Below are positions 1 to 64,000 of a stretch of 64,000 nucleotides of DNA, piece by piece. The stretch covers positions 62,001-126,000 of the forward strand of contig NZ_LZEX01000045.1 in the NCBI RefSeq assembly GCF_001676055.1. Reading direction: 5' to 3'. Positions within the stretch are counted from its first letter, which is position 1, and every line of letters begins with the position of its first letter. The stretch is from Morganella psychrotolerans. GTDB taxonomy: Bacteria > Pseudomonadota > Gammaproteobacteria > Enterobacterales > Enterobacteriaceae. The notes under the pieces are model-generated. The model was not told the DNA's origin, searched no databases, and saw only the letters and a program-made list of their open reading frames with translations. The position numbers and the translations under genes are program-made.

Positions 1-57
1 TGAGTGTATTTTTAGCGGGAAGGGCAGGTTATCGCCTTTTTTGCTTTCTATATTTTC

Positions 58-85
58 TTTGACTAAATCGTCTTACAAATATAAG
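58..85 (+). promoter_or_regulatory. Probable promoter of yceD-rpmF operon
   Basis: A -35-like TTGACT (59-64) and a -10-like TATAAG (80-85) are separated by 15 bases. Transcription would begin near base 92, only a few bases before the yceD ATG at 97, so the message would have almost no 5' leader. The assignment is by consensus only. Confidence 0.4.
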
Positions 86-96
86 ATGCGCGCCTT

Positions 97-630
97 ATGC
101 AAAAGATAAAATTACCTCTGACCATTGATGCAAAACGTACCGCGCAGAAGCGACTGGATTACCAGGGGTGTTATACACCTGAGCAGGTTACGCGGTTAGC
201 GGAATCAGTGGCCAGTGTGGACAGCGATGTTGATGTTGATTTGCGGTTTGAAATCGATCCTCAGCGTCTGGCAGTGATTAAGGGAACAGCAGAAGTTGAT
301 GTTTCACTTGAGTGTCAGCGTTGTGGTAACATCTTCCCGCTTCATGTCCGCGCAACGTATTGTTTCAGCCCTGTCACCAGTGACGAAAAGGCTGAGGCAT
401 TACCGGAAGAGTATGAGCCAATTGACGTAAATGATTTTGGTGAAACAGATTTACTGGCAATGATTGAAGATGAGTTAATTCTTTCTTTGCCCGTGGTTCC
501 GGTACATGAATCTGAACACTGTGAAGTGTCCGACGCGGAGAAAGTTTTTGGTAAACTTCCAGAGGAAGTTGAAAAGCCGAATCCTTTTGCCGCATTAGCC
601 AGCTTAAAGAAAAGTAATATTAAGGAGTAA
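97..630 (+). CDS. yceD: YceD, DUF177 23S rRNA accumulation protein
   Basis: A 177-residue protein of the YceD/DUF177 family (173 residues in E. coli), needed for normal 23S rRNA accumulation and conserved beside rpmF. A CxxC pair (CQRC) lies in the middle, around residues 73-76, followed by an acidic second half. It opens the yceD-rpmF-plsX-fab cluster, and its stop is 5 bases before the rpmF start, so the two are almost certainly co-transcribed. There is no clear Shine-Dalgarno before the ATG. The exact biochemical activity is not known from sequence. Confidence 0.93.
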
Positions 631-635
631 GGTCA

Positions 636-806
636 ATGGCCGTACAACAAAATAAACCAACTCGCTCTAAACGTGGTATGCGTCGCTCTCATGACGCTCT
701 GTCAGTAACTCTGGTTTCTGTTGACAAAACCTCAGGTGAAACTCATCTTCGTCACCACGTGACCGCTGATGGTTACTACCGTGGTCGCAAGGTAATCAAC
801 AAGTAA
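636..806 (+). CDS. rpmF: 50S ribosomal protein L32
   Basis: A 56-residue, strongly basic protein starting [20 protein letters not shown] and ending GRKVINK, the hallmark of bacterial L32 (57 residues in E. coli). L32 is a late-assembling component of the large ribosomal subunit. A strong Shine-Dalgarno (AAGGAG, overlapping the end of yceD) precedes the ATG. The enterobacterial L32 lacks zinc-binding cysteines, as here. Linkage to yceD and plsX is the standard arrangement tying ribosome and lipid synthesis. Confidence 0.96.
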
Positions 807-833
807 TCTGCTGCCTCCGGGCACGTTGATATC

Positions 834-1880
834 TTGACTAATCTAACCATTGCGTTAGATGCCATGGGCGGGGATATTGGCCCCCGCGTCACAGTGCCTG
901 CCTCGTTGCAGGCACTGGCATCTAATCCGCAGCTCACCTTACTATTGGTCGGGCACCCTGATTCTATCTCTCCTCTGCTTGCACACCAGGATGCTGAGCT
1001 ACTCAGTCGTCTGCGGGTGATCCCTGCTTATCAGACTGTCGCAAATGATGCAAAACCGTCTCAGGCTATCCGCCAGAGTAAAGGAACATCAATGCGTACA
1101 GCACTTGAGCTGGTTAAAAGCGGAGAGGCTGGCGCGTGCGTCAGTGCCGGCAACACCGGTGCATTGATGGGACTGGCTAAACTGATGCTCAAATCCATTG
1201 ACGGTATTGAGCGACCTGCACTGATGACAGTTGTGCCGAACCAGATAAAAACAAAAACTGTTTTGCTGGATTTAGGCGCAAACCCGCAATGCAGCAGTGC
1301 AATGCTGGTACAGTTCGCGGTGATGGGATCGGTGATGGCTGAAGATATTGCGGGGATTAAAAACCCGCGGGTCGCACTTCTCAATATCGGGGAAGAAGAG
1401 ACCAAAGGGCCGGACACTATCCGCGAAGCCGCCGCCGTTTTAAAAGAAATGCCGGAAATCAACTATATTGGTTATGCAGAGGGTAATGAACTGCTGACCG
1501 GTAAAACCGATGTTCTGGTGTGTGACGGCTTCGCGGGTAATGTTACCCTCAAAACAATGGAAGGGGTTATACGTGTGATCCTTTCTATGTTTAAATCACA
1601 GAATGAAGGTAAATCTTCATCCTGGTTGTATAGAATAGTTAAGAAAGTCGTGAAGAAAGCGGTAACCAAATGGCTGAATAAACGTTTCAGTCACCTGAAC
1701 CCCGACCAGTATAACGGTGCTTCTCTGTTAGGATTACGTGGTATTGTGATTAAAAGTCATGGTGCCGCGAATATAAATGCATTCAACGCAGCTATCGCAC
1801 TTGCGGTACAAACGGTTGAAAAGCAAGTCCCTGAACGGATAGCTGCACGTCTCGCTATGGCATCATCCAAGAGTAACTAA
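834..1880 (+). CDS. plsX: Phosphate acyltransferase PlsX
   Basis: A 348-residue PlsX. It makes acyl-phosphate from acyl-ACP, the donor for glycerol-3-phosphate acylation in phospholipid synthesis, and is peripheral to the inner membrane. The N-terminus ([14 protein letters not shown]) and the internal [14 protein letters not shown] and GANPQCSS segments match the family. The start is TTG at 834; this frame begins directly with the conserved beta strand, and E. coli plsX has an equivalent N-terminus. A basic, hydrophobic stretch near residues 258-282 is the usual membrane-association region. It lies 27 bases after rpmF and 5 bases before fabH. Confidence 0.95.
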
Positions 1881-1885
1881 CTAAT

Positions 1886-2839
1886 ATGTATACAAAAATC
1901 TTAGGAACCGGGAGCTATCTTCCTGCACAGATCCGTTCTAATGCAGATCTGGAAAAAATGGTCGACACCTCTGATGAATGGATTGTTTCCCGTACAGGTA
2001 TCCGCGAGCGCCGCCTGGCCGGTGATGATGAAACTGTTGTCACTATGGGTCATCAGGCCGCACTGAATGCGCTGGATATGGCCGGAATTGCGGTAAATGA
2101 TATTGATCTTATCGTTGTCGGCACCACATCATCAACACATGGCTTCCCGAGTGCAGCCTGTGAAATTCAGCATCTGCTGGGTATTGATACCTGCATTTCA
2201 TTTGATGTGGCAGCGGCCTGTGCCGGTTTCAGCTACGCCATCAGCGTAGTCGATCAGTTTATTAAAACCGGTATGGCGAAAAAAGCATTGGTAATTGGTT
2301 CTGATGTGCTGGCAAAAACGCTGGATCCACAGGATCGCGGAACAGTCATTCTCTTTGGTGATGGTGCCGGTGCATTTGTGGTGGAAGCCTCAGAAGAGCC
2401 GGGCATTTTATCCACGCATTTACATGCTGACGGTCGTTACGGCGATTTGCTGACATTACCGAATAAAGATCGTAAAGATAGTGAGAAACCGGCGTACCTG
2501 ACAATGGCAGGTAACGAAGTGTTCCGCGTGGCGGTCCGCGAACTGGCGAATGTGGTTGAAGAAGCACTGACCGCTAACAATATCGATAAATCAGAATTAG
2601 ACTGGCTGGTACCGCATCAGGCAAATCTGCGTATTATTACGGCGACTGCGAAAAAATTAAACATGGGCATGGATAAAGTGGTTGTGACGCTCGATCGTCA
2701 CGGAAACACCTCCGCTGCCTCTGTTCCGACTGCCTTTGATGAAGCCGTCCGTGACGGGCGCATTAAACGTGGTCAGCTGATTCTGATTGAAGCCTTCGGC
2801 GGTGGTTTTGCCTGGGGTTCTGCTTTAATTCGTTTTTAA
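1886..2839 (+). CDS. fabH: 3-oxoacyl-ACP synthase III (KAS III)
   Basis: A 317-residue FabH, the same length as in E. coli. It starts type II fatty acid synthesis by condensing acetyl-CoA with malonyl-ACP. The catalytic triad is visible: Cys112 in AACAGFSY, the His in VPHQANLRI and the Asn in [10 protein letters not shown]. The C-terminal [14 protein letters not shown] is typical. It is packed 5 bases downstream of plsX and 19 bases upstream of fabD in the fab operon. Confidence 0.97.
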
Positions 2840-2858
2840 TTTTTCAGGAAGATAATTC

Positions 2859-3790
2859 ATGTCTGTATACGCAATGGTATTTCCCGGTCAGGGCTCTCAG
2901 TCTGTGGGTATGCTGGCTGAACTGGCTGCACACTTTCCGGTCGTTCAGGCAACATTTGCCGAAGCATCCGCTGAACTGGGCTATGATTTATGGGCACTCG
3001 TGCAGAACGGGCCTGAAGATGAACTGAATAAAACCTGGCAGACTCAGCCTGCACTGTTAGCAGCCTCTGTTGCTGTCTGGCGTGTCTGGCAGGAAAATAA
3101 CGGCGCGATGCCGGCACTGATGGCAGGTCACAGCTGGGTGAATATTCTGCACTGGTGTGTGCCGGGGTGATTGATTTTAAAGAAGCCATCAAACTGGTCG
3201 AATTACGCGGACGCCTGATGCAGGAAGCCGTTCCGGCCGGGGTGGGCGCAATGTACGCGATCATTGGTCTGGATAATGATGCGATTGCCAAAGCGTGTGA
3301 AGACGCGGCTCAGGGGCAGGTTGTTTCCCCGGTTAACTTTAACTCACCGGGCCAGGTTGTTATCGCCGGTGAAAAAGACGCGGTTGAACGTGCCGGGGTA
3401 TTATGTAAAGAAGCTGGTGCAAAACGTGCGCTGCCATTATCGGTCAGTGTACCGTCACATTGTGCATTAATGCAGCCCGCTGCTGAAAAATTAGCCGTTG
3501 CGCTAAAAAATATCACATTTAATACACCAAACTTTTCGGTTGTGAACAATGTTGATGTTAAGATAGAGACATCCGCCGACGCAATTCGTGATGCATTAGT
3601 CCGTCAGCTTTTCAATCCGGTCCGCTGGACAGAAACTGTTGAGTTTATGGCCGCACAGGATGTTGAAGATCTGCTGGAAGCAGGCCCGGGTAAAGTTCTG
3701 ACAGGACTGACCAAGCGTATTGTGAAAACATTAACATCATCCGCTGTCAATGATATGGCATCATTAACGACAGCTCTTGAAAATCGCTGA
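2859..3790 (+). pseudogene. fabD: Malonyl-CoA:ACP transacylase, frameshifted at active site
   Basis: Two overlapping reading frames together make a complete FabD (about 310 residues; 309 in E. coli), which loads malonate onto ACP. Frame one covers residues 1-92 (FPGQGSQ motif, RVWQENNG...MAGHS) and then goes wrong. Frame two resumes at LGEYSALVCAGVIDF and continues to the end, including the second catalytic residue in VPSHCALM. Reading across requires one extra base after AGC at 3134 (GGTCACAGC-C-TGGGTGAA), that is, a CC reduced to C. The break is immediately after catalytic Ser92 of GHSLG. FabD is essential in E. coli, and the rest is perfectly conserved, so a base-calling error is more likely than a true null. 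The gene lies between fabH and fabG in the normal order. Confidence 0.93.
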
Positions 3791-3797
3791 GGCTGAG

Positions 3798-4532
3798 ATG
3801 AGCTTTGAAGGAAAAATTGCCCTTGTTACCGGCGCAAGCCGCGGAATAGGCCGTGCAATCGCGGAAAAATTAGTTGCACGCGGTGCAACAGTCATTGGTA
3901 CAGCGACCAGCGAAAGCGGTGCGGCTGCTATCAGTGAATACTTAGGCGCAAAGGGTAAAGGTTTTGCCCTGAACGTGACGGACAGCGCATCCATTGACCA
4001 GGTATTAGAAAAAATTCGTGCGGAATTTGGCGAAATCGATATTTTGGTTAATAATGCAGGTATCACGCGTGACAACCTGCTGATGCGTATGAAAGAGGAT
4101 GAGTGGCAGGATATCCTGGACACCAATCTTTCATCAATCTTCCGTCTGTCCAAAGCGGTTATGCGTTCCATGATGAAAAAACGTTATGGTCGTATTATCA
4201 CTATCGGTTCTGTTGTCGGAACGATGGGGAACGCGGGACAGGCTAACTATGCGGCGGCGAAAGCCGGGCTGATTGGTTTTAGTAAATCACTCGCCCGCGA
4301 AATCGCGTCGCGCGGTATCACCGTCAATGTTGTTGCACCAGGTTTTATCGAAACAGATATGACCCGTGCATTGACAGAAGACCAGCGCGCAGGCATTTTA
4401 TCTCAGGTTCCTGCGAACCGTTTAGGTGATGCTGACGAGATTGCCAGTGCTGTAGCCTTCTTAGCTTCTGATGAAGCGGCTTACATTACAGGCGAGACAT
4501 TGCATGTCAATGGTGGCATGTACATGATTTAA
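3798..4532 (+). CDS. fabG: 3-oxoacyl-ACP reductase
   Basis: A 244-residue short-chain dehydrogenase, the same length as E. coli FabG; NADPH-dependent reduction of 3-oxoacyl-ACP in each elongation round. The Rossmann motif TGASRGIG is near residues 12-19, NNAG follows, and the Ser-Tyr-Lys catalytic set is seen in ITIGSVVG and ANYAAAKAGL. The ATG at 3798 is chosen because MSFEGKIALVTG matches the family N-terminus and GAGG lies upstream; an in-frame upstream extension overlapping fabD is not needed. The start is 7 bases after the fabD stop. Confidence 0.97.
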   Translation: MSFEGKIALVTGASRGIGRAIAEKLVARGATVIGTATSESGAAAISEYLGAKGKGFALNVTDSASIDQVLEKIRAEFGEIDILVNNAGITRDNLLMRMKEDEWQDILDTNLSSIFRLSKAVMRSMMKKRYGRIITIGSVVGTMGNAGQANYAAAKAGLIGFSKSLAREIASRGITVNVVAPGFIETDMTRALTEDQRAGILSQVPANRLGDADEIASAVAFLASDEAAYITGETLHVNGGMYMI

Positions 4533-4613
4533 TGTTTGAGCTGACCATTTGCTGATTTTGTGTGGAAATACACAAAAATAAGCAATTATTTGGTTAGACC
4601 AGCCGGGATTGGG

Positions 4614-4642
4614 TTGCATCTTTTCCTGTATTTTATAAACTA
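4614..4642 (+). promoter_or_regulatory. Candidate acpP promoter in fabG-acpP gap
   Basis: The 155-base gap between fabG and acpP holds TTGCAT (4614-4619) and TAAACT (4636-4641) with a 16-base spacer. This fits a dedicated acpP promoter that would allow ACP to be made in excess of the other Fab proteins. Prediction from consensus only. Confidence 0.35.
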
Positions 4643-4687
4643 CGAAAACCATCGCATATAGCGAGTTTTGATAGGAAATTTAATAGT

Positions 4688-4927
4688 ATGAGCGCTATCG
4701 AAGAACGTGTTAAGAAAATCACCGTTGAACAACTGGGTGTTAAAGAGGAAGAAGTAAAAAACGAAGCTTCATTCGTTGATGACTTAGGCGCTGATTCTCT
4801 CGACACAGTTGAGCTGGTGATGGCTCTGGAAGAAGAGTTCGACATCGAAATCCCAGACGAAGAAGCAGAAAAAATTACAACTGTACAGGCTGCTATTGAC
4901 TACGTTAATGGTAACGCAGGCAAATAA
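4688..4927 (+). CDS. acpP: Acyl carrier protein
   Basis: A 79-residue acidic protein almost identical to E. coli AcpP (78 residues). The phosphopantetheine attachment site is Ser37 in [18 protein letters not shown]. It carries acyl chains for fatty acid, lipid A and lipoate synthesis in the cytoplasm. It follows a 155-base gap that probably contains its own promoter and precedes fabF by 77 bases. Confidence 0.97.
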
Positions 4928-5004
4928 GCAAACCTCATATCCAGGCGGTCACCCGACCGCCTATGTTGTTTATCCTTTTTATTTTCCCTCCCTGGAGGAT
5001 CAGC

Positions 5005-6249
5005 GTGTCTGAGCGTCGTGTAGTCGTGACCGGACTGGGCATGTTATCTCCTGTCGGTAATACAGTTGAATCATCATGGGATGCTGTGTGTGCCGGACAG
5101 AGTGGTATCAGCCTGATTGAACATTTTGACACCACGAATCATGCGACAAAGTTCGCAGGTATGGTGAAAGACTTCAATCACGAAGAATTCAATATTTCGC
5201 GCAAAGATGCACGGAAAATGGATCTCTTTATTCAATATGGTGTTGCTGCCGGTATTCAGGCAATGACAGACTCCGGAATTGAAGTAACAGAAGCCAATGC
5301 AACGCGTATCGGTGCTGCGATTGGTTCTGGTATTGGTGGTCTCGGACTGATTGAAGAAAACTGTAATTTTCTCAATCATGGCGGACCACGTAAAGTGAGC
5401 CCGTTTTTTGTGCCGTCGACGATTATTAATATGGTCGCAGGGCATCTGAGCATTATCTACGGTCTGCGTGGCCCGAGTATCTCGATTGCCACAGCTTGTA
5501 CTTCCGGTGTTCATAATATCGGTCATGCGGCGCGGATTATCGCGTACGGTGATGCAGATGTGATGGTCGCAGGCGGAACTGAAAAAGCCAGCACACCATT
5601 AGGTGTGGCAGGGTTTGGTGCTGCCCGTGCATTATCCACTAATAATGACAGCCCGCAGACGGCAAGCCGTCCGTGGGACAAAGATCGCGACGGGTTCGTA
5701 CTGGGTGATGGTGCCGGAATGCTGGTGCTGGAAGAGTATGAGCACGCGAAAAAACGCGGTGCGAAAATTTATGCGGAACTGGTTGGTTTCGGGATGAGCA
5801 GCGATGCTTATCACATGACATCACCACCGGAAAACGGTGAAGGTGCAGCGCTGGCAATGGCCAATGCGTTGCAGGATGCGAAATTATCCGCTGACCAGAT
5901 TGGCTATATTAATGCACACGGCACATCAACCTCTGCGGGTGATGTGGCAGAAGCCCGCGCTGTTGAAGCGGTATTTGGCAAGGGAACATCTGTTCTGGTC
6001 AGTTCCACTAAATCCATGACCGGACATTTACTGGGTGCGGCAGGTGCGGTTGAGTCGATCTTTACGATTCTGTCCCTGCGTGACCAGATTGTTCCGCCGA
6101 CCATCAACCTGGATAATCAGGATGATGCTGTCTGCAAACTCGACTTTGTGCCGAATAAAGCCCGCAAAGTGGAAGGTATGGAATATGTTCTTTGTAACTC
6201 TTTCGGTTTCGGCGGCACCAACGGTTCCCTGATTTTCCGTAAGATGTAA
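5005..6249 (+). CDS. fabF: 3-oxoacyl-ACP synthase II (KAS II)
   Basis: A 414-residue FabF (413 in E. coli), the elongating condensing enzyme that makes cis-vaccenate and tunes membrane fluidity with temperature. The active-site Cys165 is in [10 protein letters not shown], and the two histidines are in [11 protein letters not shown] and [14 protein letters not shown]. The GTG at 5005 is taken as start: it is preceded by CTGGAGGATCAGC, a strong Shine-Dalgarno, and gives [12 protein letters not shown], the family N-terminus. The upstream in-frame codons read through non-coding leader. A hairpin terminator follows. Confidence 0.96.
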
Positions 6250-6262
6250 GCTATTCCGTCAG

Positions 6263-6291
6263 AAAAAAAGCGCCGGTGGCGCTTTTTTTTT
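6263..6291 (+). terminator. Rho-independent terminator after fabF
   Basis: Stem AGCGCC/GGCGCT (6269-6274 and 6278-6283) with a three-base loop and a run of nine T. It separates the fab operon from the pabC-mltG-tmk-holB group. Confidence 0.85.
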
Positions 6292-6350
6292 GCCTGTCTC
6301 ACAGAGACTGAACGATATCAGCGGTATTTTGCACAAAAACACCATTGTAC

Positions 6351-6433
6351 TATACCCAACGTCATTCAAGTTGCAGGCAGGCGGCTATCTGAGGGCAGCC
6401 AATGAACCTGCAGTTTGAATGAATAAGGGTATA
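6351..6433 (+). repeat. ERIC element, internally deleted (83 bp)
   Basis: The ends match the full-length copies elsewhere in this window: TATACCCAACGTCATTCA at the left and GTTTGAATGAATAAGGGTATA-type bases at the right. The central part, including the GGGAGCATA/TATGTGACC hairpin core, is missing. The copy sits between the fabF terminator and pabC and so would be in the pabC leader transcript. Confidence 0.8.
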
Positions 6434-6498
6434 TGATACAGTTCTGTTCAGATGCAAAGTTCCGGTTATATAATAAGCGGTAAAACAATAAGTTGGCT

Positions 6499-7338
6499 AT
6501 GACACAACAGACAAAATACCTGGTCAATGGTGTCCCGTGCGACACTCTCGCTATTGCTGATCGCAGTGTGCAGTTCGGTGACGGCTGTTTTACCACCATG
6601 CGTATTGCGGACGGCAAACCTGTGTTGCTGACCCGCCATCTGCAACGTCTGCACGACAGCACCGCACGGCTGGGGCTGGCGGATGTTGATGACACGCTTC
6701 TGACCTCATGGATCATACAGGCGGCTGAAGGTAGCACGGATGCGGTACTCAAAGTGATTATCAGTGCCGGAGAGCAGGGGCGCGGCTATTTACGGGCTGA
6801 AACACCCCCGGTTGTGATCCTTATCCTCTCGGCGTATCCGGACAACTATGCAACACTGCGGGAAACCGGGCTGTCTGTGGTGAAAAGCCCTGTATCGCTG
6901 GGTATCAATCCTCATCTTGCCGGTCTTAAACATCTGAACCGGCTGGAGCAGGTGCTTATCCGTCAGTATGTGGCGCAGCAGCAGGCCGACGAAGCGCTTG
7001 TCACGGATGTGTCGGGCATTCTGACGGAAGGGTGCAGTGCCAATCTGTTCTGGCGTTGCGGCGACGAGGTTTTTACACCGTCACTGGCAAACGCCGGTGT
7101 GGCAGGTGTTATGCGGGCACATATTATGGATGTGCTGAAAAACAGCCCTTACCGTTGTTATGAAACAGCGCGTTATCCGCAGGTACTGGCAGGTGCCGAC
7201 GAAGTGATTATGTGTAATGCATTAATGCCGGTGATGCCGGTTAACGATATCCGCTTTGATTGTGATAACCACCGGTATTATACATCCCGCTCATTATTTA
7301 TGTATCTTCAGCCCCATTGCACGGCGGCATCAGACTGA
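6499..7338 (+). CDS. pabC: Aminodeoxychorismate lyase
   Basis: A 279-residue class IV PLP enzyme (269 in E. coli). It splits 4-amino-4-deoxychorismate to p-aminobenzoate and pyruvate in folate synthesis. Seen: QFGDGCFTTMRI near the N-terminus, the PLP lysine K144 in LAGLKHLNRLEQ, and the cofactor-binding GCSANLFWR. The ATG at 6499 matches the family start; a TTG two codons earlier is possible. There is little Shine-Dalgarno. It begins a tight run with mltG, tmk, holB and tatD. Confidence 0.93.
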   Translation: MTQQTKYLVNGVPCDTLAIADRSVQFGDGCFTTMRIADGKPVLLTRHLQRLHDSTARLGLADVDDTLLTSWIIQAAEGSTDAVLKVIISAGEQGRGYLRAETPPVVILILSAYPDNYATLRETGLSVVKSPVSLGINPHLAGLKHLNRLEQVLIRQYVAQQQADEALVTDVSGILTEGCSANLFWRCGDEVFTPSLANAGVAGVMRAHIMDVLKNSPYRCYETARYPQVLAGADEVIMCNALMPVMPVNDIRFDCDNHRYYTSRSLFMYLQPHCTAASD

Positions 7339-7358
7339 TCACACAGAGTATATTACTG

Positions 7359-8381
7359 ATGAAAAAAACACGGATTATTCTTGTCACTCTTTTAGCACTG
7401 GTCGCAATAGCGGGCGGTGTGGCGTACTATTTTTATCATCAGACTGAAGCCTTCTCAGAACAAAAAATCATGATCAGAGAAGAGACCATTTTTACGATTT
7501 CCCCGGGAACCGGACGTGTTGCGCTGGAGAAAAAACTGGCGGAAAGCGGGATTATTCCGGCGTCACAGAATTACGCCTGGTTACTGCAACTGGAGCCGGA
7601 GCTGGCAAAAATTAAAGCAGGGACTTACCGCCTGACACCGGACATGACCGTCCGCGATATGCTGCGTTTGTTTGTCAGTGGTAAAGAAGCGCAGTTCAGT
7701 ATCCGTTTTGTCGAGGGCAGCAAGCTGTCGGACTGGCAGAAAATCCTGGCGGATGCGCCTTATCTTAAACAAACACTGGCGGATCTCCCTGCGGATAAAC
7801 TGACCGACATGCTGGGATTACCGGCAGGCAGCAATCCGGAAGGACGTTTTTATCCGGATACCTATCTCTATACTGCCGGGACGGAAGATGCGGATATTCT
7901 GAAAAGGGCGCATCAGCAGATGGAGACCCGGCTTGCCGCTGCCTGGAAAACCCGCAATACCGATTTACCCTATGCGACACCTTATGAAATGCTGATTATG
8001 GCCTCATTGATTGAAAAAGAGACCGGGGTGGATGGCGAGCGCAAAAAAGTGGCATCGGTCTTTATGAACCGTTTGCGCCTGAAAATGCGTCTGCAAACAG
8101 ATCCGACGGTGATTTATGGTATGGGCGAGCGTTATCAGGGAACGATTTACCGCAGTGACCTTGCACGTGTGACTCCTTATAACACCTATCAGATTGACGG
8201 CATGCCGCCGACACCGATTGCCATGCCGGGCAGTGCATCACTGGATGCGGCGGCAAAACCGGATACCACTGATTATCTCTTCTTTGTTGCAGACGGCAAA
8301 GGCGGACATGTATTTACTTCAACATTACGGGATCACAACCGCGCAGTTGCTGATTACCGCAGCGGATTAAAAAAACCATGA
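7359..8381 (+). CDS. mltG: Endolytic murein transglycosylase MltG
   Basis: A 340-residue protein, the same length as E. coli MltG (YceG). It has a short cytoplasmic start (MKKTR), one transmembrane helix at about residues 5-26, a LysM-like region and a YceG catalytic domain. The catalytic Glu lies in [10 protein letters not shown]. It cuts nascent glycan strands in the periplasm and is proposed to set their length. The ATG at 7359 is chosen for the MKKTR-helix start. The end overlaps tmk by 4 bases (ATGA). Confidence 0.95.
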
Positions 8382-9022
8382 CGGGCAAATTTATTGTAAT
8401 TGAAGGGCTTGAGGGAGCAGGGAAAACGACTGCTCGTCAGGCAATTGTGGATACCCTGCATGAACAGGGAATTACAGACCTGGTGTATACCCGCGAACCC
8501 GGCGGTACACCGCTGGCAGAAAAACTGCGCACGCTGATTAAAGAGGGTATTGACGGTGAAACCGTTACGGACAAAGCGGAAGTTCTGATGTTATACGCTG
8601 CCCGTATCCAACTGACAGACAATGTGATTAAACCGGCACTGGCGCGCGGGCAGTGGGTTATCGGCGATCGTCATGATCTCTCGTCCCAGGCCTATCAGGG
8701 CGGCGGGCGCGGCATCGACCGCCAACTGATGACGTCATTGCGCGATACGGTACTGGGCGATTTTTACCCGGATTTCACCCTGTATCTTGACCTGCCGCCG
8801 GAAATTGGTCTGGCGCGCGCGCGCAGCCGTGGCGAACTGGACAGAATCGAGCAGGAGTCACTGGATTTCTTCCGGCGCACCAGGGTGCGTTATCAGGAAC
8901 TGGCAGCGGCGGATCCGCGTATTGTGACGATTGATGCATCGCAATCAATGGATAACGTACATCAATCTATCCGCAACGCATTACAGCACTGGCTCTTACA
9001 GCAGAAGCAGAAAGAGGCGTAA
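8378..9022 (+). CDS. tmk: Thymidylate kinase
   Basis: A 214-residue kinase converting dTMP to dTDP. The P-loop GLEGAGKTT is at residues 9-17, the [11 protein letters not shown] motif follows, and the lid region [16 protein letters not shown] is intact. The start overlaps mltG by 4 bases and the stop overlaps the holB ATG (TAATG), indicating translational coupling. Confidence 0.97.
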
Positions 9023-10023
9023 TGAACTGGTATCCGTGGCTCAATCCTGTTTACCGTCAGTTAGCGACGGCATGGCTCTCCGGTCAGGGGCACCATGCTC
9101 TGTTGCTGTATGGTATTGCGGGCACCGGAACAGATGAACTGGCGTATGCCCTGACGCGTCTGCGTATGTGTCAGCGTCCTGAAGGTATCAAAAGTTGCGG
9201 GGAATGCCACAGTTGTAAACTGATGCTGGCAGGCTCTCATCCCGATTTTTATCTGTTGCAGCCGGAAAAAGGCAAAAACTCGCTGGGGGTTGATGCGGTA
9301 CGCACAATCACCGAAAAGTTGTATGACCGCTCACAATTGAGCGGCGCGAAGCTGGTGCATATTCCGCAGGCGGAGTTGCTGACAGAGGCTGCCGCCAATG
9401 CGCTGCTGAAAACCCTCGAAGAGCCGACGGACAATACCTGGTTTGTATTACAAAGCCCGCGCCTTGATCTGTTGCTGCCGACACTGCGCAGCCGCTGTTT
9501 CGCGTATCATCTGGCAACACCGCCGGTTGCATCTGGGCTGCAATGGCTGCAACGGGAACTGCCGCAATCGGATGCCACAGACCGGCAAACAGCGCTGAAC
9601 CTGTGTCACAATGCACCGGCAGCCGCGCGTGACTTACTGATGACACCTGACTGGGTAGCCCGGCAGACACTGTTTGCTCAGCTTTCACAGGCGGTAAACA
9701 GCGGTGATTTTTTATCACTGCTGTCTGCTGTTAACCATCAGGAGCCGGAAAAACGCATCAACTGGCTGGTGACACTGCTGATGGATGCGGTTAAATATCA
9801 GCAGAATATGGCTCCCGCCTGTCTTAATCAGGATCAAACCGCTCTTATCGTTTTGCTGGCGGAGCGTTACAGCAGTGCGCATTTACTGGCAGCCGCAGAC
9901 AGCTGGCTGACCTGCCGTCACCGTCTGCTGACGGTCACCGGCGTTAATCATGAATTGCTGCTGGTGGAACAATTATTACATCAGGAAACACTGTTTTCTG
10001 CATCATCATTATCAACCCAATGA
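9022..10023 (+). CDS. holB: DNA polymerase III delta-prime subunit
   Basis: A 333-residue clamp-loader subunit (334 in E. coli). The four zinc-binding cysteines are seen in CQRPEGIKSCGECHSC near residues 50-65. The degenerate P-loop GIAGTGTDEL lacks the usual Lys, as expected for delta-prime, which does not hydrolyse ATP. TLEEP followed by SPRLDLLLPTLRSRC is the SRC motif. It is translationally coupled to tmk. Confidence 0.96.
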   Translation: MNWYPWLNPVYRQLATAWLSGQGHHALLLYGIAGTGTDELAYALTRLRMCQRPEGIKSCGECHSCKLMLAGSHPDFYLLQPEKGKNSLGVDAVRTITEKLYDRSQLSGAKLVHIPQAELLTEAAANALLKTLEEPTDNTWFVLQSPRLDLLLPTLRSRCFAYHLATPPVASGLQWLQRELPQSDATDRQTALNLCHNAPAAARDLLMTPDWVARQTLFAQLSQAVNSGDFLSLLSAVNHQEPEKRINWLVTLLMDAVKYQQNMAPACLNQDQTALIVLLAERYSSAHLLAAADSWLTCRHRLLTVTGVNHELLLVEQLLHQETLFSASSLSTQ

Positions 10024-10030
10024 GTTTATT

Positions 10031-10810
10031 ATGTTTTTAGTCGATTCCCACTGCCACCTTGACTGCCTGGATTACGAAAAACTGCATGAAAGTGTGGACG
10101 ATGTACTGCAAAAAGCGGCACAGCGCGATGTGCATTATGCTCTCGCCGTGGCGACAACCCTGCCCGGTTACACAAAAATGCGTGAGCTGATCGGTGAGCG
10201 CGATAATGTGGCGTTTTCTTGTGGTATTCATCCGCTGAATCTGGATGAGCCGTATGATTTCACCCTGCTGCGTGAACTGGCAGCCGATCCGCGTGTACTC
10301 GCACTGGGCGAAACCGGGCTGGATTACTATTATCAGAAAGAAAATGCGGCATTACAGCGAGATGTATTCCGTGAGCATATCCGCGTCGGACGTGAATTAA
10401 ACAAACCCGTGATCGTGCATACCCGTGACGCGCGCGAAGATACACTGGCAATTATCCGTGAAGAACAGGCCGGTGATTGCGGCGGCGTGTTACACTGTTT
10501 TACCGAAGATAAAGAAACCGCCACAGCACTGCTGGATGAGGGTTTTTACATCTCATTTTCCGGTATTCTGACCTTCCGTAATGCCGAACAGATCCGCGAA
10601 GCGGCGCGTATTGTCCCGCTGGATCGTATCCTGGTGGAAACAGATTCGCCTTATCTGGCGCCTGTTCCGTTCCGCGGAAAAGAGAACCAGCCCGCTTATG
10701 TGCGTGATGTGGCGGAGTATATGGCTGTTTTAAAAGGGGTGAGCGTTGAAGCGCTTGCTGAAATCACCACTGATAATTTTTGCCGTTTGTTTCAGGTGTC
10801 TGTCCGCTAA
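10031..10810 (+). CDS. ycfH: TatD-family metal-dependent hydrolase YcfH
   Basis: A 259-residue TatD-like DNase family protein (265 in E. coli YcfH). Metal ligands are visible in order: DSHCHLD near the N-terminus, [30 protein letters not shown] and [11 protein letters not shown]. The ATG at 10031 gives [11 protein letters not shown], the family start, 7 bases after the holB stop. The true substrate is unproven. Confidence 0.94.
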
Positions 10811-10853
10811 ACCCGGATACACTGATACAGAAGAATTATTACAGGAGCAGACT

Positions 10854-11204
10854 ATGTCCGAAGAAACTATTTTCAGTAAAATTATCCGTCACGAAATTCC
10901 GTCTGACATTGTTTATCAGGATGACAGCGTCACCGCATTCCGTGATATTTCCCCGCAGGCGCCGACCCATATTCTGATCATTCCCAACCATCTTATTCCG
11001 ACAGTAAATGATGTCACACCAGCAGATGAGCAGGTTCTGGGGCATATGATTACGGTAGCGGCAAAAATTGCACAGCAGGAAGGCATTGCTGATGACGGCT
11101 ACCGTCTGATTATGAACTGTAACCGCCACGGCGGGCAGGAAGTGTACCATATCCACATGCACCTGCTTGGTGGTCAGCATCTGGGTCCGATGTTAGCGAA
11201 ATAA
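10854..11204 (+). CDS. hinT: Purine nucleoside phosphoramidase HinT
   Basis: A 116-residue HIT-domain protein (119 in E. coli). The histidine triad HIHMHLLGG is near the C-terminus, with [14 protein letters not shown] and [11 protein letters not shown] upstream. It hydrolyses adenosine 5'-phosphoramidates. The ATG at 10854 follows the Shine-Dalgarno AGGAG and gives [14 protein letters not shown]. The ptsG gene that precedes hinT in E. coli is absent here. Confidence 0.96.
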
Positions 11205-11226
11205 GCGGCAAAACAGGAGAATTGTG

Positions 11227-11811
11227 ATGAAGCGTCTTTTGTGTGTGATTGCCTCCGTCTGGCTGCTTGCCGGGTGTCCGTCTCTTGCGCCGGTGACACC
11301 GCCGGTACCGGTTGATACGGTAACTCCGCCACCGGTTGACACCACGCCACCACCGCCGCCACCGACAGATACTGTGCCGGTTCCGCCGAAAATGAAAAAA
11401 ATTGAGTGGGAACAAAGTATTACACCACTTGTAAACCAGATGGTGAAAAGTGACGGTCTCACACAGGGCGGCACACTGCTGGTTAATAAAATCGGTAATA
11501 AAACCAACAGCAGTCTGCAAACCAATGTGGCGACCGGCGCGCTGATGAACACTATTAATAAAACCGGTGTACTGACGGTTATCCCTGCCGGTGCGGTCAC
11601 CAGCGCGATGTCTGTTCTCGGGATGGATGATAACGATACGCTGACACTGCGCAGTAAAGCTATCGGTCTTGCCCGCTATCTGAATGCACAATATGTCTTG
11701 TACAGTGTGGTTACCGGCACCCGCGATGCCCGCCAGATGGAAATGCAGCTGATGTCAGTTGTCAGCGGCGAAATTATCTGGTCCGGTAAGGACGCGGTGC
11801 TTGAGCAGTAA
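11227..11811 (+). CDS. lpoB: Outer-membrane lipoprotein LpoB, PBP1B activator
   Basis: A 194-residue lipoprotein. The signal peptide ends in the lipobox LLAGC with Cys17, followed by Pro rather than Asp, so it should go to the outer membrane. Residues 18-55 are a Pro/Thr/Val-rich linker, and the globular LpoB domain follows (WEQSITPLVNQMV ... QLMSVVSGEIIWSG). It stimulates PBP1B transpeptidation from across the periplasm. AGGAG seven bases before the ATG at 11227 supports that start over the GTG at 11224. ycfL, which precedes it in E. coli, is missing. Confidence 0.93.
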   Translation: MKRLLCVIASVWLLAGCPSLAPVTPPVPVDTVTPPPVDTTPPPPPPTDTVPVPPKMKKIEWEQSITPLVNQMVKSDGLTQGGTLLVNKIGNKTNSSLQTNVATGALMNTINKTGVLTVIPAGAVTSAMSVLGMDDNDTLTLRSKAIGLARYLNAQYVLYSVVTGTRDARQMEMQLMSVVSGEIIWSGKDAVLEQ

Positions 11812-12643
11812 CTGCGGGTTATTGCAGTGTCTGCATGATCATTTTCCTGCGCTGCCCGCAGCCGGGTGGATTATCCGCCCGCTGACCGGGCTGACGCAGG
11901 GAAGTGTCAGTATTGAACAAGCCGGTATTCGTCTTATCGGACGGGCACCGGTCGCACACAGTGCGGGTCCGGGCGTAAACCGCAGGAAAGAAGCACGTAT
12001 TCTTTCAAGGCTGCGTCACAGCGGATTTGTTCCGTATGTGGCGGGCTATAGTCATGGCTGGTTGTTATTACACAGAGTTGAAGGTGATACACCCGCACCA
12101 ATCCGTATGGCGTCGGCTGATTTTATGCCGCATCTGGCGGAGCTGGTCAGCCGTCTGCATGCAGAGCCGTTAACGGGTTACCGGTTGCCGCTGAAAGCAC
12201 AGGTACAGCACCATTATCAGCAGATGGATAAACGCCGTCTCACGCCGCACTGGCGGGCGGTTCACCGTGCATTTATGCGCTTACCGGAGCCGCATCCGCT
12301 GAAACTCGCACCTGCGCACATGGATATCCATCCGGGCAATCTCATTATTTCAGGTACTACGCTCAGTCTGATTGACTGGGAGTATGCCGCCGACACCGAT
12401 ATTGGCCTGTCCCTCTCTGCACTTTTTCGTGCAAACAACTGGTCAGTACCGCTGATTAATACTTTTCTGCGTTATTATTCAGGTTATCACTGTCCGCAGC
12501 GTGTGCTGCTGCAAACCCGCCGCTGGCAGCGCCGGACAGATTATATGATGTTAATGTGGTTTGAGGGTCGTTGGGCGAATACCGGCGATCCGCAGTTTCT
12601 GCAACACTCAGCGCCGCTGATGACAGCGCTCGGGATCAGATAA
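11801..12643 (+). CDS. thiK: Thiamine kinase ThiK
   Basis: A 280-residue APH-fold kinase (274 in E. coli) that phosphorylates thiamine in salvage. The Brenner motif HMDIHPGNL (catalytic Asp) and the Mg-binding DWEYA are plain. The N-terminal part is divergent from E. coli. The start is taken as TTG at 11801, with AAGGA eight bases upstream, so the gene overlaps the end of lpoB by 11 bases; an earlier TTG at 11759 lacks support. It sits between lpoB and nagZ as in E. coli. Confidence 0.85.
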   Translation: MSSNCGLLQCLHDHFPALPAAGWIIRPLTGLTQGSVSIEQAGIRLIGRAPVAHSAGPGVNRRKEARILSRLRHSGFVPYVAGYSHGWLLLHRVEGDTPAPIRMASADFMPHLAELVSRLHAEPLTGYRLPLKAQVQHHYQQMDKRRLTPHWRAVHRAFMRLPEPHPLKLAPAHMDIHPGNLIISGTTLSLIDWEYAADTDIGLSLSALFRANNWSVPLINTFLRYYSGYHCPQRVLLQTRRWQRRTDYMMLMWFEGRWANTGDPQFLQHSAPLMTALGIR

Positions 12644-12661
12644 ATACAAAGGGGTATCGTC

Positions 12662-13684
12662 ATGGGACCTGTAATGTTAGATGTTGAAGGGTATGAGCTG
12701 GACAGCGAAGAGCGCGAGATCCTGCAACACCCTTCAGTCGGCGGACTGATTCTGTTCGCCCGCAATTTTCACGATACCGCACAACTGCGTGAGCTGACCC
12801 GGCAAATCCGTGAAGCTACCCGTAACAACCGGCTGGTCATTGCTGTTGATCAGGAGGGCGGGCGGGTTCAGCGCTTTAAAGACGGGTTTACACATCTGCC
12901 GGCGGCGCAATCTTTTGCGCAGTTTAATGATCTGCTGACCGGTGCGGCACTGGCAGAAGATGCCGGCTGGCTGATGGCGGCAGAAATGATCGCTATGGAT
13001 ATCGATATCAGTTTTGCACCAGTGCTTGATTTGGGACACGGCAGTGCCGCTATCGGCACACGGGCGTTTCATGAAGATGGTGAAATTGCCGCACAAATGG
13101 CAGAGCGCTTTGTGCGCGGTATGCGCAATGCCGGAATGGCGAGTACCGGTAAACACTTCCCGGGACATGGTGCGGTCAGTGCTGACTCACATAAAGAAAC
13201 ACCACGGGATGACAGAGATCCTGCGCTTATCCGTGGTAAAGATATGGCGATTTTCCGCGAATTTATTCAGCGCGGTCTGCTGGATGCGGTTATGCCCGCG
13301 CATGTTATTTATACGCAGATTGATGATCGCCCGGCCAGCGGTTCACCGTACTGGCTTAAATCTGTTCTGCGTCAGCAACTCGGTTTTGACGGTGTTATTT
13401 TCTCGGATGACCTGTCAATGGAAGGGGCGGCGATTATGGGAAGTTATGCAGAGCGCGGACAGGCATCGCTGGATGCGGGTTGTGACATGATCCTGGTGTG
13501 TAATAACCGCAATGGCGCGGTATCAATCCTTGATAATTTGCCGGTTATCACGGCACAACGTATTGATAAGTTGTATCATCGCGGGAAAGGTTATGATTTA
13601 GCTGAATTACAGCGCAGTGATCGCTGGCAGCAGGCAAACAAAACCTTATCCGCATTACATGAACAATGGCAGGAGCAAGCATGA
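12662..13684 (+). CDS. nagZ: Beta-N-acetylhexosaminidase NagZ
   Basis: A 340-residue family 3 glycosidase (341 in E. coli). It removes GlcNAc from 1,6-anhydromuropeptides in the cytoplasm and so feeds AmpR signalling where ampC is present. Seen: [10 protein letters not shown], the KHFPGHG loop with the catalytic His, and FSDDLSMEG with the nucleophile Asp. The stop overlaps the ycfP start (ATGA). Confidence 0.96.
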
Positions 13685-14229
13685 TTATTTACCTTCATGG
13701 ATTTGATTCAACCAGCCCGGGCAATCATGAAAAAGTGATGCAGTTACAATTTGCTGATCCGGATGTCCGTTTTATCAGTTACAGTACGCTTCACCCGCGT
13801 TATGACATGAAATATCTGCTGACAGAAGTGGATAAAGCCGTGAAACAGAGTAACGGCCCCGCCATTATCACCGGTGTGGGACTGGGAGCGTTCTGGGCCG
13901 AGCGCATTGGTTATCTGTGCGGTATCCGTCAGGTGATGATTAACCCGAATCTGTTTCCGTATGAAAATATGGAAGGTAAAATCGACAGACCGGAAGAGTA
14001 CCTCGACATCATGACGAAGTGCATTTCTGATTTCCGTGAGCTGAATAAACAGAACTGTCTGGTGATTTTGTCCCGTAATGATGAGGTGCTGGATAACCAG
14101 CGGACAGCTGATACGCTTTCACCATTCTATAATGTCATCTGGGATGAGACACAGAGCCATAAATTTAAGGATCTCGCTCATCACCTGCAAGAGATAAAAG
14201 CCTTTAAAACGGCGTTTAAAAAGAACTGA
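13681..14229 (+). CDS. ycfP: YcfP, UPF0227 alpha/beta hydrolase-like protein
   Basis: A 182-residue UPF0227 protein (180 in E. coli). It starts [19 protein letters not shown], the family signature, with the oxyanion-like HGFDS. The nucleophile elbow of typical hydrolases is atypical here ([13 protein letters not shown]), and no function is established. The ATG at 13681 overlaps the end of nagZ by 4 bases, so it is translated from the nagZ message. Confidence 0.93.
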
Positions 14230-14232
14230 TCC

Positions 14233-14296
14233 GTTGCCGGCGTATAACCGGCAACATAAAACGGTGCGGATACGTTGACCGCATCGTTTTATTTTC
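14233..14296 (+). terminator. Hairpin and terminator after ycfP
   Basis: Two successive stems. GTTGCCGG/CCGGCAAC (14233-14240, 14248-14255) has no T-run. AAAACG-TGCGG pairing with CCGCA-CGTTTT (14258-14290) is followed by ATTTT. The second is a plausible rho-independent terminator of the hinT-ycfP group. Confidence 0.65.
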
Positions 14297-14562
14297 TGCA
14301 CCTTAACTGACACGATCCACATCTCATTTCTGCACTGTTCCCTCTCTCCGGCTTACGTATCATTACGATAATTGCGTTACATCAATACCGTTCTTTTTCT
14401 GAATCAGCAAGATAGCAGGCTTTTTTGTCTCCCTTAATTTATCTTTCCGGTAAAGGATAGTTAATCTGTCGATTGACGATTTTGAGAAAGGTAAACCAAA
14501 AGTAAAATAGTCTTGCTGTTTTTAAAATAATGTTTGCATTTTGTCACCGGATTACCCAAAAT

Positions 14563-14618
14563 TTGATAATGATCAATTTTGGTATGACCAAATTACCTAT
14601 TGTGCTATACCATGATGT
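14563..14618 (+). promoter_or_regulatory. FNR box and promoter of ndh
   Basis: TTGATAATGATCAA (14563-14576) is an exact FNR consensus (TTGAT-N4-ATCAA). Downstream are a -35-like ATGACC (14584-14589) and a -10 TATACC (14606-14611) with a 16-base spacer. The FNR centre lies about 48 bases before the inferred start, a repressing position like that described for E. coli ndh, which FNR shuts off without oxygen. Confidence 0.8.
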
Positions 14619-14703
14619 GACTCGATTCAGTTTTATCTGATGTTATCTCACTGTTTTTCAGAAAAGCCGTGAGATAACGTTAGATTATTTTTCAGAGGAT
14701 GTT

Positions 14704-16008
14704 ATGACTACACCTAATACGAAAATTGTGATTATCGGCGGTGGCGCGGGCGGCCTGGAACTGGCAACACAGCTCGGCCATAAACTCGGTAAGAAGAAAA
14801 AAGCGGAAATCACCTTAGTCGATCGCAACAGCAGCCATTTATGGAAACCTCTTCTGCATGAGGTCGCGACCGGCTCTCTGGACGATGGTGTGGATGCACT
14901 GAGCTATCTGGCGCATGCCCGTAACCATTACTTTAATTTCCAACTGGGTGCGATGACAGGCCTTGATCGTGACAGTAAAAAGGTAACCCTGGCAGAGATC
15001 CGTGATAACAGCGGTGAATTGCTTGTACCTGAGCGTGACCTGGACTATGACATCCTCGTTATGGCGCTGGGAAGCACCTCAAACGATTTCGGCACGCCGG
15101 GTATCAGGGATAACTGTATTTTCCTGGACAGCCCGACACAGGCGAAACGCTTCCATAATGAGATGCTGAATCTGTTTCTGAAGTATTCTGCCAGCCACGG
15201 CGAGGGTGATAAAGTGAATATCGCTATTGTCGGCGGCGGGGCAACGGGCGTTGAGTTATCGGCTGAGCTGTACAATGCTGTTGAACAGCTGCACAGCTAC
15301 GGATTTAAAGGTCTGAATACCGATGCACTGAATGTGACGCTGGTGGAAGCCGGTGAGCGCATTCTGCCTGCATTACCGCCAAAAATTGCCGGCGCCGCAC
15401 ATCAGGAACTGAGCAAGCTGGGCGTCCGTGTCATGACTCAGACAATGGTTACCAGCGCGGATGACTCCGGGCTGAATACCAAAGAAGGTGAGCACATCAC
15501 CGCAAGTCTGATGGTCTGGGCCGCCGGTATTAAAGCACCTGATTTCCTGAAGGATATCGGTGGACTGGAAACTAACCGTATCAACCAGTTAGTTGTGAAG
15601 CCGACATTACAGACAACCCTTGATGACGCTATTTTTGCCATCGGCGACTGCTCATCCTGCCCGAAAAAAGAGGGGGGTTTTGTGCCGCCGCGCGCGCAGT
15701 CTGCCCATCAGATGGCGACGCGCTGTTATCACAATATCCTGGCAGTACTCAGTAATAAGCCTCTGAAGGATTATGTGTTTAAAGATCACGGTTCGCTGGT
15801 GTCGCTCTCCCGCTTCAGTACTGTCGGCAGTCTGATGGGGAACCTGATGCGGGGGAATATGATGATTGAAGGGCGTATTGCCCGTATTATGTATATTTCG
15901 CTGTATCGTATGCATCAGATAGCATTACATGGCTATATTAAAACCGGGCTGATGATGCTGGTCGGGGGAATAAACCGGATTATCCGTCCGAGACTTAAAT
16001 TACATTAA
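14704..16008 (+). CDS. ndh: NADH dehydrogenase type II
   Basis: A 434-residue single-subunit NDH-2, the same length as in E. coli. It oxidises NADH and reduces quinone without pumping protons, bound to the inner face of the cytoplasmic membrane. Two dinucleotide-binding motifs are seen: [10 protein letters not shown] near the N-terminus (FAD) and [13 protein letters not shown] near residue 180 (NADH), with IFAIGDCS for the FAD ribityl. The C-terminus is amphipathic and basic ([14 protein letters not shown]). A perfect FNR box upstream predicts anaerobic repression. Confidence 0.97.
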
Positions 16009-16021
16009 TGTTAATTATATG

Positions 16022-16049
16022 AAAAATAACGCCTGCGGGCGTTATTTTT
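16022..16049 (+). terminator. Rho-independent terminator after ndh
   Basis: AAAATAACGCC (16023-16033) pairs with GGCGTTATTTT (16038-16048) around a four-base loop. The A/T flanks could make it work in either direction. Confidence 0.85.
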
Positions 16050-16508
16050 ACCTTGCCGGACCGTGTATCGCTGAAATAATCATACATCCTGATTTAATTG
16101 ACCGGCAGATAAGAAAGGCAGCAGGCAGGCAAAAAATAGAATAATTAAAGCCATGTTAAAAGAAGGGGTATTCGGTTTTGCCGTTTCACAGGGTATACCG
16201 GTAAATATACATTTCCCCGTTGTGTGTAAAAATACTATTTAGCGCAATGACTAACAGATAATTCTTGTGGTATTTGATAAAATAGAGAAGATACTACTCT
16301 TTCTTAATCATTGTTGATCATTGTCAGTACGCCGTGAGCTGAATTGAATTAATAAATAAGATAGTTAATCTTATCATTTTATTATTATTTAACCTTTATT
16401 TAGCAGGGCTATGAGAATATAACGTTATAGCTGAACAGCTGAAGAATGATCTGTTAATAAATAAGAATTATCCTAATAACCACTGCCAGATATTTATATA
16501 CGTTGACA
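16050..16508. other. Intergenic stretch, nothing assigned
   Basis: 459 bases between the ndh terminator and the ycfJ-like gene. It is A/T-rich in the second half with several short dyads, but I find no convincing coding frame, RNA or strong promoter. The following start codon lacks a Shine-Dalgarno. Confidence 0.5.
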
Positions 16509-16997
16509 ATGAATAAACATAAACAAAAATCAGTAACGTGGATTACAGTAAGAGGGTTATTCCTCCTTATTGTTATTTTTGTTGTGATTATTTCCTTCGC
16601 TGTTATTAAAAATAAACACCCGGCTATTGCCAGGGTTTTATCCTCTGAGGCGATTATGGCGACTGTACCTGTACGCCATGAATACTGCGATCTGATACCG
16701 ATGCCGGGGCCTCTTAAACCAGAGCATCTGGATATTATCCGCCCGACGTCAGAAACCTGCACGCCGTATCTGCTGTATGAAATGCTGCTCAAACCTCCGC
16801 GCTTGTACGGCGGAGCGGCTTATCGCTCCTGTACTGAGGTCTTTACCTATGAGCACCGGATAGTCGGATATGATGTGGTGTATAAGATTAATAATACTGT
16901 CGGTAAGGTCAGGATTAATTATAACCCCGGGGATGCGATGCCGGTTGATAACACCGGGCGCCTGATCATTTTACCCGGATTAAGTAACGGGAAATAA
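16509..16997 (+). CDS. YcfJ-like membrane-anchored protein without glycine zipper
   Basis: A 162-residue protein with a basic start and one hydrophobic helix (about residues 12-35), so probably anchored in the inner membrane with a periplasmic tail. The C-terminal 50 residues (YRSCTEVFTY, VGYDVVYKINNTVGKVRINY, PGDAMPVDNTGRLII) line up with the C-terminal part of E. coli YcfJ, and the gene sits just after ndh as ycfJ does. The glycine-zipper core of YcfJ is absent; a Pro-rich linker with two cysteines takes its place. The ATG at 16509 has almost no Shine-Dalgarno. Homology is inferred from the C-terminus plus synteny; function unknown. Confidence 0.65.
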   Translation: MNKHKQKSVTWITVRGLFLLIVIFVVIISFAVIKNKHPAIARVLSSEAIMATVPVRHEYCDLIPMPGPLKPEHLDIIRPTSETCTPYLLYEMLLKPPRLYGGAAYRSCTEVFTYEHRIVGYDVVYKINNTVGKVRINYNPGDAMPVDNTGRLIILPGLSNGK

Positions 16998-17019
16998 ATT
17001 GCATAACAGACAAGAAAAG

Positions 17020-17051
17020 AAAATGCCGGTTTATATCATAAACCGGCATTT
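17020..17051. terminator. Bidirectional hairpin between ycfJ-like gene and aminotransferase
   Basis: A perfect 13-base stem, AAATGCCGGTTTA (17021-17033) and its complement (17039-17051), with a five-base loop, in the gap between two convergent genes. The T-run is short. Confidence 0.6.
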
Positions 17052-17175
17052 ACCCAACATTATTCAAGTTGCAGGCAGGCGGCAAGGGAAGATATCCGGG
17101 GAGCATAGATAAACTATGTGACCCGGATATCTGAGAGCAGCCAATGAACCTGCGGTTTGAATGAATAAGGGTATA
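17050..17175 (+). repeat. ERIC element, full length (126 bp)
   Basis: Starts TTACCCAACATTATTCAA and ends TGAATGAATAAGGGTATA, with the central inverted core GGGGAGCATA...TATGTGACCC. It is an imperfect palindrome of the ERIC (intergenic repeat unit) class, here between convergent genes. Confidence 0.85.
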
Positions 17176-17204
17176 AGTCACTTTTAATTTAATTTAGATT
17201 ATAA

Positions 17205-18374
17205 TTAAATCCAGCCTTTCCGGCGAAACTGTTTTAATACAGCAACAAACTGCAGCATTTCTTCCGGCGTACCTAATGTCAGACGGCTTTTGCCAATCAC
17301 CGGCGGAAATTCACGTCCGACCATAATATGATTCTCTTTCATTCGTTGCTGGTAGGTTTTTACATCACCGTTCACCTGGTGAAAGATAAAATTAGCCTGT
17401 GAAGGTGCGTAAGCCAGATTTAATTCAGTCAGTGCCGCTATAACAATTTCCCGTGAAACATCTGTTGATTTACGGCTGTAGTCAATAAACGATGTATCGT
17501 TAATTGAGGCTAACGCGGCAACGGCACCTGCTATATTTGTATTATCGATAGAATTGAAATTATTAATCTGTTCTGTTACTTCCGGCACCGCAATACCGTA
17601 TCCGACACGTAATCCCGCCAGTGCAAATATTTTTGAAAACGTCCGGGTTACGATAATATTAGATTTTCCCGCAGAAACCCATTCAACCGCACTTTTAAAT
17701 TTCGGGTCAGAAACAAACTCCGCATAGGCTTCATCAATAATAAAATTTTGCTGTAAAGGCGCTTTTTTGATCCATACCGCTAAATCAGATGCCGGGGTTA
17801 TCATCGCTGTCGGGTTATTCGGGTTACAGATATAAATGATGGAGTGCCCGGCAAAATTATCAGCAATGGCCTGCATCGCCGCCAGATCAAAAGAGAGATC
17901 GGCTTTCAGAGGGACTTTGACAATATTGACACCCAGCGGTTGTGCATATAACTCAGCATAATTAAACGTCGGGTCTGGTACGATTAATTGTACCGGTTGC
18001 TGTTTTTTCTGTGCATTCGCGACCAGCATCTGTACTGCAGCCTGAATCGTTTCTGATGAACCATTTCCTAAGCTGATGTGCTCCGGTGTCAGAGAGTAGT
18101 GTGCGGCAATTTGCTCAACCAGCGCTTCACGGGCGGCATCCGGATAACGGAATGCATTTGGCAGTGATTCAACAATTGCCCGGCGGGCATTTGCTGACAT
18201 ACCCAGTGAATTTTCGTTGAAATTGAGCAGCAGCGGATTTTTTTCACCGAACGGAGCCGCAGGTACTGTCATGTTTGCCGCATCGGTGGCGGCATGGCTG
18301 TGACTGACCAGTGAGGCGGCACTTAAACCGCCGAGAACAACCCCGGTTGATTTGAGAAACAAACGACGATCCAT
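17205..18374 (-). CDS. Tat-exported PLP-dependent aminotransferase (HisC-like)
   Basis: A 389-residue fold-type I aminotransferase. The N-terminus MDRRLFLKSTGVVLGGLSAA followed by a VSHSHA cleavage region is a twin-arginine signal, so the enzyme should fold with its cofactor in the cytoplasm and act in the periplasm. The body resembles histidinol-phosphate aminotransferases: FNENSLGMS, GNGSSETIQ, ICNPNNPT, IDEAYAEF, and the PLP lysine in TRTFSKIFALAGLRVGYG. The start has AGGGTA upstream. It is monocistronic and lies between ERIC copies. The substrate is not evident; a biosynthetic HisC role is unlikely for an exported enzyme. Confidence 0.85.
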   Translation of the reverse strand: MDRRLFLKSTGVVLGGLSAASLVSHSHAATDAANMTVPAAPFGEKNPLLLNFNENSLGMSANARRAIVESLPNAFRYPDAAREALVEQIAAHYSLTPEHISLGNGSSETIQAAVQMLVANAQKKQQPVQLIVPDPTFNYAELYAQPLGVNIVKVPLKADLSFDLAAMQAIADNFAGHSIIYICNPNNPTAMITPASDLAVWIKKAPLQQNFIIDEAYAEFVSDPKFKSAVEWVSAGKSNIIVTRTFSKIFALAGLRVGYGIAVPEVTEQINNFNSIDNTNIAGAVAALASINDTSFIDYSRKSTDVSREIVIAALTELNLAYAPSQANFIFHQVNGDVKTYQQRMKENHIMVGREFPPVIGKSRLTLGTPEEMLQFVAVLKQFRRKGWI

Positions 18375-18477
18375 AGTATTTACCCTGTTTTTTTAATTAT
18401 GTGCAGGCAAATACTAACCTATGTTATGATTGATTTACAAATTATTATTCGCAATAAGTGACTTTTTATTCATTCAT

Positions 18478-18503
18478 AAAAAACGCCGGCAGGGAAGCCG
18501 GCG
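18478..18503 (-). terminator. Rho-independent terminator after mfd
   Basis: CGCCGGC (18484-18490) and GCCGGCG (18497-18503) form a stem followed on the minus strand by six T. Confidence 0.85.
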
Positions 18504-18543
18504 CGTATTAAGAGATGCTTTCTGTATTCTGACAAAAGAAAAT

Positions 18544-21500
18544 TTATGCAGTATGGGCAGCAAAGGCTGTCAGTAACTCCGTGATAAACTCAATGCGTTT
18601 CGGGCGTGAGCTCAGGTCACAGATAAATTTCAGTTTTGCCGGGCCATCCAGCCGGTACTGTTTCGGATTATTTTGCAGTAATCCGATAAGGTAGCCGGGA
18701 TCAACATGGTTTTTCTCACTGAACTCAATAAAGCCACCTTTCTCCTGAGCCTCAATCCGTTTAATACCCAGTTGTTGCGCCAGTAAACGTAACTGTGCCG
18801 CCGCCAGTAAATTGCGGGCGGCATCCGGCAGTAATCCGAAGCGGTCAATCAGCTCAATTTTAAGCTCGGTCAGTTCGGTATCGCTGCGGGCGCTGGCAAT
18901 CCGTTTATAGAAAGAGAGGCGCATATTCACATCCGGCAGGTAATCATCCGGCAGCAGGGCAGGCATCCGCAGTTCAACATCTGTCTGATTTTGGGTGAGA
19001 TCTTCCAGTGACGGCTCGCGCCCGTTTTTCAGGGATTCAACCGCACTTTCCAGCAGCTCCATATACAAGGTGAAACCGATGCTGGCCATCTGCCCGCTCT
19101 GGTCATCACCCAGTAATTCCCCGGCACCGCGGATCTCAAGGTCATGTGTGGCGAGGGCAAACCCGGCGCCGAGGTCTTCCAGTGACGCGATAGCTTCAAG
19201 GCGTTTATGGGCATCGGTTGTCATTGATTTCGGGTGCGGTGTCAGCAGGTAAGCATACGCCTGGTGATGTGATCGCCCGACACGCCCGCGTAACTGGTGC
19301 AATTGCGCCAGCCCGAAATGATCCGCCCGTTCAATAATAATGGTATTGGCGCTGGGAATATCGATACCGGTTTCAATAATCGTGGTACATACCAGCACAT
19401 TAAAACGCTGGTGGTGGAAATCGGTCATTACACGTTCCAGTTCACGCTCGCGCATCTGCCCGTGGCCTGTGGCAATACGGGCTTCCGGCACCAACTCCGC
19501 AAGGCGGTCGCGGGTTTTTTCGATATTTTCCACATCATTATAGAGATAATAGACCTGCCCGCCGCGCAGCACTTCACGCAGAATAGCCTCGCGAACAACC
19601 AGTTCATCATACTGACGGACAAAGGTTTTTACCGCCAGGCGCCGCGCCGGCGGGGTGGCGATAATCGAGAGGTCACGCATACCGCTCATAGCCATATTCA
19701 GCGTACGCGGGATAGGCGTGGCGGTGAGTGTCAGAATATCAACATCGGCACGCATAGCTTTGATACGCTCTTTGTGACGGACACCAAAGCGGTGCTCTTC
19801 ATCAACCACCAGCAACCCGAGATCATGCCAGTGCACATCACTTTGCAATAGCTTATGAGTGCCGATAATAATATCGACTTTACCTTCCTGTGTGGCTTCC
19901 AGTACCTGCTGCTGCTCTTTGGCGCTGCGGAACCGGGAGAGGACTTCAATCCGTACCGGCCAGTTGGCAAAGCGGTCACGGAAGTTATCATAATGCTGCT
20001 GTGCCAGCAGGGTGGTCGGTACCAGAACGGCAACCTGTTTGTGGTTATTGACCGCCAGAAATGCAGCGCGCATGGCCACTTCTGTTTTACCGAAACCGAC
20101 ATCGCCGCACACCAGTCTGTCCATCGCTACCGGCTGACACATATCACTCAGTACAGCATTAATCGCCTGTTCCTGATCCGCGGTAGTTTCAAACGGAAAC
20201 GCCTGACAAAATTCGCGGTACTGTTCGCGGTCGTGCTTAAAGGCAAACCCGGGTTTGACGGCGCGTTGTGCATAGATATCCAGCAGTTGCGCGGCAACAT
20301 CCCGCACTTTTTCAGCCGCTTTCTGCCGCGCTTTGCTCCAGGCCTCCCCGCCGAGTTTATGCAGCGGCGCACTGTCATCAGCACCGCCTGCATAACGGCT
20401 GATAAGATGCAGGGATGAAACCGGGACATACAGTTTATCTTCACCGGCGTAGGTGAGGATAAGATATTCCGCTTTGATACCGCCCGCTTCGAGGGTGGTT
20501 AATCCCTGATAGCGCCCGACGCCGTGCTCCAGATGCACCACCGGCTGACCGGGACGCAGCTCTGCCAGATTGCGGATCAGAGTATCGGTATTGATGGTAC
20601 GGCGCTGATCCTGACGGCGGCGCACCACGCGCTCACCGAGCATATCACTTTCACAAATCAGGGCGCGTTGCAGAACATTATCAATAAAGCCATGCTCCGC
20701 CGCACCGATCATTACATAAATACCCGGGGCTGCGGCATCCTGCAGGTGGCGGATTTCTGTCGGTTTTATTTTGATCCGTGCCAGCAGTTCCTGAACACTT
20801 TCCCGGCGGCCTTCACTCTCAACCGAGAAAATGACTGCGCCCTCAAAGGTTTCCAGGAAGCGGCGCAGCGGGTCGAGAGGCGATTTCAGCTGCGGATTGA
20901 CTTTAATATCCGGCAGCGGTGCATAGCCCAGATTGGTATTTGCGGCTTTGGCCGGTAATTTTTCATTATTGAGTTGCAGGCGCGGGAATGCTTTCAGGTG
21001 CCGGTTCAGTTCATCCGTGGTCAGCCAGAGTTGTGCCGGAGGCAGAAGCGGGCGCATCGGGTCAACGCCGCGGCTTTCAAAGCGCTGGTTTACATCCAGG
21101 CTGAAGCGTTCGGCGTGAGATTGCAGATCTTGTGTGACCAGCAGGGTATTTTCCGGCAGATAATCAAAGAGAGAGACCAGCGGTGTGCTGAAAAATAGCG
21201 GTTGCCAGTATTCAATACCGGCGGGCAGCGTGTTTTTACTGACCTGCTGATAAATATGCTCCGGGTCGCGGCGCACCTCAAAGGTTTCCCGCCACTGACT
21301 GCGGAACAGCTCGATGGCCTCTTTGTCGGTCGGAAATTCGTGAGCGGGCAACAGATTAATCGCATCAACTTCATCCAGCGTGCGCTGGGTATCGACATCA
21401 AAGGTGCGCAGGCTGTCAATTTCATCATCAAAAAAATCAATGCGGAACGGCAGTTCACTGCCCATAGGAAAGAGATCCAGCAATGCGCCGCGGATAGCAA

Positions 21501-21984
21501 ATTCACCGTGCTCCAGCACTTGCTCAACGCTGCGGTAACCACCCTGAACCAGTTCATCGCGCAGTTTGTCCCGCGATAATTTTTCGCCTTTTGCCATCAC
21601 CAGTGCATGGGCGGTGAGGAATTCAGGCGGGCACAGTTTTTGCATCAGAGTATTCACCGGCAGAATAAGAGCGCCTTTTTCCAGAGTTGGCAGGCGGTAT
21701 AAGGTCGACAACCGGTTGGAGATAATTTCCTGATGCGGCGAAAAACTGTCATAAGGCAGTGTTTCCCAGTCAGCGAGAGTCTCTGCCGGCAGCGCGGTAA
21801 ACTGGCGGATTTCATCACGCAGACGCAATGCATTCTGCATATCGCGGGTAACCAGGATAACGGGTCCGGTGTGGCGGTCAATAATTGCCGCACTTTCAAC
21901 GGCGCAGGCAGCGCCGGTCATTTCACCGAGCTGGCGGGTGTCTGCGGCACGGAGCGGAAGATCATAACGTGTTTTCAGCGACAT
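18544..21984 (-). CDS. mfd: Transcription-repair coupling factor
   Basis: A 1146-residue Mfd (1148 in E. coli). It removes stalled RNA polymerase from lesions and recruits UvrA. The UvrB-homology module (TLPYDSFSPHQEIISNRL) is N-terminal, the RNA polymerase-interacting domain follows (GQPVVHLEHGVGRYQGL), then the RecG-like translocase with CGDVGFGKTEVAMRA (Walker A) and VDEEHRFG (DEEH box), then the TRG and TRCF C-terminal domains. The ATG at 21984 gives MSLKTRYDLPL, matching the E. coli start; in-frame codons upstream extend without family support. Divergent from lolC with an ERIC in between. Confidence 0.96.
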   Translation of the reverse strand: MSLKTRYDLPLRAADTRQLGEMTGAACAVESAAIIDRHTGPVILVTRDMQNALRLRDEIRQFTALPAETLADWETLPYDSFSPHQEIISNRLSTLYRLPTLEKGALILPVNTLMQKLCPPEFLTAHALVMAKGEKLSRDKLRDELVQGGYRSVEQVLEHGEFAIRGALLDLFPMGSELPFRIDFFDDEIDSLRTFDVDTQRTLDEVDAINLLPAHEFPTDKEAIELFRSQWRETFEVRRDPEHIYQQVSKNTLPAGIEYWQPLFFSTPLVSLFDYLPENTLLVTQDLQSHAERFSLDVNQRFESRGVDPMRPLLPPAQLWLTTDELNRHLKAFPRLQLNNEKLPAKAANTNLGYAPLPDIKVNPQLKSPLDPLRRFLETFEGAVIFSVESEGRRESVQELLARIKIKPTEIRHLQDAAAPGIYVMIGAAEHGFIDNVLQRALICESDMLGERVVRRRQDQRRTINTDTLIRNLAELRPGQPVVHLEHGVGRYQGLTTLEAGGIKAEYLILTYAGEDKLYVPVSSLHLISRYAGGADDSAPLHKLGGEAWSKARQKAAEKVRDVAAQLLDIYAQRAVKPGFAFKHDREQYREFCQAFPFETTADQEQAINAVLSDMCQPVAMDRLVCGDVGFGKTEVAMRAAFLAVNNHKQVAVLVPTTLLAQQHYDNFRDRFANWPVRIEVLSRFRSAKEQQQVLEATQEGKVDIIIGTHKLLQSDVHWHDLGLLVVDEEHRFGVRHKERIKAMRADVDILTLTATPIPRTLNMAMSGMRDLSIIATPPARRLAVKTFVRQYDELVVREAILREVLRGGQVYYLYNDVENIEKTRDRLAELVPEARIATGHGQMRERELERVMTDFHHQRFNVLVCTTIIETGIDIPSANTIIIERADHFGLAQLHQLRGRVGRSHHQAYAYLLTPHPKSMTTDAHKRLEAIASLEDLGAGFALATHDLEIRGAGELLGDDQSGQMASIGFTLYMELLESAVESLKNGREPSLEDLTQNQTDVELRMPALLPDDYLPDVNMRLSFYKRIASARSDTELTELKIELIDRFGLLPDAARNLLAAAQLRLLAQQLGIKRIEAQEKGGFIEFSEKNHVDPGYLIGLLQNNPKQYRLDGPAKLKFICDLSSRPKRIEFITELLTAFAAHTA

Positions 21985-22115
21985 TCGGTTTTCCATCAGG
22001 CTTCGGTTTTCCGGGCAGATATATGTGGCTGCCCTGTAAAAGATAATAATTCTGAACGATATCATGCCACCGTATTACCTTATTTGTGGCGTTTTCACCG
22101 GCAATACGCTGACTA

Positions 22116-22241
22116 TATACCCAACGTCATTCAGGATGCAGGCAGGCGGCAAGGGAAAACAGACGGGGAGCATACATCAGTATGTGACCCGGCTGATTGA
22201 GCGCTGCCAACGAACCTGCAGTTTGAATGAATAAGGGTATA
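22116..22241 (+). repeat. ERIC element, full length (126 bp)
   Basis: TATACCCAACGTCATTCAGG at the left, GAATGAATAAGGGTATA at the right, core GGGGAGCATACATCAGTATG. It lies between the divergent mfd and lolC starts, so it will fall in or near both promoters. Confidence 0.85.
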
Positions 22242-22346
22242 AATGAAAAAAAACCATTGTAAACGGACGTGAGTGGTTCCATTCATCTAACGGAGCCTTT
22301 ATTATCCCTGAACACTTCGCTTTGGCAACAGGGGCGTTCAGATTTC

Positions 22347-23549
22347 ATGTTTCAATCTGTCTCATTTTTAATCGGTCTGCGCTATATGCGGGGACGGGGC
22401 GGGGATCGTTTTGCCCGTTTTGTTTCTCTGCTTTCCGCAATCGGTATCACATTAGGGGTCGCGGCGCTGATCACCGTCACGTCAGTGATGAACGGGTTCG
22501 AGCGTTCACTGCAACAAAGCATTCTGGATTTTATGCCACAGGCGGTGATAACCACACCGGCCGGTGTCCTGGATCCGCAGGCGCATCCGGTTTCTCAGCT
22601 CTCAGGGCTGCGTGATGTGGTACAGACTGCACCGATTGTCACCGGCGATGTGGTGCTGCAAAGCAGAGGGAATGTCGGAATAGCGACGGTGACAGGTGTT
22701 GATCCGCAGGGAACGGAGCCCCTGATGGCGCATCTGGTGAACACCCGCGCATCTGAACTGACGGCAGGACAATATCATGTTGTTCTGGGTGAGGGGGTGG
22801 CGGTAAAAATGGGACTGAAACGCGGGGATACTGTCCGTGTTCTGGTGCCGAATGTCTCACAACTGACGCCGATGGGGCGTATTCCCAGCCAGCGGTTATT
22901 TACCGTGGCGGGTATTTTTTCCTCGGGCAGCGAGTCCGATAAAAATCAAATTCTGATGAATCAGGACGATGCCGCACGTCTGATGCGCTACGCGCCGGGC
23001 CATATCACCGGCTGGCGGTTGTATCTGTCACAGCCTCTGATGGTGGACACGCTCAGTCAGCAGACTTTACCGGACGGGCTGACCTGGACAGACTGGCGTG
23101 TTCAGAAAGGCGAGTTTTTCCAGGCGGTACGCATGGAAAAAAATATGATGGGGCTGTTGCTCGGCCTGATTATCGCTGTTGCGGCATTTAATATTGTCAC
23201 ATCACTGGCGCTGCTGGTGATGGAGAAACAAACCGAAGTTGCTATCCTGAAAACGCTGGGTATGACGCGCGGCAAAATAATGCTGATTTTTATCATTCAG
23301 GGGGCAGGCGCGGGGATACTGGGTTCTGTAATCGGTATGCTCCTGGGGGTTCTGCTCTCTTCACAACTGAATATTCTGATGCCGCTGATGGGGCTTATTC
23401 CGAAAGGTATCGCGCTGCCGACGGTGATTGAGCCGTTGCGCGTGGTGGCTATCGGCGCGGCGGCAATGCTTATCTCTTTATTATCCACACTCTGGCCTGC
23501 GTGGCGGGCGGCAGCGGTACAACCCGCGGAGGCTTTACGTTATGAGTGA
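22347..23549 (+). CDS. lolC: Lipoprotein-releasing permease subunit LolC
   Basis: A 400-residue inner-membrane protein (399 in E. coli). LolC pairs with LolE and the ATPase LolD to extract outer-membrane lipoproteins and pass them to LolA. One N-terminal helix, a large periplasmic domain (about residues 45-265, with the [11 protein letters not shown] hook region), then three helices ([20 protein letters not shown] and following). The ATG at 22347 is chosen for [17 protein letters not shown]; upstream in-frame codons are leader. The stop overlaps lolD. Confidence 0.96.
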
Positions 23550-24237
23550 GTTATTACTGGCATGTCGTCAGTTATGCAAATCCTACCACGAGGGTGTGGT
23601 GGAAACAGATGTACTGAAACAGGTTAATTTTGAGCTGAAACGTGGCGATATGCTGGCGATTGTCGGCAGCTCGGGTTCGGGAAAAAGTACATTGCTGCAT
23701 TTGCTGGGCGGGCTGGATTCACCGACCTCCGGTGAGGTAATTTTCAACGGAACATCACTCTCATCAATGAGTCAGAATGCGCTGGCGGCACTGCGTAATG
23801 AAGAAATGGGTTTTATCTATCAGTTCCATCATCTGTTGCCGGATTTTACCGCACAGGAAAATGTGGCAATGCCGCTGCTGATAAGCGGTATGGCGCGGGA
23901 CAAGGCGCTGAAACAAGCGTATGAGATGCTGGAAAATACCGGTGTGGCACAACGTGCGTTGCACCGGCCTTCTGAGCTTTCCGGTGGTGAGCGTCAGCGC
24001 GTGGCGATCGCCCGTGCGCTGGTGAATAAGCCGTCTTTGGTATTGGCGGATGAACCGACCGGTAATCTTGATCAGCGCAATGCGCAAAGTATTTTTGACC
24101 TGCTCTCCGGGCTGAATAAAACCCTCGGAACTGCATTCCTGGTGGTGACACACGATCTGGCGCTGGCCCATAAAATGGGGCGGCAGATGGAGATGCGCGA
24201 CGGGATACTTAATCCACAGCCGGAGACGGCGGTATGA
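23542..24237 (+). CDS. lolD: Lipoprotein-releasing ATPase LolD
   Basis: A 231-residue ABC ATPase (233 in E. coli). Walker [10 protein letters not shown], the signature [15 protein letters not shown], Walker [13 protein letters not shown] and the H-loop VVTHD are all intact. The start overlaps lolC by 8 bases and the end overlaps lolE by 4, so the three subunits are translationally coupled. Confidence 0.97.
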
Positions 24238-25481
24238 ATGCATTACCGCTGTCATTACTGACTGCGCTGCGCTTCAGTAAAGGGCGGAAAAGAGCGGGGA
24301 TGGTATCGTTTATCTCTGTTATTTCGACCCTGGGAATAACGTTGGGCGTGGCGGTACTGATTATCGGGCTGAGCGCGATGAACGGATTTGAGCGTGAGCT
24401 GGAAAACCGCGTGCTGTCTGTTGTGCCGCAGGGGCAGGTTTCTACGGTTGAGCAGCCGTTTGATAACTGGGCGCAAAGTTTATTGCGCATACAGAAAACC
24501 CCGGGCGTTGTGGCGGCGAGTCCCTATATTGAGTTTACCGGGCTTGCGGAAAAAGGCACAAAACTTCAGGCAATGCAGCTGATGGGGGTTGATCCGCAGA
24601 CACAACAGAAAGTCAGCGGGCTGGCGGATTTTGTTGCCGATAATGCCTGGGCGGATTTTAAAGCGGGTCAGAATCAGATAATCCTCGGCGATGGTGCGGC
24701 GAAAACGCTCGGTATCAAACCCGGTGAATGGCTGACCATCATGATCCCGAATAATGACAGCAGCGAGCGTCTGTTACAGCCGAAACGTATCCGTTTACAG
24801 GTTGCGGGCATTTTTCGCCTCAGTGGTATGCTCGACCACCGCCTGGCGCTGATCCCGCTACAGGATGCACAGCAATATCTGGATTATGGCGACGGTGTTA
24901 CCGGTATTGAAATCCGGGTAAACGATGTTTTTAATGCAGATAAAATTGTGTTACAGGCCGCCGAAGCCAGCCGCGAACATGTGTATTACAAAAGCTGGAT
25001 CAATGAATACGGTTATATGTACAGCGATATTCAAATGGTTCGCAGTATTATGTATCTGGCAATGATCCTGGTTATCGGCGTGGCGTGCTTTAATATTGTT
25101 TCCACACTCATTATTGCAGTAAAAGATAAAAGCAGTGATATTGCCATTTTGCGCACGCTAGGCGCAAAAGACGGCCTGATCCGTGCCATTTTTCTTTGGT
25201 ACGGACTGATGACCGGGATGGTTGGCTGTATCAGCGGCGCGATACTCGGTACATTGGCGGCACTGAATCTGACACCGCTTATGCGCGGTGCGGAATACCT
25301 GACCGGACATAAACTCTTGTCCGGGGATGTCTATTTTATTGATTTTCTGCCGTCACAGCTGCAACTGACGGATCTTGTATATGTGATATTTACAACGATT
25401 GTGCTGAGTTTGATTGCAAGCTGGTATCCGGCACGACGAGCCTGCCGGCTGGAGCCTGCCCGTATTCTGAGCGGACAGTAA
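24234..25481 (+). CDS. lolE: Lipoprotein-releasing permease subunit LolE
   Basis: A 415-residue MacB/FtsX-type permease (414 in E. coli) that binds the lipoprotein substrate. It has the same layout as LolC: a helix at about residues 23-48, a periplasmic domain to about 265, then three helices starting at [20 protein letters not shown]. The ATGA overlap with lolD shows coupling. In E. coli nagK follows; here cobB follows directly. Confidence 0.96.
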
Positions 25482-25564
25482 AACCGCAGAATATGTAATG
25501 ACGTTGGATCCTTACAGCAAATGGATTACCCTGAACAGGGATTTTGATAAATAAAGGCCGGATT

Positions 25565-26413
25565 ATGCGCAGAACACACAGATTAAGAAAGTTACGTAAA
25601 CAGCGGCGGATGTTACGTCTGCGTTTTCACTTACGCTTTTTCTATCGTGATAAATGGAAAGCCGGAGAAATGGACAGGTTTAAACCGAAAGTGGTGGTAC
25701 TGACCGGCGCGGGGATCTCCGCAGAGTCAGGTATCCGTACTTTCCGCTCAGAAGACGGTTTGTGGGAAGAGCACAACATTGAAGATGTGGCGACCCCGGA
25801 AGGGTATGCCCGTGATCCGCGTCTGGTACAGCAATTTTATAATGATCGCCGCCGGCAACTGCAATCCCCGGCTATTGCGCCGAATGCAGCACATCTGGCG
25901 CTGGCTGCGCTGGAACAGGAACTGGGTGATAACTTCCTGCTGGTGACACAAAACATTGATAATCTGCATGAACGTGCAGGTAGTGAGCGGGTTATTCATA
26001 TGCACGGTGAATTACTGAAAATCCGCTGCACTATGTCCGGACAGGTTCAGTCACGAACCGGTGACCTCACGGTGGATGAGCGCTGCCACTGTTGCCAGTT
26101 TCCGTCACCGCTGCGCCCGCACATTGTCTGGTTTGGTGAAATGCCGTTTGGCATGGATGACATTTATCAGGCGCTGAGTGATGCGGATATTTTTATTGCT
26201 GTAGGCACATCCGGACATGTGTATCCTGCTGCCGGGTTTGTTCACGAAGCCCGGCTGAGTGGTGCTCACACGGTGGAGCTGAATCTGGAGCCGAGCCGGG
26301 TGCAGAGTGAATTTGAAGAATGTCATTACGGAGAGGCAAGCCGGGTGGTGGATGAATATGTCCGCAGCCTGATTGCACGGATTAACGACACTAAATCTGA
26401 TTTGTCTCAATAA
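25565..26413 (+). CDS. cobB: NAD-dependent deacylase CobB (sirtuin)
   Basis: A 282-residue sirtuin removing acetyl and succinyl groups from lysines. It has the basic N-terminal extension of the long E. coli isoform ([14 protein letters not shown]). Core motifs: [27 protein letters not shown], the catalytic His in HMHGE, zinc-binding Cys in [16 protein letters not shown] and [11 protein letters not shown]. The ATG at 25565 has AAGG about 8 bases upstream; a second start 42 codons inside (MDRFKPK) could give the short isoform. Confidence 0.95.
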
Positions 26414-26464
26414 CTCAATTTATGTTTCCCTGATAATAAGAAAACAATGTTATCGGGGGAACAC

Positions 26465-27700
26465 ATGGATAAGTTATTAGAGCGCTTTTTCGGGTATGTC
26501 TCGTTTGACACCCAGTCTAAGCCTTCAGGCAAATTGACACCAAGCAGTGACGGTCAATTCAGGTTGGCGCGTGCTCTGGAAAAAGAACTGAAAACGCTGG
26601 GGCTGTCAGATGTCTCGCTGGATGATAAAGGCTGTGTTATGGCCTCATTACCATCAAATGTTGACTGGCAGGTGCCGGTTATCGGTTTTATATCCCACCT
26701 TGATACATCACCGGATTTCTCCGGGCGTAATGTGAATCCTCAGGTTCTGGAAAACTACCGTGGCGGTGATATCGCACTCGGCATCGGTGATGAAGTACTG
26801 TCTCCGGTGATGTTCCCGGTTCTGCACACCATGCTGGGTAAAACCCTGATCATGACGGATGGCAAAACCCTGCTCGGCGCAGATGATAAAGCAGGTATTG
26901 CTGAAATTATCACCGCAATGGTCCGCCTGAAAAACAGCGACATTCCGCATGGTGATATCCGCATTGCTTTCACGCCGGATGAAGAAATCGGGCGCGGTGC
27001 TCAGTATGTGGATCTGAAAAAATTCGGCGCTCAGTGGGCATATACCGTGGATGGCGGTGGTGTTGGTGAGCTGGAATATGAGAACTTTAATGCGGCGGCG
27101 GTCTCTATCCGTATTGAAGGAAACAACGTTCATCCCGGCAGTGCCAAAGGCGTGATGGTCAATGCACTCTCGCTGGCAACCCGTATTCATAATGAACTTC
27201 CGCCGGAAGAAACTCCTGAAAATACCGAGGGTTATGAAGGGTTTTATCATCTGCAAAGTATCAAAGGAACCGTTGAACGCGCGGAGATGAGTTATATCAT
27301 CCGGGATTTTGATCGTAATAACTTTGAAAAACGCAAAAATAACATGATTGTCATTGCTGAAAAAATCGGCAACGGTCTGCATCCGGATTGCTATATTGAG
27401 CTGACTATTGACGACAGCTATTACAATATGCGTGACCATGTGGTGAAACACCCGCATGTTATTGAACTTGCCAAACAGGCAATGATTGACTGTGATATTG
27501 AGCCGGATATCAAGCCTATCCGTGGCGGTACTGATGGCGCACAACTCTCTTACCGTGGTTTGCCCTGCCCGAACCTGTTTACCGGGGGGTATAATTTCCA
27601 CAGTAAGCATGAGTTTATTTCGCTGGAAGGGATGGAACAGGCAGTATCAGTTATCATGCGGATTGCAGAATTAACTGCACTTGATATGAAAAATAAATAA
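26465..27700 (+). CDS. pepT: Peptidase T (tripeptidase)
   Basis: A 411-residue M20B zinc aminotripeptidase (408 in E. coli). Metal ligands are in [22 protein letters not shown] and [11 protein letters not shown], with KHEF near the C-terminus. The ATG at 26465 is preceded by a good GGGGGA Shine-Dalgarno and gives [13 protein letters not shown]. In E. coli potABCD lies between cobB and pepT; it is missing here. A terminator follows. Confidence 0.96.
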
Positions 27701-27735
27701 ATCAATTATATTTCTGATTTAAATTAGCTATCAAT

Positions 27736-27764
27736 AAGCCACCTGAATATAGGTGGCTTTTTTA
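27736..27764 (+). terminator. Rho-independent terminator after pepT
   Basis: AAGCCACCT (27736-27744) and AGGTGGCTT (27751-27759), six-base loop, followed by a T-run. Confidence 0.88.
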
Positions 27765-27929
27765 TTAAATTAATCTAAAAATAATAATATTATAATCATT
27801 ACAGATAGCGTAATTAATTTTATTATCCGCTATTTATTTTTTGTTTTAAATGTGTTTATTATTTGCTGGTATATTGTGCCGCCTGTTAACCTCGTTGGTT
27901 TATATGCTCTCAGATAATATATTGTTACG

Positions 27930-27950
27930 TGGTTATTAATAACATAACCA
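27930..27950. promoter_or_regulatory. Inverted repeat before the fimbrial operon
   Basis: TGGTTAT (27930-27936) and ATAACCA (27944-27950) are separated by seven bases, just before the pilin Shine-Dalgarno, inside an A/T-rich leader of about 190 bases. It could be an operator or an RNA hairpin; no known fimbrial invertible switch is seen. Confidence 0.3.
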
Positions 27951-27969
27951 AATATAAGGTGTGATATTG

Positions 27970-28530
27970 ATGTTTAATTTAAAAAGTAAGTTAATGGTTT
28001 CAGCTTTAATTGTGTTCACAGCAACCTCATTTGCAGATGATCCTGCTGAAATAGCAGTAGAGCCAAAAGATCCTGAATATATTGACGGAAGTATTAAATT
28101 TAAGGGTTTGATAACTGACTCAAGTTGTAATATTACTCAAAAAGAGCAGGAGGTCGAACTTGGAACACATTCTGCAGCTGTTTTAAAAGAAATAAACAGC
28201 CGTACCAATCCTGTGGAATTTACTATTGATATTAAAGATTGTTCTCTGTCTATGAGTTCATTAACGATCGCAATGAATGGTGTGGCTCATGCAGATAATA
28301 ATGCCATTTTCGCACTTAATACAAATGAAGAAAGTGCCGGTAAGGTTGGTATCCAAATTTCGACAGAAGCAGGTGACCCGGTTACCCCTGCAGGAATTAG
28401 CGAAAAAATTACATTACGCCAGGATTCACGCGATTATTCAAAAACGTATGCTGCTAACTATCTGGCGACCGGTCTGGCAACACCGGGACCTGCAAATGCA
28501 ACCGTAAACTATACCGTTACTTATAATTAA
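27970..28530 (+). CDS. Fimbrial major subunit (type 1-like pilin)
   Basis: A 186-residue secreted pilin. The signal peptide ends around TSFA, and the mature domain has the single conserved disulfide pair (SSCNIT and KDCSLS) and the Tyr-rich end NYTVTYN used for donor-strand exchange. The ATG at 27970 has AAGG 10 bases upstream; GTG at 27961 is too close to it. It is the first gene of a pilin-chaperone-usher-adhesin operon inserted between pepT and roxA, with lower G+C than its neighbours, suggesting horizontal gain. Sequence is divergent from FimA. Confidence 0.85.
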   Translation: MFNLKSKLMVSALIVFTATSFADDPAEIAVEPKDPEYIDGSIKFKGLITDSSCNITQKEQEVELGTHSAAVLKEINSRTNPVEFTIDIKDCSLSMSSLTIAMNGVAHADNNAIFALNTNEESAGKVGIQISTEAGDPVTPAGISEKITLRQDSRDYSKTYAANYLATGLATPGPANATVNYTVTYN

Positions 28531-28584
28531 TTAATTACAGGGTGGTAATACGGATTGCTGCCCTGCTATATCAGATAATTTTTT

Positions 28585-29253
28585 ATGAAAAAAAACATCA
28601 TTTATTTTATCACGTTATGGATGGTATGCAGCCAGGCATATGCGGGGATTGTGGTCGGCGGAACCCGGTTTATCTATCCTCAGAGCCGGAAAATGATCAC
28701 TGTGCCGGTTGAAAATACGGATAGTGAACGACCTTACTTAATCCAGTCCTGGATTGAGGATGAAGATGGCATTAATAAAACGAAAGATTTTGCGATAACA
28801 CCGGTTATATTTCAGTTAAATAAAAAAAAGAAAAGTATGTTTCGTGTTTTATTGCGTAAGGCTGATTTAAAATCAGACAGAGAAACCTTGTTCTGGCTGA
28901 ATGTTAGGGGTATTCCTGCAACAGAGTCAGATGCTGAAAATAAATTACAGGTTGTTATTAATTCTAAGTTTAAATTATTTTACCGTCCGGATGGATTAAC
29001 AGAGCCTGATTTTAATAAAATACAGTATGAGACATCAGGCAGAAAAATAAAAATACTGAATAAAACACCCTATCATATAACAGTAAAGAGTATTGATATA
29101 AATAAAAAAGAACATTCTGTTTCCGATATGATCCAGCCTTTTGGCGAGTTGATTGTTTCAGCTAATGTCATTCATGAGGGAAATGATATTGTTATTAATT
29201 ATATTAGTGATCTTGGCGGGGTAATCAGCAGGCCAGTAGTTTTCAATAATTAA
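28585..29253 (+). CDS. Fimbrial periplasmic chaperone (PapD family)
   Basis: A 222-residue chaperone with a signal peptide ending at AYA. The two subunit-anchoring basic residues are visible: Arg in GGTRFIYP and Lys in SKFKLFYRP. The FWLNVRGIPA motif of strand F is typical. It caps pilin subunits in the periplasm and delivers them to the usher. A lysine-rich F1-G1 loop (LNKKKKSMFRV) stands out. It is 54 bases after the pilin. Confidence 0.9.
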   Translation: MKKNIIYFITLWMVCSQAYAGIVVGGTRFIYPQSRKMITVPVENTDSERPYLIQSWIEDEDGINKTKDFAITPVIFQLNKKKKSMFRVLLRKADLKSDRETLFWLNVRGIPATESDAENKLQVVINSKFKLFYRPDGLTEPDFNKIQYETSGRKIKILNKTPYHITVKSIDINKKEHSVSDMIQPFGELIVSANVIHEGNDIVINYISDLGGVISRPVVFNN

Positions 29254-29270
29254 AAAATAACTGCGGATAT

Positions 29271-31724
29271 ATGTATTTAAAAAAAAACTCATCTTATATT
29301 TATGATTGTGTCTGGTATATATTCCGTCAGCACATTCAGTAAACCGTATTTTAACCCGGCGGCTTTGGGCATCGGCAGCACGGATTCTGCAATCGATATT
29401 GTACAGTTTCAGCAATTGAGTGAACGGCAGTTCCAGACTGAAGGCCGTTATTTTGTCTCTGTGTCTGTTAATCAACAGGTACAATCCGGACAGTGGATTG
29501 AGTTTCGTTACCATCCTGTCCGAAAACAGCTGTTACCCTTGGTTTCCCGCAAGCAGTGGCTTATGTGGGGACTACGCTCTGATGCGGGTGCTGAATTTGA
29601 ACGTGTGGATGACCAGGTTCAGATTGACGATATCACGCGGTTAGTCAGTGCGGTGAATGTTACATTTGATGCCGCACAGCAGTCACTGGATATTATTATT
29701 CCGCAGCGTTTTTTTGTGCCGGCCGACCAGCGGAGCGGGGATATGTCGCAGTGGGATCACGGTATAACCGCATTTTTACTCGACTATGATTACCGCATAT
29801 TTCATACACGTGACCGTCACTATTATGATACCCGGCACTCTTTATCACTGCGCAGTGGTTTCAATTATGGTGCATGGCGCTTCAGACATCAGGGATACCT
29901 GGATAAAACGAAGGAAAAGTTTTCATGGCAGTCACAGCGGAGTTGGCTGTATCGCCCGGTTGCACCGCTGAAGAGTGAATTGCAACTGGGTGAATTGTTC
30001 AGCAGTGATCCTATATTTGACAGCCGTGCTTACACCGGCGTCCATCTTATCAGCCGTGAAGAAATGTTTGCGCAGAATCAGCAGGGTTATGCACCTGTTA
30101 TCAGAGGAATTACGGCACACAGTGCACAACTGACGATAAAACAGCAGGGAATGATATTGCGTCAGATGTCATTACCCGGTGGCGAGTTTGAGATTAATGA
30201 CCTTCATAATGGTCTTCAGGGTTCAGATCTTGAGGTTCTGATTGAAGAGGCGAACGGCACTGTTCAGCACTACTTTCAACCCGGCGCTTATGTCCCGGTC
30301 ATGCTGCGTGAAGGGCGGACAAAATACAGCCTGGATGCAGGGAAACGCACCGGACAGAAGAATGAACACAGTACCTGGTTTATGCAGGGAACGGCTGCAT
30401 ACGGTATCAATTCCTCCTGACGCTGTACGGAGGTGGATATACGGCACACCGGGCAATAAGCGGCGGAATGGGGGCAGGTGTTAATATGGGGGCTGCGGGC
30501 GGGATTTCACTGGACTGGCTGACACATCAGGCAAACAGGCTTCGTTATCAGCGCTATCGTATTAATTATCAGAAAATTATCCCACCGACAGGGTCTTCCT
30601 TTTATCTGAGGGCGGGCGAAACCATTCATGGTTCAGATAATACCGGACAGGAATATAGTCCTATATCTGCCGGACGGCGGTGGTCGGGTCAGTTTCAACA
30701 GTCCCTGGCGGGATGGGGAAGTCTGTCTCTCAGCTATCGTTACAGTGAACGGACGCCACACCAGCGCCACCGCCGCGTGAATCACCGCCAATCTGACAAA
30801 GTATGGGATGCGGGCTATCACGGCAGTATGCATTATATCAATTACGGTGTGAACTATCAGTATCGCAGCAGCGGGGCTTATCAGCACGCAGATAACCGGA
30901 TATCTGTCTCATTTTCGGTTCCGCTGGAATTCGGCACACAGCAGCTGCGAAGCCATTTTTATTACTATCATCAGGCCGCCGGTTCCGGGACTCAAACCTC
31001 GGTAAGTGGTACTGCTGGTGATTATTATCGCCTGAACTATACATTACATCATGGCTATCAGCATAAAATGGGTACTCACCAGCGTGGAGGCGAAATCTAT
31101 TCGCGTTATGGCAAAGCGGATTTACAAGCTGGTTTCAGTTCTGACGGAAACCGTAATGTCTGGAATGGCGGTTTACAGGGAAGTGCGGTTATTCATCGTA
31201 ACGGGGTAACTCTGTCACGTCCGCTGGGGGAAAGCAATGCGCTGGTGGATATGAACGGAGTTGAAAATATCCGCCTTATGAACTCCAATGCGGCTGCCAC
31301 GGATAGCCGCGGGTTCAGCATTATTCCGCAACTGAGTAATTATAATCATAATACTGTTTACATCGATCCGGAAACATTACCTGCTAATGCCGATATAGCC
31401 GACCCGGTTCAGATAGTTATTCCGTCAAAAGGTGCGCTGGTTGCGGTCCGGTTTGATGTTCAGGAAGGGCACCGTGTCATTTATGTCCTGAAAACAGTGA
31501 CCGGCAGTGTTCCGTTCGGTGCTTTTGTGCAGGTAAAAAGAGACGATGGCAGTACGGTAAGCGGGATTGTTGGTGATGATGGGGAAGTGTATCTGAGCGG
31601 TTTACCTGACAGCGGATTATTACAGGCGAAATGGGGCAATAGTCCCGTGCAGCAGTGTGGCTCAAAAATTGCTGTTCCCCCTGAAAATCAGGGGCTGGTA
31701 ACAATGACACTACAGTGTCAATGA
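29271..31724 (+). pseudogene. Outer-membrane fimbrial usher, broken by two frameshifts
   Basis: Three frames make up one PapC-type usher of about 817 residues. The ATG at 29271 begins MYLKK and then leaves frame inside a run of nine A (29279-29287); with eight A it would continue as a proper signal peptide, IVSGIYSVSTFS, before YFNPAALGIG. The main frame covers the N-terminal domain and start of the barrel (29302-30420) and ends in NSS-stop. One base missing near 30412-30417 restores LTLYGGGYTAHRA and the rest of the barrel, plug and C-terminal domains to 31724. No other damage is seen, so decay is recent, phase-variable or a sequencing artefact. Confidence 0.88.
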
Positions 31725-31734
31725 GGGTAACTGA

Positions 31735-32756
31735 ATGATTTATGACATTATATATGTAGGAAGAATGGGTATTGTCTGTGTGTTGCTGAGTATCTGTCCC
31801 GCATATGCAAAAGCCGCCTGTACCACGCCGGAGCCTGACATTATGCTGACCCCGGATATACATCTTGCTGAAATCAGTGAACAGTTACCGTTAATGGCGC
31901 CGATAGCCGGTCCTTTTTATTCGGGAGTGGCACAGGGCTACCACTGTATTTTTGCCGAAGACACCACAGTCTCGTTTGGTATCGCTGCATTTGGTGAAAA
32001 AATCGGCACAACGTCGGAAGGGCATTCGGTTTTTATCTGTCGGAAGGGGTTGGTTATAGTCTGGGGGGCAAAATTGACTATCCCGGCTGTCCGACAGATA
32101 CGTTTTATATTGACGGTAGCAATAGTCAGGGGACTGATATAGATAAAATTATCTGCCGCGATCGTCGTGTAAAAGGTGAACTTCATTACCGGGGGCGCGT
32201 GGCAGTGATATTGCACAAAACAGGCGCTATTCCCGGGAACAAAATACCAGCGGCACAAGTGGCAAAGTTTACCATGATGAAAGATAACACATGGTATTCG
32301 GCAATAAGAGAGCCCTATGTCCATTTTTCCGGTTTTAGTATCCGTCAGCAGGCCTGTGATATTACCGCTCCCAATGAAATTGATCTGGGGCGTGTATCAC
32401 GGACTGATTTTCGCAGGAAAGGATCCGTTGCCACAGGCAGTGTGCAGGAATTCATTATCGGATTACGGTGCAGCCAACTGAATGGTGCAGAGATCAAGTT
32501 GAGTGGTATACATTTTAATGCAGGAAATATGGCCGGTACGCTGAAACTTAGCCGGGGTAAAAACGGAGCAAAAGGTATTGGTATCCGGATAACCAGGCAG
32601 GGGGTGCCGGTGACGTTTAATCAGTGGATGTCTTTTGACCGCATAGCCGCGCGGAATGCAGAAATTCGTTTGCAGGCAGCATTGATACAGACACGGGATA
32701 TCATTGAGCCCGGTACGGCAGAGGCGGTACTTGATTATACTATCCGCTATCTGTAA
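31735..32756 (+). pseudogene. Fimbrial tip adhesin, frameshifted
   Basis: A two-domain adhesin of about 340 residues if one base is restored. The first frame (31735 to about 32034) has a signal peptide ending AYAKA and an N-terminal lectin-like domain (FYSGVAQGYHCIF). The correct frame then moves at a run of five T (32030-32034); with six T it reads SVFYLSEGVGYSLGGKIDYPGCP and on to the pilin domain, ending DYTIRYL. Left uncorrected, the first frame stops at 32142. SD GAGGGT overlaps the usher stop. The ligand cannot be predicted. Confidence 0.82.
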
Positions 32757-32780
32757 TATTTTTTTCGCTGTTGGTAATAA

Positions 32781-32806
32781 AAAACGCCACGAAATCGTGG
32801 CGTTTT
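32781..32806. terminator. Bidirectional terminator between fimbrial operon and roxA
   Basis: A perfect 12-base stem, AAAACGCCACGA (32781-32792) with TCGTGGCGTTTT (32795-32806), and T/A flanks on both sides; it serves two convergent genes. Confidence 0.85.
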
Positions 32807-32830
32807 ACAGTTAATCAATCATGTGAATGA

Positions 32831-33952
32831 TTAATCATCAAAATACCAGTAGCCGCTATTAACCAGTGCAGTCAGTAATATAATAAACTGCGGATCACTG
32901 AAGGCATCGCCCAGCATATCTGCGGTGACTTCATCATATTGGCAGAGCACATCTGCGGCTTCAATATGCGGGGTTTTCAGCTCTTCGCCGTTGACAAAAC
33001 AGGTGTCACCGACGCGCAGAACCCGCAGACCGTTAAGGCGGAATAATGATTCGCCCTGAGCCATCAACGCCTGAATATCATCAGGGCTGTACGCCGGTTC
33101 CGGTTGCGCCAGATCTAATTCATGACGGGACTGAGAAATATATTCCCCGAACCACTGACGGAACACCGCGGGCTGATCCAGCAAATCCTGCATCATGCGA
33201 TGGAGCTTGGTTAACTCACCCTGCTGGATAAGCGCCGGATTGTCACGGAAGGAGAGATCCGGATCACTGTAGCGATAGCTGCCCATATCGTTTGCAATCA
33301 CATAATCGGCAAAGCCACTGAGTAATTCACGGGCATTCGGCGCGCGGAAGCCGACAGAGTAGTTCAGTGACTCCTCAATCGCATAGCCCTCATGCGGGAA
33401 TCCCGGCGGAATATAAAGAATATCTCCCGGCACCATTTCATCATCAATAATGGCATCGAACGGGGCAACCTGAAGTAGATCCGGGTGCGGACAGTGTTGT
33501 TTCATCGGGATTTTTTCCCCGACACGCCAGTGGCGGCGTCCCTGACCCTGAATAATAAAGACATCATACTGATCCAGGTGGGGGCCCACACCGCCGCCCG
33601 GTACAGAATAAGAGATCATCAGGTCGTCGATACGCCAGTCAGACAGGCAGCGGAACGGTTTCATTAAGGCGGCGGACGGAAAATGCCAGTGATCGACTGC
33701 CTGTACCAGGATTGACCAGTCTTTTTCACCTAAATCGTCAAACTCCTGAAACGGGCCGTGGCGCACATCCCATTTACCATTGAAGCGGGTAACCATGCGG
33801 CTGCTGACATCATCTTCCATCGCGAGTCCCGCCAGTTCATCCGGCGAAATCGTATCACGGAAGTTGCGAAAGCCACCTTTGATCAGTAAAGGGCGTTTTT
33901 GCCAGTGGCTTTCCATAAAGGACTGCCAATCCAAATTCAGTTCATAATCCAT
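32831..33952 (-). CDS. roxA: 50S ribosomal protein L16 arginine hydroxylase
   Basis: A 373-residue JmjC-type 2-oxoglutarate/iron oxygenase (YcfD/RoxA), the same length as in E. coli. It hydroxylates Arg81 of L16. The iron ligands HxD are in VGPHLDQYDVF and the distal His in PPGFPHEGYA. It lies between the fimbrial island and phoQ; in E. coli it is between pepT and phoQ, so the island was inserted at its 3' side. Confidence 0.94.
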   Translation of the reverse strand: MDYELNLDWQSFMESHWQKRPLLIKGGFRNFRDTISPDELAGLAMEDDVSSRMVTRFNGKWDVRHGPFQEFDDLGEKDWSILVQAVDHWHFPSAALMKPFRCLSDWRIDDLMISYSVPGGGVGPHLDQYDVFIIQGQGRRHWRVGEKIPMKQHCPHPDLLQVAPFDAIIDDEMVPGDILYIPPGFPHEGYAIEESLNYSVGFRAPNARELLSGFADYVIANDMGSYRYSDPDLSFRDNPALIQQGELTKLHRMMQDLLDQPAVFRQWFGEYISQSRHELDLAQPEPAYSPDDIQALMAQGESLFRLNGLRVLRVGDTCFVNGEELKTPHIEAADVLCQYDEVTADMLGDAFSDPQFIILLTALVNSGYWYFDD

Positions 33953-34036
33953 AGTTACGCCCTCAATGAGAAAAAAGAAAAACTATATGATCAGTATGTT
34001 GCATAACTATAGTGAAAGAAAGCATAAAAACCGGGG

Positions 34037-35503
34037 TCAGTCGTCACTCTCATCATGTGCCTGACGGCGGAATGTGATAGTAATGCGCGCACCACCCAGC
34101 GGGCTGTCGGTTACAACGGCTCCGCCGTCATACTGCTCCAGAATATCTGTCACGATAGCAAGCCCCAGTCCCTGTCCCGGGCGCAGGGTATCTGCCCGCT
34201 GCCCCCGGCGGAAAATCAGCTCCCGCTTATCTTCCGGCACACCCAAACCATCATCATCGACAATCAGGATCACGGCATCATGATGCCACTGGGCGGTCAC
34301 TTCCACAAATTCAAGGCAATATTTGCAGGCATTTTCCATAATATTGCCCATCACTTCCATAAAATCATTTTTCTGACCAAGCCAGGTGATATCCGGCGGA
34401 ATATCAACAGTAATATCAACGCCTTTGCGCTGATAAACTTTGGATAAGGCACTGGCCAGACTGTCGATCAGGGCAGGGACTGAGGATATTTCACGCATCA
34501 GCAATGTGTTGTCGCCGCCGATATTGGCACGATGCAGATAATAGCCGACCTGTTGTGAAATCCGCCCGATCTGCTCAAGCATAATCGGTTCAGCGGTATC
34601 AATTGTCATATCTTTTCCGCTGCGCAGGGAGCGCAGTGTGCTCTGCAATACCGCCAGCGGGGTTTTCAGGCTGTGCGTCAGATCGGACAATGTCCGCTGA
34701 TAGCGCGTATAGCGCTCGCGCTCATTGTGCAGCAGCAGATTCAGGTTGCGCACCAATCCGCGCAGCTCGGTGGGCGGCTGTTCATCCAAATCGTCCCGTT
34801 CGCCTTTTTCCAGTGCGCTTATCTGCCCGCTGAGAGCATTAATCGGCCGCAGACTCCAGTGTGCCGCCAGCCAGATAAGCGGGGTGAGCAAAAAGAGATT
34901 AGCGAGAACCACATACCCGAACCATTCCCAGACCTGGAATGTTTTCTGCAAATCCTGCGGAATGGTATCCACGACCACGATGGTCAGCGGCGGCAGATTA
35001 TTGGTTTCGCCGTAGCGGCTGACAGAGACGGAGTGGATCATGCGCCCGTCATTATCTTCATCCAGGTCATTGATGCGGATATCGGCTGTGGAAAACAGCG
35101 GGGTATTGGCCAAAATCGCTTTGGTGGCTTCAAGAGAGGTATTCAGATCATACAGACCCTCTTTGGTCAGCCATTTGGGCGGGATAGCTTTTTCAAGGGC
35201 ATCAATCTGATGCTGACGCCAGAGCAGGTTCTGGTTTTTATCATAAATCAGCACAACAGAAGGGGAATTAAGGGTGAAATTCGGCGGAAAGCGGATATTG
35301 AGTTTTCCGTCTTCCCACTGAGACAGGCTGTAGAACAGATTGCTCTGGCTGCGCAGCATGGTATAGGTGGTTTTATCAAAACTGACCAGATAACCGACAA
35401 TGGCAACCGCCCCGTAAGACAGGGTCATTGCCAGGATCACAGCAAAAGTTGCCAGTAAAAACCGGGTTCGCAGCGAGAACGGACTTTTGGTTCGCATTGT
35501 CAT
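34037..35503 (-). CDS. phoQ: Sensor histidine kinase PhoQ
   Basis: A 488-residue membrane sensor (486 in E. coli) of low Mg2+, acid and cationic peptides. Two membrane helices flank a periplasmic domain with an acidic patch (DLDEDNDGRM) corresponding to the metal-binding EDDDD region. Then a HAMP segment, the phospho-accepting His in SDLTHSLKTPLAVL, the N-box NIMENACKYC and G-boxes DDDGLGVPE and GQGLGLAIV. It is 23 bases downstream of phoP. Confidence 0.96.
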   Translation of the reverse strand: MTMRTKSPFSLRTRFLLATFAVILAMTLSYGAVAIVGYLVSFDKTTYTMLRSQSNLFYSLSQWEDGKLNIRFPPNFTLNSPSVVLIYDKNQNLLWRQHQIDALEKAIPPKWLTKEGLYDLNTSLEATKAILANTPLFSTADIRINDLDEDNDGRMIHSVSVSRYGETNNLPPLTIVVVDTIPQDLQKTFQVWEWFGYVVLANLFLLTPLIWLAAHWSLRPINALSGQISALEKGERDDLDEQPPTELRGLVRNLNLLLHNERERYTRYQRTLSDLTHSLKTPLAVLQSTLRSLRSGKDMTIDTAEPIMLEQIGRISQQVGYYLHRANIGGDNTLLMREISSVPALIDSLASALSKVYQRKGVDITVDIPPDITWLGQKNDFMEVMGNIMENACKYCLEFVEVTAQWHHDAVILIVDDDGLGVPEDKRELIFRRGQRADTLRPGQGLGLAIVTDILEQYDGGAVVTDSPLGGARITITFRRQAHDESDD

Positions 35504-35526
35504 GCGAATTACCTCAGTGGCGTAAT

Positions 35527-36201
35527 TCAGGATTTGGCGTCGAAACGATAACCCTGACCACGGACAGTGACGATGGCATCCACATCAGTGAAGACCAGGA
35601 TTTTTTTGCGAAGCCGTCCCATCAGCACATCAATAGTGTGGCTTTCACGCAATTCCGCATCCGGGTAGAGTTGGCGCATCAGGGAATCTTTACTGACCAC
35701 TTTACCATTATCACGCATCAGTGTTTCAATAATCGTGTATTCAAACGCAGTCAGTTTAACGGTATTGTCACCGACCAGAAACTCTTTACGGGAGAGATCG
35801 ATAATAAAGATACCCAGTTCCAGCTTCTGTGAGGCCAGCCCGCTGTTACGGCGCATTAATGCCTGCATCCGTGCAACGATCTCTTCAAGCTGGAAGGGCT
35901 TTGTCACGTAATCATCAGCACCGGCATTGAGGGCGGCAACTTTCTCCTGCCAGCTTTCGCGGGCGGTGAGCACCATAATCGGGATTTTTACCTGCTGCTG
36001 ACGCCAGCGGGCGATCATGGTCATACCATCTTCACCGGGCAGCCCGAGATCAACTACCGCAATATCAGGCTGACTTTCCTGAAGGAAATAATCCGCTTCT
36101 TTTGAATCTTCCGCAGCGTCCACCTGATGCCCGAGTTCACGGATCTGAACCATCAGGTGATGACGAAGTAAGTTGTTATCTTCAACAATAAGTACGCGCA
36201 T
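35527..36201 (-). CDS. phoP: Response regulator PhoP
   Basis: A 224-residue OmpR-class regulator (223 in E. coli). The receiver has Asp51 in [12 protein letters not shown], and the winged-helix domain ends VRGQGYRFD. It controls Mg2+ transport, lipid A modification and virulence. The ATG at 36201 gives MRVLIVEDN; the longer in-frame extension is leader. I could not find a clear PhoP box (two GTTTA five bases apart) in the 177 bases upstream. Confidence 0.96.
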
Positions 36202-36318
36202 ACACAATTCCTTACAAATACAGATATTCCGATAGGAAACTGACGTGAATTGTAACAGTTTACCTGAATGAAGTGGAATATGTACGCCAAATAATACGCG
36301 GGATATGCGATTAATCAT

Positions 36319-36348
36319 AAAAAAAGAGGCAGATATTCTCCGCCTCTT
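36319..36348 (-). terminator. Rho-independent terminator after purB
   Basis: AAGAGGC (36324-36330) and GCCTCTT (36342-36348), followed on the minus strand by T residues. It separates purB from phoP. Confidence 0.8.
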
Positions 36349-36378
36349 GTGTGATTTAATTAGCTGTTAGTTAACTAA

Positions 36379-37767
<1,389 letters not shown>

Positions 37768-38397
37768 TTAGTGTTGAGCGAGAATTTTTTTAGCCGTGTC
37801 CACGAGACGTGAACGGGAAAACAGCAGCTGTAAGCGGTTTCCGCCTGTCTGACGCCAGAGTACCGCGCTGCGGATCCCGCTCAGTAACAGTGAGCGGACT
37901 TTGGCCTGAACCAGGGTATTGCGCAGGATTTCCGGCGAGCCGGTAACCTGAATGCGGGGGCCCAGCGGGCTGATGTTATCCACATAAATACCGGCAATGG
38001 TGTTCAGCATGGCTTCCTGCGACAGCCCGAAATGGTCGCGCTGGTGTTCAAGGTTATCAATACGTTTACCCAGGTCATTCATGGCCCCGGGGGTTTTATA
38101 CAGGCGGCGCTCGAGCAGCATAATCCCCAGCATATAGCGGGTTATCTCTGTATTTATGCCCTGTGTGCCGGTCATGTTGAACATTCCGGCAAAGGCCTCA
38201 AGACCAATGCGCAGGTTTTGGGGATTGTTACCGTAAACATCCGCTACGGATGACGGATTATTATTGATGATGCTTTGGATCATCACATCAACGGCATCAT
38301 TATCTGCCTGACCTTCATGCGCCAGTTGCTGAACCAGACGTGCGGCCTGGCAGATACCCGCCAGAGCGAGGGTAATGTCATCGTAATTTTTAGCCAC
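37768..38397 (-). CDS. hflD: HflD, lysogeny regulator homolog
   Basis: A 209-residue HflD/UPF0274 protein (213 in E. coli), a mostly helical, membrane-associated cytoplasmic protein that in E. coli restrains phage lambda CII. The N-terminus NYDDITLALAGICQAARLVQQLAHEG is characteristic. It is sandwiched between mnmA (2 bases) and purB. Confidence 0.94.
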   Translation of the reverse strand: MAKNYDDITLALAGICQAARLVQQLAHEGQADNDAVDVMIQSIINNNPSSVADVYGNNPQNLRIGLEAFAGMFNMTGTQGINTEITRYMLGIMLLERRLYKTPGAMNDLGKRIDNLEHQRDHFGLSQEAMLNTIAGIYVDNISPLGPRIQVTGSPEILRNTLVQAKVRSLLLSGIRSAVLWRQTGGNRLQLLFSRSRLVDTAKKILAQH

Positions 38398-38399
38398 AG

Positions 38400-39503
38400 T
38401 TACTCCGTAATTCGCGCTTCAATGATCCCGCCGCCCAGGCAGACTTCATCCTGATAGAAAACAGCAGACTGACCCGGTGTGACTGCCGCGACCGGGGTAT
38501 CAAACCGGACACTGATTTTATCTTCACCGAGCGGGGTAACAGTACAGGGAATATCTTCCTGGCGGTACCGTGTTTTGACAACGCAGCGCACAGGTTGCGT
38601 CAGCGGCTCCCGTGACACCCAATCCAGCTGTTGTGCAATCAGCCCGACAGACATCAGACGCGGGTGTTCATGGCCCTGGGCAACAATCAGTAAATTGTTT
38701 TCAACATCTTTATCAACGACATACCAGGGTTCTTCTGATCCGTCACGCGTACCGCCGATACGTAACCCTTTACGCTGTCCGAGCGTGTGGTACATCAGTC
38801 CGTCATGCTGACCGATTTCCTGACCGTCCACTGTCATAATCGGGCCGGGTTTTGCCGGTAAATAACGGGCGAGAAAATCACGGAATTTGCGCTCTCCGAT
38901 AAAACAGATGCCGGTAGAGTCTTTTTTCTTTGCCGTGATAAGATCTAATTCTTCCGCAATACGGCGGACTTCCGGTTTTTCCAGCTCACCGACCGGGAAC
39001 AGGCTTTGCGCCACCTGGTCATGACTTAATGTATAAAGGAAATAGCTTTGATCTTTGTTGCCGTCCAGACCGCGTAATAACTGCGTTGTGCCGTTAATAT
39101 CACGACGGCGGACATAGTGACCGGTAGCGATATAGTCAGCACCGAGATCTTCTGCGGCATATTCCAGGAATGCTTTGAATTTAATCTCTTTATTACAGAG
39201 AATATCCGGGTTTGGTGTGCGTCCGGCTTTATACTCTTCCAGGAAAAGCTCAAATACATTATCCCAGTATTCTGCGGCAAAATTGACGGTCAGAAGCTCA
39301 ATACCCAGCTTATCACACACCGCCTGCGCATCGGCAAGGTCAGCGGCGGCTGAGCAGTATTCTGTATCATCATCCTCTTCCCAGTTCTTCATAAACAGCC
39401 CGGTCACCTGATATCCCTGCTGTTGCAGTAAATACGCTGAGACGGAGGAATCCACACCACCGGACATACCGACGATGACTTTTTTCTGGCTGTTATCTGA
39501 CAT
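38400..39503 (-). CDS. mnmA: tRNA-specific 2-thiouridylase MnmA
   Basis: A 367-residue enzyme (368 in E. coli) that thiolates the wobble U34 of Lys, Glu and Gln tRNAs. The PP-loop [15 protein letters not shown] is N-terminal; the catalytic cysteines are in [12 protein letters not shown] and [12 protein letters not shown]. The ATG at 39503 is selected because [16 protein letters not shown] aligns with E. coli; an in-frame start 12 codons upstream is possible. Confidence 0.96.
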
Positions 39504-39659
39504 GAGCTGATCTCGCGACGATTGGGCTGCTCTGCCCACGCAAAAAGGCGCGGTGCAAAGATGTACCCGGGGAAAAAATTAAGCGTCATACTTTACCATG
39601 ATACGCCGGGCGGCGCATCATCAGGTCAGGACAATCTGTGTTTTTTTCACCGGGCATTT

Positions 39660-40121
39660 TTACGGATAGCTTTCGCTGATATCACCGAACGTGGCCAGCA
39701 CGGATAACGGCAGCGGCTCTGCGGCAAAGAAGGCAAACATACTCTCTTTAACCAGCGGCGAGCGCAGGATCGGGCTGTTAATAATCTCATCAGCACTGAC
39801 CCAGTGGCAGCAATCAATATCCCTGTCCTGCGGGCAGGTTTCACATTGTGTTTCCAGCGGAACACGGAACAGAAAACGGATAAACGGTGTGCCGTCCGGT
39901 GCAACCCACTGATGAATTTTCAGCAGGGCATCCGGTGTGGCGCTGATCCCGGTCTCTTCATACAGTTCGCGCTCTGCCGCCGCAATCAGGGATTCACCGG
40001 CTTCCAGATGTCCGGCGGGCTGATTCCAGGTCGGTTTACCCTTTACCGCTTCTTCCACCACCAGAAATTTATCGCCTGCGGTGACCATGCAGGCAACCGT
40101 AATATGGGGCTTAAATGTCAT
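39660..40121 (-). CDS. nudJ: Phosphatase NudJ (Nudix)
   Basis: A 153-residue Nudix hydrolase, the same length as E. coli NudJ, acting on nucleoside tri- and diphosphates and on the thiamine precursor HMP-PP. The Nudix box reads [20 protein letters not shown] followed by TGI. It overlaps the end of rluE by 11 bases, indicating co-translation. Confidence 0.94.
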
Positions 40122-40752
40122 TCACACTTCTCCAGTCGCCGGGTTTGAGTGTATCAAGGGTATAATCGCCAATCTGCCAGCGGATAAGGCGCAGTGTCGG
40201 ATGCCCGATATGTGCGGTCATCCGGCGGACCTGGCGGTTACGACCCTCTTTCAGTGTCAGTTTCAGCCAGGTGACGGGGATTGATTTCCGCTCACGGATA
40301 GGCGGATTACGCGGCCATAACCAGGCGGGTTCATCTGTAATTTCTGCACCTGCCGGGAGAGTTTTCCCGTCATTAAGCGTCACGCCTTCGCGCAGTTTTT
40401 TCAGCGCAGCAGCATCCGGCACACCTTCCACCTGGACATAATAGACTTTCACCGCTTTACTATCCGGTCTTGTCAGTCCGGACTGCAATACTCCGTCGTT
40501 GGTCAGGATAAGTAACCCTTCGCTGTCACGATCCAGACGCCCTGCGGCATAAATATCCTGAATCGGAATATAATCTTTCAGTGTGCTGCGCCCGGCTTCA
40601 TCCGTAAACTGAGGTAACACATCAAAGGGTTTGTTAAACAAAACCATTTTGCGCGGACCTCGTTTACGGGCAGGTTTATTCAGCAGGCGCTGTGCCGCCG
40701 GATGTGAATGTTTTTTGTCTGTCGGGCGGGTGTTAGGTGTTTTCGCGGCCAT
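40111..40752 (-). CDS. rluE: 23S rRNA pseudouridine synthase RluE
   Basis: A 213-residue RsuA-family synthase (217 in E. coli) that forms pseudouridine 2457 of 23S rRNA. The catalytic Asp is in [19 protein letters not shown]; the [11 protein letters not shown] motif is C-terminal. No S4 domain is seen, as usual for RluE. The ATG at 40752 gives [11 protein letters not shown]. Divergent from icd. Confidence 0.94.
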
Positions 40753-40833
40753 GATATCTTTTTTATAAAAAATGAGACTTACATTATAGCTTAAAACAGT
40801 TAGGATTTGCGTGATGCAATTATTCAAGTAGTA

Positions 40834-40862
40834 TTGACAGTGCTATTACAAAAAATTAACAA
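40834..40862 (+). promoter_or_regulatory. icd promoter
   Basis: TTGACA (40834-40839), a 17-base spacer, and TAACAA (40857-40862), about 30 bases before the icd start. Confidence 0.6.
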
Positions 40863-40891
40863 AACATTGCGCTTACATAAAGGAGAGGTTG

Positions 40892-42145
40892 ATGGAAAGC
40901 AAAGTAGTTGTTCCGGCTAAAGGTGCTAAAATTACCATTGACGCAAAAGGCAAGTTAATCGTTCCGGAAAATCCGGTGATCCCGTTTATTGAAGGGGACG
41001 GAATCGGGGTCGATGTTACGCCTGTAATGATTAAAGTTGTGGATGCTGCTGTGAAAAAAGCCTACGGCGGCAAACGTGAAATCTCCTGGATGGAAATCTA
41101 CACCGGTGAGAAATCCACAAAACTGTATGGCAGCGATGTCTGGCTGCCGGATGAAACACTCGATTTAATCCGTGAATACCGTGTGGCCATCAAAGGCCCG
41201 CTGACCACCCCGGTCGGTGGCGGCATCCGCTCCCTCAATGTGGCTCTGCGCCAGATCCTTGATCTCTACGTCTGCCTGCGTCCGGTTCGTTACTATAAAG
41301 GTACACCAAGCCCGGTAAAACAACCTGAACTGACTGACATGGTGATTTTCCGTGAAAATGCGGAAGATATCTATGCGGGTATTGAGTGGAAAGCCGGCTC
41401 TGCGGAAGCGGATAAAGTAATTAAATTCCTGCAGGATGAAATGGGCGTGACGAAAATCCGCTTCCCGCAGGAGTGCGGTATCGGCATCAAGCCATGCTCT
41501 GAAGCCGGCACAAAACGCCTGGTGCGCGCGGCAATGAATTACGCGATTGATAACGACCGTGATTCAGTCACCCTGGTTCATAAAGGCAACATTATGAAGT
41601 TCACCGAAGGTGCTTTCAAAGACTGGGGTTATGAACTGGCGCGTGAAGAGTTCGGCGGCGAACTGCTGGACGGCGGTCCGTGGTTAAGTGTGAAAAACCC
41701 GAAAACCGGCAAAAAAATCGTCATTAAAGATGTGATTGCAGATGCATTCCTGCAACAGATCCTGCTGCGTCCGGCTGAATATGATGTTATCGCCTGTATG
41801 AACCTGAACGGCGACTATATCTCTGATGCACTGGCAGCACAGGTCGGCGGTATCGGTATCGCACCGGGTGCGAATATCGGTGACGAGTGTGCACTGTTTG
41901 AAGCCACTCACGGCACCGCACCGAAATACGCAGGTCAGGATAAAGTGAACCCGGGCTCCGTTATTCTTTCCGCAGAGATGATGCTGCGTCACATGGGCTG
42001 GTTCGAAGCGGCTGACTTAATCATTAAAGGAACTGAGGGCGCAATTGCTGCCAAGACCGTCACTTATGATTTCGAACGCCTGATGGACGGCGCTAAACTG
42101 CTGAAATGCTCAGAGTTTGGTGATGCGATTATCAAACACATGTAA
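40892..42145 (+). CDS. icd: Isocitrate dehydrogenase (NADP)
   Basis: A 417-residue TCA-cycle enzyme (416 in E. coli). The phosphorylatable Ser is in [13 protein letters not shown], the Mg-binding aspartates in [16 protein letters not shown], and GTAPKYAG belongs to the NADP site. AAGGAG precedes the ATG at 40892. In E. coli the 3' end of icd is a prophage attachment site, relevant to the integrase remnant 2.2 kb downstream. Confidence 0.97.
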
Positions 42146-42167
42146 TTAAGCATGTTGTGAAATAGTT

Positions 42168-42197
42168 AACGGGAACTGATTGGTTCCCGTTTTTTAT
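42168..42197 (+). terminator. Rho-independent terminator after icd
   Basis: AACGGGAAC (42168-42176) pairs with GTTCCCGTT (42183-42191), followed by six T. Confidence 0.88.
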
Positions 42198-42483
42198 TAT
42201 TCAGTTTGAAACGGTTATCAAAACTCTTCCCCAAAACGGTATGAAATTTGTACGGTTTGTAGTGTATTTAAGATTCAGATGAGCGGGGGTTTTAAGCAAG
42301 CGGGGCGGCTTTGAGCGATCAGCGGAAATTAGTTTAATATTCTTAGCACAGCCGGTATGCAGCAGCTAAGATAGTTCTTCCTTCAGGCAAAATATTTGTT
42401 GAAACCGGTATTTGATCAGTGCTACAACAAAAAGGCAGTTTTTTATGACACCTGATACTAAATAAATACGAGAAGGTCAGAAA

Positions 42484-42567
42484 ATGATTAAGTCAGTTTG
42501 GTCAGTAACTACAGTCACCACCACCGGAAAATTCAGCGGTGTGGGTGTATCTGTGACTGGCTCCTGA
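42484..42567 (+). CDS. Putative 27-residue leader peptide / microprotein
   Basis: An ATG with AGAAGG seven bases upstream opens a 27-codon frame: MIKSVWSVTTVTTTGKFSG, then VGVSVTGS and a TGA. Composition is extreme, with 6 Thr, 6 Val and 5 Ser. It ends 80 bases before a cysteine hydrolase gene whose Shine-Dalgarno is buried in a hairpin. I do not recognise it; a cis-acting leader is the best guess, a secreted or membrane peptide is an alternative. Confidence 0.5.
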   Translation: MIKSVWSVTTVTTTGKFSGVGVSVTGS

Positions 42568-42583
42568 CAAAACAGATTCAGAC

Positions 42584-42641
42584 TCCCCGCTAAACCAGAC
42601 GGGGAAGAAAATCTCTCCGTTCATAACACTCTGAATGGAGA
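42584..42641 (+). promoter_or_regulatory. Two hairpins, second hides the hydrolase Shine-Dalgarno
   Basis: Hairpin one: TCCCCG (42584-42589) with CGGGGA (42600-42605). Hairpin two: TCTCCGTTCA (42614-42623) with TGAATGGAGA (42632-42641), one G-T pair, eight-base loop. The GGAG of the second arm (42637-42640) is the Shine-Dalgarno for the ATG at 42648. Together with the leader peptide upstream it looks like a translational switch. Confidence 0.5.
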
Positions 42642-42647
42642 CTCATT

Positions 42648-43187
42648 ATGCTTTTATCTAAATATGCACTTTTAATTATCGATATGCAGCAGGGGCTTTT
42701 TTATGGCCCGGTTTCCCCATATTCCGCAAACGCGGTTCTGTCAAATATTTGTCTGCTGATTGAAAAAGCCCGGCAGGCTCAGGTACCTGTTTTTTTTGCC
42801 CGACACACAGGTCCCGACGATTCCCCTTTCTCAGAGCAAAGTCCGCTAACACAATTGATACGCGAAATGGACGTTAACGCTGAGCAGGATATCGTGTTCG
42901 TTAAAAAGTACCCCAGCTGTTTCCGGGATACCGGTCTGCAGCTTCAGCTTAGCCAGAGAGGCGTTAAAGAGCTGGTTATTGCCGGTATGAAAACAGAATT
43001 CTGTGTGGATACTACCTGCCGCGCAGCACCGGAACTGGGATTCAGGACTGTGCTGATCTCCGATGCGCATACAACAATGGATAACGAACATTTGTCAGCG
43101 AGTGAAATCATCGGCCATCACAACGTTACGCTGGCCGGACCGTTTGTGGCTCTCGCAACCGCAGCTGACTGGAGTTTTTCATTCTGA
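42648..43187 (+). CDS. Isochorismatase-like cysteine hydrolase
   Basis: A 179-residue member of the cysteine hydrolase superfamily. The catalytic triad appears as Asp in LLIIDMQQG, Lys in FVKKYPSCF, and Cys in KTEFCVDTTCR. The family includes nicotinamidases, N-carbamoylsarcosine amidases and isochorismatases; the substrate is not predictable. Translation probably depends on opening the hairpin over its Shine-Dalgarno. First gene of the accessory region after icd. Confidence 0.85.
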   Translation: MLLSKYALLIIDMQQGLFYGPVSPYSANAVLSNICLLIEKARQAQVPVFFARHTGPDDSPFSEQSPLTQLIREMDVNAEQDIVFVKKYPSCFRDTGLQLQLSQRGVKELVIAGMKTEFCVDTTCRAAPELGFRTVLISDAHTTMDNEHLSASEIIGHHNVTLAGPFVALATAADWSFSF

Positions 43188-43326
43188 GAAATGAGCCTGA
43201 ATACAGAGCCGCCTTATGGCGGCTAAAATATTCAACGTCAGCTTCCGGCACTTACCGCTTAGTATCAACTGATGAGTCACAGAGTCTGCTTTGAGTGAGG
43301 AGCGGACTAACTAAAAGTGTCGCACT

Positions 43327-44079
43327 TTATGCGGTCACTTCACAAATCCCGACTTTTACAAAGGGACTTCCGTGACTGCGTGATTTTTTAATCAGTTTCC
43401 CCACATACAAGTCTCTTACTTCTTTAGCTGCAATTCGTCCAACAAACTCAGAGCGATTAGTCTCAGCCGTAATAGTCAAATCACGAGTAAAGTATTGCTG
43501 AGAACCGGCCTTCACCCAGCACTGTATTTCGTAGACTTCCATAATGAGCCCACCATAAGTTGCGTAAGCAAATTTAAGTTTTTCATCCTTAGGTACGTTA
43601 GCCCAAACTCCCCGTGTGGACTCATATAATTCCAGTGAACTCATACCAGATTTATATGTACTGTTGAGAAGAAAAGCGAGCCCGGTATGCTCAGGTGCAA
43701 TTTCCGTTTCTTCTTTTAGAAGTAAGTGGTGAAGCTCATCAAGCGTTACACGCCCCATCATAGAGCTGCTTCCTCGTACTTTGTTGGTAAGCTCGCCGAC
43801 ACCGAGGAGGTCGATACACGTGGCCTCAACAAGTTTGGCCGTTGGCTCGTCCATGCCATGACGAAGAATATCAATACCTAAGTTTTTTCTAACAATGAGC
43901 TCTTTAATTCGTTTAGATTTCGGGGAGTCATCGGGACATTTTAAGTGGTCAAGACAACGACTAGATTTCCCTTTTCCAATATAAAATGGTTTCTTAGACG
44001 CATCTTCTGTGTCATAAAAGGCATAAACATAGTGCTTAGCCAAATCCAAAGATTTTGTATATTTTGATAAATCCTTCAC
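43327..44079 (-). CDS. GIY-YIG domain protein (LEM-3-like) with C-terminal domain
   Basis: A 250-residue protein. Residues 15-100 carry a GIY-YIG nuclease-like fold of the LEM-3 type: HYVYAFYD, then KPFYIGKGKSSRCLDHL, and a Glu in AKLVEATCIDLLG. Residues 150-245 form a second domain (RGVWANVPKDEKLKFAYATY, EVYEIQCWVKAGSQQYFTRD, RDLYVGKLIKK) seen in some GIY-YIG proteins and resembling small nucleic-acid-binding folds. G+C and codon use are lower than in core genes. It is next to a degraded integrase, so probably phage or island cargo; a defence role is a guess. Confidence 0.7.
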   Translation of the reverse strand: MKDLSKYTKSLDLAKHYVYAFYDTEDASKKPFYIGKGKSSRCLDHLKCPDDSPKSKRIKELIVRKNLGIDILRHGMDEPTAKLVEATCIDLLGVGELTNKVRGSSSMMGRVTLDELHHLLLKEETEIAPEHTGLAFLLNSTYKSGMSSLELYESTRGVWANVPKDEKLKFAYATYGGLIMEVYEIQCWVKAGSQQYFTRDLTITAETNRSEFVGRIAAKEVRDLYVGKLIKKSRSHGSPFVKVGICEVTA

Positions 44080-44218
44080 AACTTTTTTCCTTATTCATTT
44101 GATATATAATAGTTATTTAAACTATCGGCATAACATGCCAGAACTTAAGCTATAAATGATCATGGGGCTTAGCTAACGTTAAATGAAGGTTTTGGTGGCT
44201 AACTTCAATAAAAGAGTT

Positions 44219-44269
44219 ATGGATTTTGCCAGCAGGCTTAAAGTGGCAATTAATAAGCGACAGGAATGA
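44219..44269 (+). pseudogene. Possible remnant of a phage repressor N-terminus
   Basis: A 16-codon frame, MDFASRLKVAINKRQE then a stop, resembles the first helix of XRE-type phage repressors. Nothing recognisable continues in the other frames. It lies between the GIY-YIG gene and the integrase remnant, in keeping with prophage decay. Weak evidence. Confidence 0.2.
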
Positions 44270-44381
44270 TGTTCCTTGACTGATTCACATTGTGATGTGC
44301 TAATCACTTCAGCTATTGGCACAAAGCTGACATGCAGTTTGAAAGGCGGATATACGAGTTTAACTATGGATCAATAAAATA

Positions 44382-44782
44382 TTATATCAACACTCTTATC
44401 CAATCTTTGCCACGATCATCATGATATTTATCGGTTTGTTGCTGGTTTTTATGGCCCAACAGATTTTTGGTGTTAATTCTCTGTTGCCGGTATAGACGCT
44501 CCGATAATGACCGCATTTCATGAAATGTCGGTGCAGCACCTTTATTCCATTTAATTTCGCATTTATCCCGGGCTTTCCGGAAAGTTATAGTCAGCGTATT
44601 GGCTGTTACCTTTTCCCCTTTTTGTGCCGGCGATGTGGTGTGCTGATAATGAACCAGGTATTTACTGACAACACGATCCCGGCAGAAAACAATAACGTTG
44701 CATAATGACATACCTATGGCCTGGTATCTCAGTGAGAGAGGGATTACCGAAAACCCATAACGGTCGGGCAGATGTAGTTATC
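44382..44782 (-). pseudogene. Lambda-type tyrosine recombinase, C-terminal remnant
   Basis: The last 130 or so residues of a phage integrase. The open part (from 44711) includes FHEMRSLSERLY with the HxxR pair, LLGHKNQQQTDKY with the GH and the nucleophile Tyr, and the end DDRGKDWIRVLI typical of lambda-like integrases. In-frame codons upstream without a start read VIPLSLRYQAIGMSL, the strand before it, and run into a stop near 44785. The first Arg of the catalytic set and the N-terminal half are missing, so it cannot be active. It marks a former prophage or island near icd. Confidence 0.75.
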
Positions 44783-44785
44783 AGC

Positions 44786-45047
44786 TTATTGGAAGCCAAC
44801 CTTATTAAATAAATTTTCAATTACGACCGATCAAACCAGTATGTTCTCTACAGAGTTTTTTGGGTACTTCCCCTCATTTTTGTATGTCACGGGTCATTGC
44901 GCGCCGCGTTCTGCGTCTGGCTGTAAAATATTGATTTTGTGTCCAGCGTCAGCAGGAAAATGTTTTATGGCCACGATGAATATTTTCGGCTAACAAATAA
45001 GAGGAAAAATGGAAGATTGCAATCACAGTAAGAGGATCATCTGGCCG
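44786..45047. other. Intergenic stretch between integrase remnant and copper protein gene
   Basis: No convincing gene. A 34-codon frame at 45009 with a fair Shine-Dalgarno runs into the terminator of the gene on the other strand and is not accepted. Confidence 0.4.
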
Positions 45048-45080
45048 ATAAAGCCCCCGGACACCCGATTGCCGGGGGCT
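45048..45080 (-). terminator. Terminator after copper-binding protein gene
   Basis: AGCCCCCGG (45052-45060) and CCGGGGGCT (45072-45080), then CTTTAT on the minus strand. Strong stem, short T-run. Confidence 0.7.
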
Positions 45081-45087
45081 GAACAGC

Positions 45088-45420
45088 TTAGTTACTGCAA
45101 CAATCAGTTTTAATCATTTCGTGGCACATATCAATACACGCCTGACAGCATCCGATGCACTCCGCATGGCCTCCTTCTGATTTGCATACATCAATGCAAT
45201 CCCGGCATGCTTTCATACAGATTTCGCAGGCTGCTTTAGTGTACGGCGCGGCAGAGGACACGGCCATCGCCGCAAACTGTGCTGCCTCAGCGCAGTGAAG
45301 CATGGCAAGGTGGCATTGCGTGTTATCACCGTGACCCTCTTTCAGGCAACGGACGAGACTCTGACGGCAGTGTGATACGCAGTCGTTAAATACAGCTACA
45401 CATTCGTTAATATTTTTCAT
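45088..45420 (-). CDS. Four-helix-bundle copper-binding protein (DUF326, Csp-like)
   Basis: A 110-residue protein with 18 cysteines, mostly spaced CxxxC or CxxC along predicted helices (CEICMKACRDCIDVC, ECIGCCQACIDMCHE). This is the DUF326 family related to Csp copper-storage proteins, which line the inside of a helical bundle with Cys thiolates to hold many Cu(I). There is no signal peptide, so it should act in the cytoplasm. A MerR/CueR-type promoter lies directly upstream, which fits copper induction. It is monocistronic with its own terminator. Confidence 0.85.
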   Translation of the reverse strand: MKNINECVAVFNDCVSHCRQSLVRCLKEGHGDNTQCHLAMLHCAEAAQFAAMAVSSAAPYTKAACEICMKACRDCIDVCKSEGGHAECIGCCQACIDMCHEMIKTDCCSN

Positions 45421-45464
45421 GGTAATACTCCTGTAGGGATAGTAAACGCTTTACATTGATTAAT

Positions 45465-45494
45465 GTATAAACCTTCCCCTAAAGGCAGGGTCAA
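45465..45494 (-). promoter_or_regulatory. CueR-type promoter and operator
   Basis: On the minus strand TTGACC (45494-45489) and TATACA (45469-45464) are separated by 19 bases, the long spacing of MerR-family promoters. Within the spacer lies the dyad ACCTTCCCC...GGCAGGGT (plus strand 45471-45491), close to the ACCTTCC...GGAAGGT operator of CueR. Reads into the Cys-rich copper protein gene. Confidence 0.75.
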
Positions 45495-45600
45495 ATAATA
45501 ATGACCAGATTTACTGTGGTTTACAGTGCATTACTGAGACTGACTCTGATTGTCTTATTAATGTGATTTATGTCTTACAGGATATATTCTGATATTTCCG

Positions 45601-45819
45601 GTGTGTCGATCCGGGCCGGTATTAATTGCAGAAAGCGGCTTATCGTTTGATCAGCATAAAGGTGCACAAAAAGGAATTGCTGTTGGTGAGTTATCAGAGC
45701 CGTTACCGGATGCCTTTATTCGTTTAATGGCGCTGCTTATACTCATGCCAGCCTGTTTTCTTAACGGTTTTTCCTACAAAATAATTCTGTTATTTTTAGT
45801 TGGGTATAGTAACAAATGA
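45601..45819 (+). pseudogene. Fragment resembling AraC-type regulator N-terminal domain
   Basis: A 72-codon frame starting GTG with no Shine-Dalgarno. Residues 5-45 (GPVLIAESGLSF, GIAVGELSEPLPDAFIRLMALL) resemble the end of the N-terminal domain of AraC regulators; the helix-turn-helix part is gone and the tail is hydrophobic noise. Likely a dead fragment. Confidence 0.4.
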
Positions 45820-46128
45820 ATACAATAACAGGATTATGAAAATACGCGATATTACTTTGCTATTGTAATAACTTTATTTTTCCGTGTGTTTTCTGTGGAA
45901 TGTTACACTTCGGACCGGTAGTATTTCGGTATGCTATTATATAAAAATTAATATTAACCCCTGCACCAGTCGGATAATATCTTATTTTTTGTTAACATCA
46001 AAATAATGTCTTGATTTAATTTTTAAAAAAAAATGATCATAGAATAAGTGCATGTGATTATGTTTTTTTAATTTATAAATATATAACATGACATGGTACG
46101 TCCTTTACTTTTTGATAAGGAAATCATT
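45820..46128. other. A/T-rich leader of the microcin-like gene
   Basis: About 310 bases, strongly A/T-rich, with no gene. Several TATAAA/TATAAC-like boxes lie near 46070-46090, but no -35 stands out. No operator is convincing. Confidence 0.4.
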
Positions 46129-46398
46129 ATGAAAGAATTATCTGTTAGTGAGCGTGAAGTTGTCAGCGGAAGTGGGTTATTCGATTTTCTGAAGCCCGGA
46201 ACTGGTAACGTTTCTCCTCCAGTTACACCTCCAACGGAGTGTACTGGTGGTGGTAAATTAATTATTGGTGGTGGGATTGGTTTCGGGATTGGTATTTTCC
46301 CGTTCTTTCTCGGACCAATGATTGGCTTTATCAAAACATTTAATTTTTTAATATGTGGTAAGTACTCTCTGAGTATATATCACATTAAGGCCACTTAG
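46129..46398 (+). CDS. Microcin/bacteriocin-like peptide precursor with double-glycine-type leader
   Basis: An 89-residue peptide. MKELSVSEREVVSGS fits the ColV-type leader pattern (Glu-Leu near the start, hydrophobic residues at set spacing, small pair Gly-Ser before the cut), so processing by a peptidase-containing ABC exporter is expected after residue 15. The mature part begins GLFDFLKPGTGN, has a Pro/Thr linker and a glycine-rich hydrophobic helix (IIGGGIGFGIGIFPFFLGPM), with two Cys. AAGGA lies seven bases before the ATG. No exporter or immunity gene is adjacent. The stop codon lies in the terminator loop. Confidence 0.6.
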   Translation: MKELSVSEREVVSGSGLFDFLKPGTGNVSPPVTPPTECTGGGKLIIGGGIGFGIGIFPFFLGPMIGFIKTFNFLICGKYSLSIYHIKAT

Positions 46399-46412
46399 GT
46401 GGCCTTTTTTAC
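46387..46412 (+). terminator. Terminator of microcin-like gene
   Basis: AAGGCCAC (46387-46394) and GTGGCCTT (46399-46406) with a TTAG loop, then a T-run. The TAG in the loop region is the stop codon of the peptide. Confidence 0.85.
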
Positions 46413-46429
46413 TTTTTTGTTTTCCGGAT

Positions 46430-46527
46430 AAAAAAAAGCCCGGTGTTATGGGCACCGGGCAGAAAGAGATATAGGTATGAACATCATGAATGGTAGTTCA
46501 GACAGTTCATGCAGACATAATAATAGG
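46430..46527 (-). ncRNA. Candidate small RNA, minus strand
   Basis: A minus-strand terminator, GCCCGGTG (46438-46445) with CACCGGGC (46453-46460) followed by eight T, has no coding gene before it. About 100 bases upstream is TTGACC (46562-46557) with a weak GTTTAA -10 17 bases on. Only tiny frames (8 and 13 codons) lie between. Could be an sRNA or an attenuated leader. Confidence 0.35.
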
Positions 46528-46656
46528 TTTAACTTAAACGAAGCTCTAACAAACCTGGTCAAAGTTTAAAATTGTATTATTAGCCGCAATGTTTCTGAGC
46601 TGATAGTATCTGGCTGGCAGTGTGAATAGCCGTGATTTTACAGGAGCAAATTGAGC

Positions 46657-46902
46657 ATGAGCAACATTGAATTACAGTCTGAATTAACCTGTCCGGTTTG
46701 TGGTTATAAAAAAACAGAGACAATGCCGGTGGATGCCTGTCAGTGGTTTTATGAGTGTGAACAGTGCCATACATTATTAAAGCCGTTGCCGGGGGATTGT
46801 TGTGTATTTTGTTCTTTTGGTACGATTGCATGTCCGCCAATACAGGAAGCCGCACTTACGGGTAAAACCGCGTGTTGCTGTCCGTCACCGGACGGAAAAT
46901 AA
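46657..46902 (+). CDS. GDCCVxC-motif small cysteine-rich protein
   Basis: An 81-residue protein with 11 or more cysteines: a zinc-ribbon-like start (LTCPVCGYKKTETMP ... YECEQCHTLL) and the signature GDCCVFCSFGTIACPPIQ. The family is known as GDCCVxC-domain (seleno)proteins and often accompanies metal-resistance genes; its function is not established. Cys stands at the position that is Sec in some members. AGGAG is 10 bases before the ATG at 46657; TTG at 46651 is an alternative. Confidence 0.75.
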   Translation: MSNIELQSELTCPVCGYKKTETMPVDACQWFYECEQCHTLLKPLPGDCCVFCSFGTIACPPIQEAALTGKTACCCPSPDGK

Positions 46903-46904
46903 AG

Positions 46905-46938
46905 AAAAAAAATGCCCGTATTAATGATAATGCGGGCA
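46905..46938 (-). terminator. Hairpin with minus-strand T-run after GDCCVxC gene
   Basis: TGCCCGTATTA (46913-46923) and TAATGCGGGCA (46928-46938, one mismatch), with eight A on the plus strand before it, so the T-run is on the minus strand. It may also end the plus-strand gene. No minus-strand gene is evident upstream of it. Confidence 0.5.
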
Positions 46939-47184
46939 GAGTACATCAGTAATAAAACCGGATTATTATATCATCCGTGAAATAAAGTGAATATCAATTA
47001 ATTAAAAACACTTATCAATATACCGGGTGTGGTCAGAATGTACAGGTCAAAAAAACGACCACTTTATTTTTTGGTATTTATACGTAACCCGGGTAATGCC
47101 TTTTATTTACTCCCGGCAAAGATCGCGACATAATAGTAATGAATTGATTTATAAATACATTAATGTTTTTCACTGCGCAGGGGC
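46939..47184. other. A/T-rich intergenic stretch, nothing assigned
   Basis: No supported gene. A 108-codon plus-strand frame through here crosses a terminator and has no Shine-Dalgarno or family resemblance. A weak minus-strand promoter (TTGATA, 17 bases, GATATT) may feed the hairpin at 46905. Confidence 0.35.
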
Positions 47185-47252
47185 AAAAAAAAAGCCTCTG
47201 AACAAACAAAGCAGGTTCAGAGGCATCAGGTGTTACTTTCAGCTTGGTAACA
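47185..47252 (-). ncRNA. Candidate 70-nt small RNA with own promoter and terminator
   Basis: Minus strand: -35 TTGACT (47286-47281), exactly 17 bases, -10 TATATT (47263-47258), then a predicted start near 47252. The RNA would hold a GTGTTAC/GTAACAC hairpin, and a terminator GCCTCTGAAC (47203-47194) type stem with 47215-47224, followed by nine T. There is no reading frame of note. It has the anatomy of a Hfq-type sRNA; I do not recognise a known one. Confidence 0.55.
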
Positions 47253-47412
47253 CTTTAAATATAGTTAAGGTATTTGAATTAGTCAAAAAAAGATTTGTCA
47301 TAATACGTGTATTTATCGCAGCATTATGCCGATTTGTTGCGCAGGCGGTTTAAAGGGCAGGACAGATTATAAAAATAGGACAGAATAGGATCGGATCAGC
47401 CGGATAAAACGA

Positions 47413-47451
47413 AAACGCCTTTCAGTTTATGACGAAAACTGAAAGGCGTTT
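47413..47451. terminator. Perfect 16-bp hairpin terminator
   Basis: AAACGCCTTTCAGTTT (47413-47428) and its exact complement (47436-47451), seven-base loop; TTTTCGTTTT follows on the minus strand. It lies 26 bases past the stop of the 25-residue minus-strand gene. Confidence 0.8.
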
Positions 47452-47476
47452 AATCAGATAATGTACCTGCGTTCAT

Positions 47477-47554
47477 TTAATCATCCCATTTTGGGCTCAT
47501 TATTGTAGCAAACAGACAGGATGTAATAATTAACCCCAGTGTCAGTAAAAACAT
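47477..47554 (-). CDS. Putative 25-residue membrane microprotein
   Basis: ATG at 47554 with GAGGAG about five bases upstream. The frame reads MFLLTLGLIITSCLFAT then IMSPKWDD and TAA: one hydrophobic helix with a short acidic, Trp-containing tail. A perfect terminator follows. Strong ribosome site, helix-plus-tail layout and terminator make it look like a genuine small protein gene; I know no match. Confidence 0.55.
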   Translation of the reverse strand: MFLLTLGLIITSCLFATIMSPKWDD

Positions 47555-47717
47555 ATGCTCTCCTCAATACCACGTTAAGTTAGTCTGATAAAAATACTCC
47601 GCTGAATATATATAAATCAGTTACGCTGTCAGTGATTAATCTTACCTGAACAGTGATGTAACACAATGAAAGTAAGGTATTTTATTGTCATGATTTGTCA
47701 TTGTTAATAATTTTTTT

Positions 47718-47747
47718 TTGACAAAAAATAATGAATGTAAATATATC
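47718..47747 (+). promoter_or_regulatory. Candidate promoter of the trp leader-trpS transcript
   Basis: TTGACA (47718-47723), 18 bases, TATATC (47742-47747). The -10 box coincides with the edge of an ERIC remnant. Confidence 0.45.
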
Positions 47748-47820
47748 CTTATTTATTCAAACTACAGGTTCGTTGGCGGGATGAAGCCCGATGCTCCCTG
47801 TCTGTCTTTTCTTACCACCG
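47743..47820 (-). repeat. Degenerate, truncated ERIC element (inverted orientation)
   Basis: TATCCTTATTTATTCAAACT and GGTTCGTTGGC match the right end of the other copies on the opposite strand, then GATGCTCCCTGTCTGTCTTTTC matches the core with an internal deletion of roughly 25 bases. The far end is missing. Confidence 0.65.
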
Positions 47821-47864
47821 GAGAAAGTAGTGGCAATAAATTAAAAAAGTTGTAAATTGAAATA

Positions 47865-47954
47865 ATGATGAATAATAAAATTACAGCCCGGTTATCACAC
47901 AATGCTTTTTGGTGGCGCACAACGTGCGGCGCCGGTTTTGTTATGTCATTTTAA
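47865..47954 (+). CDS. Tandem-Trp leader peptide of trpS paralog
   Basis: A 29-codon frame (MM NNKITARLSHNAFWWRTT, then CGAGFVMSF) with consecutive Trp codons at 47910-47915, lying 85 bases before a tryptophanyl-tRNA synthetase gene and immediately before a terminator-like hairpin. Two Trp codons in so short a peptide, next to competing RNA stems, is the layout of an amino-acid attenuator like trpL. The ribosome site is weak. The Trp-tRNA supply would set where the ribosome stalls. Confidence 0.7.
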   Translation: MMNNKITARLSHNAFWWRTTCGAGFVMSF

Positions 47955-47990
47955 TTTTAACAAATCGCCGCCGGAGTGCGGCGATTTCGT
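47911..47990 (+). promoter_or_regulatory. Tryptophan attenuator (1:2, 2:3, 3:4 stems)
   Basis: Stem 1:2: CGCAC (47916-47920) with GTGCG (47924-47928), extended by GG/CC. Stem 2:3 (antiterminator): GCGGCG (47926-47931) with CGCCGC (47966-47971). Stem 3:4 (terminator): AAATCGCCGC (47962-47971) with GCGGCGATTT (47978-47987) followed by CGTTT. The stems are mutually exclusive, and a ribosome stalled on the Trp codons would block 1:2 and favour the antiterminator. Confidence 0.68.
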
Positions 47991-48039
47991 TTAAGGTATT
48001 CACTCTGGCGGCCTCTGATAGTATTCAAGAGGAAATAAT

Positions 48040-49053
48040 ATGCCAGCTCATCAAACCAAGCCGATTATCCTGACCGGCGACCGTATTACCGGGCCATTGC
48101 ACCTTGGTCATTATATCGGCTCCCTGCATCAGCGCGTTTTACTGCAACATTCATCCACTCAATATGTGCTGATGGCCGATTTACAGGGCCTGACTGATAA
48201 CGGAGCACATCCGGAAAAAGTTAACCGCTATCTGTATGATGTGGTTGCCGATTATCTGGCAGTCGGTATCGATCCCGCTCTGTCGGTGATTTGTCTGCAA
48301 TCCGCACTGCCCGCGCTGGCGGAACTGACACTGCTGTATCTCAATCTGGTGACGGTTTCGCGCCTTGAGCGCAATCCAACCGTTAAACATGAAATCATTC
48401 AAAAGCAATTTACCCGAACTGTTCCGGCGGGGTTTCTTATCTATCCGGTAAGCCAGGCGGCAGACATTTCAGCATTCAAAGCTGAACTGGTGCCTGTAGG
48501 GGAAGATCAGTTGCCGATGATTGAACAAACCAATGAAATCGTCAGTAAAGTAAACAGTATTACCGGTGAGCCGCTGCTGATGCATTGCCGCGCACAGGTC
48601 GGTAAAGCCGGAAGGTTGCCCGGCATTGACGGTAACGGGAAAATGTCAAAATCCCTCGGGAATGTGATCAATTTGTCTGTCAGTGAGGATGATTTAACCC
48701 GCGCGGTGAATGCGATGTTTACTGATCCGCAGCATCTACGGGTGTCTGATCCCGGGCGGATTGAGGGAAATGTCGTATTTACCTATCTTGATGCGTTTCA
48801 TCCGGATACTGCCCTGGTTTCTGATCTGAAAGCACAGTATCAGGGCGGCGGATTGGGTGACCGGCAGTGTAAAATTGTACTGAATGATTGTTTGCAGACA
48901 CTGCTGGCACCGGTTCGTGAGGAGCGGGCACGTCTGATGGCGGATAAACATTATCTGCTTTCGGTTATCCGCAGCGGCACGGAAAAGGCGCGCGAAGTGA
49001 CACAGAAGACACTGGATCAGGTAAAGCGGGGCATGGGACTGTTTGTTATCTGA
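48040..49053 (+). CDS. trpS: Tryptophanyl-tRNA synthetase (second copy type)
   Basis: A 337-residue class I synthetase. HLGHY (HIGH motif) near residue 22, GEDQLPMIEQT, and KMSKS in DGNGKMSKSLGN are intact, so it should be active. The housekeeping trpS of enterobacteria lies beside dam-rpe-gph; that locus is not in this window, so this is inferred to be a paralog. AGAGGAAA precedes the ATG. It follows its own Trp attenuator, so it should be induced when charged tRNA-Trp is low. A role in resistance to TrpRS inhibitors such as indolmycin is possible but unproven. Confidence 0.9.
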   Translation: MPAHQTKPIILTGDRITGPLHLGHYIGSLHQRVLLQHSSTQYVLMADLQGLTDNGAHPEKVNRYLYDVVADYLAVGIDPALSVICLQSALPALAELTLLYLNLVTVSRLERNPTVKHEIIQKQFTRTVPAGFLIYPVSQAADISAFKAELVPVGEDQLPMIEQTNEIVSKVNSITGEPLLMHCRAQVGKAGRLPGIDGNGKMSKSLGNVINLSVSEDDLTRAVNAMFTDPQHLRVSDPGRIEGNVVFTYLDAFHPDTALVSDLKAQYQGGGLGDRQCKIVLNDCLQTLLAPVREERARLMADKHYLLSVIRSGTEKAREVTQKTLDQVKRGMGLFVI

Positions 49054-49117
49054 TTGACGGATCATGCGGATTAAACCGGATGCGATTGATTACCGTTTCC
49101 GGTAGGTTTACTATATG

Positions 49118-49142
49118 AACCATATCTGTTTCATATATGGTT
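49118..49142. promoter_or_regulatory. Palindromic operator candidate before ParD-like gene
   Basis: AACCATAT (49118-49125) and ATATGGTT (49135-49142) with a nine-base centre, 20 bases before the GTG of a ribbon-helix-helix-type protein. It suits autoregulation. Confidence 0.45.
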
Positions 49143-49161
49143 TATCAGTAAAGGATTTCAC

Positions 49162-49368
49162 GTGGGTATTGTTAAAATCTCCGATGAATTACATGTTTAT
49201 CTGCGCCGTGCGAGCAATGTAATGTCACGCTCAATCAATGCACAGGCGGAATTCTGGATAAAAATCGGTATGCAGGCTGAAATGAATCCCGATAAAACCT
49301 TCACAATGCTTATCAGTGAGATGCTGGAAAAAGAGTCACTGAGCCGGAAAGGAGAGCAGCATGAGTAG
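49162..49368 (+). CDS. ParD-like (ribbon-helix-helix) small protein
   Basis: A 68-residue protein: MGIVKISDELHVYLRRASN, then RSINAQAEFWIKIGMQAE and a charged tail. This matches the ParD-like family (PF11903 type), related to antitoxin DNA-binding domains. GTG start with AAAGGA upstream. Its end overlaps the start of a methionine aminopeptidase gene by 8 bases, a conserved pairing in other bacteria as I recall. There is no ParE toxin. Confidence 0.7.
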   Translation: MGIVKISDELHVYLRRASNVMSRSINAQAEFWIKIGMQAEMNPDKTFTMLISEMLEKESLSRKGEQHE

Positions 49369-50137
49369 TATCGTTATTAAGACAGCCGCAGAAATCGAAC
49401 TGATGCGGGAATCAGGTCGTTTGCTGGCACAGGTTTTTGCCATGCTTGATGATTTCATTAAGCCGGGGGTTTCCACTCTGGCAATCAATGACAAAGTTGA
49501 AGATTATATTGTTAATACACTTCAGTCCCGTCCTGCCAGCAAAGGTCAGTACGGGTTTGAATATGTGCTGAATACCTCACTGAATGAAGTGGTGTGCCAT
49601 GGTGTGCCGAAAGCGGATGAACTGGTAAAAGATAAAGATATTATCAATGTGGACATCACTCTGGAAAAAAATGGCTTTATTGCCGATTCCAGTAAGATGT
49701 ATGTAATGCCGGAAGCCTCTCCGCTGGCGAAAAAACTGGTGAAAGCGACTTACGAAGCGATGTGGGAAGGTATTCAGCAGGTAAAACCGGGTGCCACACT
49801 CGGTGATATCGGCTCTGCCATTCAGCACTATGCGGAGTCACGCGGTTACAGTGTGGTGCGCGAATATTGCGGGCACGGGATCGGGCGTGAAATGCATGAA
49901 TCGCCGCAGGTGCTGCACTATGGTGTCCGTGGTCAGGGCACTGAGCTCAAAGAGGGGATGACCTTCACGATTGAGCCGATGATCAACCAGGGCGGTGCTA
50001 AGATTAAAACCAAGAAAGATGGCTGGACAGTTGTCACGCGGGATAAAAAATTATCTGCGCAATCCGAGCACACGATTGTGGTGACGGCAACCGGTTATGA
50101 AGTGCTGACGCTGCGTGCGGATGAAACACTGCGCTGA
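49361..50137 (+). CDS. map: Type I methionine aminopeptidase (paralog)
   Basis: A 258-residue MetAP. All five metal ligands are found: Asp in NVDITLEKNG, Asp in IADSSKMY, His in YCGHGIGREMHE, Glu in FTIEPMI and Glu in SEHTIVV. The housekeeping map lies by rpsB in enterobacteria, so this is probably a second copy. AAAGGAGAGCAGC precedes the ATG, and translation is coupled to the ParD-like gene. It ends before a bidirectional terminator. Confidence 0.9.
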   Translation: MSSIVIKTAAEIELMRESGRLLAQVFAMLDDFIKPGVSTLAINDKVEDYIVNTLQSRPASKGQYGFEYVLNTSLNEVVCHGVPKADELVKDKDIINVDITLEKNGFIADSSKMYVMPEASPLAKKLVKATYEAMWEGIQQVKPGATLGDIGSAIQHYAESRGYSVVREYCGHGIGREMHESPQVLHYGVRGQGTELKEGMTFTIEPMINQGGAKIKTKKDGWTVVTRDKKLSAQSEHTIVVTATGYEVLTLRADETLR

Positions 50138-50163
50138 TCCACCAGATACAGAGAGTGTTAGTG

Positions 50164-50190
50164 AAAAACCCGGCTGCGACCGGGTTTTTT
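50164..50190. terminator. Bidirectional terminator between map and tetR
   Basis: AAAAACCCGG (50164-50173) and CCGGGTTTTT (50180-50189), six-base loop, between convergent genes. Confidence 0.85.
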
Positions 50191-50201
50191 CATATTTAAT
50201 G

Positions 50202-50794
50202 TCAGGCGCGTAAAAAACGCAGAAACTGTTCGTATAATACCGGCCCGAGAGTATTCACATCATAATCGCGGGAGTGCGGCAGGATATCGACGGCGCATGC
50301 ATGCCGTGATAAATAATCATGGCAGTGATATCCGGATGTGTGACCTGCCATATTCCGAGTTGCTCACCTTCGGCGATCAGCGCGAGTAATTGCTTCAGTA
50401 CGGCATTTTCATGCTCATTTTCCTGCTGATGAAAGCCCTGATGAAACAGAACATCATGCAGCGTCTGCTTTTCTGCGTACGCGGTGACAGAGCGCTCACA
50501 CCAGGCCGCCAGTTTTGCATTCACATCACCGGCAGCACAGGCATCTGTTGCCTGCTGAGTTTGTGATAAAAACCATTTCATATAGCGCTGACGCAGCGCC
50601 TCATAAATATCCGGCTTGGCGGTAAAATAGTGATAATACGTGCCTTTGGCAACGCCGGCGCGCGCCACAATATCGCTGACAGTGGTCGCATCAAATCCCT
50701 TTTCCAGGAACAGTGCTTCGGCGGCATCCATCAGTTCATTGATCCGGACGTCGGCAGGTTTAAAACGAGGTTTGTGTTCCGCTGACGGAGTCAT
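50202..50794 (-). pseudogene. TetR-family repressor, frameshifted near C-terminus
   Basis: The N-terminal helix-turn-helix is intact (LFLEKGFDATTVSDIVARAG then VAKGTYYHYFTAKPDIYEAL). The first frame reads to IIYHGMHA and then goes wrong, stopping at 50255. In the next frame AVDILPHSRDYDVNTLGPVL and YEQFLRFLRA continue to a stop at 50202. Restoring one base near 50296 (a GG reduced to G on the minus strand) gives HGMHGAVDILPH and a 197-residue protein. It is divergent from an MFS exporter whose promoter holds a matching dyad. Confidence 0.85.
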
Positions 50795-50887
50795 AAACGC
50801 GCCTTATATAACGGAAAACAGGGATTATGCCATTTCCGGCAGATTAACGCGAAAAAAACAGACAAATAAAAATCGTTCTCATTTGGA

Positions 50888-50916
50888 TTGACCGTCGGTC
50901 GGTCGATGTGTATTCT
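50888..50916 (+). promoter_or_regulatory. MFS gene promoter with overlapping TetR operator
   Basis: TTGACC (50888-50893), 17 bases, TATTCT (50911-50916). The dyad GACCGTCGGTC (50890-50900), extended by GGTCGA, fills the start of the spacer, so repressor binding would block polymerase. Confidence 0.7.
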
Positions 50917-50938
50917 GCATCAGAGAAAGGAGAACAAC

Positions 50939-52417
50939 ATGAACCGAATTCGTTATTTTGCCGTCACCACGGCTATCTGTCTGGGGACGTTTATGGCAAC
51001 GCTGGATATCAGTATTGTCAATGTGGCACTTCCTGCTATTCAGCATGAGCTGAATACGTCAATGGTGTCATTGCAATGGTTGATTGATGCTTATGCATTG
51101 TGTTTATCCGCCCTTATTCTCTCTGCCGGACCGCTCAGTGACCGCTGGGGGCGGAAAAAAATGTGGCTGACCGGCGTGGTGATTTTCACACTCGGCTCAT
51201 TACTCTGCGCACTCGCCGGAGAGCTGACATTATTACTGGCGGGACGGATTGTGCAGGGGATTGCGGCGGCATTACTTATCCCCGGAGCGCTGTCGCTTAT
51301 CTCTCACACCTTTACCGACAGTCAGCAGCGGATCCGCGTGATAGGTGTCTGGTCAGCCGTCAGTGCGCTGTCACTGATTGTCGGGCCGATACTCGGCGGG
51401 GTACTGGTACATACCACCGGCTGGGAAGGTATTTTTCTTATCAATATCCCGATAGGTATTATCACTTTTCTGCTGGGTGCGTATGGTATCAGCGAAAGCG
51501 CGGATCCGGAGAAAGCTGCGTTTGACCCGGCAGGACAACTACTGAGTATTGCCGCACTTGGTGCGGTGACTTACGGGCTGATTGAGGCGGGCAGCCGGGG
51601 CTGGCTGCATCCGGTGACACTATCGGCGGTTATCGGCGGTATTATTTTATTTTTAGTCTTTTTAGTCACCGAAAGCCGTGTGGCGCGCCCGCTTTTGCCG
51701 CTGACGGATTTTAAACAGCGGGACTATCGTCATTACAACCTTGCTTCATTTGTAATTGGTTTTTCCGCCTATACCAATGTCTTTTTTATTGCGCTGTTTT
51801 TACAAAAAGCACAGGGCTGGAATGCGTTGGAAGCGGGATTACGTATGTCGCCGGAATTTATTGCGATGGCGCTGTTTTCATTTTCCTTTGGTCAGATCTC
51901 CCGCACATTCAGCATTAAACAGATCCTCGGTACTGGTCTGGTGCTGACGGCAGGTGCGTGTGCGCTGATGACTACGCTGACACCAAACACACCTTATGTT
52001 GCCACAGGTCTGATGCTGTTTATGCTTGGTACGGGGATGGGCTTATCGATTCCGGCAGTCGGCGCGCTGATTATGCATACGGCCGATCCCGCACGCTCAG
52101 GTGTTGCCTCTGCCACACTGAATATGATGCGCCAGACCGGGATGACACTGGGGATAGCACTGCTCGGCACACTGATGACTCAGCGCGCGGTAACACTTGC
52201 CCGGGGAAGTAATCTGGCGGATGCGGAACAGCTGATTACCGGTACACAGGGACAGGAGCTGACAGCGGCGGTACAAAATAGTCTTTATGAGGCGTTTGCC
52301 GGAGGATTCAGTCTGGCGATGGCGGGCGCAGCATTGTCGGCAGCATGGGTATTTATCCTGATTTTTTATCCCCGTCACCACAAAATCCGGCAGGAAAACG
52401 GGAAAATAACCTCATAA
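50939..52417 (+). CDS. DHA2-family MFS drug exporter (14 TM)
   Basis: A 492-residue membrane protein. Motifs of the EmrB/QacA group: LDISIVNVALPAIQHEL in helix 1, the helix 2-3 loop GPLSDRWGRKKMW, and the antiporter motif around LIVGPILGGVLV. About 14 hydrophobic segments can be counted. AAGGAG precedes the ATG at 50939. A TetR-type repressor is divergent and an operator overlaps the promoter, so it should be inducible by a substrate, unknown here. Confidence 0.88.
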   Translation: MNRIRYFAVTTAICLGTFMATLDISIVNVALPAIQHELNTSMVSLQWLIDAYALCLSALILSAGPLSDRWGRKKMWLTGVVIFTLGSLLCALAGELTLLLAGRIVQGIAAALLIPGALSLISHTFTDSQQRIRVIGVWSAVSALSLIVGPILGGVLVHTTGWEGIFLINIPIGIITFLLGAYGISESADPEKAAFDPAGQLLSIAALGAVTYGLIEAGSRGWLHPVTLSAVIGGIILFLVFLVTESRVARPLLPLTDFKQRDYRHYNLASFVIGFSAYTNVFFIALFLQKAQGWNALEAGLRMSPEFIAMALFSFSFGQISRTFSIKQILGTGLVLTAGACALMTTLTPNTPYVATGLMLFMLGTGMGLSIPAVGALIMHTADPARSGVASATLNMMRQTGMTLGIALLGTLMTQRAVTLARGSNLADAEQLITGTQGQELTAAVQNSLYEAFAGGFSLAMAGAALSAAWVFILIFYPRHHKIRQENGKITS

Positions 52418-52478
52418 CAGAGAAGGGCTATCCGGGGCGGTTATTTTGTGTTTAATTAGTCAGTAATCAAATTAACAC

Positions 52479-52604
52479 TATACCCAACGTCATTCAGGAT
52501 GCAGGAAGGCGGCAAGGGAAGACAGACGGGGAGCATACACATGTATGTGACCCGGCTAGCTGAGCGCAGCCAACAAACCTGCAGTTTGAATGAATAAGGG
52601 TATA
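52479..52604 (+). repeat. ERIC element, full length (126 bp)
   Basis: TATACCCAACGTCATTCAGG to TGAATGAATAAGGGTATA with the core GGGGAGCATACACATGTATG. It lies between the MFS gene and leuE, 34 bases before the leuE start. Confidence 0.85.
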
Positions 52605-52638
52605 TAAAGCAGATATCGTGCTGACACGCGGAGACGTC

Positions 52639-53277
52639 ATGTTTGAACAACTGGGCATACTGAATATCGGGACATATTTAATCGGCGCCATTTTTATCAT
52701 CCTGGTTCCCGGTCCTAATTCGCTGTATGTCCTGAAATCCAGCGCAACATTCGGTTATAAAAAAGGCTATCAGGCCGCGTTCGGTGTATTTGTCGGGGAT
52801 GCGGTTCTGGTATTTTTGTCATTCCTGGGTGTGGCGTCTGTCATTAAAGCGTCTCCGCTATTATTTACCGCAGTGCGTTATCTCGGCGCGGCCTATCTGC
52901 TTTATCTGGGATTAAAAATTCTCTATGCCACCTTTATTCAGAAACAGGGCGATCATGACGATAAGCCCCTGCGGGTGGAGAATGCTTTTAATAAAGCGCT
53001 GATACTGAGCCTGACAAATCCGAAAGCTATTCTGTTTTATGTCTCTTTTTTTATACAGTTTATTGATTTTAACTATGCCCATCCCGGGATAAGTTATGCG
53101 GTTCTGGCGCTGCTTCTGGAAGCGATAAGCTTTATTTATCTCTCCTTTTTAATTTACAGCGGTGCCAAATTATCCCAATTTTTCCGCCATAAAAAACAGG
53201 TGGCGAAAGCCGGTAACAGTACTATCGGGTTATTTTTTATGGGATTTGCCGCCAAGCTGGCGTTATTTACGGCATGA
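52639..53277 (+). CDS. leuE: Leucine efflux protein LeuE (LysE/RhtB family)
   Basis: A 212-residue inner-membrane exporter, the same length as E. coli LeuE (YeaS). The motif [11 protein letters not shown] near residue 25 and [20 protein letters not shown] are characteristic, with six hydrophobic helices. The ATG at 52639 (MFEQLGILN) has GGAG five bases upstream. Any transcript from the MFS side crosses the ERIC copy. Confidence 0.9.
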
Positions 53278-53343
53278 GACAGAAATAACAGATAATACAA
53301 ATAACAGGCACTGATGGTGTTGATTTCAGGTCAGGTACAGGCG

Positions 53344-53443
53344 TGATAACGGGCAGGCGAACGAAAAGCGTAAGCGCCATGGATGGCGCTTCCCGAGCGC
53401 ACATGGACGTGTTTACAGCGTCTTTTCGTTTTGCCCGTTATCA
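53344..53443. repeat. 100-bp interrupted palindrome with two ATGGA hairpins
   Basis: Outer arms TGATAACGGGCA (53344-53355) and TGCCCGTTATCA (53432-53443), inner arms AACGAAAAG (53360-53368) and CTTTTCGTT (53422-53430). Inside are AGCGCC-ATGGAT-GGCGCT (53373-53390) and CAC-ATGGAC-GTG (53400-53411). As RNA both would show AUGGA in a loop, the form bound by CsrA. Function unknown. Confidence 0.6.
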
Positions 53444-53481
53444 GCAGACCCGGAACTTTGCAGAAAATCCCGCTATACTAT

Positions 53482-54087
<606 letters not shown>

Positions 54088-55533
54088 TCAGGGATTACCG
54101 GCAGAGGTCAGCATGGTTTTTTCCGGTTCATCTTCAGGGGTTTGATTTAATAACAACTCTTCATTATGTAAATCCAGATACCCCTGCAAACTAAGCTGAT
54201 AACGGCGCACACCTTCCACATAGCGGTAAGCTTCGTGTCCCCGCGCGTAGCCATAAGGCAGATTCTGATAATAGGCTTTTTTACTCAGCAGCGGCAGGCG
54301 GGATTTCACATCCAGCCAGCTGTCAGGATCTGCACCCTGCATTTCTGTCAGTCTGCGCACATCCAGCATATGTCCGTAACCCATATTGTATGCCGCCAGG
54401 GCAAACCAGATTTTTTCATCTTCAGCAATGGAGTCCGGTAATTTATCCATCAGATAATTAATATAAGTGCCACCGCCTTTGATGCTCTGTTCCGGGTCGA
54501 GGCGATCCTCAATACCGAAAAAAGCCGCCGTCGGACGCGTCAGCATCATTATGCCGCGCACACCGGTCGGAGAGGTGGCAGTCGGGTTCCAGTGCGATTC
54601 CTGCCAGGCAATAGCGGCGAGCACCTGCCAGTCCATCTTTCCGGCGTATTTCTCGAACAGCGGGCGGTATTTGGCTAACTGTGTGTTGATCGCGGTGATA
54701 AAGGTTTTGGTATCCACATAATTGAACTGGTTCATGTGGCTGAAATATTTTTCTTCCAGGCGTGCCAGGGTATCGCCTTCACTGGTCTGATTGAAAAAAT
54801 CGAGGAGGGCAGCATTCAGGCTGCTGTCCTCACTGCGTTTCAGATACCAGGTCATGGGCTGATTTTCGGTGACTTCAAAAGCGACCGCCACATTCGGATG
54901 AATATGCTGCTCCTGCGCCACACTGACGGAGTCACTGACCACATAATCGATCTCGCCTTTCGCCAGCTGTTGCAGCAGGCGGTTGCTGTTTATATCATCA
55001 ACCTCGCGGATCTCCAGATCCGGGTATTTTTCATTTTTCAGCTTTTGCAACAGGCGTGCGTGTGCGCTGCCGGTCGTGACATAGACCGGCGAGCCGAGAT
55101 CCCCCAAATCACGCGGGCGCTTATTTCCCATGCGATACAGCAGTTGCTGGGCAACGGTGTAATATGCCGGGCCGCTCATGGCGGAATTCAGGCGATCTTC
55201 ATTGTAAATCAGCCCCGCCGCCAGCAGATCGGCATCATTGTTATTCAGGTCATCGAACAGGTCATTGACGCCGTCGCGTTCCTGAACCACCAGCTTTACG
55301 CCGAGATAGTCGGCAAAGCGCTGCGCCAGTTCATAATCAAACCCGCTGGCCTGTCCCTGCTTATTAAAGGTAATAAGCGGTGAGGCCATCGCGCTGACCC
55401 GCAGCTCTCCCCGGGCAAGGATCCGGTTGAGCTGCTGTTGCTGCGTCGGCCAGCTGATATTGATGGCGATCAGCGCCGCAGAAAAGAGGGCGACGATGAC
55501 GATAACAACATAATTTATTTTTTTATGTACCAA
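54088..55533 (-). CDS. mltF: Membrane-bound lytic transglycosylase F
   Basis: A 481-residue protein (518 in E. coli). An N-terminal membrane/signal segment (residues 6-27), a periplasmic binding-protein-type domain ([19 protein letters not shown]...), and a C-terminal SLT domain with the catalytic Glu in [11 protein letters not shown], followed by [10 protein letters not shown] and [12 protein letters not shown]. It cleaves peptidoglycan at the outer membrane. tadA and purL flank it as in E. coli. Confidence 0.95.
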
Positions 55534-55696
55534 AGGCGTTTCTCACCAGTTACACAAAGCGGATATATACGTGCATAAATTACCATGGTTATATTTCCAG
55601 TAATCGGACATTTTGCTCAAGATTCTGCCAGTGTGCAACTTTATTCCGCTCCCGGGGGCTGAGATTCAGAAAAAATAACGGGATAAAAAAAACGTC

Positions 55697-55735
55697 ACGC
55701 AAACGGTTTCGTCGGCGTCAGTATTGCTCTATACT
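55697..55735 (+). promoter_or_regulatory. PurR box and promoter of purL
   Basis: ACGCAAACGGTTTCGT (55697-55712) closely matches the PurR operator. It overlaps the -35 region of a promoter whose -10 is TATACT (55730-55735). Hypoxanthine or guanine would repress through PurR. Confidence 0.8.
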
Positions 55736-55793
55736 GTGCCCGTTTCCCCCCGGGCCGATGGCTCAGCGTGTTAAAAAGAGAGAACTGACAATT

Positions 55794-58700
55794 ATGGAAA
55801 TTTTGCGTGGCTCACCTGTGTTATCTGCGTTTCGCGTAACAAAATTTATCAGCGCGTTCACTGAACACCACCTGCCGGTGACCAACATTTATGCAGAATA
55901 TGTGCATTTCGCTGATCTTTCTGCGCCCTTAACCGATGACGAGCACACTAAATTACAACAATTGCTCTGTTACGGTCCGTCACTGGCTGAACATACGCCT
56001 GAAGGGCTCCTGCTGCTTGTCACACCACGCCCGGGAACGTTATCGCCCTGGTCATCAAAGGCCACGGATATCGCGCATAACTGCGGTCTGTCCAAAATCA
56101 CCCGGCTTGAGCGGGGAATTGCCTACTATATTTCTACCACAGGACTGACAGAGAATGAACATCAGCAACTGAGTGCGCTGTTGCATGATCGCATGATGGA
56201 AACGGTTTTCAGTGATATGTCACAGGCGCAGGCACTGTTTACGCATCAGGAGCCTGCTCCTCTGACGATGATTGACCTGCTGGGACAGGGACGCGGCGCG
56301 CTGGAAAAGGCGAATACAGAGCTGGGACTGGCACTGGCGGAAGATGAAATTGATTATCTGGCGCAGGCATTCACTTCTCTGAAACGAAATCCGTCAGATG
56401 TGGAGCTCTACATGTTTGCACAGGCAAACTCAGAGCACTGCCGTCACAAAATTTTTAATGCAGACTGGGTGATTGACGGCGAAGAGCAGCCGAAATCCCT
56501 GTTTAAAATGATTAAAAATACCTTTGAACAAACGCCGGATCATGTTTTGTCCGCTTATAAAGACAATGCCGCTGTGATGGAAGGCTCGTCTGCCGGTCGC
56601 TTCTTCCCGCAGGGCGATACGCGCAGCTATCAGTATCATCAGGAACCGGTACATATCCTGATGAAAGTGGAAACCCATAACCACCCGACCGCGATTTCGC
56701 CGTGGCCGGGAGCGGCGACAGGTTCAGGCGGTGAGATCCGTGATGAGGGTGCTACCGGGCGTGGTGCCAAGCCGAAAGCCGGGCTGACCGGGTTTTCGGT
56801 TTCAAACCTGCGCATCCCGGGTTTTGTTCAGCCGTGGGAGCAGGATTTCGGCAAACCGGATCGCATTGTCAGCGCCTATGACATCATGATGGATGGTCCG
56901 CTGGGCGGAGCCGCATTTAATAACGAATTCGGGCGTCCGGCGCTGCTGGGCTACTTCCGGACTTATGAAGAGCAGGTCAGCAGCCACAATGGTAATGAAC
57001 TGCGCGGTTATCATAAGCCCATTATGCTGGCGGGCGGTATCGGGAATATCCGGGCTGATCACGTACAAAAAGATGAGATTGTCGTCGGGGCGAAACTGGT
57101 TGTGCTGGGCGGCCCGTCAATGAATATCGGGCTTGGCGGGGGGGCGGCATCGTCCATGACCTCCGGGCAGTCTGATGCCGATCTGGATTTTGCCTCCGTA
57201 CAGCGCGATAACCCGGAAATGGAGCGCCGTTGCCAGGAAGTGATCGACGCCTGCTGGCAACTGGGTGATAACAACCCGATCCTGTTTATTCATGATGTGG
57301 GCGCGGGTGGTTTGTCTAATGCCATGCCGGAGCTGGTAAGTGACGGCGGACGCGGCGGACGCTTTGAGCTGCGCGATATTCTCAATGATGAGCCGGGCAT
57401 GAGCCCGCTTGAGATCTGGTGTAATGAATCCCAGGAGCGCTATGTGATGGCAATCGCACCGGCGCAGCTTGCGCTGTTTGAAGCGATTTGTCAGCGGGAG
57501 CGCGCTCCGTATGCTGTTATTGGTGAAGCAACCGAGGCGCGGGAACTTATCCTCAATGACCGCCATTTTGATAATCAGCCGATTGATATGCCGCTGGATA
57601 TCTTACTGGGTAAAACCCCGAAAATGCGCCGCGATGTGACAACTCTGACCGCCGCGGGCACACCGATTGATCGCCGTGATATTAATTTACAGGAAGCGGT
57701 AAAACGCGTGCTGCATTTACCGGCAGTCGCAGAAAAAACCTTTCTTATTACTATCGGGGATCGCTCGGTGACCGGCATGGTTGCCCGTGACCAGATGGTC
57801 GGTCCGTGGCAGATCCCTGTGGCTGACTGCGCGGTGACTACTGCGACTCTTGACAGCTATTACGGCGAAGCGATGTCTCTCGGCGAACGCGCGCCGGTTG
57901 CGCTGCTGGATTACGCCGCGTCTGCACGGATGGCGGTCGGTGAGGCGCTGCTTAATATTGCCGGTGTGCAGATCGGTGATTTAAAAAATATTAAATTATC
58001 CGCAAACTGGATGGCGGCAGCCGGACACCCGGGAGAAGATGCCGGGCTCTATGCGGCGGTAAAAGCGGTCGGTGAGGAGCTGTGTCCTGCACTCGGCCTG
58101 ACCATCCCGGTCGGTAAAGATTCGATGTCGATGAAAACCTGCTGGAATGAGCAGGGCGAAGAGCGCGAAATGACCTCACCACTTTCACTGGTGATCACCG
58201 CGTTTGCCCGTGTCGATGATGTCCGCCGCACGGTTACACCGCAACTGCGCAGTGATGTGCCGAACCGCCTGCTGCTGGTGGATCTTGGCGAAGGGCACAC
58301 AACACTGGGCGCGACTGCGCTGGCTCAGGTGTACCGTCAGCTCGGTCAGAAAGCTGCTGATGTCCGCAATCCGCAGGCATTACGTGCCTTTTTTGACACC
58401 ATGCAGACACTTGTGCGTGATGAAAAACTGCTGGCGTACCATGACCGTTCAGATGGCGGATTGCTTGTCACGCTGGCTGAAATGGCATTTGCCGGTCACT
58501 GCGGGGTAAGTGCGGATATCAGCGCATTTGATGAAGATATTCCGGGCGCGCTGTTTACCGAAGAACTGGGCGCTGTATTGCAAATCCGTGAAGCGGATCT
58601 GGATGCGGTTGTGCAGTGCTTTGCGGAAGCAGGATTGGCAGACGCGGTGCATGTCCTGGGCGAAGCCGCACCGGGAGATGATTTTATTATCCGCAGTCAT

Positions 58701-59681
58701 AATACTGGTGTATATCATAATTCATGCCGTGAATTACGTTTGTGGTGGGCGGAAACGACCTGGCAGATGCAGCGTCAGCGGGATAACCCGGCCTGTGCTG
58801 ATGAAGAGCACGAAGCAAAACAGGATATTACCGATCCCGGTCTGAATGTGGTGCTGACCTTTGATCACAATGAAGACATTGCCGCGCCTTATATTGCCCG
58901 GCAGGTGCGTCCGCGTATTGCGGTGCTGCGTGAGCAGGGTGTGAACTCGCATGTGGAAATGGCGGCGGCGTTTCACCGCGCAGGGTTTGATGCCATTGAT
59001 GTTCACATGAGTGATTTACTGAGTGGCAATCTTTCCCTGGATGGTTTCCAATCACTGGTGGCGTGTGGCGGCTTCTCTTACGGCGATGTGCTGGGTGCCG
59101 GAGAGGGCTGGGCGAAATCGGTTCTGTTCAATAATCAGGTGCGCGATGAATTTGCACACTTCTTTACGCGCCCGGACACATTATCTCTCGGCGTGTGTAA
59201 CGGCTGCCAGATGATGTCAAACCTGCGGGATCTTATCCCGGGCGCAGATTTGTGGCCGCGTTTTACCCGCAATCGTTCAGAGCGTTTTGAGGCGCGTTTC
59301 AGCCTGGTTGAGGTTGCACAAAGCCCGTCATTGCTGCTCGATGGTATGGCAGGCTCCAGGCTCCCTATTGCGGTTTCCCACGGCGAAGGACTGGCGGAGT
59401 TCCGTGATGCGGCACATCAGCAGGCGCTGATGCAGCGCGGCCTGGTGGCGTTACAGTATGTGGATAACTATGGTCAGGTGACAGAGCGCTATCCGGCTAA
59501 CCCGAACGGCTCACCGGACGGGATCACCGCTGTCACAACAGATGACGGACGCGTGACTATTATGATGCCGCATCCTGAGCGGGTGTTCCGCACGGTCAGT
59601 AACTCCTGGCATCCGGAAAACTGGGGCGAAGATGGCCCGTGGATGCGGATTTTCCGTAATGCACGCAAGCAGTTAGGCTGA
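55794..59681 (+). CDS. purL: Phosphoribosylformylglycinamidine synthase
   Basis: A 1295-residue large-type PurL, the same length as in E. coli. It converts FGAR to FGAM with ATP and glutamine. Domains in order: N-terminal PurS-like, linker, two AIRS-like synthase halves ([38 protein letters not shown]), and the C-terminal glutaminase with nucleophile Cys in [13 protein letters not shown] and the His/Glu pair in HPERV. The ATG at 55794 gives MEILRGSP as in E. coli. A PurR box overlaps its promoter. Confidence 0.97.
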
Positions 59682-59703
59682 TTTACCATAACATTATAAT
59701 CTG

Positions 59704-59738
59704 TGCGGCGGGGTTATCCCCGCCGCATTTTTTTTTAT
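59704..59738 (+). terminator. Rho-independent terminator after purL
   Basis: GCGGCGGGG (59705-59713) and CCCCGCCGC (59718-59726), TTAT loop, then nine T. Confidence 0.9.
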
Positions 59739-59762
59739 CTGTCAGGTGTAAAAACAGACAGG

Positions 59763-59875
59763 TGTCACAGAATAGCGACATAGCAGGTTTTGTCTGTCGT
59801 GAAAAAGAGACACGTAACATACTGAATTGTAAAGAAGCAAAAATGAGGGATAAAGACTGTCGCATATCAGAGACG
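59763..59875 (+). promoter_or_regulatory. Three GlrR activator sites upstream of glmY
   Basis: TGTC-N10-GACA occurs exactly at 59763-59780 and 59795-59812, and with one mismatch (GACG) at 59858-59875. Spacings are 32 and 63 bases, near whole helical turns. This is the arrangement known for GlrR upstream of the sigma-54 glmY promoter in E. coli. Confidence 0.85.
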
Positions 59876-60000
59876 TTTTTAACGAAAATTGCCGGAAAAA
59901 CCCGGATTATTGATTTACAGGTAAATGCCGAAAGAAATTAAGAACGCTGACAAATATATTATTTGTTATATAACAGTATATTATGAAATTTATTTATAAG

Positions 60001-60018
60001 TTGGCACGGCAGTTGCAA
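60001..60018 (+). promoter_or_regulatory. Sigma-54 promoter of glmY
   Basis: TTGGCACGGCAGTTGCAA is a perfect -24/-12 element (TGGCAC-N5-TTGCA). The -12 GC (60015-60016) is 13 bases before the start of the RNA. Confidence 0.9.
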
Positions 60019-60028
60019 TAATCTATTC

Positions 60029-60240
60029 AGTTGCTCATTCAATTCTTTATGTCGGCCCGCAGAACAGGTGGAGATATGCCACATAATACCGGGAATGATG
60101 CCAGAGTAAGGTGCCTACCGTCCGCTAACACCGATAATTGCGCAAGCTTTATCAAACACAGGGCGACACGTTGAGTGAGGCACCACCATAATCTCACTGA
60201 CGGGACGGCAGGAAAACTGTCGTCCCGTCATCATTTTATC
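60029..60240 (+). ncRNA. glmY: GlmY small RNA
   Basis: Begins AGTTGCTCATTC and soon TTTATGTCGGCCC, matching the 5' end of E. coli GlmY (AGTGGCTCATTC...TTATGTCAGCCC). It lies between purL and glrK, as in E. coli, behind a sigma-54 promoter with three GlrR sites. The 3' end is a terminator stem TGACGGGACG (60198-60207) with CGTCCCGTCA (60221-60230) then TCATTTT. GlmY titrates RapZ and so stabilises GlmZ, raising glucosamine-6-phosphate synthase. The total of about 210 nt is a little longer than in E. coli (184); most of the centre is not conserved. Confidence 0.85.
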
Positions 60241-60376
60241 TCACCTTCTCCTGCATTATCCCCCGTTACCTCTGCCCGGCCTGCGAAAAAAACAGCATTC
60301 TGCGCCCAGATACTCTCTGATCCTTTTCTCTTAGCGCAGACTCAGTTAGCATCAGCACATGACAACAGGTTAAGAG

Positions 60377-61816
60377 ATGACAATCTTGAAAAAATGGCGA
60401 TTATTTCCGCGCTCTCTGCGACAACTCGTGGTGGTTGCGTTCTGTCTGGTACTGCTGCCGTTGCTGGGGCTTGCCTGGCAGGCGTATCAGAGTTTTGATG
60501 ATCTGAGTAATCAGGCGGCGCAAGTCAGTATTTCGACAGTCCAGGACGCCCGGCAGAGTGAAGAAATGTCGAGCCTCGCGCTGGAAATGGAGCGCAGTTA
60601 CCGCCAATATTGCGTACTGGGTAACGAAACACTGAAGAACGTCTGGCACAAACAATATGCCCGCTATGAAGAATATCTCAGCCGTCAGAAGAAGTCTGCT
60701 CAGGATCCGCGCTATACTGATGCTATCTCCGCCAGTCTCGGGCAATTATCTGTACTGAAATGTGAAAATGGCGAACCGGTTGCGGCGATAACAACCCATC
60801 TGGAAGCGTTTGCCAAAGGCAATGCCGATTTGGTTCAGGCTGTTCGTGAAATTAACTTCCGGCGCGGCGAAGAGTTACAAAATGCCATTGCACAGAAAGG
60901 ACAATCTTTCGGCTGGCAGAGCCTGCTGGTTTTTGTTCTGAGCACCGGGCTGATTATCCTGTTTACCCGGATGATTATCGGACCGGTGAAAGTGATTGAC
61001 CGGATGGTTAACCGCCTGGGTGAAGGGCGCAATCTGGTGCAGCGTCTTGATCACTTTAAAGGTCCCCGCGAACTGCGCTCACTGGCGCAGCGGATTATCT
61101 GGCTGAGTGAGCGCCTTGCCTGGCTGGAATCCCAGCGGCATGAATTTTTGCGCCATATTTCTCATGAACTGAAAACACCGCTGGCCAGTATGCGCGAAGG
61201 AACTGAATTACTGGCAGATGAAGTTGCCGGTCCACTGACCGCAGATCAAAAAGAAGTGGTGACTATCCTCAGTGATTGCAGCCGCCATTTACAAACACTG
61301 ATTGAACAGCTGCTGGAATACAACCGGACGCTGGTGGACAGCCCGACAGAAGCCAAATGGGTTAACCTGGATACGGTAGTGCAGGAGGTTGTCAGTGCAC
61401 ACAGTTTACCGGCGAGAAGCAAAGGGATCACCACTGCAGTAGAGCTGGAAGAGACCAGTGTCTGGGCTGAGCCTGTGTTATTAACGCGTGTACTCGATAA
61501 TCTCTACTCAAATGCGGTACACTATGGCGCTGAATCGGGTAATATCCGGATAACCAGTCACAAGTCCGGTCAGCACATACAGATTGATGTCGCCAATACC
61601 GGTACACCAATCCCGGAAGAGGAGCAGGGAATGATCTTTGAACCTTTCTACCAGGGCTCACTTCAGCGCAAAGGTGCCGTAAAAGGCAGTGGACTGGGGC
61701 TGAGTATCGCGCGGGATTGTATTAACCGGATGGGCGGCGAACTGATATTAGTCGGTTCTGAAGGTGCGGATGTCTGCTTCCGTATCCAGCTTCCGTTCCA
61801 CACCTTACTGGAATAA
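60377..61816 (+). CDS. glrK: Sensor histidine kinase GlrK (QseE)
   Basis: A 479-residue kinase (475 in E. coli). Two membrane helices (about residues 13-36 and 176-195) flank a helical periplasmic domain; then HAMP, the phospho-His in HISHELKTPLASMREG, the N-box LDNLYSNAVHYG and GSGLGLSIARD. It senses envelope conditions and phosphorylates GlrR. First gene of glrK-qseG-glrR, just downstream of glmY. Confidence 0.95.
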   Translation: MTILKKWRLFPRSLRQLVVVAFCLVLLPLLGLAWQAYQSFDDLSNQAAQVSISTVQDARQSEEMSSLALEMERSYRQYCVLGNETLKNVWHKQYARYEEYLSRQKKSAQDPRYTDAISASLGQLSVLKCENGEPVAAITTHLEAFAKGNADLVQAVREINFRRGEELQNAIAQKGQSFGWQSLLVFVLSTGLIILFTRMIIGPVKVIDRMVNRLGEGRNLVQRLDHFKGPRELRSLAQRIIWLSERLAWLESQRHEFLRHISHELKTPLASMREGTELLADEVAGPLTADQKEVVTILSDCSRHLQTLIEQLLEYNRTLVDSPTEAKWVNLDTVVQEVVSAHSLPARSKGITTAVELEETSVWAEPVLLTRVLDNLYSNAVHYGAESGNIRITSHKSGQHIQIDVANTGTPIPEEEQGMIFEPFYQGSLQRKGAVKGSGLGLSIARDCINRMGGELILVGSEGADVCFRIQLPFHTLLE

Positions 61817-61838
61817 CAGGTCAGCTATTAATTTGAAC

Positions 61839-62618
61839 ATGATATTTAAGTCCCTGATTGCCGTCGTACCGCTGTTACTGACCGGCTGTGTAAAAACATC
61901 AACCCCGCCGGTTCTTTCGTCGCTGGCAGCGGCGGTATTGCCGCATGAGCGCACGATCGATTACCGGATAGCTGACTGTCATACGCTCTGGGAGCTTGAT
62001 TCTGCGGTCGCAACAGAAAACGGACTTTACTGGCTGCGGATGATGGACTGCGCTGATCTGCTCAACAGTGATACGGCCCGGATAATGGCAGGGAAAATCA
62101 CAGCAGACAGCTGGGATACCGCATTCCGTCAGAGTATTTTGCTGGATAACACCGGCAGCTCAGCCAATGACAAACGCAAAGTGCTCGATACACTCAATAC
62201 TTTCAGCGCAGGCTTCCCGGTTTCACTGCGCCCGTTAATGAAACTGTGGCGCGAACAATTAAAACTGGCGATTACACTGAGTGATGAGCGCCAGCGTTAC
62301 CGCCGTCTTCAGAGTGAAACCGACGGAAAAATTGATCAGTTACGTGCAGTGAATTCCCGCCTGCAATATGAATTGCAGACCACGACCCGCAAACTGGACA
62401 ATCTGAGTAATATTGAACGCCAGCTTGCCGGACGTAAACAGCCGGCAAAAGCCGATGCAGAGCCTGAAAGTGCTCAGGAAGAGCGAAGTGAAGCATTAAA
62501 AGAGGCAGCCGTTACTGATGAAGCCGCAGCGCCGCCGGTAAAAGCGAAACCTGCTGCTGAGTCAACACCGGCTGAAAAACCGGCAGAAAGCAAACCGGTA
62601 CAGAATAAAAAGGAGTAA
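61839..62618 (+). CDS. qseG: Outer-membrane lipoprotein QseG
   Basis: A 259-residue lipoprotein with the lipobox LLLTGC (Cys17). Then a helical domain with two Cys (IADCHTLWELD, MMDCADLLN), a coiled-coil-like stretch (RQRYRRLQSETDGKIDQLRA) and an Ala/Glu/Lys/Pro-rich tail of about 60 residues longer than in E. coli (237). In relatives it interacts with the kinase and is needed for signalling. The ATG at 61839 is used because it starts the signal peptide. Confidence 0.88.
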   Translation: MIFKSLIAVVPLLLTGCVKTSTPPVLSSLAAAVLPHERTIDYRIADCHTLWELDSAVATENGLYWLRMMDCADLLNSDTARIMAGKITADSWDTAFRQSILLDNTGSSANDKRKVLDTLNTFSAGFPVSLRPLMKLWREQLKLAITLSDERQRYRRLQSETDGKIDQLRAVNSRLQYELQTTTRKLDNLSNIERQLAGRKQPAKADAEPESAQEERSEALKEAAVTDEAAAPPVKAKPAAESTPAEKPAESKPVQNKKE

Positions 62619-62625
62619 CTCAGGC

Positions 62626-63966
62626 ATGACAGCACGCCGCAGCGCAAATTTATTATTAGTTGATGACGATCCCGGGTTATTAAAATTACTGGGAATGCGC
62701 CTGAGTAGTGAGGGCTTTCGGGTCACAACAGCAGAAAGCGGCCCTGAAGCACTGAAAGTACTCGCAAAAGAAAAAATTGATTTAGTCGTCAGTGATTTGC
62801 GGATGGATGAAATGGACGGTATGGCACTGTTTGCCGAGATCCAGAAAACCCATCAGGGAATGCCGGTGATTATCCTGACCGCTCACGGCTCTATTCCGGA
62901 TGCGGTTGCTGCCACGCAGCAGGGGGTATTCAGTTTCCTGACCAAACCTGTCGATCGCGATGCCTTATATAAAGCCATTGATGATGCACTGGCACTTTCG
63001 TCCACAACGGTCAGTGATGAGTCCTGGAGTGACGGTATTGTCACCCGCAGCCCGCTGATGATCCGTCTGCTGGAGCAGGCAAAAATGGTCGCACAATCAG
63101 ATGTCAGTGTGCTTATCAACGGACAAAGCGGTACCGGGAAAGAGGTTCTGGCGCAGGCTATTCATAAAGCCAGCCCACGCGCCAAAAAACCGTTTATTGC
63201 AATTAACTGTGGCGCACTGCCGGAGCAATTGCTGGAATCTGAGCTGTTCGGTCACGCCAAAGGTGCATTTACCGGGGCGGTCAGCAGCCGGGAAGGGTTG
63301 TTCCAGGCGGCTGGCGGCGGGACACTTTTCCTGGATGAAATCGGGGATATGCCGATAGCGTTACAGGTCAAACTTCTGCGGGTATTGCAGGAACGGAAAG
63401 TCCGTCCGCTGGGCAGTAACCGTGATATTGATATTGATGTCCGCATTATTTCCGCAACCCACCGCGATTTACCCAAAGCGATGGAAAAGCATGAGTTCCG
63501 TGAAGATCTCTACTATCGCCTCAATGTTGTTAATCTGAAAATTCCGACCCTGCATGAGCGCGCGGAAGATATTCCGTTACTGGCAAATCATATTTTGCGT
63601 GAAGCGGCTAAAAAACATAAACCGTTTGTCCGCAGTTTTTCCACTGATGCCATGAAGTGTCTGATGGGCGCAAGCTGGCCGGGAAATGTCCGCCAGTTAC
63701 TCAACGTTATTGAGCAGTGCGTGGCACTTTCTACTGTGCCGGTGATCAGCGAAGCGCTGGTAACTCAGGCGCTGGAAGGGGAAAACACGGCGCTGCCGAC
63801 CTTTGTGGAAGCCAGAAACCAGTTTGAACTCAATTATTTACGAAAATTATTGCAGATGACCAAAGGCAATGTGACCAATGCTGCCCGTTTAGCGGGGCGC
63901 AACCGGACCGAGTTTTACAAACTCCTCTCCCGCCATGAGCTGGATGCGGCTGACTTTAAAGAATAA
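62626..63966 (+). CDS. glrR: Sigma-54 response regulator GlrR (QseF)
   Basis: A 446-residue NtrC-type activator (444 in E. coli). The receiver has Asp57 in LVVSDLRMDEMDG; the AAA+ domain has the Walker A GQSGTGKEVLA, the sigma-54-contacting GAFTGA loop, and Walker B GGTLFLDEIGDM; a Fis-type helix-turn-helix ends it (GNVTNAARLAGRNRTEFYKLL). It activates glmY from the three upstream sites. It is 7 bases after qseG. Confidence 0.97.
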   Translation: MTARRSANLLLVDDDPGLLKLLGMRLSSEGFRVTTAESGPEALKVLAKEKIDLVVSDLRMDEMDGMALFAEIQKTHQGMPVIILTAHGSIPDAVAATQQGVFSFLTKPVDRDALYKAIDDALALSSTTVSDESWSDGIVTRSPLMIRLLEQAKMVAQSDVSVLINGQSGTGKEVLAQAIHKASPRAKKPFIAINCGALPEQLLESELFGHAKGAFTGAVSSREGLFQAAGGGTLFLDEIGDMPIALQVKLLRVLQERKVRPLGSNRDIDIDVRIISATHRDLPKAMEKHEFREDLYYRLNVVNLKIPTLHERAEDIPLLANHILREAAKKHKPFVRSFSTDAMKCLMGASWPGNVRQLLNVIEQCVALSTVPVISEALVTQALEGENTALPTFVEARNQFELNYLRKLLQMTKGNVTNAARLAGRNRTEFYKLLSRHELDAADFKE

Positions 63967-64000
63967 ATAAAGAATACGCTGTCGCAGGCACATTTTGCTA

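Follow-up and report, generated by a model that had tools for sequence, protein, structure and literature searches.

What controls trpS2, a gene for a second tryptophanyl-tRNA synthetase (TrpRS) in Morganella psychrotolerans, is the question raised by the locus studied here, and we consider it about 80% probable that the answer is a ribosome-mediated attenuator which senses the charging of tRNA-Trp and controls this auxiliary enzyme. In the window (the whole stretch of 64,000 nt that was analysed), a leader peptide ORF of 29 codons plus stop (MMNNKITARLSHNAFWWRTTCGAGFVMSF; 47865-47954, stop codon at 47952-47954, plus strand, as are trpS2 and all features of the leader) contains the adjacent control codons TGG TGG (47910-47915), which are read directly in the sequence, and ends 85 nt ahead of the start of trpS2 (48040-49053), which encodes a protein of 337 amino acids. 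Segment 1 (47909-47919), which a ribosome on the Trp codons would mask, can pair with segment 2 (47921-47937; -18.9 kcal/mol for 1:2), segment 2 can instead pair with segment 3 (47962-47978, hairpin loop included; -16.0 kcal/mol for 2:3), and segment 3 can pair with segment 4 (47978-47987; -16.9 kcal/mol for 3:4) to give a terminator-like hairpin with a weak U-run behind it. The fold of the leader region amounts to -42 kcal/mol (z = -2.38), a value equally low in 4 of 200 shuffles. A Trp-Trp leader with three mutually exclusive stems, 85 bases ahead of a trpS gene, is what the initial annotation of this DNA had described, and these observations are confirmed. Three features had not been listed there, namely the position of a promoter, a fifth segment and a hairpin at the Shine-Dalgarno (SD) sequence. 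Segment 5 (48001-48012) forms 12 bp with segment 3 plus the loop (47967-47978; -25.6 kcal/mol for 3:5) and thereby excludes 3:4, while the adjoining segment 5b, CCUCU (48012-48016), is one arm of the SD hairpin 5:6, the other being segment 6, the SD sequence AGAGGAAA of trpS2 (48028-48035).

Also, some other features of the window were recorded. Just past trpS2 (49162-50137), a ParD-like gene (PF11903) overlaps the start of a gene for a type I methionine aminopeptidase (TIGR00500). A small ORF at 46093-46398 has no match in Pfam, and its inner start MKELSVSEREVVSGSG is reminiscent of double-glycine leaders of class II microcins. A GDCCVxC-domain protein (NF041374) is encoded at 46651-46902, a cysteine-rich protein of 110 amino acids, copper-storage-like by eye and with no Pfam or NCBIfam match, at 45088-45420 on the minus strand, and a GlmY-type small RNA (RF00128) is found at 60029-60189.

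The product of trpS2 scored 200.6 bits against the NCBIfam trpS model TIGR00233, for which the cut-off is 176.75. Among solved structures, the chains 1yi8 and 2a4m, which stem from Deinococcus, come closest to it, and 2a4m carries the name TrpRS II. TrpS2 keeps the HxGH-type and KMSKS motifs. A separate housekeeping trpS, the presence of which had been left to be confirmed, does exist in the same genome (G000:C43:39584-40567); its product is 30% identical to TrpS2, and all six genomes of the genus carry both genes. At the housekeeping gene a Trp-Trp leader was found in none of these six genomes, the window's own included. The accessible part of PMC4899734 reports that exchange of His43 for Asn in the Bacillus enzyme leads to indolmycin resistance. 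Following the alignment ranges to 1i6k, and assuming no gap before, the equivalent residue in the housekeeping protein is His44, and in TrpS2 it is Gln49; the position is His in both housekeeping TrpRS compared and Gln in 17 of 17 TrpS2. A copy from Pseudoalteromonas luteoviolacea HI1 (L156; 63% identical over its best segment and among the best 80 of 593 relatives) is preceded by methyltransferase, glyoxalase-family and aminotransferase genes and followed by a LuxR-type gene, and a similar gene order is given for the indolmycin cluster of other P. luteoviolacea strains in the available part of PMC5069768. The HI1 copy has no Trp-Trp leader, whereas the copy of strain IPB1 (L181) has one. Gln49 and the setting of the HI1 copy support a possible role of TrpS2 against TrpRS inhibitors; a role towards indolmycin is plausible, and Trp shortage alone would be an equally good trigger.

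The initial annotation had asked for the conservation of the Trp codons in relatives and had held that their loss at homologous trpS loci would count against it. All of the first 32 loci read (6 from the genus, where every genome has it, and 26 from the family) carry a Trp-Trp leader. Using a rule that demands TGGTGG in an ATG-started ORF with its stop 60-180 nt before trpS2, a Trp-Trp leader was detected in 90 of the 99 whole-genome loci whose TrpS2 is at least 55% identical (reverse complements 0/99, shuffle mean 0.34). At more distant TrpRS loci (<55% identity) it was absent (0/28; reverse complements 1/28). For named loci, the genomes of which may overlap with the whole-genome set, a leader was found in 49 of 80 (reverse complements 0, shuffle mean 0.16), which gives no overall frequency because these loci are the best 80 of 593 relatives; a looser rule yielded 51 of these same 80, at least one of them (L210) by chance. 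Thus the Trp codons are mostly kept, but among the best 80 of 593 relatives all 12 named copies from Acinetobacter and all 3 from Cupriavidus are without the leader, and trpS2 can therefore persist without it. In one genome (G050), trpS2 has decayed so that only residues 239-334 are recognisable, and the leader remnant in front of it (L251; G050:C5:18567-18673) lacks both Trp codons.

TrpS2 itself was found at E ≤ 1e-60 in 41 of 295 family-level, 49 of 295 order-level, 18 of 369 class-level and 33 of 398 phylum-level genomes, these samples being overlapping. The leader occurs in alpha-, beta- and gamma-proteobacteria and on some plasmids, and in single records of Deinococcus, Nonomuraea and Embleya. 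Named carriers among the best 80 of 593 relatives include Hafnia, Kluyvera, Klebsiella, Serratia, Enterobacter, Aeromonas, Moritella, Photobacterium, Vibrio, Rhizobium, Bradyrhizobium, Ruegeria, Massilia and Burkholderia. Fourteen records came from a plasmid collection, several of them being chromosome-sized or small linear pieces; ten carry the leader (L135, L136, L137, L138, L140, L142, L223, L225, L226 and, from Proteus, L227), with L135, L137 and L142 being clear plasmids, and four are without it (L139, L141, L224 and L228). In the Salmonella record L138, the Rfam family isrQ (RF01399; 171-332, minus strand) lies divergent to and adjoins the trpS2 leader; calculated from the coordinates, the 5' end of isrQ and the start of the leader come together near position 330. 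In a tree of 114 of the 214 TrpRS proteins, which contains one very long row (L002) and in which L226 is wrongly labelled as having no Trp-Trp leader, the leader label requires 14 changes, compared to 36.2 for shuffled labels (0/500), and 66 of the 68 rows labelled as having the leader fall into one clade of 84 (support 100/97). When a covariance model (R1) built from 34 leaders was run on the six genomes of the genus, each gave a single strong match, located at trpS2, and no further strong one. Across the family, 21 of 119 genomes had a match at E ≤ 0.01. In 15 of these the match reached E ≤ 2.7e-7; of the six weak ones, the two examined (G072 and G118) show only a TrpRS that is about 30% identical.

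Control by a T-box or another riboswitch might be considered for such a gene, as T-boxes control aminoacyl-tRNA synthetase genes in Firmicutes according to the accessible part of PMC1262725. However, when Rfam 15 was searched with the leader region, no match reached the gathering score and only unrelated sub-threshold ones appeared at E ≤ 10; likewise, no T-box was matched in Rfam for the related trpS genes on Enterococcus, Staphylococcus and Bacteroides plasmids (L139, L224 and L228), which are without a Trp-Trp leader, and in the Gram-positive copies L139 and L224 no family reached the gathering score. We regard this explanation as having next to no chance of being right.

In order to locate the start of the transcript, 141 leaders were aligned on their ATG, 134 of them distinct (effective number 92), with L013 (a duplicate of L005), L133, L069 and L210 excluded; L013 was also dropped from the counts for SD openness, the leader rule and the tree. 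At a fixed position ahead of the ATG, a sigma-70-type promoter was evident in these 134 leaders, with the columns T-35 (0.75), T-34 (0.53), G-33 (0.46), T-15 (0.52), G-14 (0.63), T-12 (0.57), A-11 (0.73), T-7 (0.66) and C-1 (0.50). The pattern TAnnnT lies exactly 6 nt ahead of the ATG in 65 of the 134 and at any other spacing in at most 15, and a promoter with at least 7 of 12 matches at a spacing of 5-7 is present in 77 of 134, when compared to 3-10 of 134 at five control spacings. In the window, the -35-like hexamer GTGGCA (47830-47835), located at the position of the conserved T-35/T-34/G-33, is followed after 17 nt by the -10-like hexamer TAAATT (47853-47858) and this after 6 nt by the start codon of the leader, which would place +1 on the A of that codon; the arrangement fits, but each hexamer agrees with its consensus (TTGACA for the -35 box) in only 4 of 6 positions. 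An SD-like 4-mer precedes 16 of the 134 leaders and 124 of the 134 trpS2 starts, the stretches searched being slightly unequal in length (12 nt ahead of the leaders and 14 nt ahead of trpS2). Since the promoter has a fixed position and an SD is mostly absent before leaders, the RNA should start at the leader AUG, and from this promoter position we predict that the leader should be translated as a leaderless mRNA. Proteus is an exception to the pattern, having a GTG-start leader behind AAGGAAAG.

A leaderless Trp leader RNA, with its first nucleotide in the AUG itself, has been described for trpL (rnTrpL) of Sinorhizobium meliloti (available parts of PMC7298713 and PMC10117765), and for this RNA and its peptide, peTrpL, an action in trans is reported in the former. 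A similar action of the leader peptide or of a short RNA made from the trpS2 leader, with the control of trpS2 being secondary, seems to us very unlikely, because the peptides share, as judged by eye, little except Trp-Trp and the next residue, and because the one strong match of the covariance model in each of the six same-genus genomes sits at trpS2 itself. The S. meliloti leader controls trpE(G), and in the accessible parts of the two papers no fifth segment pairing with an SD is described, whereas the trpS2 leader has one.

The competing stems were compared in 39 of the 43 family loci, leaving out L005, L016, L033 and L110; earlier covariation counts had been made on 34 of these 39 leaders, and all 39 give slightly lower pairing. 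Hairpin 3:4 covaries, with 94.0% of cells paired, compared to 80.8% after shuffling, and 37 double-changed cells, compared to 10.6. Similarly, for 3:5 there are 88.9% of cells paired (83.7% after shuffling and 38-49% when the segments are slid against each other) and 28 double-changed cells (10.0 after shuffling). In each of the two helices, 2 of 5 measures were not above shuffles in the 39 leaders, and relatedness of the leaders can by itself raise such measures above shuffles. The core of 2:3, GGCGGC:GCCGCC, is almost invariant in 34 relatives, and for this reason 2:3 is without support from covariation. Thus, of the covarying stems that the initial annotation had anticipated, 3:4 was borne out and 2:3 speaks neither for nor against.

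The effect of a stalled ribosome on these stems was studied by folding, and 82 of 86 loci tried could be used, four having given no hairpin, with L069, L133, L110, L005 and L122 not in the set. When a ribosome was placed on the first Trp codon instead of at the stop, the probability of 3:4 was lower in 38 loci, higher in 1 and equal in 43. In the window, one folding set-up gave 0.23 on the first Trp codon and 0.98 at the stop; with other masks the effect of stalling on 3:4 was smaller or reversed, since the stop codon of this leader comes late enough for a ribosome parked on it to reach segment 3. For the window transcript up to 47995, the probability of 3:4 was 0.30 or 0.51 with the ribosome on the first or second Trp codon and 0.67 with the ribosome at the stop, corresponding to 3.0 or 5.2 expected 3:4 pairs in the stalled states versus 4.5 or 3.7 at the stop. 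On the first Trp codon 2:3 reached 7.6 expected pairs, compared to the 3.0 of 3:4, on the second the two were about even (4.7 in 2:3), and without a ribosome 3:4 won with 9.9 pairs, compared to 0.0 in 2:3. Once segment 5 has been made (transcript to 48070), 3:5 dominates both in the stalled state and at the stop, and 3:4 is found only in the absence of a ribosome. In the window there are 5 T in the 8 nt past 3:4, and at least 5 U in 8 are present in only 28 of the 82 loci, with fewer in 54; L003, L091 and L113 have 7 U in 8. Two procedures were given up: the first automatic choice of hairpins often took 3:5 for 3:4 and was replaced by the limited search used for the 82 loci, and a strict ungapped search for helix triples returned 61 of 88 loci, counts which are not relied on because several triples are not real helices (the window's 3:5, for example, was labelled 3:4).

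The pairings of segment 5 were further examined by comparing partners from the same locus with partners from other loci. From 91 automatically assigned leaders, 89 were taken for the cost of SD opening (without L069 and L133), 88 for the helix triples and the first hairpin choice (also without L110), and 82 for the own-partner duplexes and the overlap of segments (further without L005, L041, L042, L044, L045 and L053); start codons were assigned by rule, and some are wrong (for example L041-L045 and L122). Own-partner duplexes of 3:5 averaged -23.7 kcal/mol, when compared to -18.0 for partners from another locus, and those of 5:6 -13.5 compared to -9.5 (82 loci, 0/2000 permutations in each case). 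In 25 dissimilar loci, 0 of 5000 permutations were as good for either pairing, and in 22 of the 25 at most 10 of 200 shuffles were equally good. The pairings 3:5 and 5:6 are thus lineage-specific, 3:5 across alpha-, beta- and gamma-proteobacterial groups. For 5:6, support rests on these duplexes because the enterobacterial MAFFT columns of 5:6 are out of register. The locus L005 (G004) has an insertion of about 60 bases that separates segment 5 from the SD of trpS2; by eye, these bases resemble the window stretch near 47740-47790 and are perhaps a small mobile repeat; the trpS2 match of this genome is broken near its C-terminus.

That transcription alone is attenuated, as in trpL, with 5:6 being an ordinary hairpin close to the SD and the match of 3:5 having no role, would suit the fall of 3:4 on stalling in 38 of 82 loci, the window included, and the fact that in the window 3:5 and 5:6 are compatible, sharing 1 nt and co-existing in folding. 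The lineage-specific 3:5 pairing across the three proteobacterial groups, with its double changes, argues against a segment without function, and we consider this explanation rather unlikely. At the other end stands a mainly translational attenuator, in which 3:4 would be a switch and not a terminator, and in which segment 5 would close the ribosome-binding site of trpS2 in fed cells and, on stalling, pair with segment 3 and so open it. For such a device one may cite the lineage specificity of 5:6, the lack of 5 U in 8 behind 3:4 in the 54 loci, and the overlap of 3:5 and 5:6 in segment 5, which has a median of 10 nt and in 80 of 82 loci amounts to at least 3 nt. Against it, this overlap is in the window the single nucleotide mentioned, three loci have 7 U in 8, and equilibrium folding showed no consistent effect of stalling on SD opening. 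In 89 loci, opening was cheaper in the stalled state in 33, dearer in 18 and about equal in 38; openness was greater when stalled in 51 of 91 loci, and in most loci the SD stays paired whatever the state of the ribosome. A mainly translational mode of action is therefore, in our opinion, also doubtful. As a fair U-run is present in no more than 28 of the 82 loci, the control of translation by way of 5:6 may carry greater weight in many lineages, and the attenuator perhaps acts on translation too in many relatives.

The attenuator that we favour, sensing the charging of tRNA-Trp, would work as follows. Transcription would start at the AUG of the leader, which would be read as a leaderless mRNA. 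With ample charged tRNA-Trp, the ribosome would pass Trp-Trp, 3:4 would form and the message would end early; where relatives have a poor U-run, the outcome would instead be a free segment 5 that closes the ribosome-binding site of trpS2. If charged tRNA-Trp is scarce, the ribosome would stall on Trp-Trp and mask segment 1, so that segment 2 would pair with 3 and hold off 3:4, transcription would continue, and segment 5 would then take over segment 3, with trpS2 being made as a consequence. The order is likely to be a kinetic one, in which 2:3 delays 3:4 until segment 5 has been made and 3:5 forms before the SD emerges. TrpS2, which is without the His43 that contacts indolmycin, would restore charging during inhibition of the main TrpRS or a shortage of Trp. 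The checks made on the sequence support the earlier interpretation of the locus as a Trp-charging attenuator on a spare TrpRS, and the response to charging, like that to indolmycin, is inferred.

For trpS of Streptomyces, the relevant papers are those of Kitabatake (2002) and of Vecchione and Sello (2009, 2010). According to its title, as cited in PMC4787780, the 2010 paper reports that an auxiliary TrpRS gene is controlled by ribosome-mediated attenuation. An attenuator was predicted for trpS2 of S. avermitilis (PMC1262725), and in S. lividans a leaderless leader, trpL2, precedes trpS (PMC8079986), as stated in the accessible parts of these two papers. The initial annotation had held that in Gram-positives charging control of trpS is exerted by other means, a statement which misses these Streptomyces systems. 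In their accessible descriptions, they have in common with the locus studied here a Trp-coding leader directly upstream of trpS and a link to indolmycin resistance, and the S. lividans leader, with its leaderless start and its hairpins without a U-rich stretch, resembles the leaderless start predicted here and the weak U-run of the window. In contrast, the trpS2 leaders described here occur mainly in Proteobacteria, some of them on plasmids, have Trp-Trp where trpL2 of S. lividans has a single Trp, and possess a segment 5 that pairs with segment 3 or the SD of trpS2, unlike the Streptomyces systems as far as the accessible parts describe them. The Embleya record (Streptomycetaceae; L226) has MRFTAGRSWWRST before its trpS.

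When compared to the trpL of its own genome (MNMHKLNNRWWRNSSRRAEWLCVHVS before trpE), the trpS2 leader is similar in having adjacent Trp codons before a GC-rich hairpin. By eye, however, an AAAGGA ribosome-binding site and a U-rich terminator can be recognised in the trpE leader, whereas the trpS2 leader is without a clear SD or a strong U-run and, unlike the trpE leader, has segment 5. The attenuator of pheST controls the only enzyme of its kind, unlike that of trpS2. The accessible part of PMC1262725 gives pheST as a gamma-proteobacterial example of attenuation, and trpS2 would resemble it as an aminoacyl-tRNA synthetase gene under a classical attenuator. In the open literature, which omits most subscription papers and hence gives no proof of absence, we found no account of such attenuation at a proteobacterial trpS2. 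The principle is already published for Streptomyces trpS.

Tentatively, and at somewhat less than even odds, we suggest that the trpS2 locus represents a widespread, self-contained and transferable module of alpha-, beta- and gamma-proteobacteria, including enterobacterial plasmids, in which a leaderless Trp-Trp leader and a six-segment RNA would govern an indolmycin-tolerant TrpRS at the level of transcription as well as of translation, such that inhibition of the main enzyme would induce its replacement. If true, the charging-sensitive switch of the Streptomyces spare TrpRS would be a general bacterial device, found in common enterobacteria and vibrios as well. Salmonella trpS2 has been suggested as the reason why trpS tolerates insertions there (accessible part of PMC3487940), and the attenuator would account for the silence of this gene and of other trpS2 genes until they are needed. 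The leaderless start together with the fifth segment would offer a testable case of one RNA serving the control of both transcription and translation. The finding would also bear on drugs targeting TrpRS, as such a drug may itself turn on a spare enzyme that is otherwise silent.
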